Source: Streptomyces sp. Q6 (GTDB lineage: Bacteria; Actinomycetota; Actinomycetes; Streptomycetales; Streptomycetaceae). From it: DNA of 64,000 bases. Made by a program: the position numbers and the translations under genes. Each line of letters starts with the position of its first letter. The first letter of the stretch is position 1. This document shows positions 1-64,000 of this stretch, piece after piece. The stretch covers positions 682,001-746,000 of the forward strand of contig NZ_CP146022.1 of assembly GCF_036967205.1 (NCBI RefSeq). Reading direction: 5' to 3'. Below the pieces are notes generated by a model. It saw nothing but the letters and a program-made list of their open reading frames with translations, was not told the DNA's origin and did no database searches.

Positions 1-115
1 TGACCGTGGCGGTGGAGGCCGCGTCGGTGTCGGCCTCGGAGGTGCCGCAGGCGGTCAGGGCGACGAGTGCGGTGACGGCCGCGAGGGTGGCGGGGAGGAG
101 TCTTGAGGCGCGCAT
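1..115 (-). CDS. Lipoprotein, N-terminus only (probable ABC-transporter substrate-binding protein)
   Basis: Only the first 38 codons lie in the window. They give a short positively charged start (MRASRLL), a hydrophobic stretch and a lipobox LTAC followed by G-T-S, so this is a lipoprotein exported and acylated on Cys. It begins 8 bases after the stop of the DszB-like gene on the same strand, behind a Cys-ending leader peptide. In that setting, inference favours the solute-binding lipoprotein of a sulfonate-type ABC importer, but the diagnostic part is outside the window. Confidence 0.75.
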   Translation of the reverse strand, partial: MRASRLLPATLAAVTALVALTACGTSEADTDAASTATV

Positions 116-122
116 GCTAGTC

Positions 123-1154
123 CTACGGTTGGAGTGAGCGGGGTCGGGACGGGGTTTCGGCGAGCCGGCGGCGGGCTCGGCGCAGGGGCTCCGGATCGGC
201 CCAGGTGTGGACGTCGACGGGTCCGGCCAGGAAGCCCTGTCCGCGCAGTGCCGTCTCCTGGAGGGCGAGCAGGGAGAGGCGTTCGGCGGAGAGGTCGGGG
301 TGCAGGGTGCGGTGGGTGCCGGGGCGGTAGGCACCGTGCACGCCCTCGGTCCCTGCGCCCGTCTCGGCGCCCAGGATGCGGGCGACCTCGTCCGGCTCCC
401 CGGCGGCCCAGTCGGCGGCGCGCAGCAGGACCGCGAGGAACCGGTCGACCAGGTCGGGGTGTTCGTCGAGCAGCCGCTGGTGGACGGTGATGGGGCGCGG
501 GGTGCCGTTGTTCACGCGGTGCCGACGGTCGGGCAGGGTGTCGAGTTCTACGGCGACCTCGGCACCGGCCCGGCGCGCGGCCTCGACGGCGACGGCGCCC
601 TTGACGTACACGGCGTCGACGTCACCACGGGCCAGCGCGGCCAGTTCGGCCTGCCACTGCCCGGTGTGGCCGTCGGCGGGCACGTCGACCGGCCGGGTGT
701 CGTCGAGACCGAGTCCGGCGGAGGCGAGCACTCCCTCGAACCCGCGCACCGCCATGGCCCGCCAGAAGTCGATGGGGACGGAGTGGCGGGGCAGCGCCGG
801 CCGCAGCCCGCGCAGGGCGGCGGCGCCCCGGATCCCGGATCCGGGCCGGACCAGGATCACCTGGCGTTCCTCGATCCAGGTCAGCCCGATCAGCCGGGTC
901 TCGGCGCCACGTGAACGAGCCCACAGGGCGGGCACGTTGCCGCCCTCCCGGAACAGCGCGGGCAGTTCGTGGGTGTAGTGCGTGCCGCGGATCTCCGCGC
1001 CGACATCGGCCTCGGCGTCCTGGAGGGACCTCACCGCGATGCCCTCGGGCGCGAACTCCTCCGCAAGCCAGCGGCGGTCGGCGGCGATACCGGTGGCGGT
1101 GGGCACGGGACAACGGGTGAACCAGAGGGTCTCGGGCAGGGGTGGGTGCGGCAT
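123..1154 (-). CDS. DszB-like sulfinate desulfinase / sulfonate-binding-fold protein
   Basis: A 343-residue protein with a periplasmic-binding-protein type fold. Near its start it has the TRCPVPTA stretch (Cys15), which matches the catalytic-Cys region of 2'-hydroxybiphenyl-2-sulfinate desulfinase DszB. A His in GTHYTHE and an Arg in FREGGNVPAL fall where DszB has its other active-site residues. Known family roles are release of sulfite from aryl or alkyl sulfinates, or binding of sulfonates; automated annotation usually calls such proteins ABC substrate-binding proteins. Start chosen: ATG at 1154 behind AGGAAGGA; an upstream in-frame extension to 1325 has no family resemblance. It is followed after 8 bases by a lipoprotein gene and preceded by a leader peptide, which points to a sulfur-acquisition operon. 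Whether it is an enzyme or a binding protein is not settled. Confidence 0.7.
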   Translation of the reverse strand: MPHPPLPETLWFTRCPVPTATGIAADRRWLAEEFAPEGIAVRSLQDAEADVGAEIRGTHYTHELPALFREGGNVPALWARSRGAETRLIGLTWIEERQVILVRPGSGIRGAAALRGLRPALPRHSVPIDFWRAMAVRGFEGVLASAGLGLDDTRPVDVPADGHTGQWQAELAALARGDVDAVYVKGAVAVEAARRAGAEVAVELDTLPDRRHRVNNGTPRPITVHQRLLDEHPDLVDRFLAVLLRAADWAAGEPDEVARILGAETGAGTEGVHGAYRPGTHRTLHPDLSAERLSLLALQETALRGQGFLAGPVDVHTWADPEPLRRARRRLAETPSRPRSLQP

Positions 1155-1221
1155 GGGTTCCTTCCTGGAGGACTCCTCGTGCCACCGCCGCGTGTCTGCC
1201 GCGGTGGGACGAAGGCGGGGG

Positions 1222-1261
1222 CGCCGGCCCGCACCGGCGTGCACCTCGACGGGTCGAGGTG
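1222..1261 (-). promoter_or_regulatory. Hairpins in the leader between the uORF and the DszB-like gene
   Basis: Two inverted repeats lie between the leader-peptide stop and the DszB-like start. One is CGCCGG(1222-1227)/CCGGCG(1234-1239). The other is CACCTCGAC(1242-1250) meeting GTCGAGGTG(1253-1261), which forms an 8-bp stem with a tetraloop. Their place downstream of a Cys-ending uORF suits translation-coupled attenuation. There is no U-tract, so a classical intrinsic terminator is not shown. Confidence 0.4.
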
Positions 1262-1458
1262 GCGGTACGGGGGTGCCGTCCGGGTCACGTGTGTGGGTGC
1301 CGACGACCGACGTGGCGGCCGTCACGAGCGGCCGGACGGGACGGGCGCGTCATAGCTGCGCGCCGACGGACCGACGACACGGGGCGGCTCGGGGCCGCCG
1401 GACACGGTGGCGGGGATGCGAGGGACGGCCGCGCGTGGCGGCGGCCTCGCGGCTCAGG

Positions 1459-1539
1459 TCAGCGACAGACGGCGCTGGCGACGCGGCCGAGGTCGACGTG
1501 GCGGCGCACGGTCAGTCGGGGCATGGCCATGGCGTGCAT
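1459..1539 (-). CDS. Cysteine leader peptide (26 aa uORF)
   Basis: A 26-residue ORF, MHAMAMPRLTV..., whose last six residues are SAVCR preceded by A. The core RRHVDLGRV and the SA-x-CR end are the hallmark of the small actinobacterial 'putative leader peptide' family found ahead of sulfur-assimilation and sulfonate-transport genes. GGAAGGGGCGAAGCG precedes ATG at 1539; ATGs at 1530 and 1524 are in frame and could also serve. The penultimate Cys codon would let ribosome stalling report Cys-tRNA supply to the operon downstream; that role is inferred from family context. It is too short for ordinary gene callers. Confidence 0.75.
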   Translation of the reverse strand: MHAMAMPRLTVRRHVDLGRVASAVCR

Positions 1540-1627
1540 CGCTTCGCCCCTTCCGACGGTTCGCGCCGGACCCGTTCCGGCGGCGTGACCGCAGCCTGAC
1601 ACGCGCCACGACCAGCCGACAAGGGGC

Positions 1628-1644
1628 TTCCCACAACGTGGGAA
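1628..1644. promoter_or_regulatory. Candidate IclR-type operator palindrome
   Basis: TTCCCAC-AAC-GTGGGAA is a perfect 7+3+7 inverted repeat in the divergent space between the leader peptide and the IclR gene. The right half with its next two bases (GTGGGAACG, 1638-1646) recurs as a lone copy at 1701-1709. Its size and placement suit the adjacent IclR regulator controlling itself, the sulfur operon, or both. Confidence 0.5.
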
Positions 1645-1710
1645 CGAACGTGAACAGACTGTTTCAGCAGGCCGCGAGGGGCGCTGCGCCTTGCCGCGAT
1701 GTGGGAACGT

Positions 1711-1746
1711 CGAAGCGATCCGAAGCGGTCCAGTCATCCGAAGCGG
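1711..1746. repeat. Direct repeats just upstream of the IclR gene
   Basis: CGAAGCG occurs at 1711-1717, 1721-1727 and 1739-1745. The last two copies are part of an 11-bp repeat ATCCGAAGCGG (1718-1728 and 1736-1746), 18 bases apart. They lie 37-72 bases before the IclR start, so may be a binding array or simple local duplication. Confidence 0.3.
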
Positions 1747-1782
1747 GCTCAGGAGCACAGGGAGCGAGAGGGGTACGGCACC

Positions 1783-2562
1783 GTGGCGCAGACTCCCGTC
1801 GCCGGGGCACAGGCGGTGCGGCGGGCACTGAACGTGCTGCACTGCTTCCACGACAACGCCCCCGACCTCAGCGCCTCGGAGATCTCCCGCAGGCTCGGTC
1901 TGTCCACGTCGACGGCGCACCGGCTGGCCCGCACCCTGCTCGACGCCGAGTTCCTCGAACAGGACCCGCGTACGGCCCGCTACCGGCTCGGTCCCGCCGT
2001 GACGGAACTCGGGCGGCTCTCCTACCACCAGCGCGGGCTGCACCTGGCGTCGCCCGAACTCGCCGATCTGGCCCGCCGGACCGGCGCGACCGCCGACCTG
2101 GCACTGCGCAGTGGCCCGCACGCGGTGATCGTGGCCGGTGGTTCGGTCACCCCGAAGGTGGGGCTGCGCCGCCCGCTGCACTCCACCGCGCTGGGCAAGG
2201 TCCTGCTGGCGTGGCCACGCCCCGGCGAAGCGGGGGCGCGGTCGCTGCCGCCGCTGCACGCGTTCACGGACCGCACGATCGTCGACCGGGAGCGGCTGGC
2301 CGAGGAGTTGGAGCGGGTGCGCGCGCAGCGGTACGCGCTCAACGACGGCGAGTCCGCGCAGGGCGTCGCGACCGTCGCCGTGCCCGTCCTCGACCATCTG
2401 GGCTCCGCGCGGTTCGCGCTCGCCGTACGCGGCACGCCCGACCTCATCGCCGGTGACCGTCTCGACGGGGTCGTCGACCAGGCACGCGCGTGCGCGGGGG
2501 CACTGGAGATCCTGCTGCTGCCGCCGTCACAGCGCAGCACGGCCGCGGTGCCGTCCGGCTGA
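1783..2562 (+). CDS. IclR family transcriptional regulator
   Basis: A 259-residue regulator. The N-terminal winged helix-turn-helix covers roughly residues 8-70 (ALNVLHCF, SEISRRLGLSTSTAHRLARTL) and the IclR effector domain follows (RRPLHSTALGKVLLAW; ALNDGESAQGVATVAVPV, the conserved glycine/ligand loop region). The GTG start at 1783 follows GAGAGGGG; a longer in-frame start at 1699 would add a non-conserved tail. It is transcribed divergently from the sulfur-scavenging operon. IclR proteins bind short palindromes, and one lies upstream at 1628-1644. Its ligand cannot be told from sequence. Confidence 0.9.
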   Translation: MAQTPVAGAQAVRRALNVLHCFHDNAPDLSASEISRRLGLSTSTAHRLARTLLDAEFLEQDPRTARYRLGPAVTELGRLSYHQRGLHLASPELADLARRTGATADLALRSGPHAVIVAGGSVTPKVGLRRPLHSTALGKVLLAWPRPGEAGARSLPPLHAFTDRTIVDRERLAEELERVRAQRYALNDGESAQGVATVAVPVLDHLGSARFALAVRGTPDLIAGDRLDGVVDQARACAGALEILLLPPSQRSTAAVPSG

Positions 2563-2831
2563 TCGACGCGACGCCGCCGATCGGGTGTTCAGCACGTGAG
2601 CCTCGGCCTTGTCGCACGCCGACGAACCGCGGTCGGTCCCGGTGCGGGGCGACGGAGGTCCGCAGCCGTCGGCGCCGATCCGGATCGACGCCGCCTGCCG
2701 CGCCAAGTACGGCCGCTGCGGGGCGCGTTACGTCGACCCGCCGGTGGCCTCACGAGACACTACGCTCGGACTCGTTCCGCGCTGAGCGGCATTCGGCGCC
2801 CACCCACTCGCCCGGCCTCAGGAGACTCACC
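2563..2831. other. Intergenic region, no feature recognised
   Basis: About 270 bases between the IclR stop and the antiporter start. The only clear signal is the antiporter's GGAG at its 3' end. I found no convincing hairpin or conserved peptide. Confidence 0.5.
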
Positions 2832-4424
2832 GTGCTCGGTCTGGAACTCGTCGTGCTCATGGGCGTGGCCGTGCTGGCGGGCAACGCCGCAGCGCGACGC
2901 TTCGGCATCGCCCCACCCGTGACGCTCCTCGCCGCGGGACTGGTCCTGGGGTTCATCCCGGTGGTGCGGCGGGAGCAACTGCCGCCGGAGGTCGTGCTGT
3001 TGCTCTTCCTTCCGGTGCTCCTGTACTGGGAGAGCCTGACCACGTCGCTGCGCGAGATCCGCACCAACCTGCGCGGCATCGTGCTGCTGAGCACCCTGCT
3101 CGTGATCCTCACGGCCTGGGCCGTCGCGGCGGCCGGGCACGCCCTCGGCCTGCCGTGGGGCCCCGCCTGGGTGCTCGGCGCGGCCGTGGCACCCACCGAC
3201 GCGACCGCGGTCGCCGCCCTGGCCCGCGCCCTGCCACGCCGCCAGGTCACCATCCTCCAGGCCGAAAGCCTGGTCAACGACGGAACAGCCCTCGTCGTCT
3301 TCGGCCTCGCGGTCGGCATCACCGCCGGCGAGGACCATCTGAGCGTCCCCCACGTCGGCGGCCTGTTCCTGCTGGCCTACGGCGGTGGCATCGCGGTCGG
3401 CGCGGTGATCGCGTGGATCAACACGATCCTGCGGCGCCGCCTGGACGACCCGCTGCAGGGCAACCTCGTCATGATCCTGGCGCCGTTCACCGCGTACCTG
3501 ATCGCCGAGCTCATCGACGCCTCCGGCGTCCTGGCCGTGGTCACCTGCGGCATCATCATGAGCCAGGTCGCCCCACGCGTCATCCGGGCTCCGCACCGCG
3601 TCCAGGCGCTGGCGTTCTGGCCCCTGCTGACCTTCCTCATCAACGGGACGCTGTTCGTGCTGGTCGGGGTGGAACTCCACGACGCCGTCCACAGCCTCAG
3701 CCGCGCCGACCTCACGGACGGGCTGGTCACCGTAGCCGTGGTCTGCCTGGTCCTCGTCGCCACCCGCTTCGCGTTCCTGTTCGCCTCCGCCTACACGATC
3801 CGTGCGCTCGACCGCCGCCCCCAGCAACGTCTGCTACGCGTCGACCATCGGACCCGGGTCGTCAGCGGCCTGGCCGGATTCCGCGGCGCGATCTCGCTCG
3901 CGGTGGCGCTCTCGGTGCCGCAGACGCTCGACTCGGGCGATCCCTTCCCCGACCGTGACGTCATCATCTTCGTCACCGCCGGGGTCATCCTCGTCACGCT
4001 CGTGGTCCAGGGACTGCTGCTGCCCGTCGCCGTGCGCTGGGCCGGATTCCCCCCGGACAACACCGTCGACGAAGAGGTGAACCTGGCCGAGAGCAGCGCC
4101 CTCAGGGCAGCACTCGACGCCATGCCCCGATTCGCGGCCGACCTCGGCACGCAGCCCGCCGTCGTGGCCCGGATGCGTCAGGAGTACGAGACGAAGCTGG
4201 CGGCCGTCCGGGCCAGAGGCGCGAGCGCCCCTTCCGACACCGACCCCGCCCTGCTGCACCACCGCGACTACGTGGCCCTGCACCAGGCCCTCGTCGCCCA
4301 CAAGCGCGCCACAGTCGTCGAGCTCCGCGACACACGCCGTATCGACGACACGGTGCTGCGCCGCGTGCAGGCCGCCCTGGACACCGAGGAGATCCGCCTG
4401 TCCGACCGCAGTACCGCCGAATGA
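2832..4424 (+). CDS. Na+/H+ antiporter (CPA1 family)
   Basis: A 530-residue inner-membrane exchanger of the bacterial CPA1 (NhaP-like) type, with about 11-12 hydrophobic helices in the first 400 residues. Family landmarks are present: an APTDATAVAAL segment (the conserved Asp of the ion path), ESLVNDGTALVVF, and GFRGAISLAVALS. A charged cytosolic C-terminal tail of about 110 residues follows. It exchanges protons for sodium (or potassium) in pH and salt homeostasis. GTG at 2832 follows GGAGACTCACC. An open frame extends upstream to 2490 but that part is low-complexity and runs into the IclR gene. A monocistronic unit is likely. Confidence 0.9.
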   Translation: MLGLELVVLMGVAVLAGNAAARRFGIAPPVTLLAAGLVLGFIPVVRREQLPPEVVLLLFLPVLLYWESLTTSLREIRTNLRGIVLLSTLLVILTAWAVAAAGHALGLPWGPAWVLGAAVAPTDATAVAALARALPRRQVTILQAESLVNDGTALVVFGLAVGITAGEDHLSVPHVGGLFLLAYGGGIAVGAVIAWINTILRRRLDDPLQGNLVMILAPFTAYLIAELIDASGVLAVVTCGIIMSQVAPRVIRAPHRVQALAFWPLLTFLINGTLFVLVGVELHDAVHSLSRADLTDGLVTVAVVCLVLVATRFAFLFASAYTIRALDRRPQQRLLRVDHRTRVVSGLAGFRGAISLAVALSVPQTLDSGDPFPDRDVIIFVTAGVILVTLVVQGLLLPVAVRWAGFPPDNTVDEEVNLAESSALRAALDAMPRFAADLGTQPAVVARMRQEYETKLAAVRARGASAPSDTDPALLHHRDYVALHQALVAHKRATVVELRDTRRIDDTVLRRVQAALDTEEIRLSDRSTAE

Positions 4425-4536
4425 CCCGACGCTCGGCCTCAAGGGCCTCGGGGCGATCATCCATCCGGTCGGCGCGGCACCGGCGAGCAGGGACGCCATC
4501 TTCGACCCACGGACCGCCGCTTCCGCCAACTCCCCA

Positions 4537-4559
4537 TCAGAGCAAAGAGGTTGCTCTGA
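4537..4559. promoter_or_regulatory. Inverted repeat, hairpin or operator
   Basis: TCAGAGCAA-AGAGG-TTGCTCTGA has perfect 9-bp arms and a 5-base loop. It lies 113 bases after the antiporter stop. No U-run follows, so it may be a weak terminator or a repressor site. Confidence 0.4.
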
Positions 4560-4742
4560 CGGCAGCAGGATTCGACGCTCGACCTTCGGGGGCGGTGGAT
4601 CGGTCACCGCCCCCGGCCCGGCTTCGGCCATCGGCTCACGAGGCGGGGCGCGGCGGCCGGTCGCGCCCGGCGGCAGCCGACCACGACGCATCGATCAGGT
4701 CCCACGAGGTGCTCAACGCCCTTCCGCCACCGATACTGACCA

Positions 4743-4758
4743 GGGGTCGGCCGACCCC
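4743..4758. promoter_or_regulatory. Perfect 16-bp palindrome
   Basis: GGGGTCGGCCGACCCC is a gapless palindrome about 200 bases upstream of dhaK. It could be a regulator site; nothing nearby identifies the protein. Confidence 0.3.
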
Positions 4759-4852
4759 GCTCGACCTTGACTGACACCCAGTCAGCAAAGTCGGCATCGA
4801 CTCGGCATCGGTGCCGCCCGAGGTCACCGTCGGCCGCCTTGGAACATCACGC

Positions 4853-4886
4853 TCAAAGAACTCCATAACGACATCAAAAAACTCCA
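4853..4886. promoter_or_regulatory. Direct repeats 21 bp apart upstream of dhaK
   Basis: TCAAAGAACTCCA (4853-4865) and TCAAAAAACTCCA (4874-4886) match at 12 of 13 positions. Their 21-bp spacing is two helical turns, so both would face the same side of the DNA. They end 67 bases before the dhaK start, a plausible activator position. Confidence 0.45.
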
Positions 4887-4953
4887 CACGACCACCCTGA
4901 CCAGGTCATACATAGCTGAGAGCACCGTCTGTGAGCGTCACTGGGAGGCACCA

Positions 4954-5946
4954 ATGAAAATGCTGATCAACGTGGCCGAGAACGTGGTCGCCGACGCACT
5001 GCGCGGCATGGCCGCCGCGCACCCCGAGTTGAACGTCGACGTCGAGAACCGGGTGATCCTGCGGCGGGACGCGCCCGTCGCCGGGAAGGTGGGGCTGGTG
5101 TCGGGCGGCGGGTCCGGGCACGAGCCGTTGCACGGGGGGTTCGTGGGGCCCGGGATGCTGTCGGCGGCCTGCCCCGGCGAGGTGTTCACGTCGCCGGTGC
5201 CCGATCAGATGGTGCGGGCCGCCGCCGCGGTGGACAGCGGAGCGGGCGTGCTGTTCATCGTGAAGAACTACACCGGTGACGTGCTCAACTTCGACATGGC
5301 GGCCGAACTCGCCGAGGACGAGGGCGTACGGATCGCCAAGGTGCTCGTGAACGACGACGTCGCCGTCACCGACAGCCTCTACACCGCCGGACGGCGCGGC
5401 ACCGGAGCCACGCTGTTCGTGGAGAAGATCGCCGGCGCCGCCGCCGAAGAGGGCAGGCCGCTGGAGCAGGTGGAGGCCATCGCCCGTCAGGTGAACGAGA
5501 GTTCGCGGAGTTTCGGGGTCGCGCTGAGCGCGTGCAGCACGCCCGCGAAGGGGTCACCGACCTTCGATCTCCCGCCCGGCGAGCTGGAGTTGGGCATCGG
5601 CATCCACGGCGAGCCGGGGCGCGAGCGGCGTCCGATGATGACGTCGGGAGAGATCGCCGACTTCGCCGTCGACGCCGTTCTCGACGATCTCAACCCGACC
5701 GGTCCCGTGCTCGCACTCGTCAACGGCATGGGCGCGACACCCCTGTTGGAGCTGTACGGGTTCAACGCCGAGGTGCAGCGGGTGCTCGGCGAGCGCAGGG
5801 TGCCCGTGGCCCGCACCCTCGTCGGCAACTACGTGACGTCGCTCGACATGGCCGGCGCCTCCGTCACGCTGTGCCAGGTCGACGAGGAACTGCTGCGCCT
5901 GTGGGACGCACCGGTCAGCACGGCGGGGCTGCGCTGGGGCATGTGA
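4954..5946 (+). CDS. dhaK: Dihydroxyacetone kinase subunit DhaK
   Basis: A 330-residue substrate-binding subunit of the PTS-dependent dihydroxyacetone kinase. It shows the GGGSGHEP loop (residues 51-58) and His218 in GIGIHGEPG, the histidine that forms a covalent hemiaminal with dihydroxyacetone. It receives phosphate from ADP-bound DhaL to give dihydroxyacetone phosphate, feeding glycolysis. ATG at 4954 follows GGGAGGCACCA. It is the first gene of dhaK-dhaL-dhaM, with 52 bases to dhaL. Length and motifs are normal. Confidence 0.95.
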   Translation: MKMLINVAENVVADALRGMAAAHPELNVDVENRVILRRDAPVAGKVGLVSGGGSGHEPLHGGFVGPGMLSAACPGEVFTSPVPDQMVRAAAAVDSGAGVLFIVKNYTGDVLNFDMAAELAEDEGVRIAKVLVNDDVAVTDSLYTAGRRGTGATLFVEKIAGAAAEEGRPLEQVEAIARQVNESSRSFGVALSACSTPAKGSPTFDLPPGELELGIGIHGEPGRERRPMMTSGEIADFAVDAVLDDLNPTGPVLALVNGMGATPLLELYGFNAEVQRVLGERRVPVARTLVGNYVTSLDMAGASVTLCQVDEELLRLWDAPVSTAGLRWGM

Positions 5947-5998
5947 GTCCCGCGCCCGTCGCCCCTCTGTCGGCTCTACTACCAAGCAAGGAGATCAC

Positions 5999-6606
5999 GT
6001 GCTCGACGCCGATTTCTTCCGGCGCTGGATGGCGGCCACCGCGGTCGCCGTGGACCGCGAGGCCGACCGGCTCACCGAACTCGACTCACCGATCGGTGAC
6101 GCCGACCACGGCAGCAACCTGCAACGCGGCTTCACGGCGGTGCGGGCCATGCTCGACAAGGAGGCTCCGGACACGCCGGGCGCCGTACTCACCCTCGCCG
6201 GACGGCAGTTGATCTCGACCGTGGGCGGTGCGTCGGGACCCCTGTACGGGACGTTGCTGCGGCGCACCGGCAAGGCGCTCGGCGACGCGGCCGAGGTGAG
6301 CGAGGCCGAACTCGCGCAGGCGCTGCGGGTCGGGGTCGACGCCGTCGCGGCGCTCGGCGGGGCCGCGCCCGGCGACAAGACGATGCTGGACGCGCTCGTC
6401 CCGGCCGTGGACGCGCTCGACGGCGGCGACTTCGCGGCGGCGCGGGCCGCGGCCGAGCACGGGGCCGAGGCGACGACGCCGTTGCAGGCGCGCAAGGGGC
6501 GGGCCAGCTATCTGGGCGAGCGCAGCATCGGGCATCAGGATCCGGGCGCGACATCGTCGGCGCTGCTCGTCGGCGCGCTCGCCGAGGCCGCGGGGACGGC
6601 TCGTGA
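5999..6606 (+). CDS. dhaL: Dihydroxyacetone kinase subunit DhaL (frame lost at last codons)
   Basis: The nucleotide-binding subunit, which keeps a tightly bound ADP and passes phosphate from DhaM to the substrate on DhaK. Asp residues of GDADHG (34 and 36) are the Mg-ADP ligands, and the C-terminal DPGATSSALL helix region is intact to about residue 198. As given, the frame then has no stop and runs to 6874 through dhaM, adding about 90 residues of out-of-frame sequence. One extra G in the GGGG run at 6592-6595 would end the protein as EAAGDGS with TGA at 6604-6606, overlapping the dhaM GTG as GTGA, the usual arrangement. I give the restored end. ATG is absent; GTG at 5999 follows AAGGAGATCAC. 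Confidence 0.85.
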
Positions 6607-7016
6607 CCGCCCCCGACAAGGCGGTCGGCATCGTCCTCGTGTCGCACAGCCAAGACGTCGCCGAGTCCGTGGCGCGTCTGGCCGCGGGGCTCGCGGGCGG
6701 CGGGGCGACGGCGCCGGTCGCCGCGGCGGGCGGCACCGAGGACGGCGGGCTCGGCACCAGCAGCGAACTGATCTCGGCCGCGGCCGCGCAGGTGGACCGG
6801 GGCTCGGGCGTCGCCGTCCTCGTCGACCTCGGCAGCGCGGTCCTCACCGTGAAGGCGCTGCTCGCCGAGGGTGACGAACTCCCCGACGGGACACGCCTGG
6901 TGGACGCCCCCTTCGTGGAGGGCGCGGTCGCCGCCGTCGTCTCCGCGTCGGCCGGGGCCGACCTCGACGCGGTCGTCGCGGCGGCCTCGGAGGCGTACAC
7001 GTACCACAAGGAGTGA
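6603..7016 (+). CDS. dhaM: PTS-dependent dihydroxyacetone kinase phosphotransferase subunit DhaM
   Basis: A 137-residue protein with only the EIIA-mannose-type domain. His15 in GIVLVSHSQ is the phosphorylated residue, and GTSSELI and LVDLGSAVLTVK are conserved family segments. It takes phosphate from HPr and passes it to DhaL, so general PTS proteins elsewhere must supply EI and HPr; the longer DhaM with fused HPr and EI domains is not present here. GTG at 6603 overlaps the expected dhaL stop. Confidence 0.93.
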   Translation: MTAPDKAVGIVLVSHSQDVAESVARLAAGLAGGGATAPVAAAGGTEDGGLGTSSELISAAAAQVDRGSGVAVLVDLGSAVLTVKALLAEGDELPDGTRLVDAPFVEGAVAAVVSASAGADLDAVVAAASEAYTYHKE

Positions 7017-7152
7017 CGTCGGCCGCCGCTTCAGGGGGTCGTTCGGGGCGTCGGCCACGCGGGCCGGCGCCCCTCGGCCATGAAGCGGACGCGAAGGACG
7101 GTGCGATGGGTCGCGCGTGGCGTACCGCACCCCTCGGGCGCACTCCCCTGGT

Positions 7153-7168
7153 GTTACTCACCGGAAAC
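7153..7168. promoter_or_regulatory. Candidate GlnR box upstream of the acetamidase
   Basis: GTTAC-TCACCG-GAAAC matches the streptomycete GlnR half-box gTnAC-n6-GaAAC at every conserved position. A further GTAAC lies at 7187-7191. The site sits 86 bases before the start of a nitrogen-releasing amidase pair, so GlnR activation under nitrogen limitation is a natural reading. Confidence 0.6.
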
Positions 7169-7224
7169 CGGCAACAGCCGCTCGCGGTAACAGGCTCTGC
7201 ATAGGAAGGGCCTCACGAGTTACT

Positions 7225-7232
7225 GGTATACC
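7225..7232. promoter_or_regulatory. GGTATACC palindrome near the acetamidase start
   Basis: An 8-bp perfect palindrome 22 bases before the ATG, of the GGTATACC type seen in GntR-family operators. It is short and no GntR gene lies in the window. Confidence 0.25.
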
Positions 7233-7253
7233 GCGAGACGACGAGGAACGCCG

Positions 7254-8702
7254 ATGCCGCACCCTTCGCATACAGCACACGCAGCGCACACGCCGGACGA
7301 GTCCCCCCTCACCCCCGCGGCCGCTCAACAAGCAGTCGTGCACGAGGAGTTGGCCTCACGGTTCGGGCGGCGTGGGCTGTTGCGCATCGCCGCGGGAATC
7401 GCCGCGGCGGGTGGCGCGGTGGCCGCGGGCACGGCTCCCGCCGCGGCGGCCTCCGGCTCCGCCAGGGTCTCCGGCGTCTCCCGGCCGCAGCGCATCCTGC
7501 AACCGGGCGTCGGGCCCGTGCACGGCCACCACTACCTGCGCGCCACGCCGGACACCGTCCGCTGGGGCTACGTACCGGCCCGCGGCGCCGAGCCCGTCCT
7601 GCGCATGCGGTCCGGCGAGACCCTGACCGTGGACGCCGTGTCCCACGAGGGGCTGCTGGAGGACCAGGGCCGCGACCCGGTCGCCTGGTTCGCGGAGCAC
7701 GGCGTCCGCACGGACCAGGTCCTCAAGGACGCGGTCGAGCTGGCCCGCGACTACACGCGCACGCCCCGTTCCTTCGACACCGACGGACCGCACGTGGTCC
7801 TCGGCCCGGTGCATGTGGAGGGGGCCGAACCCGGCGACGTCCTCAAGGTGGAGACACTGTCGCTGCTGCCCCGCGTCCCGTACGGCGTCATCTCCAGCCG
7901 GCACGGGAAGGGCGCGCTGGCCCGCACCCGTGGCGGCGGCGCTCCCGACGGCATCACGCTCGACGAGGTCATGCCGCCGGTCGCCGAGGACGGACGGGCG
8001 ACCGGGAACCCCGAACGGTACGGAAACGTCTCGGTGTTCACCCCCATCCGCTCGCACGGCGCCGACGACCACGCGGTCCTGCCCCTGGACGGTCCCGGCC
8101 GGGTGACCTTCCCGCTCAATCCGCACATGGGCCTGATGGGCACCGCGTACGCCGCCGCGACGTCCCTGACCGACCCGCTGCTCAACTCGATCCCGCCCAC
8201 GCTCGGCGGCGGCAACATCGACATCCGCCACCTCGGCGAGGGCTCCACCTTCTACCTCCCGGTCCACGCCGAGGGCGCGCTCTTCCACACCGGCGACCCG
8301 CATTTCGCGATGGGCAACGGCGAGGTCGCGCTGACCGCGCTGGAGGGTTCGCTCCGTACGACGTTCCGGCTCACCGTCTGCAAGCCGGGCTCGGGGGACG
8401 CGCCGTCGGTCGCGTTCCACTACCCGTTCGGCGAGACCGCCGACGCGTGGCTGCCGGTCGGTCTCTCGGACCCGGACGGCTCCGGCGGGTCGGGGGGAGC
8501 GGCCGGCCAGCTCTCCGACCTGGACTCGGCGATGCGCCGCGCCGTCGTGAACGCCCTCGACTTCCTCCAGTCCGATCTCGGGATGGCCCGCCCGGTCGCC
8601 TACGCCTATCTGTCGGCCGCGGCGGACTTCGAGGTCTCCCAGGTCGTCGACCGCACCACCGGGGTCCACGCGGTCATCAGGAAGCGGGACTTCGGGAAGT
8701 AG
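7254..8702 (+). CDS. Tat-exported acetamidase/formamidase family protein
   Basis: A 482-residue FmdA/AmdA family amidohydrolase that would hydrolyse short amides such as formamide or acetamide to ammonia and the acid. Residues 37-65 form a Tat signal (GRRGLLRIAAG followed by an alanine-rich helix and AAAA), so the mature enzyme is outside the membrane, unlike most family members. Family segments include GPVHVEGAEPGDVL, FPLNPHMGLMG and GGNIDIRHLGEGS. ATG at 7254 follows GACGAGGAACGCC. It is 10 bases from the amidase gene and shares its likely nitrogen control. Confidence 0.88.
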   Translation: MPHPSHTAHAAHTPDESPLTPAAAQQAVVHEELASRFGRRGLLRIAAGIAAAGGAVAAGTAPAAAASGSARVSGVSRPQRILQPGVGPVHGHHYLRATPDTVRWGYVPARGAEPVLRMRSGETLTVDAVSHEGLLEDQGRDPVAWFAEHGVRTDQVLKDAVELARDYTRTPRSFDTDGPHVVLGPVHVEGAEPGDVLKVETLSLLPRVPYGVISSRHGKGALARTRGGGAPDGITLDEVMPPVAEDGRATGNPERYGNVSVFTPIRSHGADDHAVLPLDGPGRVTFPLNPHMGLMGTAYAAATSLTDPLLNSIPPTLGGGNIDIRHLGEGSTFYLPVHAEGALFHTGDPHFAMGNGEVALTALEGSLRTTFRLTVCKPGSGDAPSVAFHYPFGETADAWLPVGLSDPDGSGGSGGAAGQLSDLDSAMRRAVVNALDFLQSDLGMARPVAYAYLSAAADFEVSQVVDRTTGVHAVIRKRDFGK

Positions 8703-8712
8703 GGAGCGCCAC

Positions 8713-10098
8713 GTGAACGTACTGACGGGAAAGCATCGGTTGAGGAGTGCAGCGCACGTGCGGACAGTGGATCGGCGGTCGTTCCTGGGACTCGCGGCGG
8801 CGGCCGGAGCGGCAATCTCTCTCGGCGGACGGTCGACGCCGGCCGCCGCGACGGTGGGAACGGACAGGCGTCCGTCGTCGCACGCCGGCGTCGCCGGGTC
8901 TCCCGATCCGACGGTGTGGCGGGAGTACGGCGACCCGCTGGTGCCCGCGACCGTGCACGGTTCGCTGTCCGGGCTGAGCGTGGCCGTCAAGGACCTCTTC
9001 GCGATCGCGGGGCACCGGGTGGGCGCGGGCAACCCGGCCTGGCTCGCGGAGAGTTCGCCGCAGCGCGTGACCGCCACCGCGGTCACGGCCCTGCTCGCGG
9101 CGGGCGCCGACATCGCCGGGATCGCCCGCACCGACGAGTTCGCGTACAGCCTGGCCGGCACCAACGCCCACTACGGCACGCCGCCCAACCCGGCCGCTCC
9201 CGACCGCATCTCGGGCGGCTCGACCTCCGGGCCCGCCAGCGCGGTCGCCCTCGGCCTGGCGGACATCGGGCTCGGCACCGACACCGGCGGATCGATCCGC
9301 ATCCCCTCCTCCTACCAGGGCCTGTACGGCATCCGGCCGAGCCATGGGGCGGTCTCCACGGCCGGGCTGCTGCCGCTCGCGCCCTCCTTCGACACGGTCG
9401 GCTGGATCGCCCGCGACGCCCGCACCCTGCGTGCCGCCGGGCGTGTGCTGCTGCCCCGCCGACCTCACGGTCCCGCGCCGTCCGGTGTCGTACTCGCCCA
9501 GGAGATCCTCGATGTGGCCTCTCCCGAGGTGGCCGCTTCGGTGCGGGCGGCGGTGGCCGACTGGCGGGCGGCGGATCTGCCGCGCATCCGGACGCTGCGG
9601 TTCGACACGGCTGTGCTGCCCGGCTGGGTGCGCGCGTTCCAGACCAAGCAGGGGGTGGAGGCCTGGCGCCGGTGGGGGCCCTGGGTCTCCCGGCACCGGG
9701 ACTCCCTCAACCCGGACGTCCGCTCCCGGTTCGAGACCGCGTCGACGTACACGTCCGACGATCTGGCGGCGGCCGAAGCCGTCCTGCGCGAGGCCCGCGC
9801 CCGCGTCGACGACCTGCTCGGCGATCAGATCCTGATCCTGCCCTCGGCGTCCTCGGTGGCCCCCACCCGCGCCGAGGCGGCGCTCGGCGGTCCGGTCATC
9901 GAACAGACCAGGGCCCAGACCTTCCGGCTCACCTGCCTCGCCGGCCTGTCCGGCCGCTGCGCCGTCAGCATCCCCGTCCGCAGCCGCACCGCCCCGGTGG
10001 GCCTGTGCCTGGTGGGCCCGCGCGGCAGCGACCGGCACCTGCTGGATCTCGCGGTCCGTGCGGCCGCCGAGGTGGGCGTCACCTCTTCGCCGCGCTGA
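8713..10098 (+). CDS. Tat-exported amidase (amidase signature family)
   Basis: A 461-residue amidase of the Ser-cisSer-Lys class: Lys93 (SVAVKDLF), Ser170 (SGGSTSGPAS) and Ser194 (GTDTGGSIR), with the standard 24-residue gap between the serines. A twin-arginine signal DRRSFLGLAAAAG (residues 20-32) precedes the catalytic domain, so it is secreted. It cleaves C-N bonds of amides to release ammonia; the exact substrate is unknown. It is co-transcribed with the acetamidase upstream. Secretion of both enzymes suggests that external amides are the target. A GTG upstream is not needed. Confidence 0.88.
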   Translation: MNVLTGKHRLRSAAHVRTVDRRSFLGLAAAAGAAISLGGRSTPAAATVGTDRRPSSHAGVAGSPDPTVWREYGDPLVPATVHGSLSGLSVAVKDLFAIAGHRVGAGNPAWLAESSPQRVTATAVTALLAAGADIAGIARTDEFAYSLAGTNAHYGTPPNPAAPDRISGGSTSGPASAVALGLADIGLGTDTGGSIRIPSSYQGLYGIRPSHGAVSTAGLLPLAPSFDTVGWIARDARTLRAAGRVLLPRRPHGPAPSGVVLAQEILDVASPEVAASVRAAVADWRAADLPRIRTLRFDTAVLPGWVRAFQTKQGVEAWRRWGPWVSRHRDSLNPDVRSRFETASTYTSDDLAAAEAVLREARARVDDLLGDQILILPSASSVAPTRAEAALGGPVIEQTRAQTFRLTCLAGLSGRCAVSIPVRSRTAPVGLCLVGPRGSDRHLLDLAVRAAAEVGVTSSPR

Positions 10099-10128
10099 CG
10101 TCCGCGGGCCCTCGGCCGTACGTCAGCG
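10093..10128. terminator. Shared hairpin between convergent amidase and GH75 genes
   Basis: CGCTGACGT (10093-10101) pairs with ACGTCAGCG (10120-10128) across an 18-base loop. It overlaps the amidase stop codon and ends before the GH75 stop, as expected of a bidirectional terminator, though it lacks a U-tract. Confidence 0.4.
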
Positions 10129-10836
10129 GGCCCGTACGAGCTTGCGGGCCGCCGCCTCCCCGGCGGTCACGGCCGCGGCGTGGCTCTCGATGGGGCGGGC
10201 GGTCGTGCCGGGGAAGAGGATGTACGTCACCTCGTTCCCGGCGCCGCCACGGATCGGGTCCGGGTCGATGCCGAGGGCGCGGGCGGCGGCGTAAGAGGCC
10301 TCGCCGATGAGGTCGGTCGGGCCCGTGTCGCCGACGACGGCGTACAGGACCTTGCCGCGGTAGACGATCGCGCCGACGGTCCCGCCACGCACGCCCGAGC
10401 GGTACGGGTTCCACCGGCGGCTGGATCCGGGCACGACGATGTACGGCAGTCTCTCGGCGCTCAAGTGCCGTCCGTCGGACTGCTGGTAGGCCGTCGTGGC
10501 GAGGAACAGCGGGTCGGTGCGGCGGTTGCAGTAGCGACCGCGGCGGCCGTCGCAGTCGACGTCCAGGTCGGCCTTCCAGTGCACGGCGCCCCGCGTGGCG
10601 CACACCGGGACGGTGGCGCGGGCACCGTCGTCGGTGCGGTAGCGGCCGTGGGTGATCTCGCGGCAGCCGCTGACGGCCGCGAGCAGGTCGGCGGCCCGGA
10701 CGCCGCCTTCCCGTGCGGCGGGAGCGGCGGCGGGCCGGAGCGGGTCCTCGGCGTTCGCGGTCGTCGGGAGCAGGGCGGCGGGGGCGAGGAGGGCCGCGCC
10801 GCAGACGGCGGCGAGGGTGAGTTTGCGAGAGTGCAC
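10123..10836 (-). CDS. Secreted glycoside hydrolase family 75 protein (chitosanase)
   Basis: A 237-residue exported protein with a signal peptide (HSRKLTLAAVCGAALLAPAALL, cut near TANAE) and a GH75 domain. The domain shows DVDCDGRRG, YIVVPG, VGAIVYRGKVLYAVVGDTGP and GEASYAAARALG, which are typical of endo-chitosanases first described in fungi and common in streptomycetes. It would hydrolyse chitosan outside the cell. GTG at 10836 behind GAAGGCG fits the signal peptide best; an ATG at 10893 would add a charged extension. It is convergent with the amidase gene. Confidence 0.85.
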   Translation of the reverse strand: MHSRKLTLAAVCGAALLAPAALLPTTANAEDPLRPAAAPAAREGGVRAADLLAAVSGCREITHGRYRTDDGARATVPVCATRGAVHWKADLDVDCDGRRGRYCNRRTDPLFLATTAYQQSDGRHLSAERLPYIVVPGSSRRWNPYRSGVRGGTVGAIVYRGKVLYAVVGDTGPTDLIGEASYAAARALGIDPDPIRGGAGNEVTYILFPGTTARPIESHAAAVTAGEAAARKLVRAR

Positions 10837-11060
10837 GGACGGACGCCTTCGGTCGGGGACGGTGGCGAGGATGCGGGGACGGCTACCGGACATGGATCAC
10901 CAATCTGGTTCCGCTCGGACGTGGCGTCCACCGCTCGGGGGCCGGACGGGCACACTCCGCCCTCTTGATGAGGACCCGTCACCCGTGCCATACAGGTCTG
11001 AACCAATTCCGGTGGGCCGGTTCGCCGGTCACCGGCTCGCCCCGAGCGGAAGGCACACCC

Positions 11061-12077
11061 GTGCGACGCGTCCCCCCACGCACTCTGCTCCCCCGCGCGG
11101 CCTGCACCGCCGCGCTCGCGCTGACACTCACCGCGTGCGGCCTGTTGCCCGGCGGCGACGACGCGGCCGACGGACCCCCGCTGTCCGCCCCGGTCGGTGT
11201 GACGGCGCAGGCCGGCAGCGCCACGTCCGTGCACGTGATGTGGAACCGGCCGACGGGCAGCGCGCCGGTCACCGGGTACGAGGTGTACCGGGGCCCGGTC
11301 CGCGTCGAGGTGCTCCCCGCCGACCGGCACATGGTGGACGTCACCGGGCTGCGCCCGAAGTCCCGTTACGTCTTCACGGTCCGCGCCCGCGGGACGGACG
11401 GCGACCTGGGCCCGGCGGGACGCGGTGTCACGGTCACCACCCCCGCGGCGGTCGCGAAGGACCGCTCGGCGCCGACCCGGCCCGCCCGGCTGCGTGGCCG
11501 GGCGGACGGCGGGCGGGCCGTGTCGCTGTCCTGGGGCGGGTCGTCGGACGACCGGGGCGTGGTCTCGTACGACATCTACCAGGGCACCACGAAGATCCAC
11601 AGCGTGACGGGGAAGGAGACCCGGGCCCTGCTGACCGGGCTGCGGCCCGGCACCGCGTACTCCTTCACCGTGCGGGCGCGCGACGCCGCCGACCACGTCT
11701 CACCGGCGAGCGCCACCGTGCGGCTCACGACGGCGGGGGCGAAGGACAAGGACGGCGAACGCGGCACGGCGCCCGGCGACTTCCGCGTGACGGCCCGGCG
11801 CTCGGACGAGGACGGCGCGTACTACCTCGACCTGACCTGGACGGCGCCGCGCACCGGCGGCGAGGTCCCCGCCTACCAGGTCTACGTCGACGGGCGGCAG
11901 GCGACGACCGTCATGTGGGGCGAGAGCGCCCCCGAGGGCGCGGCGAAGTACAGCTTCTACATCGGGAAGGACGCGGGGGCCCGCCACCGGGTGAAGATCC
12001 GCGCGCAGCTTCCTGACGGGACGTGGGGCGCGTTCTCCCCGGAGCGCGCGGTGACCACGCGGGCGAAGGACAGGTGA
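11061..12077 (+). CDS. Lipoprotein with three fibronectin type III domains
   Basis: A 338-residue lipoprotein: signal peptide with lipobox LTAC (Cys near residue 27), then three FN3 repeats (about 45-130, 140-230 and 240-335). Each repeat shows the SAPVGVTAQ / TGYEVYRG / YVFTVRARG pattern of the fold. There is no catalytic domain. GTG at 11061 follows GGAAGGCACACCC; an ATG at 10965 would bury the signal peptide. In secreted actinobacterial proteins FN3 units act as spacers or carbohydrate-associated modules. It is divergent from the GH75 chitosanase, which may hint at a shared polysaccharide role, but no substrate can be named. Confidence 0.82.
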   Translation: MRRVPPRTLLPRAACTAALALTLTACGLLPGGDDAADGPPLSAPVGVTAQAGSATSVHVMWNRPTGSAPVTGYEVYRGPVRVEVLPADRHMVDVTGLRPKSRYVFTVRARGTDGDLGPAGRGVTVTTPAAVAKDRSAPTRPARLRGRADGGRAVSLSWGGSSDDRGVVSYDIYQGTTKIHSVTGKETRALLTGLRPGTAYSFTVRARDAADHVSPASATVRLTTAGAKDKDGERGTAPGDFRVTARRSDEDGAYYLDLTWTAPRTGGEVPAYQVYVDGRQATTVMWGESAPEGAAKYSFYIGKDAGARHRVKIRAQLPDGTWGAFSPERAVTTRAKDR

Positions 12078-12266
12078 GCACGGTCGCCCGAGCGCCCGGG
12101 ATCGCGTTCCGGTGGGCCGGACGATGGAACCGGTCACCTGCCCGGCTCCCGTCCGCATGCGCCCGGCGGCGTACGGAGTTTGGCTGTGCGTCAGGTAGCA
12201 CGGGCATTGCCTACTCGGGCGGGGCAAGGGATGTACCGCCTCCCGTGCCGCCGGAGAGCGGACATC

Positions 12267-12769
12267 ATGCGTACTACTTCGATACTGGCTCGTTGCGGAC
12301 TCACCGTCACGGCGGCGGCCGCGCTGCCCCTGGCGTTCGCCGCGCCGTCGGCGTTCGCCGCGGGGATCACGGTGACCAGCAGTGGTTCCACTGTGCGGGC
12401 CACGACGGCGTCCTGCCCGAACGGCGGCAACGCCTCGCTGCTCAGTCCCGGTCAGGCGAACTTCGCGGAGGGGCGGCAGACGCCGCTCAGTTCCGGGAGC
12501 GCCGGCTGGCAGGGGCTCGCTTCGGGCACCTACCAGGTGGTGATCGCGTGCTCCGACGGCTCGACCGTGGGGCCGCAGTCGGTGACGGTCACGGCGAGCC
12601 CGACGATCTCGGCGACGTCCAGCCCGATGGGCGGCGTGCGCGGCGGTCTCGGCGGTGCGGCGGAGGACTTCGGCACGCTGACGCTCGCCGCGGGCGGCAC
12701 GCTGGTCGCCGCGGCCGTCGTGGGCGGTGCCTGGTACCTGCGGCGCCGGGGGCGGGTCAGCGCGCCTGA
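12267..12769 (+). CDS. Small secreted protein with C-terminal membrane anchor (frame lost at end)
   Basis: The product has a signal peptide (MRTTSILARCGLTVTAAAAL to AFAA), an Ig-like secreted part (ITVTSSGSTVRATTASC; GTYQVVIACSDGSTVGPQSVTV) and a C-terminal hydrophobic helix (LTLAAGGTLVAAAVVGGAWYL) followed by RRR. That architecture is common among streptomycete surface proteins; function is unknown. The frame as read has no stop and continues into the next gene. One added G in the 5-G run at 12748-12752 ends the protein as RRRGAGQRA with TGA at 12767-12769, which I use. ATG at 12267 follows GGAGAGCGGAC. Confidence 0.65.
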
Positions 12770-12915
12770 CCCCTTCCGCGTCCGCGGCTCCCGACTGCCG
12801 TCGCCCCCCGTGGGCGGCGGCAGTCGCTTGTACGACGCACCCTTGTGGCCGCGCCCGATCGCCGCTTACGGTCCCCTGAGCCGAGTGATCGTCCGCGAAC
12901 GTCCTTGGGGGCAGC

Positions 12916-14019
12916 GTGAGTTCAGGTCCGGTGGGGGTCGCCGTCGTCGGGGCGGGTGTGATCAGCGCGGAGTATCTGCGCACGCTGGCGGCGTTCCCCG
13001 ACGTACGGGTCGTGGCGGTCGCCGATCTGGACATCGCCCGCGCCGAGGCGGCGGCCCGCGCCCACGGGGTGCCGGTCGCCGGGGACCTCGCGACGGTCCT
13101 GGCGCTGCCGGAGGTCGAGCTCGTCGTGAACCTGACCGTGCCGGCGGCGCACGTGGCCGTGGCCCGGGAGGCGCTGCGCGCGGGCAGGCACGTGTACGGG
13201 GAGAAGCCGCTGGCGCTGCTGCCGGGCGAGGCGGAGAAGCTCCTCGCCGAGGCGGCCGAGCGGGGGCTGCTGGTGGGGTGCGCGCCCGACACGTTCCTCG
13301 GGGCGGGGCTCCAGTCGGCGCTGCGGGCCGTCGCCGCGGGGCACATCGGTGCGCCGGTCGCGGCGTCGACGGCGGTGTGCGGGCTCGGGCCCGAACGCTG
13401 GCATCCCGACCCGGCGTTCTTCTACCAGCCGGGCGCGGGCCCGCTGTTCGATCTCGGCCCGTACTACCTGACGGCGCTGGTGGCGCTGTTCGGCGGTGTC
13501 GAGCGGGTCGCGGCGTCGGCCCGGCGGGCGCGCGCGGAGCGGGTGGCCGGGGCGGGGCCCGCGGCCGGCCGGGTGTTCCCCGTCGACGTGCCCACGCATG
13601 TGTCGGCGCTGCTCGACTTCGCGTCGGGGCCGACCGCGACGTCCGTCTTCAGCTGGGACGCGGCACGGCCGCATCTGCACTTCGAGGTCGTCGGCACGGA
13701 GGCCACGCTGTCGGTGCCCGACCCGAACCGGTTCGACGGGTCGCTGCGGCTGCGGCCCAACGGCGCGGCGGACTGGGCCGAACTTCCCGTCGCGGGGCGC
13801 GCGGACGGTCGCGGGCTCGGGGTCGTCGACCTGGCGCGGTCGATCCGTACGGGGACGGCGCCGCGGGCCTCGGGCGCGCTGGCGCTGCACGTCCTGGAGA
13901 CGATGACGGCGGTGACGGACTCGGCCCGGCGCGGCGCGTTCACGGGGCCGCCCACGCCGTTCGTGCCGCCCGCGCCGCTGCCGGTGGCGTGGGATCCGAC
14001 GGAGGCGACGCTCGGCTAG
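12916..14019 (+). CDS. Gfo/Idh/MocA family NAD(P)-dependent oxidoreductase
   Basis: A 367-residue oxidoreductase with an N-terminal Rossmann domain (VGVAVVGAGVISAEYL, residues 6-21) and the family's GEKPLAL motif, whose Lys is the usual catalytic or cofactor residue. The C-terminal alpha/beta domain shows LFDLGPYYLTALV and FEVVGTEATL. Members oxidise or reduce sugars, inositols and related alcohols with NAD(P). GTG at 12916 follows TTGGGGGCAGC. No sugar transporter or kinase lies next to it, so the substrate is open. The gene ends 69 bases before a tandem pair of IS elements. Confidence 0.9.
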   Translation: MSSGPVGVAVVGAGVISAEYLRTLAAFPDVRVVAVADLDIARAEAAARAHGVPVAGDLATVLALPEVELVVNLTVPAAHVAVAREALRAGRHVYGEKPLALLPGEAEKLLAEAAERGLLVGCAPDTFLGAGLQSALRAVAAGHIGAPVAASTAVCGLGPERWHPDPAFFYQPGAGPLFDLGPYYLTALVALFGGVERVAASARRARAERVAGAGPAAGRVFPVDVPTHVSALLDFASGPTATSVFSWDAARPHLHFEVVGTEATLSVPDPNRFDGSLRLRPNGAADWAELPVAGRADGRGLGVVDLARSIRTGTAPRASGALALHVLETMTAVTDSARRGAFTGPPTPFVPPAPLPVAWDPTEATLG

Positions 14020-14059
14020 GGGCCGCCCGGCGGATCAGGTCGCATCAGGGTGCCCCGCG

Positions 14060-14079
14060 CCCGCGGCGGGACCCGCGGG
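14060..14079 (+). terminator. Hairpin after the Gfo/Idh/MocA gene
   Basis: CCCGCGG (14060-14066) and CCGCGGG (14073-14079) form a 7-bp GC stem with a 6-base loop 41 bases after the stop. No U-run follows, so a weak terminator at best. Confidence 0.35.
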
Positions 14080-14089
14080 ACAGCCCCTA

Positions 14090-14960
14090 AAGCGTGTTGC
14101 ACAAGGCCGTGAACTGGGCATATCCGGTGTATGGCTGGGGTGTTGAGGGCTGAACGGGTGTGGGTGGAGACGTTCACGGGGCTGTCGATGGAGCAGTTCG
14201 GGCGGCTGCTGAGGGTGGTCCGTGACCGAGGCGGCAACGGCACGCTGCGGGGCCGTCCGTGGTGTCTGCCGCTGGCCGAACGGGTCTTGATCGTGGCCGT
14301 GTACTACCGCACCAACCTGACCATGCGGCAGCTCGGGCCGCTGTTCGGGACCTCTTCCTCGACCGTGTGCCGGGTGATCCAGAAGCTCGGCCCGCTGCTC
14401 GCGCTGGAGCCGGTGGCCCGTCCGGCCGACGCGGCGGACCGGTTGTGGATCGTGGACGGCACCCTCATCCCGGTCCGCGACCGGCACGTCGGCTCCTCCT
14501 CACGCAACTACCGGTTCTCCGCAAACGTGCAGGTCATTGTGGATGCCGACACCCGTCTCGTGATCGCCGCGGCCCGGCCGGTGCCGGGCACCACCGCGGA
14601 CGCGCACGCCTGGCGGGCCTCCGGCCTGGCCCAGCACTGCCAGGGCGTGACCATGCTGGCCGACGGCGCCTACCTCAACTGCGGGATGGTCACCCCGCAC
14701 CGCAAACGCCCCCGACGCGAGCTGCTGGCGGGCGAGGAGGCCGACAACGCCGCCCATCGCACGGTGCGGGCCCGGGTGGAGCATGTGATCGGCCGGATGA
14801 AGAACTACAAGATCCTCCGCGACTGCCGGCAGCACGGCGACGGCCTTCACCACGCCGTCCAAGCCGTCGCCCAGATGCACAACCTCGCCCTCGCCTCATG
14901 ACCAGAGGACTGCCCTCACTAACCCTGACCTGCCCGAACACCGCCTTGTGCAACACGCTT
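14090..14960 (+). mobile_element. IS5-family insertion sequence A (871 bp)
   Basis: The element is bounded by perfect 18-bp inverted repeats AAGCGTGTTGCACAAGGC (14090-14107) and its complement (14943-14960), and flanked by TA on both sides (14088-14089 and 14961-14962). It carries one transposase gene. The right-hand TA is also the left-hand TA of the next element, so the two elements abut with only these 2 bases between them. Both ends and the transposase look intact. Confidence 0.9.
14131..14901 (+). CDS. IS5-family transposase (element A)
   Basis: A 256-residue DDE transposase with an N-terminal HTH (LTMRQLGPLFGTSSSTVCRVIQ, about residues 60-80) and a DDE_Tnp_4-type catalytic core. Candidate acidic residues are in IVDGTLIPV, LADGAYLN and RARVEHVIGRMKNYKIL. 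It fills most of the 871-bp element and appears full length, so the element may be mobile. ATG at 14131 has no clear ribosome binding site, as is common for IS genes. Confidence 0.9.
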   Translation: MAGVLRAERVWVETFTGLSMEQFGRLLRVVRDRGGNGTLRGRPWCLPLAERVLIVAVYYRTNLTMRQLGPLFGTSSSTVCRVIQKLGPLLALEPVARPADAADRLWIVDGTLIPVRDRHVGSSSRNYRFSANVQVIVDADTRLVIAAARPVPGTTADAHAWRASGLAQHCQGVTMLADGAYLNCGMVTPHRKRPRRELLAGEEADNAAHRTVRARVEHVIGRMKNYKILRDCRQHGDGLHHAVQAVAQMHNLALAS

Positions 14961-14962
14961 TA

Positions 14963-16011
14963 ACGAGCTCGTGCACGGTAGGCGGTGAGACGTCGCGAAC
15001 TTCGGTGCGACCCAGCTTCACATCTGCCATGTCGGGTTCAGGTCCGCGGTCTGCTGGTGGGACAGCAGGCCGGCGATGGCTTGGACGGTGTCGCTCATGT
15101 GCTCGCGGCGGCCGAGGTGGCGGGCCAGGGCCCGCCAGTTCTTCAGATGGGCGATGCCGTGCTCGACACGGATACGTCGTGATGAGTGCGCCTTGCGCTG
15201 GCGCTCGTGCATCTCTTCGTACCAGTCCGGGGCGTTCTTCTTGAACTTGCGGTGCGGTGGTGTCACCACCCGGCCACCGGTCTGGGCGCCCAGTCCCTGG
15301 TAGCCGGCATCAGCCAGGATCTCGACTGCAGGCCCGTCGGCCAAGAGGTTGACCAGCCCTAACTGGCGGGCATGGGTGATGTCCGCGCAGCTTGCGGGAC
15401 GGGCCGGGCTGCACCACAGCACGCGGCCTTCGCCGTCCGTGACCACCATGGACTTGACGGCGTTCTGCTTGTTCTTGCCGGAGATGAACTTGTCGCGGTC
15501 CTTGCGTCCGGCAGCGGGCCGGCGGACCCGGATCTCGGTGCCGTCGACGATGCCGGTCGCCCCGCTCGCGCCGAGATGGTCGACAACCTCAGCGAGAGAC
15601 CGCAGCCGCACGTCGGGGCTGACGGTGCAGCCCCGCTCGGCGAGCAGGGGCCGCACCTCACCGATGGCCCGGGTGACGGTGGAACGGTCCGCTCCGAACC
15701 AGCAGGCCAGCACATCATGGGTGACCCCGTGACGAAGATGGACCAGCGTGGCCAGCAGCCGGTCGACGAACACCAGCCGGTACTTCGCGCCTGCGCCCAC
15801 AGCCCTCTGCCGCGGGCGAGCGGCAAGCCTCGCCTGATGACGCTCATGCCACAACGGTCCGATCTCCTCGACGAGTTCAGCAATCACTCCGGCAGTCAGC
15901 CCCGTGATCCGCCGATTGCCGATGATCACCGCGCGCGTCGAGTTCCCCACCACCCGACCATGATCAACCATCCAGGCTCGACGTCTCACCGCCTACCGTG
16001 CACGAGCTCGT
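14963..16011 (-). mobile_element. IS5-family insertion sequence B (1049 bp)
   Basis: Perfect 33-bp inverted repeats at 14963-14995 and 15979-16011, beginning ACGAGCTCGTGCACGG, enclose one leftward transposase gene. The flanks are TA at 14961-14962 (shared with element A) and TA at 16012-16013. Removing both elements and the extra TAs restores CCCC-TA-GGGAG, a CTAG-centred target. The insertion lies in the third base of the PadR stop codon: TAG became TAA with no amino-acid change. Confidence 0.92.
15018..15971 (-). CDS. IS5-family transposase (element B)
   Basis: A 317-residue DDE_Tnp_4 transposase unrelated in detail to element A's. It has an HTH region (HGVTHDVLACWFGADRSTVTRAI), catalytic-type segments GIVDGTEIRVRR, ADAGYQGLG and RIRVEHGIAHLKNWRALARH, and a lysine-rich RKDRDKF stretch. 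ATG at 15971 lies just inside the inverted repeat; a GTG at 15989 is in frame within the repeat. No frameshift is visible, so the element may be active. Confidence 0.9.
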   Translation of the reverse strand: MVDHGRVVGNSTRAVIIGNRRITGLTAGVIAELVEEIGPLWHERHQARLAARPRQRAVGAGAKYRLVFVDRLLATLVHLRHGVTHDVLACWFGADRSTVTRAIGEVRPLLAERGCTVSPDVRLRSLAEVVDHLGASGATGIVDGTEIRVRRPAAGRKDRDKFISGKNKQNAVKSMVVTDGEGRVLWCSPARPASCADITHARQLGLVNLLADGPAVEILADAGYQGLGAQTGGRVVTPPHRKFKKNAPDWYEEMHERQRKAHSSRRIRVEHGIAHLKNWRALARHLGRREHMSDTVQAIAGLLSHQQTADLNPTWQM

Positions 16012-16559
16012 TAGGGAGCCGGCGGGTCGTCGAGGTCGAGGTCGGCCAGGGTCCGTTCGAGCCAGTGCACCCAGAACGTCTCCAGGTCGATGCCCGCGCG
16101 CAGCACCGCGTGTTGCAGGCGGTCCGCCATGGCATCCTTCTCCGGCGGGAAGTCCCGTGCGTCGATCTCACGGTAGGTCGCCAACTGCCGCCGGTGCAGG
16201 TCGAGATGGCGGTGCAGATCGTCCCTGAGGCCGTCCGTGCCGACGACGGCGGCGGAGCGCAGCCGCAGCAGCAGGGGGTCGCGCAGCGCCTTGGGGTCCT
16301 GCGGCGCGGCCGTCCAGCGGGCCAGTTCGGCGCGGCCCTGCGGCAGGACCTCGTAACTCTTCTTCTGGCCGCGGGCCGGTGCCTGGCCGGGGAGTGCGCG
16401 GATGAGGCCGTCGCGCTCCAGTCGGCCCAGCTCCCGGTAGATCTGCTGGTGCGTCGCCGACCAGAAGTAGCCGATGGACCGGTCGAACCTGCGGGTCAGT
16501 TCGAGGCCCGACGACGGCTTCTCCAGGAGGGCCGTGAGGATCGCGTGCGGGAGTGACAT
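16011..16559 (-). CDS. PadR family transcriptional regulator
   Basis: A 182-residue PadR protein: the winged helix (residues 1-85: SLPHAILTALLEKPSSGLEL, YFWSATHQQIYRELGRLERDGLI) followed by an alpha-helical dimerisation domain. It lies 76 bases after the dienoyl-CoA reductase on the same strand, so probably shares its transcript and may regulate it. Its stop codon is formed at the edge of IS element B, the last base coming from the IS, so the protein is unchanged but its native 3' flank and any terminator are now displaced by about 1.9 kb. Confidence 0.9.
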   Translation of the reverse strand: MSLPHAILTALLEKPSSGLELTRRFDRSIGYFWSATHQQIYRELGRLERDGLIRALPGQAPARGQKKSYEVLPQGRAELARWTAAPQDPKALRDPLLLRLRSAAVVGTDGLRDDLHRHLDLHRRQLATYREIDARDFPPEKDAMADRLQHAVLRAGIDLETFWVHWLERTLADLDLDDPPAP

Positions 16560-16635
16560 GTCGCCAGAGTATGTCTCGCGGAAGGGGGGAGGGCGGTCAC
16601 GTGTCCGGCGGGCCCGGACACGTGACCGCCCGGTC

Positions 16636-18723
<2,088 letters not shown>

Positions 18724-18768
18724 TAAGAGACCTGCGCCACGCAGGGGAGCCTTACCGGCGGCCCTCGG

Positions 18769-19035
18769 TCAGGCGTCGTCGACCTCGGCCACGTAGCCGT
18801 ACGGGATCTCCTCGCCGTCGAAGGTCACCGCCTCGACGGTGCGGGTGCGGGGGTCGATGTCGGCCTGGACGCCGTCCCCCGCGTAGCGCGGGTAGCCGGA
18901 CTCGCCGGTGCGGCCGGTCGCGGTGACCCGCACGGAGCGCAGCGGATTGCCGTGGTCGGTGTGGCCTGCGGCGTCGGTGAGTCGGGGCTTGAGGACGACG
19001 GTGTACGCGGCGGGGGCGCCCGGTTCTTCGCTCAT
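18769..19035 (-). CDS. Conserved small actinobacterial protein of unknown function
   Basis: An 88-residue acidic protein, MSEEPGAPAAYTVVLKPRL..., with no signal peptide or membrane helix. It seems to be a compact beta-rich soluble protein (VRVTATGRTGESGYPRYAGDGVQADIDPRTRTVEAVTFDGEEI is mostly alternating hydrophobic residues). I recognise no family. ATG at 19035; it diverges from the MarR gene with 106 bases between starts. Confidence 0.65.
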   Translation of the reverse strand: MSEEPGAPAAYTVVLKPRLTDAAGHTDHGNPLRSVRVTATGRTGESGYPRYAGDGVQADIDPRTRTVEAVTFDGEEIPYGYVAEVDDA

Positions 19036-19103
19036 GCATCGGAGGCTAGTGCCCGGCGGCGAAAGCCGCCCGCCGGACGCGATACCCGTCCGACCTCGGG
19101 GGT

Positions 19104-19118
19104 TGTAGAGTGCAACGA
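19104..19118. promoter_or_regulatory. Candidate MarR operator upstream of the MarR gene
   Basis: GTTGTA-GAG-TGCAAC is an inverted repeat with one mismatch, about 25 bases before the MarR start. Its half-sites (GTTGYA/TGCAAC) match those of the fadH promoter palindrome at 18710-18723, which suggests one protein could bind both. Confidence 0.4.
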
Positions 19119-19141
19119 GCACACCCGGAGAGGAACCGCAC

Positions 19142-19597
19142 GTGGCAGAGCCCGACCGTCCGGCCGATCGCGAGTCGGCCGTGGACACCATTCAGCGAGA
19201 ACTGACGTCCTTCGCCCGCCGCGCCCGCGCGACGGCGGCGCGCATGCACCCCGAGCTGTCGCTCGTCTCGTTCACCCTGCTCAGCCATCTCGACGAACAG
19301 GGCGGCTGCCGCGCCACCGATCTCGCCGCGCACTACGCCCTGGACAAGTCCACGGTCAGCCGCCAGGTCTCCGCCCTGGAGCGGGCGGGCCTGGTCATGC
19401 GGCGGGTCGACCCGGACGACCACCGGGTCCAGGTGCTGCATCCCACAGCGGCCGGCGCGGAGATCCTCGCGCAGGTGACGGTCAGCCGCCGGCAGATGTT
19501 CGGCGAGCGCCTCGCCGACTGGTCCGAGGACGATCTCGCGCGGTTCGCCGTGTACCTGGAGCGGTACAACGAGAGCGCCCGCGCGTACGACGCCTAG
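19142..19597 (+). CDS. MarR family transcriptional regulator
   Basis: A 151-residue MarR protein. The winged helix is at about residues 40-105 (LVSFTLLSHLDEQGGCRATDLAAHYALDKSTVSRQVSALERAGLV, then the RRVDPDDHRVQVL wing), flanked by dimerisation helices. GTG at 19142 follows GGAGAGGAACCGCAC. It probably represses itself through the imperfect palindrome just upstream and, by shared half-sites, possibly fadH. Confidence 0.9.
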   Translation: MAEPDRPADRESAVDTIQRELTSFARRARATAARMHPELSLVSFTLLSHLDEQGGCRATDLAAHYALDKSTVSRQVSALERAGLVMRRVDPDDHRVQVLHPTAAGAEILAQVTVSRRQMFGERLADWSEDDLARFAVYLERYNESARAYDA

Positions 19598-19615
19598 GAC
19601 CGCGGGGCCGGGAGG

Positions 19616-20340
19616 CTACTCGGGCGCGCGGGCCGCGCGGAAGCGGGTCGTGCGGCGCAGCGCGAAGCCGAGGGACTCGTACAGGCGGATCGCGTTCGTG
19701 TTGCCCGCGCCGGTGTGCAGGAACGGGGTCTCCCCGCGCTCCCTGATCCCCGCGGCGACCGCGCGCACGAGCCGGGCCGCGAGGCCCTGGCCACGGTGGT
19801 CCGGGTCGGTGCAGACGGCGCTGATCTCGGTCCAGCCCGGCGGGTGCAGCCGCTCCCCCGCCATCGCGACGAGGGCGCCCTCGCGCCGGATGCCCAGGTA
19901 GGTGCCGAGTTCGATGGTGCGGGGCAGGAAGGGGCCCGGCCGGGTGCGGGCCACGAGGTCGAGCATCTCGGGCACGTCGGCCGCGGTGAGCCGTATCGCC
20001 TCGGGGTCGTGCGCGGCGTCCACCCCGGCGTCGACGAGCTGCACGCCCGGGATGTCCTGGACGAGCTCCCAGCCGTCCGGCAGCGCGCGGACCACGCCGG
20101 GCAGCGGCACGTCCGCGCCGGGGCCGGCGAGCGCGGCGAGGTCGGCCCAGTCCGCGGGGCCCGGCTCGTCGGGCAGCGCCAGCCAGGGCGAGACATCGAG
20201 GGGTAGCGCAGCACGCGGCCGCGCCGCTCGGCGAGGTGCGCGTGCGGGCCGCTCAGCGCGGCGTGGGCGGGGTTGTCGAGCGGGTGGGCCGCCTCGGGGG
20301 CGGTGCCGGGGCCTGCGCCCGCCTCGTACGTCTGCGTCAT
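19616..20340 (-). pseudogene. GNAT family N-acetyltransferase, split by a one-base frame loss
   Basis: The N-terminal part reads from ATG at 20340 (MTQTYEAGAGPG... to GRVLRYP) and the rest continues in another frame (LDVSPWLALPDEP...). The second part carries the GNAT fold with the acetyl-CoA loop DPDHRGQGLAARLV and the terminal NTNAIRLYESLGF segment. One more C in the CCCC run (GGGG at 20200-20203 on the plus strand) joins them as LRYPLDVSPW. Given the same defect elsewhere, an assembly error is likelier than true inactivation. The acetyl acceptor is unknown. It ends 18 bases from the convergent MarR gene. Confidence 0.8.
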
Positions 20341-20527
20341 CTGCGTCTTCCGGATCTCTTCGCTCGGTGCTCACTCACGGGTGCGCCACGCCCACTGCCC
20401 GCGTGGCCACCACATGATCGAACCCCCTGGTCGGGGGCGCGCATTCCCCTTTCGGCGGTCTGTTCACGAGGTCGCAACACGTGGCCGCGCGTTGCCGTGC
20501 GGTGATCGGTGTTGGCATGCTGGCGCG

Positions 20528-21175
20528 ATGCCCTCCACGTCACTGAGTGATCACGTCGAGTCCCTGCTCGCCCGGGAGCTGCCGCTGCCGATCGTCGCGG
20601 CCGGGGACCCGGTGCTGCGCCGGCCCGCCGAACCCGTCGACGGCCAGCTCTCCGACGAGCTGCTCGGCCGCCTCGTCGAGGCGATGCGCGTCACGATGCA
20701 CAAGGCACCGGGGGTGGGCCTGGCGGCACCGCAGATCGGTGTGCCGCTGCGGCTCGCGGTGATCGAGGACGCGGCGAACGTCCCCGAGGAGGTGCGCACG
20801 GCCCGCGGGCGCGTCCCGCAGCCGTTCCGGGTCCTGGTGAATCCGTCGTACGAGGATGCGGGCGGCAGCCAAGTGGCCTTCTACGAGGGATGTTTGAGCG
20901 TCCCGGGCTATCAGGCCGTGGTCGCCCGGCACGAGCGGGTGCGGCTGCGCGCCCTCGACGAGCGAGGGCGCGCGGTCGACGAGGAGGTCGTCGGCTGGCC
21001 GGCCCGGATCGTGCAGCACGAGACGGACCACCTGAACGGCACGCTGTACCTGGACCGCGCCGAACTGCGGTCGCTGTCCCACACGTTGACGCAGCAGGCG
21101 GTGGAGCGCTGGGCACAGCCGACGCCCCGGCTGGCCGCGCGGGAACTGGGCTTCACGCTCCCCGGGACCGACTGA
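20528..21175 (+). CDS. def: Peptide deformylase
   Basis: A 215-residue metallo-hydrolase that removes the N-formyl group from nascent proteins. All three motifs are present: GVGLAAPQIG (residues 62-71), EGCLSVPGYQ with the metal-binding Cys, and QHETDHLNG with the HExxH metal ligands and catalytic Glu. Streptomycetes carry several deformylases; this one has a somewhat long N-terminus. The ATG at 20528 has no clear ribosome binding site, so translation may be leaderless. It is not next to fmt, so it is probably an accessory copy. Confidence 0.93.
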   Translation: MPSTSLSDHVESLLARELPLPIVAAGDPVLRRPAEPVDGQLSDELLGRLVEAMRVTMHKAPGVGLAAPQIGVPLRLAVIEDAANVPEEVRTARGRVPQPFRVLVNPSYEDAGGSQVAFYEGCLSVPGYQAVVARHERVRLRALDERGRAVDEEVVGWPARIVQHETDHLNGTLYLDRAELRSLSHTLTQQAVERWAQPTPRLAARELGFTLPGTD

Positions 21176-21189
21176 CCGCCGGCGGACCC

Positions 21190-21984
21190 TCAGTCCATCT
21201 GCGGCATCTCGCCCTGGGCGGCGGACACGTCGATGACCGAGAACGCGGCGCCCTGTGAGTCGCCGACGGCGGCGAACCGGCCGAAGGGGCTGTCCATCGG
21301 CCCGAAGTGCAGCTTGCCGCCGAGACGTTCGACGGTGGCGACCGCCGCGTCGCAGTCCTCGACGACGAAGTACACGTTCACGTACGAGGGCACGTGCTCG
21401 GGGAAGTCGTCCGTCATCTTCATGCGGCCCAGGTACGGCTGTCCGCCGAGCTGCCAGACGTGGAAGTCGACGTGCTCGTCGGCGATCTTCTTCGCGTCGT
21501 AGGGGAAGACGGACGTGAAGAACGCGTCGGTCTTCGCGGCGTTCCTGGTGTTGATCTCGGCCCAGCAGTAGGCGCCCGGCTCGTTGACCTTCTCGAAGCC
21601 CTCGTGCGAGCCGGGCTGCCAGACGCTGAAGACGGTTCCCGCCGGGTCCTGGGCGGTGATCATCGTGCCGAAGTCGCCGACCTGCATCGGCTCCATCATC
21701 ACCGTCCCGCCCGCGCCCGCGATCCGCTCGGCGACGGCGGCGACGTCCGCGGTGGCCAGGTAGAGGTTCCAGGCGGGCGGGGTCCCCTCCATGCCGGGCA
21801 TCTGCGGGGACAGCGCGGCGACGTGCTTGCCGTCCGCGGTCTTCGCCTGCGTGTAGTTGCCGTACTCCTCGGCGCCCGGGTCGTAGGACCAGCCGAACAG
21901 CTCGGCGTAGAAGGACTTGGCCTTCTCCAGGTCGGGGAACATGGCGTCGGCCCAGACGGGCGCGCCTTCGGGAAGTGCGGGCAT
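21190..21984 (-). CDS. VOC family protein (two glyoxalase-fold repeats)
   Basis: A 264-residue protein made of two vicinal-oxygen-chelate units (about residues 5-125 and 135-255). Each shows the typical opening (PVWADAMFPDLEKAKSFYAELFGW; AYCWAEINTRNAAKTDAFFTSVF) and FGPMDSPFGRFAAVGDSQGAAFSVI at the end. Such proteins bind small hydroxylated or thiol compounds and include glyoxalases, resistance proteins and hydroxylases; the substrate is unknown. ATG at 21984 follows GGAAGGGTTCCGCGTC. It is convergent with def, with only 14 bases between. Confidence 0.88.
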   Translation of the reverse strand: MPALPEGAPVWADAMFPDLEKAKSFYAELFGWSYDPGAEEYGNYTQAKTADGKHVAALSPQMPGMEGTPPAWNLYLATADVAAVAERIAGAGGTVMMEPMQVGDFGTMITAQDPAGTVFSVWQPGSHEGFEKVNEPGAYCWAEINTRNAAKTDAFFTSVFPYDAKKIADEHVDFHVWQLGGQPYLGRMKMTDDFPEHVPSYVNVYFVVEDCDAAVATVERLGGKLHFGPMDSPFGRFAAVGDSQGAAFSVIDVSAAQGEMPQMD

Positions 21985-22099
21985 GACGCGGAACCCTTCC
22001 GTCAAGGTCGCCGGGCACACGGGGGCACGGCGGGTACGGATCCACGCTAGGCGCGCGGGGCGGGGTGCGCGAGACGTGGCGGCGGGTTCCGGGTCGGGG

Positions 22100-22711
22100 T
22101 CAGGCCGTCGGCGGGGTCAGTGAGGGCGCGATGACCGTGAACGCGTCCTCCAGGAGGGTCACCGGGTCCTGGGCCGCGTCGCTCTCGCTCCAGCGCTGGA
22201 GCACGACGTGGAACGCGGTGAGTGCGGTGCCTGCCGCCAGCCGCGGGAACAGGTCGGTTCCGGCGTCGCGGCCGACGCGCCGTGCCAGCTCGTCGGCGAG
22301 GTCGTCGCGCCACTGCGCCTGCCGCTCCAGGAAGCGGGCCAGCAGGGCCGGGGTGCGCAGGATCAACTGGACGACGCGCAGCGCCCGTTCGGAGTCGGCG
22401 GCGCAGGTGGTGACCGGGACCCGGACCGCGTGCAGCAGCGCCAGGGCGGGCGGCTCGTCGGTGGGGCGCTCCGCGAGTTCGGCCCGCATGTCGGCGCCCA
22501 TGTCGGCCAGGAACTGGACGACGACGTCCTCCTTGGACGCGAAGTAGCGGAAGAACGTCCGCTTGGACACGCCCGCGGTCGCCACGATCTCGTCGACGGT
22601 GACGGCGTCGAAGCCCTTGAGCGCGAGCAGTTGCAGGGCCGCCTCGGTCAGTTCGTCCGAGACGAGCTGCCGCTTGCGCTGGGCCAGGCTCTGGCCGGGT
22701 CGGGTACTCAC
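22100..22711 (-). CDS. TetR family transcriptional regulator
   Basis: A TetR protein of about 203 residues with the HTH at residues 14-60 (ALQLLALKGFDAVTVDEIVATAGVSKRTFFRYFASKEDV) and a TetR_C_7-like ligand domain. GTG at 22711 follows GGGG; an ATG at 22726 is in frame. It is divergent from a short-chain dehydrogenase, whose promoter it probably represses, a common TetR/SDR pairing. Confidence 0.9.
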   Translation of the reverse strand: MSTRPGQSLAQRKRQLVSDELTEAALQLLALKGFDAVTVDEIVATAGVSKRTFFRYFASKEDVVVQFLADMGADMRAELAERPTDEPPALALLHAVRVPVTTCAADSERALRVVQLILRTPALLARFLERQAQWRDDLADELARRVGRDAGTDLFPRLAAGTALTAFHVVLQRWSESDAAQDPVTLLEDAFTVIAPSLTPPTA

Positions 22712-22750
22712 CCCCGCATCGTACACATCGCCCTACACGGCATGCCTTCG

Positions 22751-22797
22751 TTGACACCAAGGCGCATCTTGACACCAAGTGCCATCGAAGTCAGGCT
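22751..22797 (+). promoter_or_regulatory. SDR promoter with direct repeats
   Basis: TTGACACCAAG occurs at 22751-22761 and again at 22769-22779. The second copy supplies a -35 (TTGACA) with CAGGCT as -10 after 17 bases, which places the transcript start at or next to the ATG at 22805. The repeats may also serve the divergent TetR. Confidence 0.5.
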
Positions 22798-22804
22798 GTG
22801 CCAC

Positions 22805-23725
22805 ATGGACGAGCAACGGTGGAGTGCCGATCAGATGTCCGACCAGTCGCAGCGGGTGTTCGTGGTCACCGGGGCGAGCAGCGGCCTCGGTCTCGCGAGC
22901 GTCCGGGCCCTCGTGGCCCGGGGCGCACACGTGGTCCTCGCGGTGCGTGATCCGGAGAAGGGGCGGGCGGCCGTCGCGGGGCTGCCGGACGGGCAGGTGG
23001 AGGTGCGCCGGCTCGATCTCGCCGACCTCACCTCGGTCCGCGCGTTCGCCGCCGGGCTGCGCGCGGATCATCCGCGCGTCGACGTCCTCATGAACAACGC
23101 GGGGATCCTGGCGCCGCCGCGCACGCTCAGCCCGCAGGGGCACGAGTCGCAGTTCGCGACGAACCATCTCGGGCACTTCGCGCTCACGGGGCTGCTCCTC
23201 GACGCGCTGGACGGGCCCGATCCCCGCGTGGTGACGGTGAGTTCGCTCAACCACCGGCGGGGCCGCATCGACTTCGACGACCTCACCGGAGAGCGCGGCT
23301 ACGCGCCGGCCCGCTTCTACAACCGGTCGAAGCTCGCCAACACGCTCTTCGGTCTCGAACTGCACCGCCGTCTCGCCGCGGCCGGCAGCCCGGTGCGCAG
23401 CGTGCTCGCGCACCCCGGCTACAGCGCGACGCGGCTCCAGACGAACGGCGCCACCGGCCTCCAGCGCCTGCTCTTCGGCTGTCTCGCCCGGCCCCTCGCC
23501 CAGTCGGCCGCGCGGGGCGCACTGCCACAGCTGTACGCGGCGACCGAACCGGGCGTGCGGGGCGGGGAGTTCATCGGCCCCGACGGCCGGGGCGAGCTGA
23601 AGGGCGCGCCGACGCGGGTGGAGCCGGCGCCCAGGGCGCTCGACACCGAGGTGGCGCGGCGCCTGTGGGACGTCTCGCAGGAGCTGACAGGGGTCCGCTT
23701 CCCGCTCCCGACGTCGGTCGGCTGA
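22805..23725 (+). CDS. Short-chain dehydrogenase/reductase (retinol-dehydrogenase-like)
   Basis: A 306-residue SDR. The WSADQMSDQ opening is characteristic of this subfamily and fixes the ATG at 22805 even though no ribosome binding site precedes it. Cofactor motif VTGASSGLG (near residue 21), NNAGIL, and the catalytic pair in YNRSK (Tyr and Lys) are all present. It would oxidise or reduce an alcohol or carbonyl with NADP(H). The divergent TetR gene suggests induction by a small molecule. Confidence 0.92.
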   Translation: MDEQRWSADQMSDQSQRVFVVTGASSGLGLASVRALVARGAHVVLAVRDPEKGRAAVAGLPDGQVEVRRLDLADLTSVRAFAAGLRADHPRVDVLMNNAGILAPPRTLSPQGHESQFATNHLGHFALTGLLLDALDGPDPRVVTVSSLNHRRGRIDFDDLTGERGYAPARFYNRSKLANTLFGLELHRRLAAAGSPVRSVLAHPGYSATRLQTNGATGLQRLLFGCLARPLAQSAARGALPQLYAATEPGVRGGEFIGPDGRGELKGAPTRVEPAPRALDTEVARRLWDVSQELTGVRFPLPTSVG

Positions 23726-23840
23726 ACCGGCGCCCGGTCGGTCGGCCGGACCGGCACCGGGACCGTCGGGATCTTACGGAGTCGTGACGTGGGCGCCCGC
23801 CTCGGCCGATCCGCGGCATCGGGCGCCTAGCGTGGCCGGT

Positions 23841-24848
23841 ATGCGCGTACTGGTCACCGGCGGAGCCGGGTTCATCGGGTCGGCGGTCGTCACGGAACTG
23901 ACGGGGCGGGGGCACGAGGTCGTGGTCCTCGACACGGCCTCCGGAGGCGGACGGGGCGCGGCCGACGTCCGCGATCCCGACGCCGTGCGCGCGGCGCTCG
24001 ACGGGGTGGACGCGGTCTGCCATCAGGCGGCGATGGTCGGCCTCGGAAAGGACTTCGCCGACGCCCCCGCGTACGTCTCGCACAACGATCTCGGTACGGC
24101 GGTGCTGCTGGCCGCGATGGCGGAGCGCGGGGTGCGCGATCTCGTCCTCGCGGGGTCGATGGTGGTGTACGGCGAGGGCCGCTACGCGTGCCCCGCGCAC
24201 GGTGTCGTGCGCCCCGGGCCGCGGGCCGTCGCGGATATGGAGGCGGGCCGGTTCGAGCCCCGATGCCCCTCCTGCGGTGGGGAGCTGACGCCGGGACTGG
24301 TCGCGGAGGACGCCCCGCTCGACCCGCGCAACGTGTACGCCACGACGAAGCTCGCCCAGGAGCATCTCGCCGCCGCGTGGGCCCGCGCCACGGGCGGGCG
24401 CTGCATCGCGCTGCGGTACCACAACGTGTACGGGCCGGGGATGCCGCGCGACACCCCGTACGCCGGAGTGGCCTCCTTCTTCCGCTCGGCGCTCGCCCGC
24501 GGCGAGGCTCCGCGCGTCTTCGAGGACGGGGCGCAGCGGCGCGACTTCGTCCACGTACGGGATGTGGCGCGGGCCAACGCGAGGGCGCTGGAGGCGCTGC
24601 GGGAGCGGGGGCCCGGCGAGGTGACCGCGTACAACGTGGGCAGCGGCGAGGTGCGCACGGTCGGCGAGCTCGCCGAGGTCCTCGCGTCGGCCTGCGGCGG
24701 CCCGCCCCCGGTGGTGACCGGAGAGTTCCGGCTCGGTGACGTGCGCCATGTGACGGCGGACTCGGCGCGGCTGCGGGCCGAGCTGGGGTGGCGGCCCGAG
24801 GTGGGGTTCGCGCAGGGCCTCAAGGAGTTCGCGGACGAGACGGCGTAG
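23841..24848 (+). CDS. NAD-dependent epimerase with zinc-knuckle insert (dTDP-L-rhamnose 4-epimerase-like)
   Basis: A 335-residue extended SDR. NAD motif VTGGAGFIGSAVV (near residue 5) and YATTK (catalytic Tyr and Lys). Between the Ser of GSMVVYGEG and the YATTK is an insert of about 50 residues containing CPAH and CPSC, a likely zinc-binding knuckle seen in dTDP-L-rhamnose 4-epimerase-type enzymes. It would interconvert nucleotide sugars. The ATG at 23841 has a TAGCGT -10-like box about 12 bases upstream, so the transcript is probably leaderless. No sugar-biosynthesis cluster surrounds it. Confidence 0.85.
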   Translation: MRVLVTGGAGFIGSAVVTELTGRGHEVVVLDTASGGGRGAADVRDPDAVRAALDGVDAVCHQAAMVGLGKDFADAPAYVSHNDLGTAVLLAAMAERGVRDLVLAGSMVVYGEGRYACPAHGVVRPGPRAVADMEAGRFEPRCPSCGGELTPGLVAEDAPLDPRNVYATTKLAQEHLAAAWARATGGRCIALRYHNVYGPGMPRDTPYAGVASFFRSALARGEAPRVFEDGAQRRDFVHVRDVARANARALEALRERGPGEVTAYNVGSGEVRTVGELAEVLASACGGPPPVVTGEFRLGDVRHVTADSARLRAELGWRPEVGFAQGLKEFADETA

Positions 24849-24859
24849 CTGCGGGCGCG

Positions 24860-25741
24860 TCAGTCCGTGTGTGCCGCCAGGGCGTCCACCAGCTCCGGCC
24901 ACAGTTCGCGCGGGCGGTCGTGGCCCATGTCGGGAAGCAGCAGGAGCTTCGCGCCGGGGATCAGGGCCGCCGTGCGCTCCCCTCCGTCGGGGGTGATCAG
25001 GGTGTCGTCGAGGCCGTGGATCACGAGGGTCGGCGTCCTCAGTTCGCGCAGGGCGTCGGCGCGGGAGCCGCTCAGGACCATCGCCGCGAGCTGGCGTCCG
25101 GTCCCGGCGGGGTAGTACGCGCGGTCGTAGCTCTGCGCCGCGAGGTCCCGCAGGGCGGCCGTGTCGCCGTAGCGGCGGGACGCCCACAGCAGGCCCGAGT
25201 CCGCCGCGGCGATGTACCCGTCGCGGTCGGCCGGCTTCGGGGCGAAGAGCGCCGCCTGCGCCTCGGGGGTCGTCCGGCCGAACTCGCTCTCGCCGGTCGA
25301 GGACATCATCGACGTCAGCGTCAGCACCCGCTCCGGGTGGGCGATGGCCATGATCTGGGCGATCATCCCGCCCATCGAGGCCCCGACCACGTGGGCGCGG
25401 TCGATGCCGAGCGCGGTCAGCAGGTTCAGACCGTCGTCGGCCATGTCGTCGAGGCGGTACGGGGCCATGGCGAGAGCGGCCGTGAGGTCGCCCGCGCTCA
25501 CCGCCGCGATGAACTGCCCGATGTCGACGGGGTGCTCGTCGAACGTGGTGGACAGCCCGCAGTCGCGCTGGTCGTAGCGGATCACGTACCGCCCCCGGTC
25601 CGCGAGGGCGCGGCAGAAGTCCTCGTGCCAGGCGATCAGCTGGGCCCCGAAGCCCATGACGAGCAGCACGGGCGGGTCCGCGGGATCCCCGAAGGTGTCG
25701 TAGGCGAGGGAAACGGCGGGCGATACGTCGACGATCGGCAT
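24860..25741 (-). CDS. Alpha/beta hydrolase
   Basis: A 293-residue alpha/beta-fold hydrolase. The nucleophile elbow is GASMGG, the acid is in HGLDDTLI and the base in DMGHDR. The oxyanion-side LLVMGFGAQ and RYDQRDCGLS regions resemble the aclacinomycin methylesterase (RdmC) group. It probably hydrolyses an ester; the substrate is unknown. It is convergent with the epimerase (11 bases) and lies downstream of the sensor kinase on the same strand, 42 bases after its stop. Confidence 0.88.
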   Translation of the reverse strand: MPIVDVSPAVSLAYDTFGDPADPPVLLVMGFGAQLIAWHEDFCRALADRGRYVIRYDQRDCGLSTTFDEHPVDIGQFIAAVSAGDLTAALAMAPYRLDDMADDGLNLLTALGIDRAHVVGASMGGMIAQIMAIAHPERVLTLTSMMSSTGESEFGRTTPEAQAALFAPKPADRDGYIAAADSGLLWASRRYGDTAALRDLAAQSYDRAYYPAGTGRQLAAMVLSGSRADALRELRTPTLVIHGLDDTLITPDGGERTAALIPGAKLLLLPDMGHDRPRELWPELVDALAAHTD

Positions 25742-25783
25742 ACGGGGATCTTGCCGGACCGGGCCGAGGGGCCCGCATCCGGG

Positions 25784-26899
25784 TCATCCCGGAGCGGGCA
25801 GGGTGACCTCGAAGCGGCAGCCGCCGGGGACGTTGCGGACGGTGGTGCGACCCTGGTGGGCCTCCACGATGCCGCGCACGATGGCCAGGCCCAGGCCCGC
25901 TCCCGACGGGGGCGTGCGCGCGTCCGTACCGCGCCAGCCGGTGTCGAAGACGCGGGACAGGTCGTCCTCGGGGATGCCGCCGCAGCCGTCGGTCACGGAC
26001 AGGACGACGCCGGTGCCGTCCGTCGCGGGGCGGGCCGCGACGGCGACCGTGCCGTCGGCGGGGGTCCGCCTGATCGCGTTGACGAGGAGGTTGCCGAGGA
26101 CGCGGCTCATCTCCTTGGCGTCGACCTCCACGGGCAGTTGCGCCACGCCGTCGCCCTCCAGGCGCACGCCGTGTTCGCGGGCGAGCGGGTCGGCGCCCGC
26201 GAGCGCGTCGCCGACCAGGTCGTACAGGGAGATGCGCTGCGGGGACAGAGCCAGGGCGCCGGCGTGGATGCGGGAGAGTTCGAAGAGGTCGCCGACCATG
26301 CCGTTCATCCGCTCGACCTCGGTCCTTATCTGCCGCAGGTAGCGCTGCGGGTCGGCGGCCACGCCGTCCTCCAGGGCCTCGGACATGGCGCGCAGTCCCG
26401 CGAGGGGCGTGCGCAGGTCGTGCGAGATCCAGGAGACGAGTTCGCGGCGGGAGGCCTCCAGGGCGCGTTCGCGGTCGCGGGAGGCGGCGAGTTTGACGCT
26501 GGTGGACTGCAACTCGCGGGTGAGCGCCGCCAGTTCGGCGGTCGCCGGTTCGAGCGGCGCGGCGAAGTCGCCGCCCTCGCCGAAGGTGCGGGCGGCCAGG
26601 GTGAGGGCGTGGCTGCGGGCCACGACCCAGCGGCCGAGGAGCAGTGCGGTGGCGAGGGAGACGACGGCGGCCATCGCGACGACGGTGGTCACGACGCCCA
26701 GGTCGTGCGAGTTGAGGAACATCGCCCAGGCCACGGTGAGCGTCCCGGCGAGCATCGCGGTGACCGCCACGGAGGCGACGACCGTGAGCGAGACGGTCAG
26801 GGAGCGGCGGCGCAGCGCGAGCAGGGCCACCGCGCCGAGCACGCCCGCGGCGGCGGCGCCGAGGAACGCGTAGAGAGCGATGAGGAGGGTGTCACGCAC
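25784..26899 (-). CDS. Two-component sensor histidine kinase
   Basis: A 371-residue membrane kinase: two or more N-terminal helices ([25 protein letters not shown] and [21 protein letters not shown]), a HAMP-like linker, the H-box [13 protein letters not shown], the N-box LLVNAIRR and the G boxes [11 protein letters not shown] and [12 protein letters not shown] at 26899 overlaps the response-regulator stop by 8 bases, indicating translational coupling. The N-box reads N-A-I rather than the usual N-A-x-R/K pattern but keeps Asn. It phosphorylates the adjacent OmpR-type regulator; the signal is unknown. Confidence 0.92.
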
Positions 26900-27623
26900 G
26901 GGTCGCGTCGCCTCCCGCGGTCGTGCCGTCGTCCAGGCGGTAGCCGACGCCCCACACGGTCTGGATGAGGCGGGGCTTCGCCGGGTCCGGTTCGACCTTG
27001 GCGCGCAGCCGGCGGATGTGGACGGTGACGGTGGACAGGTCGCCGAAGTCCCAGCCCCATACGTGGCGCATGAGGTCCTCACGGGTGAAGGCCTTGCCGG
27101 GGTGGCGCAGCAGGAACGCGAGGAGGTCGAACTCCCTTATGGTCAAGGCGAGTTCGGTGCCGTCCCGGGTGGCGCGGCGCGCCTGCGGGTCGAGGGTGAG
27201 CCCGGCGGCGGACAGCGGGCCGTCAGGGGTGCGGTCCGTCGCGGCGCGGCTGCGGCGGAGCACGGAGCCGACGCGCAGGACGAGTTCCCGTGGGCTGAAC
27301 GGCTTCGTCACGTAGTCGTCCGCGCCCACCTCCAGGCCGAGGATCCGGTCGTCCTCGTCGCCGCGCGCCGTCAGCATGATCACCGGGACGGGGCCGCGGG
27401 CCCGCAGTCTGCGGCAGACCTCCAGGCCGTCCATGCCGGGGAGCATCAGGTCGAGGACGACGAGGTCGGGGCGGTGCGCGGCGGCACGTTCGAGCGCGGT
27501 GGGGCCGTCGGCGGCGCGGGCCACGTCGTAGCCGGAGCGGTCGAGGTACCCCGCGACGACCTCGGCGACGGTCGGGTCGTCGTCGACGACCAGGACCCGG
27601 CCCTGCGGCGGTGGAGTGTGCAT
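26892..27623 (-). CDS. OmpR-family response regulator
   Basis: A 243-residue regulator: receiver domain ([14 protein letters not shown]; phospho-Asp in [13 protein letters not shown]; Lys in [10 protein letters not shown]) and a winged-helix DNA-binding domain ([49 protein letters not shown]). ATG at 27623 follows CTGGGGCC. Together with the coupled kinase it forms a two-component system divergent from a glycosyltransferase operon, which is its most likely target. Confidence 0.93.
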
Positions 27624-27683
27624 GGCCCCAGCGTCGCACCGCCGGGGGCGTGCCGGGCCCGGCACAGGGGTGCGGGCGGGGCG

Positions 27684-27706
27684 ATGTCCTTGTTTCGTAA
27701 GGACAT
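27684..27706. promoter_or_regulatory. Inverted repeat between response regulator and glycosyltransferase operon
   Basis: ATGTCCTT (27684-27691) and AAGGACAT (27699-27706) are perfect 8-bp arms around 7 bases. The site is 33-55 bases upstream of the glycosyltransferase start and 61 bases from the regulator start, a natural binding site for either the response regulator or an unknown repressor. Confidence 0.45.
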
Positions 27707-27747
27707 GAAGTCCGCATTGTCCGTTTCCGATTCGTAGGGTGAGAGCC

Positions 27748-28476
27748 GTGATCTCTCCCGATTCCTCCTCTCCCGACTCCCCCGACGATGCCCCCGGGCC
27801 CGGCATCGGCCCGGTCTCCGTGGACGTGGTCCTGCCGTGCCTGGACGAGGCGGCCGCCCTGCCCTGGGTGCTCTCCCGGATCCCGGCGGGCTGGCGGGCC
27901 GTCGTCGTCGACAACGGGTCCACGGACGGCAGCGCCCGGATCGCGCGGGACCTCGGCGCGACCGTGGTGAGCGAGGCGCGGCGCGGCTTCGGCGCCGCCT
28001 GCCACGCGGGCCTGACCGCCTCGACCGCGGACGTGGTCTGCTTCTGCGACTGCGACGCGTCCCTCGACCCGGCGCTGCTCGTCCCGTTCGTCGCCAGGGT
28101 CGCGCGCGGTGAGGCCGATCTGGTGCTCGGCCGGCGCAGGCCGCAGGGGCGCGGGGCGTGGCCGCCGCACGCGCGGGCCGGCAATCTCGCGCTCGCCCGC
28201 ATGGTGCGCCGCCGCACCGGTCTGCGCCTGCACGACCTGGGCCCGCTGCGCGCCGCACGCCGCACGGACCTGCTCGGGCTCGCGCTCACCGACCGGCGCA
28301 GCGGCTACCCGTTGCAGATGGTGGTGCGGGCCGCCGACGCGGGGTGGCGGGTGGAGGAGCGCGACGTGCCGTACCGGCCGCGCGCGGGGAAGTCGAAGGT
28401 GACCGGGACGTGGCGTGGCACCTGGCACGCCGTGCGGGACATGCGGGCCGTGCTCGCGCAGGGGGCGGCCCGATGA
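27748..28476 (+). CDS. Glycosyltransferase family 2 protein
   Basis: A GT2 enzyme of about 242 residues: VDVVLPCLDEAAALPWVL, VVVDNGSTDGS (nucleotide binding) and a DxD-like CDCDASLDP. The C-terminal part (GYPLQMVVRAADAGWRVEERDVPYRPRAGKSKVTGTWRGT) resembles dolichyl-phosphate-mannose-synthase-type transferases, which act on lipid carriers at the membrane; no transmembrane helix is present. GTG at 27748 is chosen; GTG at 27739 is in frame. Its stop overlaps the next gene as ATGA, starting a four-gene translationally coupled unit. Confidence 0.88.
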   Translation: MISPDSSSPDSPDDAPGPGIGPVSVDVVLPCLDEAAALPWVLSRIPAGWRAVVVDNGSTDGSARIARDLGATVVSEARRGFGAACHAGLTASTADVVCFCDCDASLDPALLVPFVARVARGEADLVLGRRRPQGRGAWPPHARAGNLALARMVRRRTGLRLHDLGPLRAARRTDLLGLALTDRRSGYPLQMVVRAADAGWRVEERDVPYRPRAGKSKVTGTWRGTWHAVRDMRAVLAQGAAR

Positions 28477-29152
28477 CCCCGATGAGTTCCGTGACCACGC
28501 TTCTGGTGATCGCGAAGGCGCCGGTGCCGGGGCGGGTGAAGACGCGCCTGACCCCGCCGTTCACACCCGAGGAGGCGGCCGGTCTCGCCGAGGCCGCGCT
28601 GCGCGACACGTGCGACGCCGTCCTCGCCGCTCCCGCGCGCCGCCGCGTCCTGGTCCTCGAAGGGGCGCCGGGCCCCTGGCTGCCGCCCGGTTTCGACGTC
28701 GTACGACAACGCGGTGGCGGCCTGGACGAACGGCTCGCGGCGGCGTTCGCGGACGTGGCGGGCGGCCCCGCGCTGCTCGTCGGCATGGACACCCCTCAAC
28801 TCGCCTCCCTGCCAAAGCTGTTGGCGCCCGCGCTCGCGCCGGACGCGTGGGACGGCTGCGACGCCTGGTTCGGTCCGGCGCAGGACGGCGGCTTCTGGGC
28901 GCTCGGCCTCGCGGCACCGGACCCGGCGCTGCTGCGCGGCGTGCCGATGTCGACGCCGTTCACCGGCGCGGCCCAGCGGGCCCGGCTGACCGACGCGGGT
29001 CTGCGCGTACGGGACCTGCCGCGCGTCCTCGACGTGGACACGGCACAGGATGCCGAGCGGGTCGCGGCGCTCGCGCCGGGCGGACGGTTCGCCGCGGAGT
29101 ATCGGCGGTTGACCGGGGCGCCGACCGCGGCGACGCGCGGGGTGCGGCATGA
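28473..29152 (+). CDS. DUF2064 / TIGR04282-type glycosyltransferase-like protein (frame lost at end)
   Basis: About 226 residues with the nucleotidyl/glycosyl-transferase fold: IAKAPVPGRVKTRLTPP near the start, LLVGMDTPQL and PAQDGGFWALGL. Family members occur next to GT2 enzymes, as here. The frame has no stop at the expected place; one extra G in GGGG at 29139-29142 gives ...TRGGAA and TGA at 29150-29152, overlapping the following ATG at 29149 in the ATGA style used between the other genes of this operon. Function is not established; a role in building a sugar-linked lipid or surface compound is inference. Confidence 0.8.
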
Positions 29153-29816
29153 CCACGACGACACCGGACACCGCCCCGCCCTGGTGCGCCGACCCGTACG
29201 CGGAGGCCGTGCGCAGGAGCGCGGCCCGCTGTTCCTGCGCCGCGCCGACGGCTGGCTGCTGCCGTTGGAGGTGGAGCGCTGGTGCGCGGGGGCCGACGCC
29301 GCCGATCTGTCGGCGCTGCACCGCTGCGAGGGCGCCGTGCTCGACATCGGCTGCGGCCCCGGCCGGCTGGTGGCGGCGCTGGCCGCGGTGGGGCGGCGCA
29401 CGCTGGGCGTGGACGTGAGCGAGGCCGCCGTCGAGCGGGCGCGCGGCCTCGGCGGGCCCGCGCTGCGCCGCTCCGTCTTCGACGCCCTTCCCGACGAGGG
29501 GACGTGGGGCACGGCGCTCCTGATGGACGGGAACGTGGGCATCGGCGGGGATCCGCGCGCACTGCTCGCCCGGGTCGCCCACCTGGTCTCTCCTGGTGGC
29601 CTGTTGATTGTGGAGGCCGTGGCGCAGGACGTCGACGAGCGGGTGGAGGTACGCGTCGCCGACGGGCAGGGCGCGACCGGCGCGCTCTTCCCGTGGGCCC
29701 GGCTCGGCGTCCGGGCCGTGGAGCGGCACGCGCGGGCGACCGGATGGCGCCCGATCGCCCGCTGGGAGGTCGGCGACCGTTGGTTCGTGGCGCTCCGGTC
29801 GGGGGCATCCCGATGA
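29149..29816 (+). pseudogene. Class I SAM-dependent methyltransferase, frame lost near the N-terminus
   Basis: Begins MTTTTPDTAPPWCADPYAEAV at ATG 29149, then continues in another frame as GPLFLRRADGWLLPLE... to TGA at 29816. Motif I VLDIGCGPGRLVAAL and the following GVDVSEAAVERAR mark a class I SAM methyltransferase. One extra base between 29214 and 29228 (for example AGG to AGGG at 29216-29217) rejoins the halves as EAVRRERGPLFLRR. This is the one case without a long homopolymer. Its stop overlaps the next gene's ATG, so the operon's coupling is otherwise intact; an assembly error is the likely cause. Confidence 0.78.
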
Positions 29817-31132
29817 GTCGGGACAGCGGCCTGCGCCGGGATCTGCTCGCGGTCGCGGCGGCCGCCCTCCTGGTGGCCGCCGCCGTCGGCGTCGGCGCGT
29901 ACATCGAGCACCACTACGGCACCCTGCATGTCAACTGGCCTCCTCTGTACGCCCGTTGGGCTCCGCATGTCGGGCCGGGCACACCGGCGGCGCTCGCCGT
30001 GGCCGGACTCGTCGTCGGCTACGGCCCGCCGCTCGCCGCCCGGCTGCCGTGGCGCGGGCTGCTGTGGAGCGCCTGGGGCGCCTCCATGGCCTGGACGTGG
30101 TCCCTCGCCCTCATCGACGGCTGGCAGCGCGGCATCGCCCGGCGGCTCACCACCTCGTACGAATATCTCCAGGTCATCGACCGTTTCCGGGACATCCCGG
30201 CGACGCTGCGGGACTTCCACCGGCACATCCTGATCGGCTCGCCCGACCACTGGCCCGCGCATGTGGCGGGGCATCCGCCGGGGGCCACGCTCACCTTCGT
30301 CTGGCTCGACCGGATCGGGCTCGGCGGCGGCGCCTGGGCGGGGGTGTGGTGCATCACCGTGGGCTGTTCGGCGGCGGTCGCGGTGCTGGTGGCCGTACGG
30401 GCGCTGGCGGATGAGCGGACGGCGCGGCGGGCGGCGCCGTTCCTGGTGCTCGCGCCCGCCGCGGTGTGGGTGGGCACCTCGGCCGACGGCTACTTCGCCG
30501 CGGTCGCCGCGTGGACGGTGGCGTGCACGGTCCTCGCGGCCACCCGCGGAAGCCGAACCGCCGCGCCGGCGGCGGGAGTTCTGTTCGGCGTGACCTGCTT
30601 CCTCTCGTACGGGCTCACGCTCCTGGCGGTGGTCATCGGCACGGTGCTGCTGCTCGCCCGGACGTGGCGGCCGCTCCCCCTCATGGCGGTGGGCGCCGCC
30701 GTCGTGCCGGTCGCCTTCGCGCTGGCCGGGTTCAACTGGTGGGAGGCGTACCGGCTGTTGGTGGAGCGCTACTACGAAGGGGCCGGGGGCATCAGGCCGT
30801 ACGGCTACTGGGTGTGGGCGAATCTCGCGTGCGCGGTGCTGGTGGTGGGCCCCGCGACGGTCGCGGGACTGCGGCGCGTCCCCGGGCGCGTACGGCAGCG
30901 GGAGGGAGCGGAGCGGCGGCTCGCGCTGCTGGTCACCGGGGTGCTCCTCGCCCTGCTCGCCGCCGATCTGTCGGGCATGAGCAAGGCGGAGACGGAGCGG
31001 ATCTGGCTGCCGTTCGCGACCTGGCTGCTCGCGGCCGGGGCTCTGCTCCCCGACCGGCACCGCCGTGCCTGGCTCACGGCCCAGGCCGTCCTGGCGACGG
31101 CCCTGAACTCGCTGCTGCTCACGGGGTGGTGA
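29813..31132 (+). CDS. Polytopic membrane protein of the glycosyltransferase operon
   Basis: A 439-residue integral membrane protein with about 10 hydrophobic helices and a periplasmic-type loop between the early helices (YEYLQVIDRFRDIPATLRDFHRHILIG, HVAGHPPGATLTFVWLDRIGL). The layout and the HPPG segment recall GT-C-type glycosyltransferases that use lipid-linked sugars, but no diagnostic catalytic Asp motif is certain. ATG at 29813 overlaps the methyltransferase stop. As the last gene of GT2 - DUF2064 - methyltransferase - membrane protein, it may transfer or export a modified sugar made by the others. Confidence 0.8.
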   Translation: MSRDSGLRRDLLAVAAAALLVAAAVGVGAYIEHHYGTLHVNWPPLYARWAPHVGPGTPAALAVAGLVVGYGPPLAARLPWRGLLWSAWGASMAWTWSLALIDGWQRGIARRLTTSYEYLQVIDRFRDIPATLRDFHRHILIGSPDHWPAHVAGHPPGATLTFVWLDRIGLGGGAWAGVWCITVGCSAAVAVLVAVRALADERTARRAAPFLVLAPAAVWVGTSADGYFAAVAAWTVACTVLAATRGSRTAAPAAGVLFGVTCFLSYGLTLLAVVIGTVLLLARTWRPLPLMAVGAAVVPVAFALAGFNWWEAYRLLVERYYEGAGGIRPYGYWVWANLACAVLVVGPATVAGLRRVPGRVRQREGAERRLALLVTGVLLALLAADLSGMSKAETERIWLPFATWLLAAGALLPDRHRRAWLTAQAVLATALNSLLLTGW

Positions 31133-31230
31133 GACCTGCCCCCGCGCGGACCCGCCGCCATGTCACAGAACGGCGGCCCACCCCGTCCCAGGGGAGGACA
31201 GCCTCTGACGGCTTCGGGAAGGTGAGGGTC

Positions 31231-32151
31231 ATGCGCGTGTTCGTGGCGGGCGGGAGCGGGGCGATCGGCCGGCGGCTGGTGCCGCTGCTCGTGGCGCGAG
31301 GGCATCAGGTGACGGCGACGACGACGAGCGCCGGCAAGCTGGGGCTCCTGAAGGAGCTGGGCGCCGACGGTGTCGTGATGGACGGGCTCGACGCGTCCTC
31401 GGTCGGGCAGGCCGTCGCCGAGGCCGCCCCCGATGTGATCGTCCACCAGATGACGTCGATCGCCGGCAAGGCCGACATCAAGCACATGGACCGCTGGTTC
31501 GCGACCACGAACCGGCTGCGCGTCGAGGGCACGGACCATCTGCTGGCCGCCGCCGAGGCGGTCGGTGTCGGCCATGTCGTCGCCCAGGGCCACGCGAGCT
31601 GGAACGGGCTGCGCGAGGGCGGCTGGGTCAAGACCGAGGAGGACCCGCTCGACCCGATGACGGGGACGGTGGCGGAGCCCGGCATGGCGTCGATCCGGTA
31701 CGTCGAATCGGCGGTCGCCGCGGCCGGCGGCACGGTCCTGCGCTACGGCGCGTTCTACGGTCCCGGCGCGACCGACGACATGGTCGCGCTGGTCCGCGAA
31801 CGGCGGTTCCCGCTGGTCGGGCGCGGTACCGGACACAGCTCGTGGATCCACCTCGACGACGCGGCGAGCGCCACGGTCCTCGCCGTGGAGAAGCGGGTGC
31901 GCGGCGTGTTCGACATCGTCGACGACGATCCGGCCCCGGCGAGCGAGTGGCTGCCGTACCTGGCGTCCTGCGCGGGCGCGAAGCCGCCGCTGCGGGTGCC
32001 GGTCTGGCTGGCCCGGCTCGTCGCGGGGGACGTCGCGGTGGTGATGATGACGCAGGGCCGCGGCTTCTCGAACGCGAAGGCGAAGCGGGAGCTCGGCTGG
32101 GAGCCCCGCTACCCGTCGTGGCGGCAGGGTTTCAAGGAAGGCGCCGCCTAG
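31231..32151 (+). CDS. NAD-dependent epimerase/dehydratase family protein
   Basis: A 306-residue extended SDR of the atypical type: NAD-binding VFVAGGSGAIGRRLVPLL at the start, then MTSIAGKADIKHMDRWFATTNRL and VLRYGAFYGPGA. The usual YxxxK is replaced by a RYVESAVAAAG-type segment, so catalysis may differ from true epimerases. The C-terminus has the SNAKAKRELGWEPRYPSWRQG substrate-side signature. ATG at 31231 follows GGAAGGTGAGGGTC. Its stop TAG overlaps the stop of the convergent methyltransferase. Confidence 0.85.
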   Translation: MRVFVAGGSGAIGRRLVPLLVARGHQVTATTTSAGKLGLLKELGADGVVMDGLDASSVGQAVAEAAPDVIVHQMTSIAGKADIKHMDRWFATTNRLRVEGTDHLLAAAEAVGVGHVVAQGHASWNGLREGGWVKTEEDPLDPMTGTVAEPGMASIRYVESAVAAAGGTVLRYGAFYGPGATDDMVALVRERRFPLVGRGTGHSSWIHLDDAASATVLAVEKRVRGVFDIVDDDPAPASEWLPYLASCAGAKPPLRVPVWLARLVAGDVAVVMMTQGRGFSNAKAKRELGWEPRYPSWRQGFKEGAA

Positions 32152-32858
32152 CGGCGCGTGGCGACGACCAGGCCGCAGCGGGGGCTTCCGTCCGGGCGCT
32201 TCCCCAGGTCGGGCAACCCCCGCAGTGTCACGTCGAAGCCCGCGCGGTCCAACTCCCTTCGTACGTCGGAGAGTATGAACGGGCGGTAGTACATGACGAA
32301 CGGCGGCCGCCAGAGCGCGTTGCGCACCCGCATCGCCCCGTCGAAGCCGAGCATCGCCCAGTACGCGAGCGAACCGGGCCGCGCGGGGGCCGGCAGCGGG
32401 AACGCGAACCGCCCTCCCGGGCGCAGCACTTGGCGCACCTGGGAGAACAACCGCGCGTACTGGCCGGGCACGAAGTGCCCGAACGCGCCGAAGCTGACGA
32501 CGAGGTCGAAGGCCGGGCCGAAGGGGAGGGCGAGCGCGTCGCCGCGCACGTACGAGGCGTCCGGTTCCTCGTCCCGGGCGACCCGGAGCATCCCCGCGCT
32601 GAAGTCGACGCCCACGGTCCGCCCCGTGCACACCTCGCGCAGCACGCCGAGCCCGGCACCGGTGCCGCAGCACAGGTCGAGCCCGTTCTCGTACGGGCCC
32701 GACGCGCGCAGGGCGCGGGTGACCGGGTCGAGGACGGCGTCGGGGGTGCGGAAGGGCGTCTGGTCGAACTTCGGCGCGAGCAGGTCGTAGCCGCGCTCGA
32801 CCGACGACAGCGCCTGAACGGCCAGCTCGCGAAGGGTGGGGCCCTGGGGTGTGAACAT
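32148..32858 (-). CDS. Class I SAM-dependent methyltransferase
   Basis: A 236-residue methyltransferase: motif I LDLCCGTGAGLGVL, then VGVDFSAGMLRVAR, DALALPF and VLRPGGRFAFPLP. The fold is of the methyltransferase type 11 group acting on small molecules; the substrate is unknown. ATG at 32858. It is convergent with the epimerase and their stop codons overlap by 3 bases. A few residues (PFILSDVRRELDRAGF) after the core form the cap typical of the group. Confidence 0.88.
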   Translation of the reverse strand: MFTPQGPTLRELAVQALSSVERGYDLLAPKFDQTPFRTPDAVLDPVTRALRASGPYENGLDLCCGTGAGLGVLREVCTGRTVGVDFSAGMLRVARDEEPDASYVRGDALALPFGPAFDLVVSFGAFGHFVPGQYARLFSQVRQVLRPGGRFAFPLPAPARPGSLAYWAMLGFDGAMRVRNALWRPPFVMYYRPFILSDVRRELDRAGFDVTLRGLPDLGKRPDGSPRCGLVVATRR

Positions 32859-33254
32859 CGCGGCTCAGCATAGGTCGGCCGCCCGCCGAAATCCGCTCTT
32901 GCCGCGCACCGGGGGTGGGGTGGTACGGTCTGCGTGGCACTTGTGTACGCCCACTGTGAGGCGCCGGTGCCGGATCCACCTCAGGTTCCCGTTCGGGTTC
33001 CTTCTCTCCAGCGTGTGGGCGCCCAGCGTTTCCATCGGCGTCGCCATGCGTGTCATCCCTGGTCAGCAGGTTCTGACGGGCTCTTTCTCCGCCCTGCACG
33101 ACCAGTTCTCCCCCGGCCACGGGGCGTGACGTCCTCCAGGACTCCGCCCCCGACCTTCGCCGGATCCCACCCCCTTCTTCTCTGCCCGCGTACGGATCGA
33201 CCTTCTTCTCTGCCCGCGTACGGATCGACGTCCGCGAAAGGACCTGTGATCACC
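32859..33254 (+). promoter_or_regulatory. Long leader of the rho-like gene, with tandem 28-bp duplication
   Basis: About 396 bases precede the rho-like ATG, with no family-like peptide, although one frame stays open from GTG at 32934. A possible TACGGT -10 lies at about 32923. The leader has pyrimidine-rich patches (GGTTCCTTCTCTCCAGCG near 32996) and a perfect 28-bp tandem duplication at 33174-33201 and 33202-33229 beginning CTTCTTCTCTGCCCGCG. C/U-rich, unstructured RNA is what Rho binds, so autogenous attenuation is a reasonable inference. Confidence 0.45.
33174..33229 (+). repeat. Perfect 28-bp tandem repeat (two copies)
   Basis: Copies at 33174-33201 and 33202-33229 are identical and adjacent; each starts CTTCTTCTCTGCC and ends CGGATCGAC. 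They lie 26 bases before the rho-like start codon region. Confidence 0.9.
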
Positions 33255-34412
33255 ATGACCACCACACTCGAAGCCCCGGTACGGGCTCCGCAGAAGCCCG
33301 ACACCACGACCAAGGCCCCCGTCCCGGCCGCCGGCGTCCTCGACATCGGCGCGAACGGGCAGGGGTTCCTGCGGGCGGCCGACCTGACGCCCACGTCCCA
33401 CGACGTGCAGGTGCCCGCCTCCCTCATCCGTCAACTCGGCCTGCGCAAGGGCGATCTCGTGACCGGACTGTGCGGCAGGCCGCACACGCTCGCGCAGGTC
33501 GAGACCGTCGGCGGCGCACCCGCCGCCGCGATCCGTCACCGCCCGCGCTTCGCCGACCTCACTCCGCTGCACCCCACCGAGCGACTGCGTCTCGAAGGGT
33601 CCTCCGGGCTCGCGGGCCGCGTCGTCGACCTGGTCGCCCCCGTCGGCAAGGGGCAGCGCGGCCTGATCGTCGCGCCGCCCAAGACCGGCAAGACCGTGCT
33701 GCTCCAGCAGATCGCGGCCTCGGTCGCCACCCACCACCCGGACACCCACCTCATGGTGGTGCTCCTCGACGAGCGCCCCGAGGAGGTCACCGACATGCGC
33801 CGCTCCGTGCGCGGCGAGGTGTACGCCTCCACGTTCGACCGCCCGGCCAAGGCGCACATCGCCCTCGCCGAACTCGCCGTGGAGCGCGCCAAGCGCCTCG
33901 TCGAGCAGGGCCGCGACGTGGTGATCCTGCTCGATTCACTGACCCGCCTGTGCCGCGCCCACAACAACGCGGCGGCCTCCGGCGGCCGCGCCCTGTCCGG
34001 CGGTGTGGACGCCGCCGCGGTGCTCGGCCCGAAGCGGCTGTTCGGCGCGGCCCGCAACACCGAGGAGTCGGGCTCCCTGACCATCCTCGCGACGGCTCTG
34101 GTCGACACCGGCTCGCGCGCCGACGACTACTTCTTCGAGGAGCTCAAGGGCACCGGCAACATGGAGCTGCGCCTGGACCGCGTCCTCTCCGACCGCCGCG
34201 TCTACCCGGCCGTCGACATCACCCCCTCCGGCACGCGCCGCGAGGAACTCCTCGTGCCCGCCGACGAGTTGGCCGCCGTACGCGGACTGCGCCGGGCCCT
34301 CCAGGGGCGCGACGGGCACGCGTCGTACGAAGCGCTGCTCGACAAGATGCGGCACACCCCGGACAACGCCGCGTTCCTGCGTCAGGTCCACCGGACGGTC
34401 CCCGGCGCCTGA
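33255..34412 (+). CDS. rho: Transcription termination factor Rho, short paralogue
   Basis: A 385-residue hexameric RNA helicase of the Rho family. It has a cold-shock-like RNA-binding domain with GFLRAAD (residues 38-44), Walker A APPKTGKT (about 140-147), LLDERPEEVTDM (P/Q-loop region), Walker B VVILLDSLTR, and GTGNMEL near the arginine-finger region. It lacks the large basic N-terminal insertion usual in actinobacterial Rho, so it is probably a second, shorter copy. ATG at 33255 is 12 bases after AAAGGA; GTG at 33246 is in frame but only 3 bases away. Its long leader suggests self-regulation. It would release RNA polymerase at Rho-dependent sites, perhaps under special conditions. Confidence 0.9.
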   Translation: MTTTLEAPVRAPQKPDTTTKAPVPAAGVLDIGANGQGFLRAADLTPTSHDVQVPASLIRQLGLRKGDLVTGLCGRPHTLAQVETVGGAPAAAIRHRPRFADLTPLHPTERLRLEGSSGLAGRVVDLVAPVGKGQRGLIVAPPKTGKTVLLQQIAASVATHHPDTHLMVVLLDERPEEVTDMRRSVRGEVYASTFDRPAKAHIALAELAVERAKRLVEQGRDVVILLDSLTRLCRAHNNAAASGGRALSGGVDAAAVLGPKRLFGAARNTEESGSLTILATALVDTGSRADDYFFEELKGTGNMELRLDRVLSDRRVYPAVDITPSGTRREELLVPADELAAVRGLRRALQGRDGHASYEALLDKMRHTPDNAAFLRQVHRTVPGA

Positions 34413-34442
34413 CCCCACCCCGCGATGCGTAATACTCGAACC

Positions 34443-34934
34443 ATGACCCCGATCATTACGCGCCCCGGGCGGCGGCCGGCCGTGGCCGTCCGGCGGGCCA
34501 CCGCGCGCGACGCCAAGCGGCTGACCCGGCTCGTGCGCGGCTCCCGCGCCTACGAAGGCCCGTACGCGCCGATGGTCGACGGGTACCGGGTCGGCCCCGA
34601 CTACATCGAGGCGCACCGTGTCTTCGTAGCCGTCGACGAGGCCGACGACCGGGTGCTCGGGTTCTACTCGCTGATCCTCAGTCCGCCGGAGCTCGACCTC
34701 ATGTTCGTCGCCGACCAGGCGCAGGGTCTCGGCATCGGGCGGCTGCTCGTCGCGCACATGCGGGGCGAGGCGGGCGCCGCCGGGCTCGACCGCGTACGCG
34801 TCGTCTCCCATCCGCCCGCCGAGGGTTTCTACCGCAGCATGGGCGCGCACCGCACCGGCACGGTGGCCGCGCGCCCGCCGGCCGTCGCCTGGGACAGGCC
34901 CGAACTCGAATTCGCGGTTCCACCCGCCGCCTGA
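34443..34934 (+). CDS. GNAT family N-acetyltransferase
   Basis: A 163-residue acetyltransferase with the GNAT core: VAVRRATARDAKRLTRLV at the start, LDLMFVADQAQGLGIGRLLVAHM (acetyl-CoA loop Q-G-L-G-I-G) and FYRSMGAHRTG at the end. Acceptor unknown. ATG at 34443 is preceded by TAATAC as a possible -10, suggesting a leaderless transcript; ATG at 34425 is in frame. Confidence 0.85.
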   Translation: MTPIITRPGRRPAVAVRRATARDAKRLTRLVRGSRAYEGPYAPMVDGYRVGPDYIEAHRVFVAVDEADDRVLGFYSLILSPPELDLMFVADQAQGLGIGRLLVAHMRGEAGAAGLDRVRVVSHPPAEGFYRSMGAHRTGTVAARPPAVAWDRPELEFAVPPAA

Positions 34935-35009
34935 GGGGTTCCGCCCTCGCTCCGCACGGCGCACACTCGGGTCCAGCACAGCGGGCAGCCATGCGGCAAG
35001 GAGGCCACA

Positions 35010-35510
35010 TTGGGCGGCGAACAGACACGCTCGGACGCGTTCGACGTGATCGTGGAGATCCCGCAGGGGTCCAGGAACAAGTACGAGATGGACCACGAGC
35101 TCGGCCGGATCCGGCTCGACCGGATGCTCTTCACCTCGACCCAGTACCCCGCGGACTACGGCTACGTCGACGGCACCCTCGGCGGTGACGGCGACCCCCT
35201 GGACGCGCTCGTGCTGACCGGCGACGCGACGTTCCCCGGCTGCACCATCGAGTGCCGGGCCATCGGCATGTTCGTGATGAGCGACGAGAAGGGCCCGGAC
35301 GAGAAGATCCTGTGCGTGCCCGCGCACGACCCGCGGCACGCCACGGTCCAGGACATCGAGGACATCCCCGAGTTCGACCGTCTGGAGATCACGCACTTCT
35401 TCGAGGTGTACAAGGACCTGGAACCCGGCAAGTCGGTGGAGGGCTCGCACTGGGAGGGCCGCGAGAAGGCGTACGAGGAGATCAGGCGGGCGCGCGAGCG
35501 CCGGACCTGA
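35010..35510 (+). CDS. ppa: Inorganic pyrophosphatase (family I)
   Basis: A 166-residue soluble enzyme hydrolysing pyrophosphate to phosphate and pulling biosynthetic reactions forward. The signature GDGDPLDALVL carries the metal-binding Asp residues, and EIPQGSRNKYEMD and YGYVDGTLGG are conserved. The start is TTG at 35010, fixed by AAGGAGG 7 bases upstream, and no ATG or GTG fits. It follows the GNAT gene by 75 bases and is convergent with the ArsR gene. Confidence 0.95.
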   Translation: MGGEQTRSDAFDVIVEIPQGSRNKYEMDHELGRIRLDRMLFTSTQYPADYGYVDGTLGGDGDPLDALVLTGDATFPGCTIECRAIGMFVMSDEKGPDEKILCVPAHDPRHATVQDIEDIPEFDRLEITHFFEVYKDLEPGKSVEGSHWEGREKAYEEIRRARERRT

Positions 35511-35532
35511 TCCCGCCACGCAACGGCTGGCC

Positions 35533-35883
35533 TCACGGGGCGGCGCGGTCGACCAGCTCTCCCACCGCCGCGTCCACCAGCCGGTAGCGCACCACGCGCC
35601 CGGCCTTCTCCCCCGCCACGACCCCGGCCGCCCGCAGCAGCCGCAGCGCCTGGGAGACGGCCGCGCCGTTCATCCCGGAGGCCACCGCCAGATCGGACAC
35701 GGCCAGCGGGCCGACCCGGCGCAGCGCGAGCAGCAGGGCGAGCCGGTGCGGGTCGGCGAGGAGCGAGAACCGCTCGGCCCACTCCCGCACCCGCTCGACG
35801 TCCCCGATGGCCTCGACGGCGTCGCAGACCCGGTGGCCGTCGATGGTGCGGTGATCGGCCCGCTCGGCCGGAACGAGATGCAT
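35533..35883 (-). CDS. ArsR family regulator, likely metal-responsive
   Basis: A 116-residue winged-helix repressor: LLADPHRLALLLALRRVGPLAVSDLAVASGMNGAAVSQALRLLRAAGVV. The N-terminus is rich in His, Asp, Glu and has a Cys (MHLVPAERADHRTIDGHRVCDAVE), as in Ni/Co-sensing NmtR/KmtR-type proteins. It is divergent from a nickel/cobalt permease gene and next to a palindrome, so repression of that permease, relieved or enforced by metal, is inferred. ATG at 35883. Confidence 0.85.
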   Translation of the reverse strand: MHLVPAERADHRTIDGHRVCDAVEAIGDVERVREWAERFSLLADPHRLALLLALRRVGPLAVSDLAVASGMNGAAVSQALRLLRAAGVVAGEKAGRVVRYRLVDAAVGELVDRAAP

Positions 35884-35943
35884 GGCCGGATTCTCTCAAC
35901 AGCCGCGTCACCCGCCACCACCCGGTACGCGATGTGATCTTTC

Positions 35944-35967
35944 ATACCTGCACAGGTGTGCAGCTAT
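35944..35967. promoter_or_regulatory. ArsR operator palindrome
   Basis: CTGCACA-GG-TGTGCAG (35948-35963) is a perfect 16-bp inverted repeat, extended by matching ATA and TAT one base further out. It lies in the divergent ArsR-NiCoT space about 60 bases from the ArsR ATG and upstream of the riboswitch, as expected of a promoter operator. Confidence 0.6.
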
Positions 35968-35984
35968 GCAGTCACGCACCAACG

Positions 35985-36190
35985 CCCCTAAGGTGAACGG
36001 GCCGTGGTGCTCGGGAAGACCGGTGACAACCCCTCAGGGGCCAAGTCCGGAGCGGCCCTCGCCACTGTGATCGGGTTCCGGACCGCAGGTCCGGAGCGCC
36101 CCGCACCAGCACGCCACTGGTGGCCGCGAGGCCGCTGGGAAGGCAGGAGCGACGGCGCACGCCCGTAAGCCAGGAGACCGGCCACGGCAT
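35985..36190 (+). promoter_or_regulatory. Cobalamin riboswitch
   Basis: The leader of the nickel/cobalt permease carries the adenosylcobalamin aptamer. The B12 box AGCCAGGAGACCGGCC is at 36168-36183, GGTGCTCGGGAAGACCGGTG at the 5' side (about 36005-36024) and GCCACTGTG at 36061-36069. When B12 is plentiful the switch should reduce expression of cobalt import. Ends are estimated. Confidence 0.9.
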
Positions 36191-36231
36191 CTCACGAAGT
36201 GATCCACGAGGTGCTGGAGCGTGATCGACGT

Positions 36232-37347
36232 ATGACCCTGCCCGCAAACTCTCCTGTGCGGCCCGCCGAACCGGACTCCGCCTTCCGGTGGCGGCGCGAG
36301 GACACCCTGCGCACCGCCGGTCTGATGGCGGTGATCCTGGCCCTGCACGTCGTCGCGTTCGGCGTGCTGTTCCTGCTGGTCGTCCCCAACCACTACGAAG
36401 TCGACAACAAGGCCTTCGGCATCGGCCTGGGCATCACCGCGTACACCCTCGGCATGCGGCACGCCTTCGACGCCGACCACATCGCCGCGATCGACAACAC
36501 CACCCGCAAGCTGATGGCCGACGGCAAGCGCCCGGTCTCGGTCGGCTTCTGGTTCGCGCTCGGCCACTCCAGCGTGGTCGTCCTGCTGGCCGCGCTGATC
36601 GCCGGCGGCACCGCGCTCGCCGGCACGCTGACCAGTGACGACTCCCGCACCCACCAGGTGCTCGGGGTCCTCGGCACGACCTTCTCCGGCTCGTTCCTGT
36701 ACCTCATCGCCGCGCTGAACCTCGTCGCCCTGCTGGGCATCCTCAAGGTGTTCCGGTCGATGCGCGCGGGCTCGTACGACGAGAAGGAGCTCGAACAGCA
36801 CCTGGATTCCCGGGGGTTCATGAACCGCGTCCTCGGCCGCTTCACCAAGTCCATCACCCGCCCCGGGCAGATGTACCCGCTCGGCTTCCTGTTCGGCCTC
36901 GGCTTCGACACGGCGACCGAGGTGACGCTGATGGTGATGGCGGGCAGCGGCGCGGCGGCCGGGCTGCCCTGGTACGCGATCCTGTGCCTGCCGCTGCTCT
37001 TCGCCGCGGGAATGAGCCTGTTCGACACGCTCGACGGCACGTTCATGAACTTCGCGTACCAGTGGGCGTTCTCCAACCCGGTGCGCAAGGTGTTCTACAA
37101 CCTCACCATCACCGGTCTGTCCATCGCGGTCGCGTTCTTCATCGGCACGATCGAACTCGTCGGCGTGCTGCACGACAAGCTCGATCTGTCGGACGCGGTG
37201 ACCGGCTGGATCGCCGGGCTCGATCTCGACAACGTCGGGTACGTCATCGTCGGCCTGTTCGTCGTGGTGTGGGCGGTGGCGATCGTCTACTGGCGGCTGG
37301 CGAAGGTCGAGCAGCGCTGGTCGGCGCGCCTGGCCGACAGCGCGTAG
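36232..37347 (+). CDS. Nickel/cobalt transporter (NiCoT family)
   Basis: A 371-residue permease with eight or so helices. The family signature HAFDADHIAAIDN (HX4DH metal site) is followed by GHSSVV and GFDTATEV. It imports Ni2+ or Co2+ across the membrane. The upstream cobalamin riboswitch argues for cobalt, for B12 synthesis; the divergent ArsR regulator adds metal sensing. ATG at 36232 is 12 bases after GGAG; GTG at 36199 is in frame. Nothing else for B12 synthesis is in the window. Confidence 0.93.
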   Translation: MTLPANSPVRPAEPDSAFRWRREDTLRTAGLMAVILALHVVAFGVLFLLVVPNHYEVDNKAFGIGLGITAYTLGMRHAFDADHIAAIDNTTRKLMADGKRPVSVGFWFALGHSSVVVLLAALIAGGTALAGTLTSDDSRTHQVLGVLGTTFSGSFLYLIAALNLVALLGILKVFRSMRAGSYDEKELEQHLDSRGFMNRVLGRFTKSITRPGQMYPLGFLFGLGFDTATEVTLMVMAGSGAAAGLPWYAILCLPLLFAAGMSLFDTLDGTFMNFAYQWAFSNPVRKVFYNLTITGLSIAVAFFIGTIELVGVLHDKLDLSDAVTGWIAGLDLDNVGYVIVGLFVVVWAVAIVYWRLAKVEQRWSARLADSA

Positions 37348-37424
37348 ACCGGCCGCCGTGCGGTGACGTGGACGCGTCGCATAGCGTGCACGTCACCACG
37401 CCTTTCCCGCACGGAGGACCGTCG

Positions 37425-38615
37425 ATGAGCGCCGCCCGCCTGCCCCTCGAGGGCATCACCGTCGTCAGCCTGGAGCAGGCGGTGGCGGCGCCGTTCGCGA
37501 CCCGCCAGCTCGCCGACCTCGGAGCGCGGGTCATCAAGGTGGAACGGCCGGGCGTGGGCGACTTCGCGCGTGGCTACGACGAGACGGTGCACGGGCAGTC
37601 CAGCCACTTCGTGTGGCTGAACCGCTCCAAGGAATCGGTGACGCTCGACGTCAAGACACCGGGCGGCCGCGAGGTACTGGCCCGCCTGCTCGCCGGGGCC
37701 GACGTCTTCGTGCAGAACCTCGCGCCGGGTGCGGCGGCCCGACTCGGCCTGTCCGCAACGGAGTTGGCGAGCCTGCACCCCTCGCTCGTGGTCTGCGACA
37801 TCTCGGGCTACGGCGCCGACGGGCCGTGGGCGGACCGCAAGGCGTACGACCTGCTGGTGCAGTGCGAGACGGGCGTCGTGTCGGTGACGGGCACGCCCGA
37901 GGCCCCGGCCAAGGTGGGCATCGCGATCGCCGACATCGCGGCCGGCATGTACGCGTTCACGGGCATCCTCACCGCGCTCTACGAGCGGCGGGCGACGGGC
38001 ACGGCACGCGCGGTGGAGGTCTCCCTCTTCGAGGCGCTCGCGGAGTGGATGGGCTATCCCGCGTACTACACCGCGTACTCGGGCGGCCAGCCGCAGCGGG
38101 TCGGCGCCGCGCACGCGACCATCGCGCCGTACGGGCCCTATGACGCGGCGGACGGGAAGACCGTCCTCCTCGCGATCCAGAACGAGCGCGAATGGGCTGC
38201 GTTCTGCGCGGAGTTCCTGGGGGACGCGTCGCTCGCCGCGGACCCGCGCTTCCACCGCAACTCGGCCCGCGTCGCCCGGCGCGCCGAGCTCGACGCGATC
38301 GTCGCCGCCCGTTTCGCGGAACTCGACGCGGCCGCGGCCGTCGCCCTCCTCGAGCGCGCGAAGGTCGCGAACGCCCGCCTCAACACGGTGGCCGACTTCG
38401 TCGCGCATCCGGTCCTGTCCGGCCGCGACCGCTGGCGCGAGGTGGCGACGCCGGGCGGCCCGGTCCGCGCGCTGCTGCCGCCGGCGACCCTCGCGGGCGT
38501 GGAGCCCCGGATGGAGGCGGTCCCGTCGGTGGGCGAGCACACCGAGGCCGTCCTGAAGGACCTGGGCTACGAGGCGGCCACGATCGCTGAGCTGCGGGAC
38601 GCGGGCGCCGTATAG
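37425..38615 (+). CDS. CaiB/BaiF family CoA transferase
   Basis: A 396-residue class III CoA transferase. The opening LPLEGITVVSLEQAVAAPFATRQLADLGARVIKVERPG, the catalytic-Asp region (AYDLLVQCETGV), NLAPGAAARLGL and the terminal VPSVGEHTEAVL are standard for the family. It moves CoA between organic acids; the substrate pair is unknown. ATG at 37425 follows GGAGGACCGTCG. It lies alone, 77 bases after the permease. Confidence 0.92.
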   Translation: MSAARLPLEGITVVSLEQAVAAPFATRQLADLGARVIKVERPGVGDFARGYDETVHGQSSHFVWLNRSKESVTLDVKTPGGREVLARLLAGADVFVQNLAPGAAARLGLSATELASLHPSLVVCDISGYGADGPWADRKAYDLLVQCETGVVSVTGTPEAPAKVGIAIADIAAGMYAFTGILTALYERRATGTARAVEVSLFEALAEWMGYPAYYTAYSGGQPQRVGAAHATIAPYGPYDAADGKTVLLAIQNEREWAAFCAEFLGDASLAADPRFHRNSARVARRAELDAIVAARFAELDAAAAVALLERAKVANARLNTVADFVAHPVLSGRDRWREVATPGGPVRALLPPATLAGVEPRMEAVPSVGEHTEAVLKDLGYEAATIAELRDAGAV

Positions 38616-38965
38616 GGCGTGGGCTCCGGCCGGCTCGGGACCGTCGGCGGCGCGCTCCGGGCCGCCCGTGGCCGACGAGGGACGTTCGGCCCCCCACTAG
38701 GGCCCCTCGGCCCCACCCGCACACGGCTCGCCCACTGCGATCCTGCTGAACAGAGCCTCCCGTGCCCACGCTCTCCCGCCGCGGCGCATGGTCGAGGCAG
38801 TCGGGCCCGTCGGTCGTGGGAGGGGGAGCCTCGAACGACGGGCCCGGCCACGGGGTCGGGACGGGGATCGGGCCGCGCCGCGACAACTCGCGCGCAAAAC
38901 ACCTCAATCGGAGCGATAAAGTATCGCGTCAACCCTCACGCGCCCGATCACCCAGGAGTACCTAC
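38616..38965. other. Intergenic region with a perfect palindrome before the acidic protein gene
   Basis: No supported gene. Its only clear signal is GCGATA-AAG-TATCGC (38913-38927), a perfect inverted repeat 39 bases before the next start. The AGGAG of that gene is at 38954-38958. The rest is GC-rich with no open frame of family-like composition. Confidence 0.5.
38913..38927. promoter_or_regulatory. GCGATA-AAG-TATCGC palindrome
   Basis: Perfect 6-bp arms with a 3-base centre, in a rare AT-richer patch upstream of the acidic protein gene; TATCGC and GATAAAG could also hold -10-type elements. A candidate regulator site. Confidence 0.4.
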
Positions 38966-40210
38966 GTGACCGTAGCCATCGACTCGTCCGAGGCAGCCGT
39001 CCCGTCCGACGAGAACGCCGGGGACACGCCCGTCGCGGAGCCCACGCCCGCGGCCGACGTTCCGGAGGCGCGTCAGTCCGAGACGGACGAGAACTTCTGG
39101 CAGCCCCCCACGGAAGCCGCGCCCGAGGTCTCCCCCGAGGCCCCCGAGGCCCCCGAGACTTCCCTGGACGACGAGGACGAAGCCGAGGCCGACGGCGAGC
39201 CGGACGACGCCTCCGCCGAAGTGCCGGAGGCCGTCGCCCGGGACGCCCGCGAGTTCGGCGTCTACGCCCGCACCGGCGGCTGGACCTTCGCCCTGAAGGT
39301 GGCCCGCAGCGTGCGCCCCGGCGGGCAGGGCGCCGACGAGACGACCAAGGTCTCGGCGCGCCGGTTCGCCGCGCTGGCCGGCTGCTCGGCCGACCGCGTC
39401 ATGCGCTTCTACAAGGCGTGGGACAGGGCGGCCGACGACGGCCTGGTCCCGCAGTTCGAGGCGCTGGCCCCGGGCGACGACATCGAGCTCCCGGACGCCG
39501 ACGTCTGGCTGTCGTACTACGTCTCCCGTTCCAGCGCCACGTCGGTGCGCGGCCAGGCGATCACCGAGGCCGCCGAGGCCGAGGGCATCCGGCCGACCAA
39601 GGCCCTGGAGGTCGCGGAGAACCCGACGGCGCTGCGGGCCGCGATCCTGGCCGACCCGGGCACCGCCGAGGCCGCCCGCAAGGCGCTGATGGACCGGCTC
39701 GGCGAGGACCCGGTGCTGCGCTCGGGCCTGGCCCGCGACATCGTGCGCACCGACGACCTGAAGAAGGCCGTCGCCGAGGAGACCAAGACCGGCGGCCAGC
39801 TGGAGTACGTACGGAAGATCGCGGAGGAGGGCCAGGTCAAGACCCCCGCGGGTCAGACGATCGAGGCCCCGCAGCAGCTGCGCGAGGAGGCCGAGCGCCA
39901 CCTGTCGCTGATCGACGAGCTGGACGAGGACGAGGAGTCGGGCGAGTGGGCCCGCGAGGCGTACGACACCGTGCGCACCCTCGTCGCCGAGACGGTCGAG
40001 AAGGACCCCGAGCTGCGGGTGCAGGAGCGGCGCGCGAAGTTCTACAGCAGCCTCCAGAAGGCGACGAAGGCCTTCGAGGAGCTGACCTTCGACGACGTCG
40101 AGGAGATCGACGAGATCATCGAGGACGACATGCTGCAGCGTCTTGAGGAGCTCCAGCAGGCGATCTCGGTCTGTATCTCGGCGATCCAGACGGCCCAGAA
40201 GAAGGACTGA
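38966..40210 (+). CDS. Acidic conserved protein of unknown function
   Basis: A 414-residue cytosolic protein in two parts. Residues 1-85 are acidic and low-complexity (Glu, Asp, Ala, Pro; for example EVSPEAPEAPETSLDDEDEA). From about 90 the sequence is globular and helical, with an HTH-like stretch (KVSARRFAALAGCSADRVMRFYKAWDRA), a variable middle, and a C-terminal helical or coiled-coil part (LEELQQAISVCISAIQTAQKKD). No membrane segment or enzyme motif is visible. The HTH-like part could bind DNA, as in some partition or sporulation proteins, but I do not recognise the family. GTG at 38966 follows AGGAG. A strong intrinsic terminator follows it. Confidence 0.75.
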   Translation: MTVAIDSSEAAVPSDENAGDTPVAEPTPAADVPEARQSETDENFWQPPTEAAPEVSPEAPEAPETSLDDEDEAEADGEPDDASAEVPEAVARDAREFGVYARTGGWTFALKVARSVRPGGQGADETTKVSARRFAALAGCSADRVMRFYKAWDRAADDGLVPQFEALAPGDDIELPDADVWLSYYVSRSSATSVRGQAITEAAEAEGIRPTKALEVAENPTALRAAILADPGTAEAARKALMDRLGEDPVLRSGLARDIVRTDDLKKAVAEETKTGGQLEYVRKIAEEGQVKTPAGQTIEAPQQLREEAERHLSLIDELDEDEESGEWAREAYDTVRTLVAETVEKDPELRVQERRAKFYSSLQKATKAFEELTFDDVEEIDEIIEDDMLQRLEELQQAISVCISAIQTAQKKD

Positions 40211-40232
40211 CGTCCACGCGAAGCCGCACGTC

Positions 40233-40274
40233 GGTGCCCGGCCTCCCCTCGGGGAGGCCGGGCACCCGTGTTTT
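40233..40274 (+). terminator. Rho-independent terminator after the acidic protein gene
   Basis: A perfect 15-bp GC stem (40233-40247 with 40252-40266) closes a 4-base loop, and TTTT follows at 40271-40274. Confidence 0.85.
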
Positions 40275-40302
40275 CCAGGGCTGTTGTCTGCGTCACTCCC
40301 CC

Positions 40303-40372
40303 AGCGAAACGTTGCCGTTTCGCTTAGCAGGCCGTACGCTCGTCGAGTCGAGAACGAAACCGTTTCGTTCTC
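40303..40372. promoter_or_regulatory. Two operator palindromes upstream of the MFS exporter
   Basis: AGCGAAACG-TTGC-CGTTTCGCT (40303-40324, 9-bp arms) and GAGAACGAAAC-C-mirror (40350-40372, 11-bp arms) are perfect inverted repeats sharing the CGAAAC/GTTTCG core. Such paired sites suit a TetR-type repressor of the exporter that begins at 40412, but no regulator gene adjoins it. Confidence 0.6.
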
Positions 40373-40411
40373 TTACGAGATTCCTCCCCGCGACTTCCCT
40401 GGAGTGGCCCC

Positions 40412-41917
40412 ATGTCCCAGACGACCCTGGCCGATGCCACCGGCACCTCGGCCCCGCCCGACGCACGGGAGTCCCGCCGTCGCTGGTGGATTCTCGGCAT
40501 CGTCGGCATCGCCCAGCTCATGGTCGTGCTCGACGCGACCATCGTGAACATCGCCCTGCCCTCCGCTCAGCAGGACCTGGGCTTCACGGACGCCAACCGG
40601 CAGTGGATCGTCACCGCGTACGCGCTGGCCTTCGCCTCCCTGCTGCTGCTCGGCGGCCGGATCGCCGACCTCTTCGGCCGCAAGCCCGCCTTCCTCATCG
40701 GTGTCGCGGGCTTCGCCGGCGCCTCCGTGCTCGGCGGCGCGTCGACCAGCTTCGGCATGCTGGTGACGGCCCGCGCGCTCCAGGGCGTCTTCGGCGCGCT
40801 GCTCGCACCGGCCGCGCTGTCCCTGCTCAACACCACGTTCACCGAGGCCAAGGAACGCGCCAAGGCGTTCAGCGTCTACGGCGCCATCGCCGGCGCGGGC
40901 GGTGCGGTCGGGCTGCTGCTCGGCGGCGTCCTGACCGACACCCTCGACTGGCGCTGGACGCTGTACGTGAACGTCGTCTTCGCCGTCGTGGCCTTCGCGG
41001 GCGGCTGGATGCTCCTGAGCAACCACCGCGACGCGGCCGGTTCCAAGCTGGACCTGCCGGGCACGCTGCTCGTCTCGTCCGGTCTGTTCGCCCTCGTCTA
41101 CGGCTTCTCCAACGCCGAGACCCACGACTGGAGCTCCCCGCAGACCTGGGGCTTCCTGGTGGCGGGCGCCCTGCTCCTGACCGCGTTCACCTGGTGGCAG
41201 ACCCGGGCCGCGCACCCGCTGCTGCCGATGCGCGTCCTGCTCGACCGGGACCGCGCCGCCTCGTTCATCACCGTGCTGATCACCGGTGCGGGCATGTTCG
41301 GCGTCTTCCTGTTCCTCACCTACTACCTCCAGCTGAACCTCGGCTTCAGCCCGACGAAGACCGGTGTGGCGTTCCTGCCGATGATGGCCGCCCTGATGGT
41401 CCTCGCGCAGCTCTCGACGACCGTCCTGGTGCCCCGGATCGGCCCGAAGGTGATCATCCCGGCCGGGTTCGCGCTCGCCGCGGTCGGCATGGTGTGGCTG
41501 ACCGGGATCGGCCTCGACTCCAGCTTCGCCACGGACGTGCTGCCTCCGCTGCTCGTGATCGGCGCGGGTCTCGGCGCCGTGATGCCTCCGGCCATGTCCC
41601 TCGCCACCAGCGGGATCGCCGCCGAGGACGCGGGCGTCGCCTCCGCCACGGTCAACACCATGCAGCAGGTGGGCGGTTCGATCGGCACCGCGCTCCTGAG
41701 CACGCTCGCGGCGAGCGCCGCCACCAGCTTCATGGCGGGTCGCAACCCGGCGGACAAGCTGACGCAGGCGCAGGCCACGATCGAGAGCTACACCACCGCG
41801 TTCTGGTGGTCGGCCGCCTTCTTCGCGGCGGGCGCCGTCCTCACCTTCCTGCTGTACCGGCGCGCGGCCGACCGGCCCGAGCCGGCCGCCGACGCGGCAC
41901 CGGTCGTCCACATGTGA
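40412..41917 (+). CDS. MFS transporter, DHA2 family (14-TM drug exporter)
   Basis: A 501-residue drug:proton antiporter with 14 predicted helices. LDATIVNIALPSAQQDLGFT and the loop GGRIADLFGRKPAF are motif D1 and motif A of the DHA2 (EmrB/QacA) group; GSIGTALLSTLAA is near the end. It would expel hydrophobic compounds. ATG at 40412 follows TGGAGTGGCCCC. The two palindromes upstream imply repression until a substrate appears. A strong hairpin follows the gene. Confidence 0.92.
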   Translation: MSQTTLADATGTSAPPDARESRRRWWILGIVGIAQLMVVLDATIVNIALPSAQQDLGFTDANRQWIVTAYALAFASLLLLGGRIADLFGRKPAFLIGVAGFAGASVLGGASTSFGMLVTARALQGVFGALLAPAALSLLNTTFTEAKERAKAFSVYGAIAGAGGAVGLLLGGVLTDTLDWRWTLYVNVVFAVVAFAGGWMLLSNHRDAAGSKLDLPGTLLVSSGLFALVYGFSNAETHDWSSPQTWGFLVAGALLLTAFTWWQTRAAHPLLPMRVLLDRDRAASFITVLITGAGMFGVFLFLTYYLQLNLGFSPTKTGVAFLPMMAALMVLAQLSTTVLVPRIGPKVIIPAGFALAAVGMVWLTGIGLDSSFATDVLPPLLVIGAGLGAVMPPAMSLATSGIAAEDAGVASATVNTMQQVGGSIGTALLSTLAASAATSFMAGRNPADKLTQAQATIESYTTAFWWSAAFFAAGAVLTFLLYRRAADRPEPAADAAPVVHM

Positions 41918-41935
41918 CACCCGCCGCGTTCCGGG

Positions 41936-41973
41936 CCGGGGGCCGCCGTCTTCAGGGAGACGGCGGCCCCCGG
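41936..41973 (+). terminator. Terminator hairpin after the MFS exporter
   Basis: CCGGGGGCCGCCGTCT (41936-41951) pairs perfectly with 41958-41973 around a 6-base loop, 19 bases after the stop. Confidence 0.8.
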
Positions 41974-42068
41974 TCGTTGCCGTCCGCGGGGCAGTGGCAT
42001 GGTGGGGCGTGATCATCGGCGTACGCGATCACCAGACGTACGTGATCGACCAGCACAGGAGGCACCTC

Positions 42069-42779
42069 GTGGCGGACACCCCCAAGGCCACCGGCCGTCC
42101 GGCCCACCAGAACGTGACGTTCGACAGCGACGGCACGCCCGCGCACGGCTATCTGGCGCTGCCGCCCGCGGGCAGCGGGCCCGGCGTCATCGTCATCCAG
42201 GAGTGGTGGGGTCTGACCGACCACATCGCCGACGTGGCCGACCGCCTCGCGGCCGAGGGCTTCGTGGCGCTCGCGCCCGACCTCTACGGCGGCAACGTGG
42301 CGCACGACTCCGCCGAGGCGTTCCGCATGATGCGGGAGCTGCCCGTGGACCGCGGGGTCGAGCTCCTGTCGGGCGCGGTGGACCATCTGCTCGCGCTCCC
42401 GGAGGTCACCTCACGGACCGTCGGCGCCGTCGGCTTCTGCATGGGCGGCGGCTTCGTCCTGTATCTGGCGGCGAAGGACCCGCGGGTGAGCGCGGCCGTC
42501 CCGTTCTACGGTGTCATCCAGGGCGAGGTCCCGGACTTCTCGCAGCTCAAGGCCGAGATCCAGGGCCACTACGGCGAGCGCGACGAGACGATCCCGGTGG
42601 CGACGCTCGACGGTCTGCGGGCGACGATCGAGCGCCGGTCGGGCATCCGTCCCGACTTCCGTACCTACCCGGCGGACCACGCGTTCTTCAACGACGGCCG
42701 CCCCGAGGTGCACGACCCCGAGTCGTCGGCCCGCGCGTGGTCGGCCACCACCGAGTTCCTCAGGGCCACGATCAAGTAA
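42069..42779 (+). CDS. Dienelactone hydrolase family protein
   Basis: A 236-residue alpha/beta hydrolase of the carboxymethylenebutenolidase type. The nucleophile is Cys in GFCMGGG, with the acid in GERDETIP and the His in YPADHAFFND, the Cys-Asp-His triad of the family. It opens dienelactone rings in chlorocatechol pathways, though many homologues act on other esters; no aromatic-degradation genes are near. GTG at 42069 follows AGGAGGCACCTC. Confidence 0.92.
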   Translation: MADTPKATGRPAHQNVTFDSDGTPAHGYLALPPAGSGPGVIVIQEWWGLTDHIADVADRLAAEGFVALAPDLYGGNVAHDSAEAFRMMRELPVDRGVELLSGAVDHLLALPEVTSRTVGAVGFCMGGGFVLYLAAKDPRVSAAVPFYGVIQGEVPDFSQLKAEIQGHYGERDETIPVATLDGLRATIERRSGIRPDFRTYPADHAFFNDGRPEVHDPESSARAWSATTEFLRATIK

Positions 42780-42793
42780 CCCCGGGACGAGTA

Positions 42794-42819
42794 GGCCGGG
42801 AGGCTTCAGCCTCCCGGCC
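42794..42819. terminator. Bidirectional terminator between convergent genes
   Basis: GGCCGGGAGGC-TTCA-GCCTCCCGGCC, an 11-bp stem, stands between the dienelactone hydrolase and the M13 peptidase stop codons. Confidence 0.75.
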
Positions 42820-42838
42820 CACCGCGGGTCACCTCACG

Positions 42839-44800
42839 TCACCAGATCCGCACCCGGTCCGCGGGATCGAGCCACAGCCCGTCCCCCGCCTTCGTGGCGA
42901 ACGCCTCGTGGAACTCGTCGAGGTTGCGCACGATGTTCGCCCGGAACTCCGGCGGCGAGTGCGGGTCGATCGTCAGGTACTGCTGCTCCTGCTCCGTGCG
43001 CCGCTTGGTGCGCCAGCAGTAGGCCCAGTTCATGAACAGCCGCTGCGAACCGGTGAGTTCGCCCTCGGTCGGCGCCTCGGCACCGCCCAGCGCGATCAGG
43101 TACGCGGTGTGCCCGATGGTCAGGCCGCCCAGGTCGCCGATGTTCTCGCCCACGGTCAGCGATCCGTTGACGAACTCACCGGGCAGGTTGCGCGGCGAGA
43201 AGCCGTCGTACTGCTTGATGAGCGCCTTCGACTTGGCCTCGAACGCGGCCTTGTCGTCGGCGGTCCACCAGTCGTTCAGGTTGCCCGCGCCGTCGTACTG
43301 CGCGCCCTGGTCGTCGAAGCCGTGCCCGATCTCGTGGCCGATGACGGCCCCGATCCCGCCGTAGTTCTCGGCCGGGTCGGCGTCCGGGGCGAAGAACGGC
43401 TTCTGCAGGATGCCGGCCGGGAAGCAGATCTCGTTCGTGCCCGGGTTGTAGTACGCGTTCACGGTCTGCGGCAGCATGAACCACTCGTCGCGGTCGACCG
43501 GCGCGCCGATCTTCGCCATCTGCCGGTCGTGCTCGAAGGCGTCGGCGGCGTACGCGTTGGCCAGCAGGTCGTCGGAGACGACGGTCAGCGCCGAGTAGTC
43601 GCGGAACCGGTCCGGGTAGCCGATCTTGGGCCGGAACGTGGCGAGCTTCTCGTACGCCCGCTCCTTGGTCTCGTCCGTCATCCAGTCGAGCGCGGCGATG
43701 GACTGCCGGTAGGCCTCCAGCAGGTTCGCGACCAGCGCGTCCATGAGCGCCTTCGAGGCCGGCGGGAAGTGCCGGGCCACGTACTCCTTGCCGACGGCCT
43801 CGCCGATGGCGCCCTCGACGAAGGCGACGGCGCGCTTCCAGCGGGCGCGCAGCTCCGGGGTGCCGTTGAGCGTGCGCCCGTAGAAGTCGAAGTTGGTGCG
43901 CACGAACGCGGAGGGCAGGTACGGGGAGCTGGCGCGCAGCACGCGCGCGAGCAGCCAGTCGCGCCACTGCTCGATGGGGACCTCGCTCAGGACCGTCGAC
44001 AGGTGGGCCAGGTAGGAGGGCTGGCGCACGCAGGACTGGGCGAGGGTGTCGTCGTTGCCGCCGAGCTCGGTGACGTACGCGCGCCAGGCGAACGCCGGGG
44101 CGAGCGCGGTGAGTTCGTCGAAGGTCGTGAGGTTGTACGTCTTCTGCACGTCCCGCGTCTCGGCCCGCTCCCAGTGGCCCTCGGCGAGCCGGGTCTCCAG
44201 GGCGAGGACGGTGCGCGCGGCGCCGGCCGGGTCGGTGTGCTCGCCGAGCGTGAACAGCTCGGTGAGGTACGCCTCGTACTTCTCGCGGGTCTCGGCGAAC
44301 TTCTCGTCGCGGTAGTACGACTCGTCGGGCAGGCCGAGTCCGCCCTGGAGGATGTTGAAGAGGTAGCGGTCGGAGTTCCGGTCGTCGCTGTCGATGTAGG
44401 CGCCGAACAGGCCGGAGCCGCCGGTGCGCTCGAAGCGGCCGAGGAAGGCGGCCAGTTGCGTGAGGTCACCGAGGTGCGCGACCTCGTCGAGGAGCGGGCG
44501 GACGGGGTCGAGCCCGCGGGCCTCCACCGCCTCCTCGTCCATGAACGACGCGTACAGGTCGGCGATCTTGCGCGCCTCGTCGGGTTCCAGGCTGGTGGGG
44601 CCGCCCGCCGCGATCTCCTGAATGATCTCCTTGACCTGCTGCTCGGCCACGTCCACGAGCTGCACGAAGGGGCCCCAGCTGGAGCGGTCTTCGGGGATCG
44701 GCTCGGTCGCCAGCCACTGGCCGTTGACATGGCCGAAGAGGTCGTCCTGCGGTCGGATCGCCGGGTCCATGCCCGGGCGTGCGTCATCCAGAGTGCTCAT
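42839..44800 (-). CDS. M13 family metallopeptidase (PepO/neprilysin-like)
   Basis: A 653-residue zinc endopeptidase. The active site HEIGHGF holds the HExxH ligands and catalytic Glu; ENIGDLGGL carries the third ligand, Glu; NAYYNPGTNEICFPAGILQ is the substrate-binding region. The C-terminal CWRTKR ... DRVRIW is typical of the family. No signal peptide is visible at MSTLDDARPGMDPAIRP, so it is probably cytosolic, unlike mammalian neprilysin. It cleaves short peptides. ATG at 44800. It stands alone between two terminators. Confidence 0.95.
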   Translation of the reverse strand: MSTLDDARPGMDPAIRPQDDLFGHVNGQWLATEPIPEDRSSWGPFVQLVDVAEQQVKEIIQEIAAGGPTSLEPDEARKIADLYASFMDEEAVEARGLDPVRPLLDEVAHLGDLTQLAAFLGRFERTGGSGLFGAYIDSDDRNSDRYLFNILQGGLGLPDESYYRDEKFAETREKYEAYLTELFTLGEHTDPAGAARTVLALETRLAEGHWERAETRDVQKTYNLTTFDELTALAPAFAWRAYVTELGGNDDTLAQSCVRQPSYLAHLSTVLSEVPIEQWRDWLLARVLRASSPYLPSAFVRTNFDFYGRTLNGTPELRARWKRAVAFVEGAIGEAVGKEYVARHFPPASKALMDALVANLLEAYRQSIAALDWMTDETKERAYEKLATFRPKIGYPDRFRDYSALTVVSDDLLANAYAADAFEHDRQMAKIGAPVDRDEWFMLPQTVNAYYNPGTNEICFPAGILQKPFFAPDADPAENYGGIGAVIGHEIGHGFDDQGAQYDGAGNLNDWWTADDKAAFEAKSKALIKQYDGFSPRNLPGEFVNGSLTVGENIGDLGGLTIGHTAYLIALGGAEAPTEGELTGSQRLFMNWAYCWRTKRRTEQEQQYLTIDPHSPPEFRANIVRNLDEFHEAFATKAGDGLWLDPADRVRIW

Positions 44801-44848
44801 CGACGCAGCCTACCCAGGTCAGCGGCGTGATACAGCAGCGGAAACGAC

Positions 44849-44887
44849 GCATCGCCCCGCCCGGTGCGAGACCGGGCGGGGCGATGC
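44849..44887 (-). terminator. Terminator of the isocitrate dehydrogenase gene
   Basis: A perfect 17-bp stem (44849-44865 with 44871-44887) with loop GCGAG begins 12 bases after the gene's stop on the minus strand. It is one of the strongest hairpins in the window. Confidence 0.85.
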
Positions 44888-44898
44888 TGGTCACCGGA

Positions 44899-48769
<3,871 letters not shown>

Positions 48770-48792
48770 CCCGCTTGCCCGTCTCCCCCGTA

Positions 48793-48827
48793 CTGACCCC
48801 GTGCGCGCCCCACGCGTACGGGGTCAG
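48793..48827. terminator. Bidirectional terminator between the MFS gene and the PucR regulator
   Basis: CTGACCCCGT (48793-48802) pairs with ACGGGGTCAG (48818-48827) across a 15-base loop that can partly pair as GCGC/GCGT, in the 54-base gap between convergent stops. Confidence 0.65.
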
Positions 48828-50763
48828 CGCGGTTCCGGGCCCGCCAACCGGTGCAGTCGCAGGGCGAGTTGGATCTCCAGCGCGCGGGCGGGCGACTGCC
48901 AGTCCGCGCCGAGCAGCCGCCCGATCCGCTCCAGGCGCTGGGCGACCGTGTTCACGTGGACATGCAGCGCGTCCTTCGTCCGTGCCGGGCTCGTCCCGGA
49001 CGCGAAGTAGGCGTCGAGGGTACGTACGAGATCGGTGCCCCGGCGCTCGTCGTAGGTGACGACCTCCCCGATGGTGCGCCCGACGAACCCGGCGATGTCG
49101 CGGCTGTCGGCGAGCAGCAGCCCCAGGAATCCGAAGTCGTCGGCGGCCGCGCCCTGGCCCGCCCTGCCGAGCAGCCGCAGCGCGTCGAGGCAGCGGCGCG
49201 CCCCGGCGTACGCGGTGCTCGCCGATGCGCTGTCGGCGGCCAGGCCGCTCACCGGGTCGGAGGCGCCGACGGTGACCGTCTCGTGCACGGCGGCGGACAG
49301 CCGCTCGGCGACCTGGCAGGCGACCTCCGACGCGGTGCCGGACGTGGTGTCGCCCGTACCCAGCGGCAGGAGCAGGACGGTGCCGCCGTCGCGTGCGGCC
49401 GCGAGGCCGTGCCGGGTCGCCGCGAGGTGGCTCGCCGCCGACCACAGGCGGCGCCGCGCGTCCGCCTCCTCCTCGGCGTCGGCGCCGGCCGACTCCAGGC
49501 GGGCGGCGAGCACGACGTGCGTGGCGTCCAGGTCGGCGTGCAGCCGCGCGGCCCGCTCGCGCAGCAGCCGGGGTCGCGGACGCGGGCGTCGAGGAGGTCG
49601 TCGAGGAGCTCGCCCCTGACCCGCTGTTCGGCCTCGGACGCGGAGCGCCGGGCGAGCAGCAGCAGCGAGGTGACCATGGCGGCGCGCTCCAGGGTGCGCT
49701 GGTCGACCGGGTCGAGGCCGGGGTGGCCGCGCAGCACGAGAGCGCCGAGCAGTTCACCGCCCGCGGCGACGGCGGCGACCCAGTCGGCGCCGTGGCGCAC
49801 CGCGTGCCCGTCGGCGCGGGAGGCCTCGACGGCCTCCCTGACGTCGCCGGGCGCGGCGTCGGCGTCGGCGAACTCCACGGTGCCGTCGAGGACCTGGGAG
49901 ACCGCGCGGGCCACGTCGTGCACTCCCCCGCCGCGCAGTACGAGTTCGGCGAGCCGGTCGTGGACGTCGGAGGCGCGCTCGATGACGCCGCTGCGGTCGC
50001 GGATGATCTCGTTGGCGCGCTCCAGCTCGCCGAGCGCCTCGCGGGTCTCGGTGAGCAGGTTGGCGGTGTCGATGGCCGCGGCGGCGAGCGCGGCGAACGA
50101 GCCGAGCAGCGCGATCTGCTCGCGCTCGAAGACCCGCGCGCGCCGGTCGGCGGCGAACAGCACCCCGATGACGTGCGGGCCCAGCATGAGCGGCACCCCG
50201 AGGATGGCGACGAGTCCTTCGTCGTGGACGCCCGCGTCGATGGTGCGGGTGTGCTGGAAGCGCACGTCCTGCGCGTAGTTGTCGGTGACGTAGGGGCGGG
50301 CGGTCTGGGCGACGAGTCCGCCGAGCCCTTCGCCCATGCCGAGGCGCAACTGCTGGAAGCGGGCGGCGACCGAGCCCTCGGTGACCCGCATGTAGGTGTC
50401 GCCCTCGGCCGGGTCGTTCAGCGTCAGGTACGCGACATCGGTGCCCAGGAGCGAGCGGGCCCGCTGCACGATGGCCTGGAGGACGGCGTCCAGGTCGCGC
50501 AGGCCCGCGAGGTCGTGGGCCGTCTCGAACAGCGCGGACAGCTCGGCCTCGCGCCGCCGTCTGCCCTCCATGTCCGCCCGTACGCCGAGGGCGAGGCGTC
50601 TGGCCTGCTCCAGGGCCGCGATCCGCGCGGTCGTGGCGCCCTCGGCGCGGGCGAGCAGCACGGGCTGCTCGTACGCGTCGGCGGAGGCGCCCCGGGCGAG
50701 CAGCTCCAGGAACGGGGCCTCGGGGGCGACGGTGGCGGGCGGGGGCGACGGGCGCTGCGACAT
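48824..50763 (-). pseudogene. GAF/PucR-type transcriptional regulator, split by a one-base frame loss
   Basis: The N-terminal 393 residues from ATG at 50763 hold a GAF domain (about 85-230; RARSLLGTDVAYLTLND) and a linker ending ELLDDLLDARVRDP. The rest reads in another frame from 49513 down to 48824 and has the PucR C-terminal HTH (DALHVHVNTVAQRLERIGRLLG). One more C in the CCCC run (GGGG at 49570-49573 on the plus strand) joins them as VRDPRLLRERAARLHADL, which continues the conserved helix. An assembly error is likely. It probably activates genes for breakdown of a small molecule sensed by GAF; its target is unknown. Only a few bases separate it from the convergent MFS gene. Confidence 0.82.
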
Positions 50764-50815
50764 GTTTCCCAGAATTACCCGCTGCACGGCAGGGCCCGCC
50801 AGCCCTGGTGGCCCC

Positions 50816-51304
50816 TCAGGTCGTCGGAGCCGACGTGCTCGCCTGGAACCAGGTCGGCCCGTCCTGCGTGGCCTGCTTGATCCGGAACGTGCTGTGCTCC
50901 GCCAGCGGCGGCAGGGCGTCCAGGTCGAACCAGCCGACTTCCAGCGACTCGTCGTCGTTGACCCAGGCTTCGGTGCTCAGCGCGCGGCACTGGAAGGTGA
51001 TGTCCATGAACTGGCAGGCGTCGCCGTTCGGGTACGTGATCGGCTTCAGGGCCTGGACGAGGACGACGCGCTCGGCGACGCAGGTGACGCCGGTCTCCTC
51101 CTCGACCTCGCGGGTCACGACGTCGGCGGGCTGCTCGCCCGGTTCGGCGATACCGGCGGGCAGGGCCCAGTGGCCGGTGTCGACCCGCCGGCCGAGCAGG
51201 ACGCGCCCCTCGTCGTCGAAGACGACGGCGGTGACGCCCGGCAGGTAGAGCAGTTCGTGTCCCGCCGAGGCACGGATCGTACGGATGAATTCAGGAGTCG
51301 CCAT
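50816..51304 (-). CDS. NUDIX hydrolase
   Basis: A 162-residue protein with the full Nudix box GIAEPGEQPADVVTREVEEETGV (G-x5-E-x7-REUxEExGU). It hydrolyses a nucleoside-diphosphate derivative; substrate unknown, possibly house-cleaning. The start MATPEFIRTIRASAGHELLYLPGVTAVVFDDEGRVLLGRR is typical. ATG at 51304. It lies between the PucR gene and lnt on the same strand. Confidence 0.93.
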   Translation of the reverse strand: MATPEFIRTIRASAGHELLYLPGVTAVVFDDEGRVLLGRRVDTGHWALPAGIAEPGEQPADVVTREVEEETGVTCVAERVVLVQALKPITYPNGDACQFMDITFQCRALSTEAWVNDDESLEVGWFDLDALPPLAEHSTFRIKQATQDGPTWFQASTSAPTT

Positions 51305-51361
51305 GCTCGCGACCCTATCCGTACGACCCGAACGGCCCCTACGACCGCTCCGTCCGGCCGG

Positions 51362-52963
51362 TCAGTCCCGCGGGCGCCGTGCGGCGCGCGAGCGGGCGAA
51401 GGCCCACGCGAGTCCGCCGGCACCGATGACGGTCAGGAACACCTCGGGCCAGACGCCCGCGCGCGTGGCGAGCGTGAGCGAGGTCCGCCGGGGGACGTCG
51501 GCGAGGAGGGTGTCGGCCTCGAACATGCCGGTCCTCTGGGCGACGGACCCGTCGGGACGGATGACCGCGCTGACGCCGCTGGTGACCGGGACCATCACGG
51601 CGCGGCCGTGCTCGACGGCGCGCACCCGGTCCATGGCGAGCTGCTGGTAGGTCATCTGGCTGCGCTCGAACGTCGCGTTGTTGCTCGGTACGGACAGGAT
51701 CTGCGCGCCCTCGCGGACCTGGTCGCGCACGACGTCGTCGAACGCGGCCTCGTAGCAGGTGACGTTGCCGACCTTCGTCCCGTTCATGTCGAAGACCACG
51801 GCCTTCTTGCCGGGCACGAAGCTGCCGGCCCGGTCGACGTCCTTGCTGAAGATCCGGAAGAAGCTGCGGTACGGCATGTACTCGCCGAACGGCTGGAGGT
51901 GCCGCTTGTCGTAGGTGGCGCCGGGACCGGTCTTCGGGTCCCACAGGATGAGCCGGTTGCGGGGCGAGCCGTCCTTGGCGGTGACGACGGCGCCGACCGA
52001 GATCGGGGCGCCGACGGCTTCGGCGGCCTTCTGGATCTCGTCGTAGGCGTCCTGGTTGACGTACGGGTCGATGTCGGAGGAGTTCTCCGGCCACAGCACC
52101 AGCTCGGGCCGCTTCACCTCACCGGACTTGATCTTCGCGGCGAGCTTCATGGTCTCGCGTACGTGGTAGTCGAGGACGGCCCGCCGCTGGGCGTTGAAGT
52201 CGAGGCCCATGCGCGGCACGTTGCCCTGGATGAGCGCCACGCGCGCGGTGCCGTCCTGCGCCGCGTTCGACACGAGGGGCGTGGCGGCGAGGCCGGCGAG
52301 GACCGGGGCGACGGTGCAGGCGGCCGCCGCGAGGATGCCGCCGTCGCGCAGTACCCGTACGTCCGTGCCGCGGACGTCCTTGAGGCGCAGCGCGAGCGCG
52401 GCGAGACCGAAGCCGCACAGCACCACGGCGAAGCCGAGCAGCGGGGTGCCGCCGAGCGAGGCGAGCGGCAGGAAGACGCCGCTGGGCTGGCCGAACGCGA
52501 CCTTCCCCCAGGGGAAGCCGCCGAAGGGGAAGCGGGCGCGCAGGGCCTCGTCGGCGATCCACACGCCGCTCGCCCACAGGGGCCACAGCGGGAGCCGCGA
52601 CACGTAGGCGATGCCCAGGCCCGCGAGGGACAGGACCAGCGCCTCGGCGACGGCGAGCGCGAGCCACGGCAGCGGTCCGACGTCGACGCCCGTCCACGAC
52701 AGGAGCGGCACCAGGTAGGCCAGGCCGAAGACGAGGCCGAGGCCGAATCCGGCGCGCAGCCGGCGCCCGTGCACGGCCAGGCCGAGCAGCGCGAAGGAGA
52801 ACGGGGCCAGCCAGGGCAGTTCGCGGGGCGGCACGCTGACGTACAGGAGCAGTCCGGCGGCCGCCGCCAGGGCGACGGGCGCGAGGCGCCGCAGGTAGGA
52901 GCGGCGTGCGGGCTGCGCGGCGGGCTCACCCGACGGGGCGACGGGGGGTGCGGTGGCGGTCAC
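51362..52963 (-). CDS. lnt: Apolipoprotein N-acyltransferase
   Basis: A 533-residue membrane enzyme that adds a third acyl chain to diacylated lipoproteins. N-terminal helices (about residues 35-230; LLLYVSVPPRELPWLAPFSFALLGLAV) precede a nitrilase-fold domain with the catalytic triad in LWPENSSD (Glu), DKRHLQPFGEYMP (Lys) and TCYEAAFDD (Cys). GTG at 52963 has TACACT as a -10-like box about 9 bases upstream, suggesting a leaderless transcript. The window has lipoproteins at 1 and 11061 that could be its substrates. Confidence 0.92.
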   Translation of the reverse strand: MTATAPPVAPSGEPAAQPARRSYLRRLAPVALAAAAGLLLYVSVPPRELPWLAPFSFALLGLAVHGRRLRAGFGLGLVFGLAYLVPLLSWTGVDVGPLPWLALAVAEALVLSLAGLGIAYVSRLPLWPLWASGVWIADEALRARFPFGGFPWGKVAFGQPSGVFLPLASLGGTPLLGFAVVLCGFGLAALALRLKDVRGTDVRVLRDGGILAAAACTVAPVLAGLAATPLVSNAAQDGTARVALIQGNVPRMGLDFNAQRRAVLDYHVRETMKLAAKIKSGEVKRPELVLWPENSSDIDPYVNQDAYDEIQKAAEAVGAPISVGAVVTAKDGSPRNRLILWDPKTGPGATYDKRHLQPFGEYMPYRSFFRIFSKDVDRAGSFVPGKKAVVFDMNGTKVGNVTCYEAAFDDVVRDQVREGAQILSVPSNNATFERSQMTYQQLAMDRVRAVEHGRAVMVPVTSGVSAVIRPDGSVAQRTGMFEADTLLADVPRRTSLTLATRAGVWPEVFLTVIGAGGLAWAFARSRAARRPRD

Positions 52964-53109
52964 CCGGGGAGTGTACGGCGCGGCTCTGTCACGCCGACAT
53001 GCCGGTCGACCGCCTCCGATCCCCGCGTCGGCGCGGTCTTCCACTCTTCGGTGCCTGCGGCTACACACGGCAGTGCCGGATCGCCGCCCCTGCCGACGAG
53101 GAGTCCCTG

Positions 53110-53889
53110 GTGCCGTTCGAGGAAGAGTTCGCCGACCGGAAGGGCGCCGCGTTGGTCACCGGCGGGACGGGCGGCATCGGCGCCGAGGTCGTACGCACCC
53201 TGGCCCGGCGGGGCTGCGCCGTCGCGTTCACGTACCGGGCGAACGCGGCGGCCGCGCGGGAGCTGGCGGCCGAACTGTCCGCCGGGGACGGCGCGGTGCG
53301 AGCCCTCCGGGCCGACCTGGCGGACGAGCGCGAGGCTTCGGCCGTGGTCAGGGAGACCGCCGCCGCTTTCGGCGCCGTGCACACGCTGGTGTACGCGTCG
53401 GGGCCGCACGTGCCGATGGTGCACCTGAGCGAGGTGACCCCCGCCCGGTTCCGGGAGCAGCTGCACGCCGACACCCTCGCCTTCTACCACCTCGCGCACG
53501 CCGCGCTGCCCGCGCTGCGCGCGTCACGGGGCAGCGCCGTCGCGGTCACGACGGCCGCGACCCACCGCTATCCGGCGCGCGACGGGCTGTCCTCCGGTAC
53601 GAAGGGCGCGGTCGAGGCGCTCGTGCGGGCGCTGGCCGCGGAGGAGGGACGCTACGGGGTGCGGTTCAACTGTGTGGGGCCCGGCATGCTCACGGACGGG
53701 ATGGCCGCCCGGCTGATCGAGGACGGCGACCTGGACGAGACGGCTCTCGCCGTCACCCGGCGCAACATCCCGCTGCGGCGGTTCGGGACCGCGCGGGACA
53801 TCGCGGAGGCGGTCGCCTTCCTCGTCTCCGACCGGGCCGGTTACATCACGGGCCAGCATCTCGCGGTCGACGGCGGCTACACCGTCTGA
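53110..53889 (+). CDS. SDR family protein lacking the catalytic tyrosine
   Basis: A 259-residue short-chain dehydrogenase fold: cofactor motif VTGGTGGIGAEVV near residue 16, LADEREASAV, VYASGPHVPM in place of NNAG, and GYITGQHLAVDGGYTV at the end. At the YxxxK position the sequence reads LSSGTKG, with Ser in place of Tyr, and the preceding Ser region is TTAATHRYP. The usual mechanism is therefore absent, so it may be a divergent reductase or a non-catalytic member. GTG at 53110 follows GAGGAG. It is convergent with an MFS gene. Confidence 0.82.
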   Translation: MPFEEEFADRKGAALVTGGTGGIGAEVVRTLARRGCAVAFTYRANAAAARELAAELSAGDGAVRALRADLADEREASAVVRETAAAFGAVHTLVYASGPHVPMVHLSEVTPARFREQLHADTLAFYHLAHAALPALRASRGSAVAVTTAATHRYPARDGLSSGTKGAVEALVRALAAEEGRYGVRFNCVGPGMLTDGMAARLIEDGDLDETALAVTRRNIPLRRFGTARDIAEAVAFLVSDRAGYITGQHLAVDGGYTV

Positions 53890-53896
53890 CCGGCCC

Positions 53897-53935
53897 GGTA
53901 CGGAAGGCCGGTACGGAAGGCCGGACCGGAAGACC
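53897..53935 (+). repeat. 13-bp tandem repeats after the SDR gene
   Basis: GGTACGGAAGGCC at 53897-53909 and 53910-53922 are identical; a degenerate third copy GGACCGGAAGACC follows at 53923-53935. Their CCGG content lets them fold with the neighbouring sequence, and they fill the gap between convergent genes. Confidence 0.7.
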
Positions 53936-53952
53936 GGCCCGGCGCAGGAGGT

Positions 53953-55404
53953 TCAGGCGCCGGCGCGCGCCGGGTCGGCGCCGGCCGGTGCCGCGGCCTC
54001 GGCCGCTTCCGGCTTGCGCAGCGCCGGGATGAACGCGGCGACGGCGGCGGACGCGAGGGCCACCCCGCAGCCGATCATCAGGCCGGTACGGAAGCCGCCC
54101 TCGGAGGGGATCGTGTAGCCGCCCATGCCGACGGTCATCTGCGCCAGGACGACGCCGACCACGGCGGAGCCGATCGTCGTGCCGAGCGAGCGCATCAGGG
54201 TGTTGAAGCCGTTGGCCGCGGCGGTCTCCGACAGCGGCACGGAGCTCATGATCAGGGCGGGCATGGCGCCGTAGGCGAGCGCGACACCGCTGTTGATGAC
54301 GATGCCGGCGAGCATGATGCCCCAGGCCGTGCCCATGAGCGGCAGCGCGGCCGCGTAGCCGACGGCGATCACGACGGCGCCGGCGATGAGCGCGGTCTTC
54401 GGGCCGCGGGCGTTGATCAGCTTTCCGCCGAGCGGAGAGATCAGCATCATCATGATGCCGCCGGGCGCGATCCACAGACCGGCCGCCAGCATCGGCTGCC
54501 CGAGCCCGTAGCCGGTGGCCTCGGGGAACTGGAGCAGCTGCGGGGCGATCAGCATGAACGAGTACATGCCGACGCCGATGAGGACCGACGCGGCGTTGGT
54601 GAAGAGCACGCGCGGGCGGGCGGTGGTGCGCAGGTCGATCAGCGGGTCACGGGTGCGCAGCTCCCAGAAGCCCCAGGCGAGCAGCGCGACGACGGCGAGG
54701 GCGAGCAGGCCGAGCGTCGTGCCCGAGGTCCAGCCCCAGTCGGCGCCCTTGGAGATGCCGAGGAGCAGCGAGACGAGACCGATGGCGAGGCCGACGGCGC
54801 CGACGGCGTCGAAGCGCTGGCCCTTGGCGCCGGCCGGGACGTCCGGTACGACGGCGAAGATCAGTACGCCGATCCCCAGGGCGAGCACCGCCGAGCCCCA
54901 GAACAGCACCCGCCAGTTCGCGTACTGCGCGACCGCGGCGGCGATCGGCAGGCCGATCGCGCCGCCGATACCCATGGAGGCGCTGACCAGCGCGATGGAA
55001 CCGCTGAGCTTCTCGGTGGGCACGACGTCGCGCAGCAGCGCGATGCCGAGCGGCACCATGCCCATCCCCATGCCTTGCAGGCCACGCCCGACGATCATCG
55101 GGACGACGGACGACGAGAGCGCGCACACCACCGAGCCGATGATGAGCGGGACGACGCAGATGAGCATCGTGCGCCGCTTCCCTATGAGGTCGCCGAGGCG
55201 ACCGGACACGGGCACGCAGACACCGGCGACGAGCAGGGTGACCGTGACCACCCACGCCGCGTTCGAGGACGACGTGTCGAGGATCTGCGGCAGTTCGGCG
55301 ATGAGCGGTGTCACCAGTGTCTGCATGATCGCTGCGACGGTGCCGGCGAGCGCGAGGGTGGCGACGATGCCGCCCGACCTGCCGCTCGTCTGGGGGGCAT
55401 CCAT
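53953..55404 (-). CDS. MFS transporter, DHA2-like
   Basis: A 483-residue permease with about 14 helices. LGDLIGKRRTML (motif A) and MIVGRGLQGMGMGMVPLGIALLRDVVP (motif C region) belong to the drug:proton antiporter family. It probably exports a toxic compound. ATG at 55404. It is divergent from a MarR gene, whose operators lie between them, so exposure to a ligand would raise expression. Confidence 0.9.
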   Translation of the reverse strand: MDAPQTSGRSGGIVATLALAGTVAAIMQTLVTPLIAELPQILDTSSSNAAWVVTVTLLVAGVCVPVSGRLGDLIGKRRTMLICVVPLIIGSVVCALSSSVVPMIVGRGLQGMGMGMVPLGIALLRDVVPTEKLSGSIALVSASMGIGGAIGLPIAAAVAQYANWRVLFWGSAVLALGIGVLIFAVVPDVPAGAKGQRFDAVGAVGLAIGLVSLLLGISKGADWGWTSGTTLGLLALAVVALLAWGFWELRTRDPLIDLRTTARPRVLFTNAASVLIGVGMYSFMLIAPQLLQFPEATGYGLGQPMLAAGLWIAPGGIMMMLISPLGGKLINARGPKTALIAGAVVIAVGYAAALPLMGTAWGIMLAGIVINSGVALAYGAMPALIMSSVPLSETAAANGFNTLMRSLGTTIGSAVVGVVLAQMTVGMGGYTIPSEGGFRTGLMIGCGVALASAAVAAFIPALRKPEAAEAAAPAGADPARAGA

Positions 55405-55464
55405 GACGGACTCCTCAATCTCCTGGGTTCGGGGCTCCCCGTCGCTTCACGACGCGAGAGGATG

Positions 55465-55495
55465 TGCATCATACATACTCTATGCATCACACATA
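55465..55495. promoter_or_regulatory. MarR operator repeats in the divergent MFS-MarR region
   Basis: TGCATCATACATA (55465-55477) and TGCATCACACATA (55483-55495) differ at one base and are 18 bases apart, in the AT-rich 144 bases between the divergent starts. A MarR site controlling both genes is likely. Confidence 0.5.
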
Positions 55496-55548
55496 TTTCA
55501 TGCGCCGCGAGGCCCTGGGATACGGTCGGGCCAGGAGGACGCACGCCC

Positions 55549-56001
55549 ATGGAAAAGCCATCGCACCTGGTCGAGTTCGAGCACATGGTGCTCGGCAGGC
55601 ACCAGTTCAGCAGCACCAAGCGCCGCCATCACGAGGGCCGCATGGAGCGCAGCGCGTACATCTTGCTGAGCCGCATCCGGGTGCAGGGACCGATGTCGAT
55701 CGGCCAGCTCAGCGAGGCGTTCCTGCTCGACGCCTCCACGCTCAACCGCCAGACCGCGAGCGCGGTGAAGGCCGGACTCCTCGAGCGGATCCCGGACCCC
55801 GAGGGCGGGATGGCCCGCAAGTTCCGGCTGACCGAGCAGGGCGAGCGGGAACTGGACGACGAGCGCGCGGCGCACATCAAGGACCTGGACTCGGTCTTCG
55901 AGGACTGGTCGCCCGACGACGTGAAGACCTTCGCCGAGTACCTGCAACGGTTCAACACGAGCGTGGAGCGCCTCAGCGGCCAGCCGTGGCCGCGCTCCTG
56001 A
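55549..56001 (+). CDS. MarR family transcriptional regulator
   Basis: A 150-residue MarR protein. The winged helix covers about residues 30-95: SAYILLSRIRVQGPMSIGQLSEAFLLDASTLNRQTASAVKAGLLERI, then the DPEGGMARKFRLT wing. ATG at 55549 follows AGGAGG. It is divergent from the MFS exporter and probably represses it until bound by a ligand. A terminator follows. Confidence 0.9.
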   Translation: MEKPSHLVEFEHMVLGRHQFSSTKRRHHEGRMERSAYILLSRIRVQGPMSIGQLSEAFLLDASTLNRQTASAVKAGLLERIPDPEGGMARKFRLTEQGERELDDERAAHIKDLDSVFEDWSPDDVKTFAEYLQRFNTSVERLSGQPWPRS

Positions 56002-56032
56002 GCATCCCCTCCGCACACCCGAACCCGCACAC

Positions 56033-56062
56033 GAGCCCGCCCCGCACCGCCGGGGCGGGCTC
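56033..56062 (+). terminator. Terminator after the MarR gene
   Basis: GAGCCCGCCCCG (56033-56044) and CGGGGCGGGCTC (56051-56062) form a perfect 12-bp stem with a 6-base loop, followed by TTCT. Confidence 0.75.
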
Positions 56063-56132
56063 TTCTCGTGCGCGCCGACCCTGCGGTCGAGCCATCCAGC
56101 GGCGTGATCGAGCTGTGTGATCCAGGCCACTT

Positions 56133-56164
56133 CACCAAAACCTACTACCTACTCGCTTTTGGTG
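56133..56164. promoter_or_regulatory. Inverted repeat upstream of the glycoside-transporter operon
   Basis: CACCAAAA (56133-56140) and TTTTGGTG (56157-56164) are perfect 8-bp arms 16 bases apart, 59-90 bases before the transporter start. This long-gap symmetry could fit a dimeric repressor or activator; the nearest regulator is the LysR gene downstream of the operon. Confidence 0.4.
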
Positions 56165-56222
56165 TTTACGCTGGCCACGCAGGCGGCAAGGAAGCCGCCC
56201 CCGTCCCCTCAGGAGAGCCGCC

Positions 56223-57521
56223 ATGGCTGTCATCCCCGACTCCGCGTCCGGCACCGTGTCTCCCCCGGGCTCCGCGAGCCCCGCACGGCCCGCGCCCCCG
56301 GAGAACGCCCCGGGCCGGCTGGTCCTCGGCCTCGCACTCGCCCAGTTCGGTGTCATGGCCACCCTGCTCACCCCGGTGATGGTGACCCTCGCCCTGCGCG
56401 TGGCGCAGATCGTCCCCGAGGACGACCGGGGCGCCGCCCTCGGCCAGGTGCTCTCCCTCGGCGCGGTGCTGGCGATGATCGCCAACCCGGTGATGGGCGG
56501 CCTCTCCGACCGCACCACGTCCCGCTTCGGCCGGCGCAGGCCGTGGCTGCTCGGCGGCGTCCTCGTCGCGTTCCTCGGTCTCGCCGTCGTGGCGCTCGGC
56601 GGCAGCGTCCCGGTGCTGATGCTCGGCTGGGCGCTCGCCCAGATCGGCGGCAACGCGGCCCTGACCGCCGTCACCGCGAGCATCCCCGACTTCGTTCCCG
56701 AGCATCAGCGGGCCCGCGTCTCCGGCACCGTCGGCATGATGACGTCCCTGTCGATGATCGCGGGCAGCGGTCTCGCCAACGCCTTCAGCGCGCACCTCGC
56801 CCTCGCCTTCCTGATCCCGGGCCTGCTGGGCATCGCCGGTGTGGTCGTGCTCTGCGCGGTGATGAAGGACCGCCCGGCCCGCCCCGGCGCGTTCGCCCCG
56901 TACAGCTTCCGCGAGTTCCTGCGCAGCTTCTGGGTCAGCCCGCGCAGGCACCCCGACTTCGCGTGGAACTTCGCGGGCCGCTTCCTCGTCTTCGTCGGGA
57001 TCTCCTGCGTCACCTCGTACCAGGCGTACTTCCTGATGGACCGCCTCGGTTACGACGACGAGCAGGTCGCGAACAAGCTCTTCCTGGGGACGCTCGTCAT
57101 GGTCGCCACGGTCGTCGTGGGGTCGGTCGCCGGCGGACAGCTCTCCGACCGCTCGGGTCGCCGCAAGCCGTACGTGCTCGGCGCGTCGCTGATCATCGCG
57201 GTGGGGCTCGCGCTGCTCGCCACGGCGTACTCGTTCCCCATGTTCCTGCTCGCCGTGGCCGTCTTCGGTTTCGGCGAGGGGCTCTATCTCTCCGTCGACG
57301 TGGCCCTCGCCGCCGCCGTACTGCCCGACCCCGAGCAGGCGGCCCGCGACATGGGTGTCCTCAACATCGGCAACGCGCTCCCCCAGTCGCTCGTCCCGAT
57401 CGTGGCCCCGGCCTTCCTCGCACTCGGCGCGGGCGGGAACTACGGCGCCCTCTTCCTCTTCGGCGGTGTCGCGTGCGTGCTCGGCGCGTTCGCCGTCCAG
57501 TTCATCCGCAGCGTCAAGTAA
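56223..57521 (+). CDS. MFS transporter (glycoside-pentoside-hexuronide-like)
   Basis: A 432-residue permease with 12 helices: motif A GGLSDRTTSRFGRRRPWLLGG, YQAYFLMDRLGYDDEQ, and GGQLSDRSGRRKPYVLGA (second motif A). The SDRTTSRFGRRRPWL and FVGISCVTSYQ segments fit sugar/glycoside symporters. ATG at 56223 follows AGGAGAGCCGCC. It precedes a GH3 glycosidase by 11 bases and shares its promoter, so it probably imports a beta-glycoside for that enzyme. Confidence 0.9.
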   Translation: MAVIPDSASGTVSPPGSASPARPAPPENAPGRLVLGLALAQFGVMATLLTPVMVTLALRVAQIVPEDDRGAALGQVLSLGAVLAMIANPVMGGLSDRTTSRFGRRRPWLLGGVLVAFLGLAVVALGGSVPVLMLGWALAQIGGNAALTAVTASIPDFVPEHQRARVSGTVGMMTSLSMIAGSGLANAFSAHLALAFLIPGLLGIAGVVVLCAVMKDRPARPGAFAPYSFREFLRSFWVSPRRHPDFAWNFAGRFLVFVGISCVTSYQAYFLMDRLGYDDEQVANKLFLGTLVMVATVVVGSVAGGQLSDRSGRRKPYVLGASLIIAVGLALLATAYSFPMFLLAVAVFGFGEGLYLSVDVALAAAVLPDPEQAARDMGVLNIGNALPQSLVPIVAPAFLALGAGGNYGALFLFGGVACVLGAFAVQFIRSVK

Positions 57522-57532
57522 GGCCACCAGCA

Positions 57533-59305
57533 ATGAAGTTCACGGTCCGCAACGAAGGCCACGACTACCAGAACCCCGAATTGCCCGTCCCCCGGCGGGT
57601 CGAGGACCTGCTCTCCCGGATGACGCTCGCCGAGAAGGCCGGCCAGCTCTTCCACACCATGCTCGCCATGAGGCCGGACGGCTCCACGGTCGAGAGGGGC
57701 GACGCCGGTGTCATCCCGCTGGACACCACGTCCCTGCTGCACGACCGGTTCCTGACCCATTTCAACCTGATGGGGACGTACGAGCCCGGTGCCATGGCGC
57801 GCTGGCACAACACGCTCCAGTCGATGGCCGCCGACACCCGGCTCGGCATCCCGGTCACGCTCTCCACCGACCCGCGCCACGCCTTCACCGACAACGTCGG
57901 CGCGTCCTTCAACGCGGGCGCCTTCTCCGCCTGGCCCGAGCCCCTCGGCCTCGCGGCCCTCCGCGACCCGAAACTGGTGCACGAGTTCGCCGACACGGTC
58001 CGCCGCGAGTACCTCGCCGTCGGCTTCCGTGTCGCGCTGCACCCGCAGATCGACCTGGCCACGGAGCCGCGCTGGTCCCGCCAGAGCGGCACCTTCGGCT
58101 CGGACGCGGCCCTCACCTCACGGCTCGTACGCGCCTACGTCCACGGGCTCCAGGGCGACACACTGGGCAGGCGGTCGGTGTCCGCGATGGTCAAGCACTT
58201 CCCGGGCGGCGGCCCCCAACTCGACGGCGAGGACCCGCACTTCCCCTGGGGCAAGGAGCAGGTCTACCCCGGCGGCATGCGCGACCTGCACCTCGAACCC
58301 TTCAAGGCGGCCATCGCCGCCGGATGCGCGCAGATGATGCCGTCCTACGGGCGGCCGGTCGGCACCGACTGGGAGGCCGTCGGGTTCGGCTTCAACAAGG
58401 GTGTCGTTCAGGGGCTGTTGAGGGACCGGCTCGGCTTCGACGGGATCGTCTGCACCGACTGGGGCCTGATCAGCGACGCGGAGATCTTCGGCGAGACGCA
58501 CGAGGCACGCGCCTGGGGCCTGGAGTCACTGACCGAACTCCAGCGCGCGGCCCGCGTACTGGAGGCCGGCTGCGACCAGTTCGGCGGCGAGTCCCGTACG
58601 GACCTGATCATCGAGCTCGTCGAGTCGGGACGGGTCCCCGCGGACCGACTGGACGCGTCGCTGCGCCGGATCCTGCGCGAGAAGTTCGTCCTGGGACTCT
58701 TCGACGATCCGTACGTCGATGCCGACATGGCCGCCGAGACGGTGGGCCGCGCCGACTTCGCCGAGGCGGGCGCGCGGGCCCAGCGCCGTTCGCTGACCCT
58801 GCTCGCCAACTCCGGCGCGACGCTGCCGGTGACCGGACGCCCCAAGCTGTACGTCGAGAACGTGGCGGGCGAAGTGGCGGCGGAGTACGGCACGTTGGTG
58901 ACCGACCCGGCCGAGGCGGACCTCGCGGTCCTGCGGCTGCGCACGCCGTACGAACCGCGCGCGAACCGTTTCGAGTCGTTCTTCCACTCCGGCACCCTGG
59001 CCTTCTCGGACGAGGAGCTGAAGCCGATCCTCGCCCTGCTGGACACGGTCCCGACCGTCGTCTGCGTGACCCTGGAACGGGCGGCGGTCATCCCGGAGAT
59101 CGCGGAGCGGGCCGCCGCCCTCGTCGCCGACTACGGCGCGAGCGACGCCGCACTCCTGGACGTGGCGTTCGGCCGCGCCGCGCCGCAGGGGCGGCTCCCC
59201 TTCGAGCTGCCCCGCTCGATGGACGCCGTCCGCGCCTCGCGCCCCGACGTCCCCGACGACACGGAGGACCCGCTGTTCCCGTACGGAGCGGGACTGTCCC
59301 TGTGA
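57533..59305 (+). CDS. Glycoside hydrolase family 3 protein (beta-glucosidase-like)
   Basis: A 590-residue GH3 enzyme with both N-terminal TIM-barrel and C-terminal alpha/beta-sandwich domains. KHFPGGGPQLDGEDPHFP is the family's conserved lysine-histidine loop, and the nucleophile is Asp in VCTDWGL (about residue 306). No signal peptide: it acts in the cytosol on imported glycosides such as cello-oligosaccharides or other beta-glucosides. ATG at 57533 is 11 bases after the transporter stop. The end is GAGLSL. Confidence 0.92.
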   Translation: MKFTVRNEGHDYQNPELPVPRRVEDLLSRMTLAEKAGQLFHTMLAMRPDGSTVERGDAGVIPLDTTSLLHDRFLTHFNLMGTYEPGAMARWHNTLQSMAADTRLGIPVTLSTDPRHAFTDNVGASFNAGAFSAWPEPLGLAALRDPKLVHEFADTVRREYLAVGFRVALHPQIDLATEPRWSRQSGTFGSDAALTSRLVRAYVHGLQGDTLGRRSVSAMVKHFPGGGPQLDGEDPHFPWGKEQVYPGGMRDLHLEPFKAAIAAGCAQMMPSYGRPVGTDWEAVGFGFNKGVVQGLLRDRLGFDGIVCTDWGLISDAEIFGETHEARAWGLESLTELQRAARVLEAGCDQFGGESRTDLIIELVESGRVPADRLDASLRRILREKFVLGLFDDPYVDADMAAETVGRADFAEAGARAQRRSLTLLANSGATLPVTGRPKLYVENVAGEVAAEYGTLVTDPAEADLAVLRLRTPYEPRANRFESFFHSGTLAFSDEELKPILALLDTVPTVVCVTLERAAVIPEIAERAAALVADYGASDAALLDVAFGRAAPQGRLPFELPRSMDAVRASRPDVPDDTEDPLFPYGAGLSL

Positions 59306-59325
59306 CGCGATGACGCGATGACGCG
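59303..59325 (+). repeat. TGACGCGA short tandem repeat
   Basis: Three 8-bp units (59303-59310, 59311-59318, and 59319-59325 truncated by one base), the first starting at the stop codon of the GH3 gene. This is probably slippage with no function. Confidence 0.6.
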
Positions 59326-59406
59326 CGGCGCCGAGGGCCGCCACGCCCGGGACCCGGGCGTCATGCGTCCGGCGGAAGTCCGGCACGGCTAGCATGCGCG
59401 ACCATC

Positions 59407-60339
59407 ATGGACTTCACCGATGTGTCACTGACCGCGCTGCGCGTCCTGCGCGCCGTGGCCGAACAGGGAACCTTCACCGCGGCCGCGGCGTCGCTCGGCT
59501 ACACCCAGTCGGCGGTGTCGCGGCAGATCGCCGCGATCGAGCGGGCGGCCGGCACGGAACTCGTCGAGCGGCGGCGCGACGGCGCCCGGCTCACCCCCGC
59601 GGGCCGGGTCGTCATGCGTCGAGCGACGGTCGTGCTCGACGAGATCGCCGCGACCGCCAGGGACCTGTCCGGCCTGCCCGAGCAGACCGGGACGGTCCGC
59701 CTGGGCTGGGTGCCGAGCGCCGGCGCCGTCCTGCTGCCCCGCGCTCTGACCGCGCTGCGCGCGAGCGACCCCGGCCTCGATGTCGTCGGTCGTGAGGGCA
59801 CCACTCCGGCGCTGGTGCGTGCGCTGCGCGCGGGCAGCCTGGACCTGGCCCTGCTCGCGTCGGCACCGCCGTTCCGCGCGCCCGACACCGAGTCGCCGCC
59901 GCTGACGCTCCAGACCCTCGTCGAACGCCCGCTGTGTCTCGCGGTGCCCGCCACCCACCCGTTCGCACACGGCACCTACGTCGATGTGGCGGACCTGCGG
60001 GGGCAGCGCTGGATCGCCGGCCCGTCGGCCGGGGAGGACCGGCTGATGGGGGTGTGGCCCGGTCTGGACGAGCGGCCCGAGATCGTCCTCACCGCCCGCG
60101 ACTGGCTGGCCAAACTCCACCTCGTCGCCGCGGGGTGCGGACTGACCACCGTCCCCGCCTCACTCGTCACGGCCGTACCGCCGGGCGTGCGCGTCCTGCC
60201 CGTCCGCGGCGGCCCGCAGGAACAGCGGCGCCTGCTCCTGGCCCGCCTGCCCGGACCGGTGAGCCGGCCGGTGGCGCGTGTGGCGGCCGCCCTGCGCACG
60301 ACGGCACTCGACGCCGACGCGCCCGTACCGCCCGGGTGA
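59407..60339 (+). CDS. LysR family transcriptional regulator
   Basis: A 310-residue LysR-type regulator: HTH (residues 8-65; LRAVAEQGTFTAAAASLGYTQSAVSRQIAAIERAAG) and a periplasmic-binding-type effector domain. ATG at 59407 is close to TAGCAT (-10-like) at 59390, suggesting a leaderless transcript. It follows the GH3 gene by 101 bases and may regulate the glycoside operon, though LysR regulators are more often divergent from their targets. Confidence 0.9.
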   Translation: MDFTDVSLTALRVLRAVAEQGTFTAAAASLGYTQSAVSRQIAAIERAAGTELVERRRDGARLTPAGRVVMRRATVVLDEIAATARDLSGLPEQTGTVRLGWVPSAGAVLLPRALTALRASDPGLDVVGREGTTPALVRALRAGSLDLALLASAPPFRAPDTESPPLTLQTLVERPLCLAVPATHPFAHGTYVDVADLRGQRWIAGPSAGEDRLMGVWPGLDERPEIVLTARDWLAKLHLVAAGCGLTTVPASLVTAVPPGVRVLPVRGGPQEQRRLLLARLPGPVSRPVARVAAALRTTALDADAPVPPG

Positions 60340-60504
60340 CCCGACCGGCACGCCCACCTGCCGACCCCTTGCGCGACGGGCGTGGAAACGTTCCTGCGCA
60401 ACTGACTCACAATCCGCCGCACCAGCCGTTACCGTGTGCCCGAGTCCCCTGCGTACGGCCAGAACCGGCCACCACGTACGGGGCCCGTCGTCGGGGGCGA
60501 CGGG

Positions 60505-61574
60505 GTGGGAACGACGGGGGCGGCGCCACGGGCGTCCGGCGGCGGCGCGGGCTGTCCGACGCGGCGGGGATCGCCGTACTCGGCGCCTGTGCCGGCTGGT
60601 GCCTGATCACAGCGACCGCACGGGCGGGCCGGCCCGAGGGCGTGCTGCTCGCGGTCCTCGCGGTGGCCGCCGGTTACGCGTGCGGGCGCATCGGCGGAGC
60701 GCTCGTTCCGGTCGCCGCGTCGTGTGTCGTCGGCGCCGGCGGGCTCTGGCTGGTAGTGGTCCTTCCGCATGCCGTGCCCACGCCCGACACCGTGGCCCCG
60801 CTCGGTCGGGCCGGGGCCACCGCCGCGCTGCTCGCCCTGTCGGCGGGGGCGGTGTGCTGCGCCGCCTGGTCGGCGGGGCGCCGGGCGGTGCGGATCGCGC
60901 TGCACGTCGCGGCGGGCGGGACCGTGGTGGTCGCCGCCGCCGTCGGCTCGGAGGCCGGGACCGCCGCGTGCGTCGGCGTCGTCCTGTGCTCGCTCGCCGC
61001 GGGCCGCATGCGCCGCAGGGCGCTCGGCCTCGCGGCCCTGGGCCTCGTCACGGCCGTGGTGGCGGCGCTGGCGGTGGGCCTCGCCAGGAACGTCCTGCCG
61101 ACCGGCCTGACCGCCGCCCTGGAAGGCCAACTCACCCCGCACCGCGTGCTGTTGTGGCGCGACGCGCTGCACCTGGCCGAGACCGACCCGGCGCTCGGTT
61201 CGGGTCCCGGCCGGTTCCAGCAGCTGAGCCCCACGCTCGCCGGCTCCCCGCTGCCCGACGGCAAGCCGCACTCCGCCGTCCTCCAGGCGGCCGCGGAGCA
61301 GGGCGTGATCGGCGTCGCGCTGCTGGCGGCCGCCTACTGCTGGCTGCTGTACGCGCTGTGGCGCTCCGCCCGGTCGACCCAGGTGGTGCTCGCCGCGGGC
61401 GCGGCCCTGACGTCGGTGGCCGCGATGGCCGCCGCCGGAAACGCGCTGAGCTTCACGACCGTGACGGCGGGGGTCGGCCTGCTGGCGGGCATCGCCACCG
61501 CCGAACCGCTCCCGGACGACCCGTCGCACGACGAAGCGGCCGCCCCGGCAGGTGTCCGGGACGGCCGCGACTGA
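60505..61574 (+). CDS. O-antigen-ligase-like membrane protein (N-terminal frame uncertain)
   Basis: A polytopic protein with about 10 helices (for example GIAVLGACAGWCLITATA; LHVAAGGTVVVAAAVG; LGLVTAVVAALAVGLA) and a Wzy_C-type segment (HRVLLWRDALHLAETDPALGSGPGRFQQL, then KPHSAVLQAAAEQGVIGVALL). Such proteins ligate or polymerise surface glycans. The body is in one frame, but the best start, GTG at 60505 (MGTTG), is in another; one more G in the run at 60516-60520 joins them as MGTTGGGATGVRRRRG. Without this, GTG at 60336, overlapping the LysR stop, gives a longer, unlikely N-terminus. Confidence 0.65.
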
Positions 61575-61592
61575 GTGTCGGGGCGGGCTGCG

Positions 61593-62156
61593 TCAGAGGA
61601 CGGGGCCCGCGGCCGTGGGTTTGAGGAGGTCGCGGATGTGCCGCACCGCGCTCTCCGCGTCGTCCACGGTCACCGTGAACTTACGGCCGTCGCCGAGGCT
61701 GAGCACCACGCCCTCGCCCCGCCTGACGACCACGGCGGTGCCGATCCCCGGACGCCAGCGGTAGCCCCAGCCGCCCCACTGGCGGGGCGTGACACGGGGC
61801 GCGAAGTCGGCGTCGACGACATGGGAGAGGGGGATGCGCCGGCGCGGCAGGCCCACGTGCCCGCACCGCACCTCGAGGTGGTCCCGGTCGACCTTCACCG
61901 CGACGTGCAGGAACGCGAGCGTGCCGAACAGGACCATCAGGCCCACGGCGATCAGCCCGACCACGGACATGGCCAGGGCGGCAATGCCGGTCGCCCAGGA
62001 GTTGTCGACGGCCAGCTCGATGCCCAGGGCCAGGCAGGCGAAGCCGCCCAGGGCCAGGAGCCACTGCCCACGGTTGTGCGCGCGTCCGGTCCAGATGTCG
62101 CTCGCGTGGGCGGAAGAGCGTCGCCCGGGGTGTTCGTCGGCGGCGTGTTCCCTCAT
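61593..62156 (-). CDS. Membrane protein with PH-like C-terminal domain
   Basis: A 187-residue protein with two adjacent helices (about residues 28-85; WLLALGGFACLALGIELAV and IAALAMSVVGLIAVGLMVLFG) and a beta-rich tail (VKVDRDHLEVRCGHVGLPRRRIPLSHVVDADF; GWGYRWRPGIGTAVVVRRGEGVVLSLGDGRKFTVTVDD). The tail resembles bacterial PH-like or DUF3093-type modules. Function unknown. ATG at 62156. It is convergent with the O-antigen-ligase-like gene (18 bases). Confidence 0.78.
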   Translation of the reverse strand: MREHAADEHPGRRSSAHASDIWTGRAHNRGQWLLALGGFACLALGIELAVDNSWATGIAALAMSVVGLIAVGLMVLFGTLAFLHVAVKVDRDHLEVRCGHVGLPRRRIPLSHVVDADFAPRVTPRQWGGWGYRWRPGIGTAVVVRRGEGVVLSLGDGRKFTVTVDDAESAVRHIRDLLKPTAAGPVL

Positions 62157-62232
62157 GCACCCGAGCCTACTCAGGTTCCGGTGCGAAGGCACCGGCTCGC
62201 GGAGCGTGACTGCTCCGGACCGGTGGCGCTGA

Positions 62233-63017
62233 TCACCCGGCGTGGCTGACGGCCTGCAACGACCGGCCTTCCGCATACGTCAACGCGGCCTGCGGAAGCG
62301 ATTCCTCACGGCCGCTGAGGATCACGGTGAGGGCGCCGCGCGCGTCCGGCGCCGACGGCGGACGGTCGCCGATCCGGCGCAGGGCCTGCGCGGCGACGGC
62401 GCCGGCGCTGCCGTGCAGCACCAGGGGGCGGCGCCGGGCTGCTGCACCGCCGCGCGGATGCGCTCCGCGACCAGTTCATAGTGCGTGCAGCCCAGGACGA
62501 CGGCCTTCACGTCACGCGGAGTGAGGGCGGCGGCGGCCGCGATGGCCCGGTCGATGCCGTCCTCGTCGGCCCACTGCACGGCGTCGGCGAGACCCGGGCA
62601 GGGCACCTCGGTGACCTCGACACCGGCCGCGAAGTCACGGATCAGGGCACGCTGGTACGGGCTGCCGGTGGTGGCGGGCGTGGCCCAGATGGCGAGGGGG
62701 CCGCCGGCGGAGGCGGCGGGCTTGATCGCGGGGACGGTGCCGATGACGGGGATCGCCGGTTCGAGCAGGGCGCGGACCGCGGGCAGCGCGTGGACCGACG
62801 CCGTGTTGCACGCGATGATCAGGGCGTCGGGACCGTGCGCGGCGGCGGCCTCGCAGACGGCGAGGGCGCGCCGGGTGATGTCTTCCGGAGTACGCGGGCC
62901 CCACGGCAGATGGTCGGGGTCCGAGGAGAGCACCAGATCGGCGTCCGGCCGCAGGGTCCGTACCGCGGTGGCCGCCGCGAGCAGTCCGATTCCCGAGTCC
63001 ATGAGCGCGATCTTCAC
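62233..63017 (-). pseudogene. Aspartate/glutamate racemase family protein, frame lost near the C-terminus
   Basis: GTG at 63017 begins MKIALMDSGIGLLAAATAV. Catalytic Cys residues lie in IIACNTASVHALPAV (near residue 70) and VVLGCTHYELV, so the enzyme core is complete. After AAVQQPGAAP the frame goes wrong and would end at 62322. One more C in the CCCCC run (GGGGG at 62424-62428 on the plus strand) continues as PLVLHGSAGAVAAQALRRIG to TGA at 62233, giving the family's usual length. It would interconvert L- and D-glutamate (or aspartate) for cell-wall synthesis; whether this is the essential MurI is not clear. The start has no strong ribosome site, and an ATG 5 codons later is possible. Confidence 0.82.
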
Positions 63018-63075
63018 CCCGAAACCATAGACGATGGGTCCGACAGCGCGGCGTCGGTGGGGCAGACTGCGGCGG

Positions 63076-64000
63076 ATGGACGTCGTCGTGTGGTTCACCG
63101 CGGCCTCACTCGCCGCATGGCTGTGGCTGCTGCTCTGCCAGGGGTTCTTCTGGCGCACCGATACGCGCCTGCCGCCCCGTTCCGAGCCCGAGGTGTGGCC
63201 GGACGTGTGTGTCGTGGTGCCGGCCCGCGACGAGGCCGCCGTGCTGCCCGACAGCCTGCCGTCGCTGCTCGCGCAGGAGTACCCGGGCCGGGCGGAGATC
63301 TTCCTCGTGGACGACGGCAGCTCGGACGGCACGGGTGAGGTGGCGCGCGCGCTGGCCGAGCGGTGCGGCGGTCTTCCCCTGACGATCGACTCCCCCGGCG
63401 AGCCGCCCGCCGGCTGGACGGGGAAGCTGTGGGCGGTGCGGCACGGCATCGGGCTGGCCCGCGCGCGCGGGCCCGAGTTCCTGCTGCTGACGGACGCGGA
63501 CATCGCCCATGAGCCGGACAGCCTGCGGGAGTTGGTGGCCTCGGCGCGTACCGGTGGTTTCGATCTGGTGTCGCAGATGGCGCGGCTGCGGGTGGCGAGC
63601 GCCTGGGAGCGGCTCGTGGTCCCGGCGTTCGTCTACTTCTTCGCGCAGCTGTACCCGTTCCGCAGGATCGCGAAGAAGGGCGCGCGCACCGCCGCGGCGG
63701 CGGGCGGCTGCGTCCTGCTGCGCACCGAGGCGGCGCTGCGGGCCGGGATCCCGGACTCGATCCGGCAGGCGGTCATCGACGACGTGTCGCTCGCGCGGGC
63801 CGTGAAGGGTTCGGGCGGTCACATCTGGCTGGGTCTCGCCGAGCACGTCGACAGCGTGCGCCCGTATCCGCGCCTCGCCGACCTGTGGCGCATGGTGTCG
63901 CGCAGTGCCTACGCGCAGTTGCGGCACAACCCGCTGGTACTGCTCGCCACCGTGCTCGGGCTCGCGCTCGTCTATCTGGTGCCGCCCGTCGCGCTGTTCG
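63076..64000 (+). CDS. Glycosyltransferase family 2 protein, HpnB-like (partial)
   Basis: The frame from ATG at 63076 stays open to the end of the window. The N-terminal helix (MDVVVWFTAASLAAWLWLLLC) is followed by the GT2 domain: VCVVVPARDEAAVLP, FLVDDGSSDGTGEVA, LLTDADIAH (DxD) and IDDVSLARAVKGSGG (ED/DD acid). This order, and the AWERLVVPAFVYFFAQLYPF stretch, fit the hopene-associated glycosyltransferase HpnB, found in hopanoid clusters. More C-terminal helices begin near the end (LVLLATVLGLALVYLVPPVALF). Hopanoid genes may lie beyond the window; this cannot be checked here. Confidence 0.85.
   Translation, partial: MDVVVWFTAASLAAWLWLLLCQGFFWRTDTRLPPRSEPEVWPDVCVVVPARDEAAVLPDSLPSLLAQEYPGRAEIFLVDDGSSDGTGEVARALAERCGGLPLTIDSPGEPPAGWTGKLWAVRHGIGLARARGPEFLLLTDADIAHEPDSLRELVASARTGGFDLVSQMARLRVASAWERLVVPAFVYFFAQLYPFRRIAKKGARTAAAAGGCVLLRTEAALRAGIPDSIRQAVIDDVSLARAVKGSGGHIWLGLAEHVDSVRPYPRLADLWRMVSRSAYAQLRHNPLVLLATVLGLALVYLVPPVALF

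Follow-up and report, generated by a model that had tools for sequence, protein, structure and literature searches.

The insertion sequence pair at the padR stop codon

Two insertion sequences (ISs), designated A and B, lie end to end at the 3' end of a padR-type regulator gene in the window, the 64,000-nucleotide stretch of Streptomyces sp. Q6 DNA analysed here (Table 1). Their boundaries, perfect terminal inverted repeats and common TA dinucleotide agree with a preliminary description of this DNA; the repeats count as 20 bp for A and 35 bp for B if the flanking TA is included. The preliminary description also proposed that the insertion had changed the padR stop codon from TAG to TAA, and the comparisons bear this out: the stop is now TAA (16013-16011, minus strand), its last base being the terminal base of B, while several relatives carry CTAG at this position. 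The PadR protein is left unchanged by the presence of A and B in its stop codon.

Table 1. Features of the A-B stack and its flanks, in window coordinates
Feature	Position	Strand	Description
C-type IS terminus look-alike	14076..14089	-	TAGGGGCTGTCCCG; flush with A
TA, left outer duplication (of A)	14088..14089	.	
IS element A	14090..14960	+	871 bp; 18-bp perfect inverted repeats AAGCGTGTTGCACAAGGC; 5 full genome copies
Transposase of A	14131..14901	+	256 aa; HTH_Tnp_4 and DDE_Tnp_4 (IS5 family)
TA common to A and B	14961..14962	.	With terminal T of A and terminal A of B gives TTAA, which spaces the cores by 4 bp
IS element B	14963..16011	.	1049 bp; 33-bp perfect inverted repeats; 7 full genome copies, 99.6-100% identical
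Transposase of B	15018..15989	-	323 aa; HTH_Tnp_4 and DDE_Tnp_4; ~30% identity to A transposase
padR-type regulator gene	16011..16559	-	Stop TAA here; several relatives have TAG, within CTAG
TA, right outer duplication (of B)	16012..16013	.	Supplies bases 1 and 2 of the padR stop, minus strand

The DDE_Tnp_4 profile matches the A and B transposases with E-values of 4.2e-18 and 3.2e-21, and HTH_Tnp_4 is found in both. The best NCBIfam model in each case is an IS5-family one, with scores of 90.3 (A) and 63 (B) that fall below the IS5_4 cut-off of 140, so that any placement in a named IS5 group is tentative. Both otherwise have the hallmarks of the family, namely a DDE transposase domain, perfect terminal inverted repeats (18 and 33 bp) and a short target duplication (TA at CTAG, TTA or TAA at IS ends); in many IS5 groups this duplication is ~2-4 bp. 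A and B are probably DDE insertion sequences from two different IS5-family groups. They do not seem to belong with the RNA-guided IS110/IS1111 elements, which combine a DEDD recombinase with a guide RNA: the Pfam domains are of the DDE type, and a guide-like copy of the target sought inside B and A did not exceed chance. A search of the B sequence against the PDB gave no match.

The empty site was sought in relatives. Thirty relative padR loci were fetched, and the 3' ends of padR were compared in orientation for 14 of these. CTAG ends the gene in five (L167, L168, L169, L171 and L172) and is absent in nine. Six of the fetched relatives share similarity with the left flank, which is near full-length in L167, L168, L169 and L171, all with CTAG, whereas L173 and L175 give partial left-flank matches without it. 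The comparison is one of homology of position between species. The empty site put forward in the preliminary description stands in part: CTAG at the padR stop recurs, but none of the relatives showed CCCCTAGGGAG exactly, the nearest being CACCCTAGGGTT in L171. Letters around CTAG do differ between relatives, and a differing junction had been named as grounds for doubt; the main reading stands nonetheless. The left flank of the stack in the window had no plasmid match. The segment immediately left of A (14020-14087) is ~40 bp longer than in L169 and ends in the stretch resembling a C-type terminus.

Stacks in the genome and junction modes across Streptomyces

The 8.95-Mb genome, in two contigs (C1 and C2), shows that the arrangement at padR is not an isolated case. 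B lies directly against an end of A in four of the five full A copies, at the right end of A in the window, at C1:2.47 Mb and at C1:0.85 Mb, and at its left end at C2:0.316 Mb; the outer flanks differ among the four pairs, and either end of A is in use. The fifth A copy is solitary, with TC on both sides as a 2-bp repeat, and the B copies that adjoin another IS mostly carry a 3-bp repeat. A third element, D (898 bp, with DUF4096 and DDE_Tnp_1 pieces; seven full copies), extends two of these pairs to triples, one of them D-B-A (C1:851946-854768) and the other D-A-B (C2:314970-317792), in which the two D copies are 99.3% identical and in opposite orientation. D is flanked on its left by CTA in all seven copies, and on its right by TAG in five and by TA followed by the neighbour in the two stacks. 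At L302 (G000:C2:78916-81531), two successive B-like elements with 79% and 75% identity to B adjoin a C-type remnant, and another B-type end lies at 81513. The survey of other copies suggested in the preliminary description thus yields recurrent tandem stacks. Its reading of TA as the duplication applies to CTAG sites, but not to the A copy flanked by TC or to B copies on A- or C-type ends, where a 3-bp repeat takes in the last base of the neighbour; such differing duplications, which it had listed as a reason to abandon its proposal, do occur without overturning the main reading.

The elements were sought in 392 genomes, with the best two places scored per genome; 83 and 93 genomes had a match, and some of these places were fetched, 80 of 197 loci being kept in one collection step. 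Relatives of A and B on plasmids and named contigs are nearly all from Streptomyces. With hits shorter than 500 bases skipped and 19 hits rejected for unrecognised ends or too short a flank, 112 B-family copies with both ends were collected. Three of these, from loci fetched because of adjacency (L274 and L275), were excluded from the tree and from the statistics on 109 copies, and were retained in the trimer, inverted-repeat partner, plain-CTAG consensus, A-survey, orientation and spacer counts.

An IS end or end-like motif adjoins 53 of the 109 B-family copies, or 33 of the 109 under a strict definition (an inverted-repeat partner with at most two mismatches, or a transposase within 250 bp); for 20 of the 53, the neighbour is recognised by the loose motif alone. 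The flanking trimers, counted from a B core defined as CGAG..CTCG (n=112), fall into TAA/TTA (42), TTA/TTA (29), TAA/TAA (19), TAG/TAG (2), TTG/TTG (1) and others (19), and reveal two junction modes. TAA/TTA corresponds to the plain mode at CTAG, C-TA-A[core]T-TA-G. The second mode, found against A- and C-type IS ends, is a 3-bp repeat of TTA or TAA that includes the terminal base of the neighbour; equal trimers, i.e. 3-bp repeats, account for 51 of the 112 copies and may alternatively be written, by net length, as a 1-bp repeat with element ends A..T. Outward TAA sides are IS-like in 42 of 51 cases (26 strictly) and outward TTA sides in 13 of 140 (6 strictly), a difference with a Fisher p of 6e-22 (L274/L275 excluded) that is overstated because A- and C-type ends themselves start with A and because a copy's two sides depend on one another. 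No IS was found at the remaining 9 of the 51 TAA sides. An inverted-repeat partner with at most two mismatches is present at 24 of 224 sides as opposed to none of 501 shifted windows; the IS-end patterns were written after viewing the flanks, so the shifted windows control for chance and not for the choice of pattern. The consensus over all 55 TAA sides is TAARGSNTGTCCCRNAA. Around plain CTAG sites, no wide consensus was found, the information being at most 0.15 bit from the fifth position on, and TGT occurs within 18 bp at 18 of 84 plain CTAG sides against 9.3 by chance. Given this ~2-fold excess, some plain sides may be unrecognised IS ends.

The neighbours of B are mostly A-type (end AAAGCGTGTTGCA) and C-type elements (end AAGGGCTGTCCCG), the transposases of the latter being ~50% identical to that of A. 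One neighbour, at L044, is itself B-like; at L104, a single C-type element carries B at each end; and on S. vietnamensis pSVL1 (L274, NZ_CP010408.1 168000-176500), four ISs abut one another in the order A-B-C-B'. Stacking is a recurrent feature of the genome and of the genus, beyond what the preliminary description could see. Some B relatives (L071, L111, L115 and L149) have G or C in place of A or T at the very end, on one side or on both; this base behaves as if it were part of the B-type element, yet variable. A further idea, that the plain-CTAG copies of B had taken the place of an earlier IS whose terminal A and T persisted, was dropped, as the end bases of L071 and L111 are more easily explained if this base is part of the element.

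A parallel survey of A-type elements (hits shorter than 450 bases skipped, 18 rejected) comprised 62 copies, among them loci reached through B (L162 and L195) or through adjacency (L274 and L275). TAA/TTA flanks were found in 53 of the 62, and 38 of the 62 had an IS-like motif on one or both sides, equivalent to 0.677 such sides per copy compared with 0.013 in shifted windows; the motif patterns for A, too, were defined once the flanks had been viewed. At L136 and L142, A-type elements stand directly against other A-type elements.

Probable independence and order of the insertions

The orientation of the neighbour's transposase relative to B, reading toward or away from it on either side, takes all four forms across 36 sides (13, 9, 8 and 6; L274/L275 included), and the insertion mode, plain or 3-bp, changes 31 times on a FastTree tree of B compared with 29.5 +/- 2.5 times in 100 shuffles (n=91). 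With orientations mixed and modes scattered on the tree like shuffled labels, the events look recurrent and seem to reflect repeated insertion, not one inherited pair. The same data weigh on the proposal that the pair formed once and then moved as a composite through one outer end of each element. L037 and L038, which share an identical internal A-B junction within different outer flanks, would by themselves permit such movement; it is nevertheless highly improbable, and we have rejected an A-B composite transposon, given the four orientation combinations, the distribution of modes on the tree, the reversal of A relative to B in L039, the opposite orientation of D in the two D stacks and the existence of an allele with A only.

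That allele, at L087, has A alone at CTAG with the right flank CACCCTTTAGAGATC. Its counterpart at L162 has A and B and reads CACCCTTTA, followed by B (1049 bp) and TTAGAGATC; between the two loci, the matched flanks are 99.1 and 99.5% identical, with a three-base overlap. A further locus, L208 from S. cyaneofuscatus NRRL B-2570, likewise has A and B and probably lies on the contig already represented by L162, both being 219,100 bases long. We read this pair of alleles as A having inserted first and B second, though the A-only allele could in principle have arisen by precise loss of B. A second natural comparison comes from S. anulatus, where B and A stand side by side on the NBC_01417 plasmid and the NBC 01759 plasmid lacks both and has an empty CTAG (GGGTCCTAGATGTGG; in longer form GAAGACGGGTCCTAGATGTGG), a few letters left of CTAG differing between the two. 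Searches with the flanks of L064 and L056 turned up no usable empty allele.

The preliminary description held that one of the two elements in the window had used the target duplication of the other as its own target, and this is supported. The spacer between the cores suggests which. At A/C-type neighbours it is usually 3 bp: in all 112 copies, 39 sides have 3 bp and two, in the window and at L236, have TTAA, the six other matches with a 4-bp spacer being ends that start with G. An A element entering the left TA of a B already present at CTAG would yield TTAA. On the basis of this spacer, it is likely that B inserted into the CTAG of the padR stop first and that A followed into the left TA of B, the reverse of the usual order. 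An A-first order with an atypical 4-bp joint is a less probable alternative, although not a negligible one: it would bring the window into line with L037, L038, L039 and the L087/L162 pair, from which the same order is read, but it sits poorly with the 39 to 2 distribution of spacers and with the prevalence of TAA/TTA flanks around A itself.

Proposed targeting of CTAG and IS ends

The preliminary description offered a preference for CTAG or for IS ends as alternatives, and both are seen. In the explanation that we consider likely, these IS5-family elements would target CTAG, and B would have an added preference for the ends of a related IS group. A and B would both take the rare CTAG as target and duplicate its TA; B would in addition insert flush against the outer ends of A- and C-type ISs, producing a TTA or TAA repeat composed of the neighbour's TA and its terminal base; A, too, is often found next to the ends of C-, D/E- or B-type elements, usually in the TA mode; and stacks, two to four ISs deep, would build up at what was once a single CTAG. 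Of this scheme, the adjacency, its recurrence, the two junction modes, CTAG as the empty site and the pair of A-only and A+B alleles are directly observed. Our confidence in it is slightly lowered by the post-hoc nature of the motifs and by the two partially syntenic relatives without CTAG.

Could the rarity of the motif alone produce the stacks? CTAG is ~7-fold under-represented in 400 kb of contig C1 (L280-L299; 62 against 451 expected), or ~1,390 per genome by extrapolation, and CTTAG and CTAAG together number 37 in the same 400 kb, or ~830 per genome; one 20-kb stretch, L294, holds 14 CTAG. In DNA of 71% G+C, IS ends might consequently supply a good share of the available sites, and plain CTAG sites indeed display little beyond CTAG. 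The genome, however, has ~13 A/C ends (10 A ends and three exact C motifs, a number that excludes the degraded C-type stretches also present) among ~2,220 sites, from which <1% of insertions would be predicted at such ends, whereas five of seven B copies (L037, L038, L039, L042 and L043) are found there (p 1.4e-10; a variant with four of six B copies gives p 1.7e-8; both values are rough, the site numbers being extrapolated). A CTAG ~70 bp left of the stack, at 14016-14019, has also stayed unoccupied, and we regard motif rarity alone as an improbable explanation. Scarcely more probable is that selection, not targeting, shaped the pattern, with insertions in genes being lost and those against an existing IS tolerated. 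The preserved padR stop and the impression that stacks generally lie outside coding sequence accord with this idea, and selection may contribute to stacking; on its own, it leaves unexplained why the joints are base-exact at the neighbour's end and not within the neighbour. We infer that the preference stems from target recognition and not from the survival of harmless insertions.

Four places in the genome match the C-end pattern TARGNNYTGTCCCR, each of them flush with A or with a B-family element, and a reversed control matches eight; one of the four is the left flank of A in the window. No C-type element was found in the window despite this terminus-like stretch, and a C-type transposase behind the motif was sought there and at L043 with no result. 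The explanation may be that the DNA sequence as such is read at these two places, that the motif is what remains of a decayed old IS or, for the window's motif, that the resemblance is due to chance.

Among known systems, IS30 prefers its own ends, and its target choice is related to inverted repeats. The likeness to the stacks described here lies in joints between inverted repeats (PMC9333248). The partner here, in contrast, usually belongs to a different IS group, with TTA, TAA or TA between the ends. IS4321 and IS5075 (IS1111 group) target the terminal inverted repeats of Tn21-type transposons and also land in the 3' end of ureC, which resembles such a repeat and is called a safe harbour (PMC8269217). 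They are alike in landing at the ends of other elements, and the padR flank in the window also resembles an IS terminus; the IS110/IS1111 families use a DEDD-type, RNA-guided enzyme, whereas A and B are DDE elements of the IS5 family whose insertion abuts the end. IS4321/IS5075 and B would thus be close in effect and different in enzyme class. IS5-family groups such as IS427 and IS1031 share with A and B the DDE_Tnp_4 transposases, inverted repeats and 2- or 3-bp repeats. IS5-family elements of Leifsonia are reported to fall between these two groups, one having a 3-nt insertion site; targeting of IS ends is not described in the accessible portion of that source (PMC2516522). In the literature searched, where subscription papers are thinly covered, no description of end-stacking by IS5-family elements in Streptomyces was found.

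The balance tips slightly in favour of a broader proposal, that a DDE transposase of the IS5 family may have evolved to recognise the terminus of a related IS group as a favoured insertion site, switching from a 2-bp TA duplication at CTAG to a 3-bp one at the IS end, with distinct IS lineages assembling into ordered stacks on single CTAG sites across Streptomyces. If true, this would be a case of IS-end targeting by a DDE enzyme in which base-exact joints record the order of insertion. The natural alleles, empty, A only and A+B, offer a ready system for asking how a transposase reads the end of another element and what makes the duplication lengthen from 2 to 3 bp. It is enticing to consider that, if the proposal holds, such targeting would give insertion sequences a way to land without harming the genes of their host.
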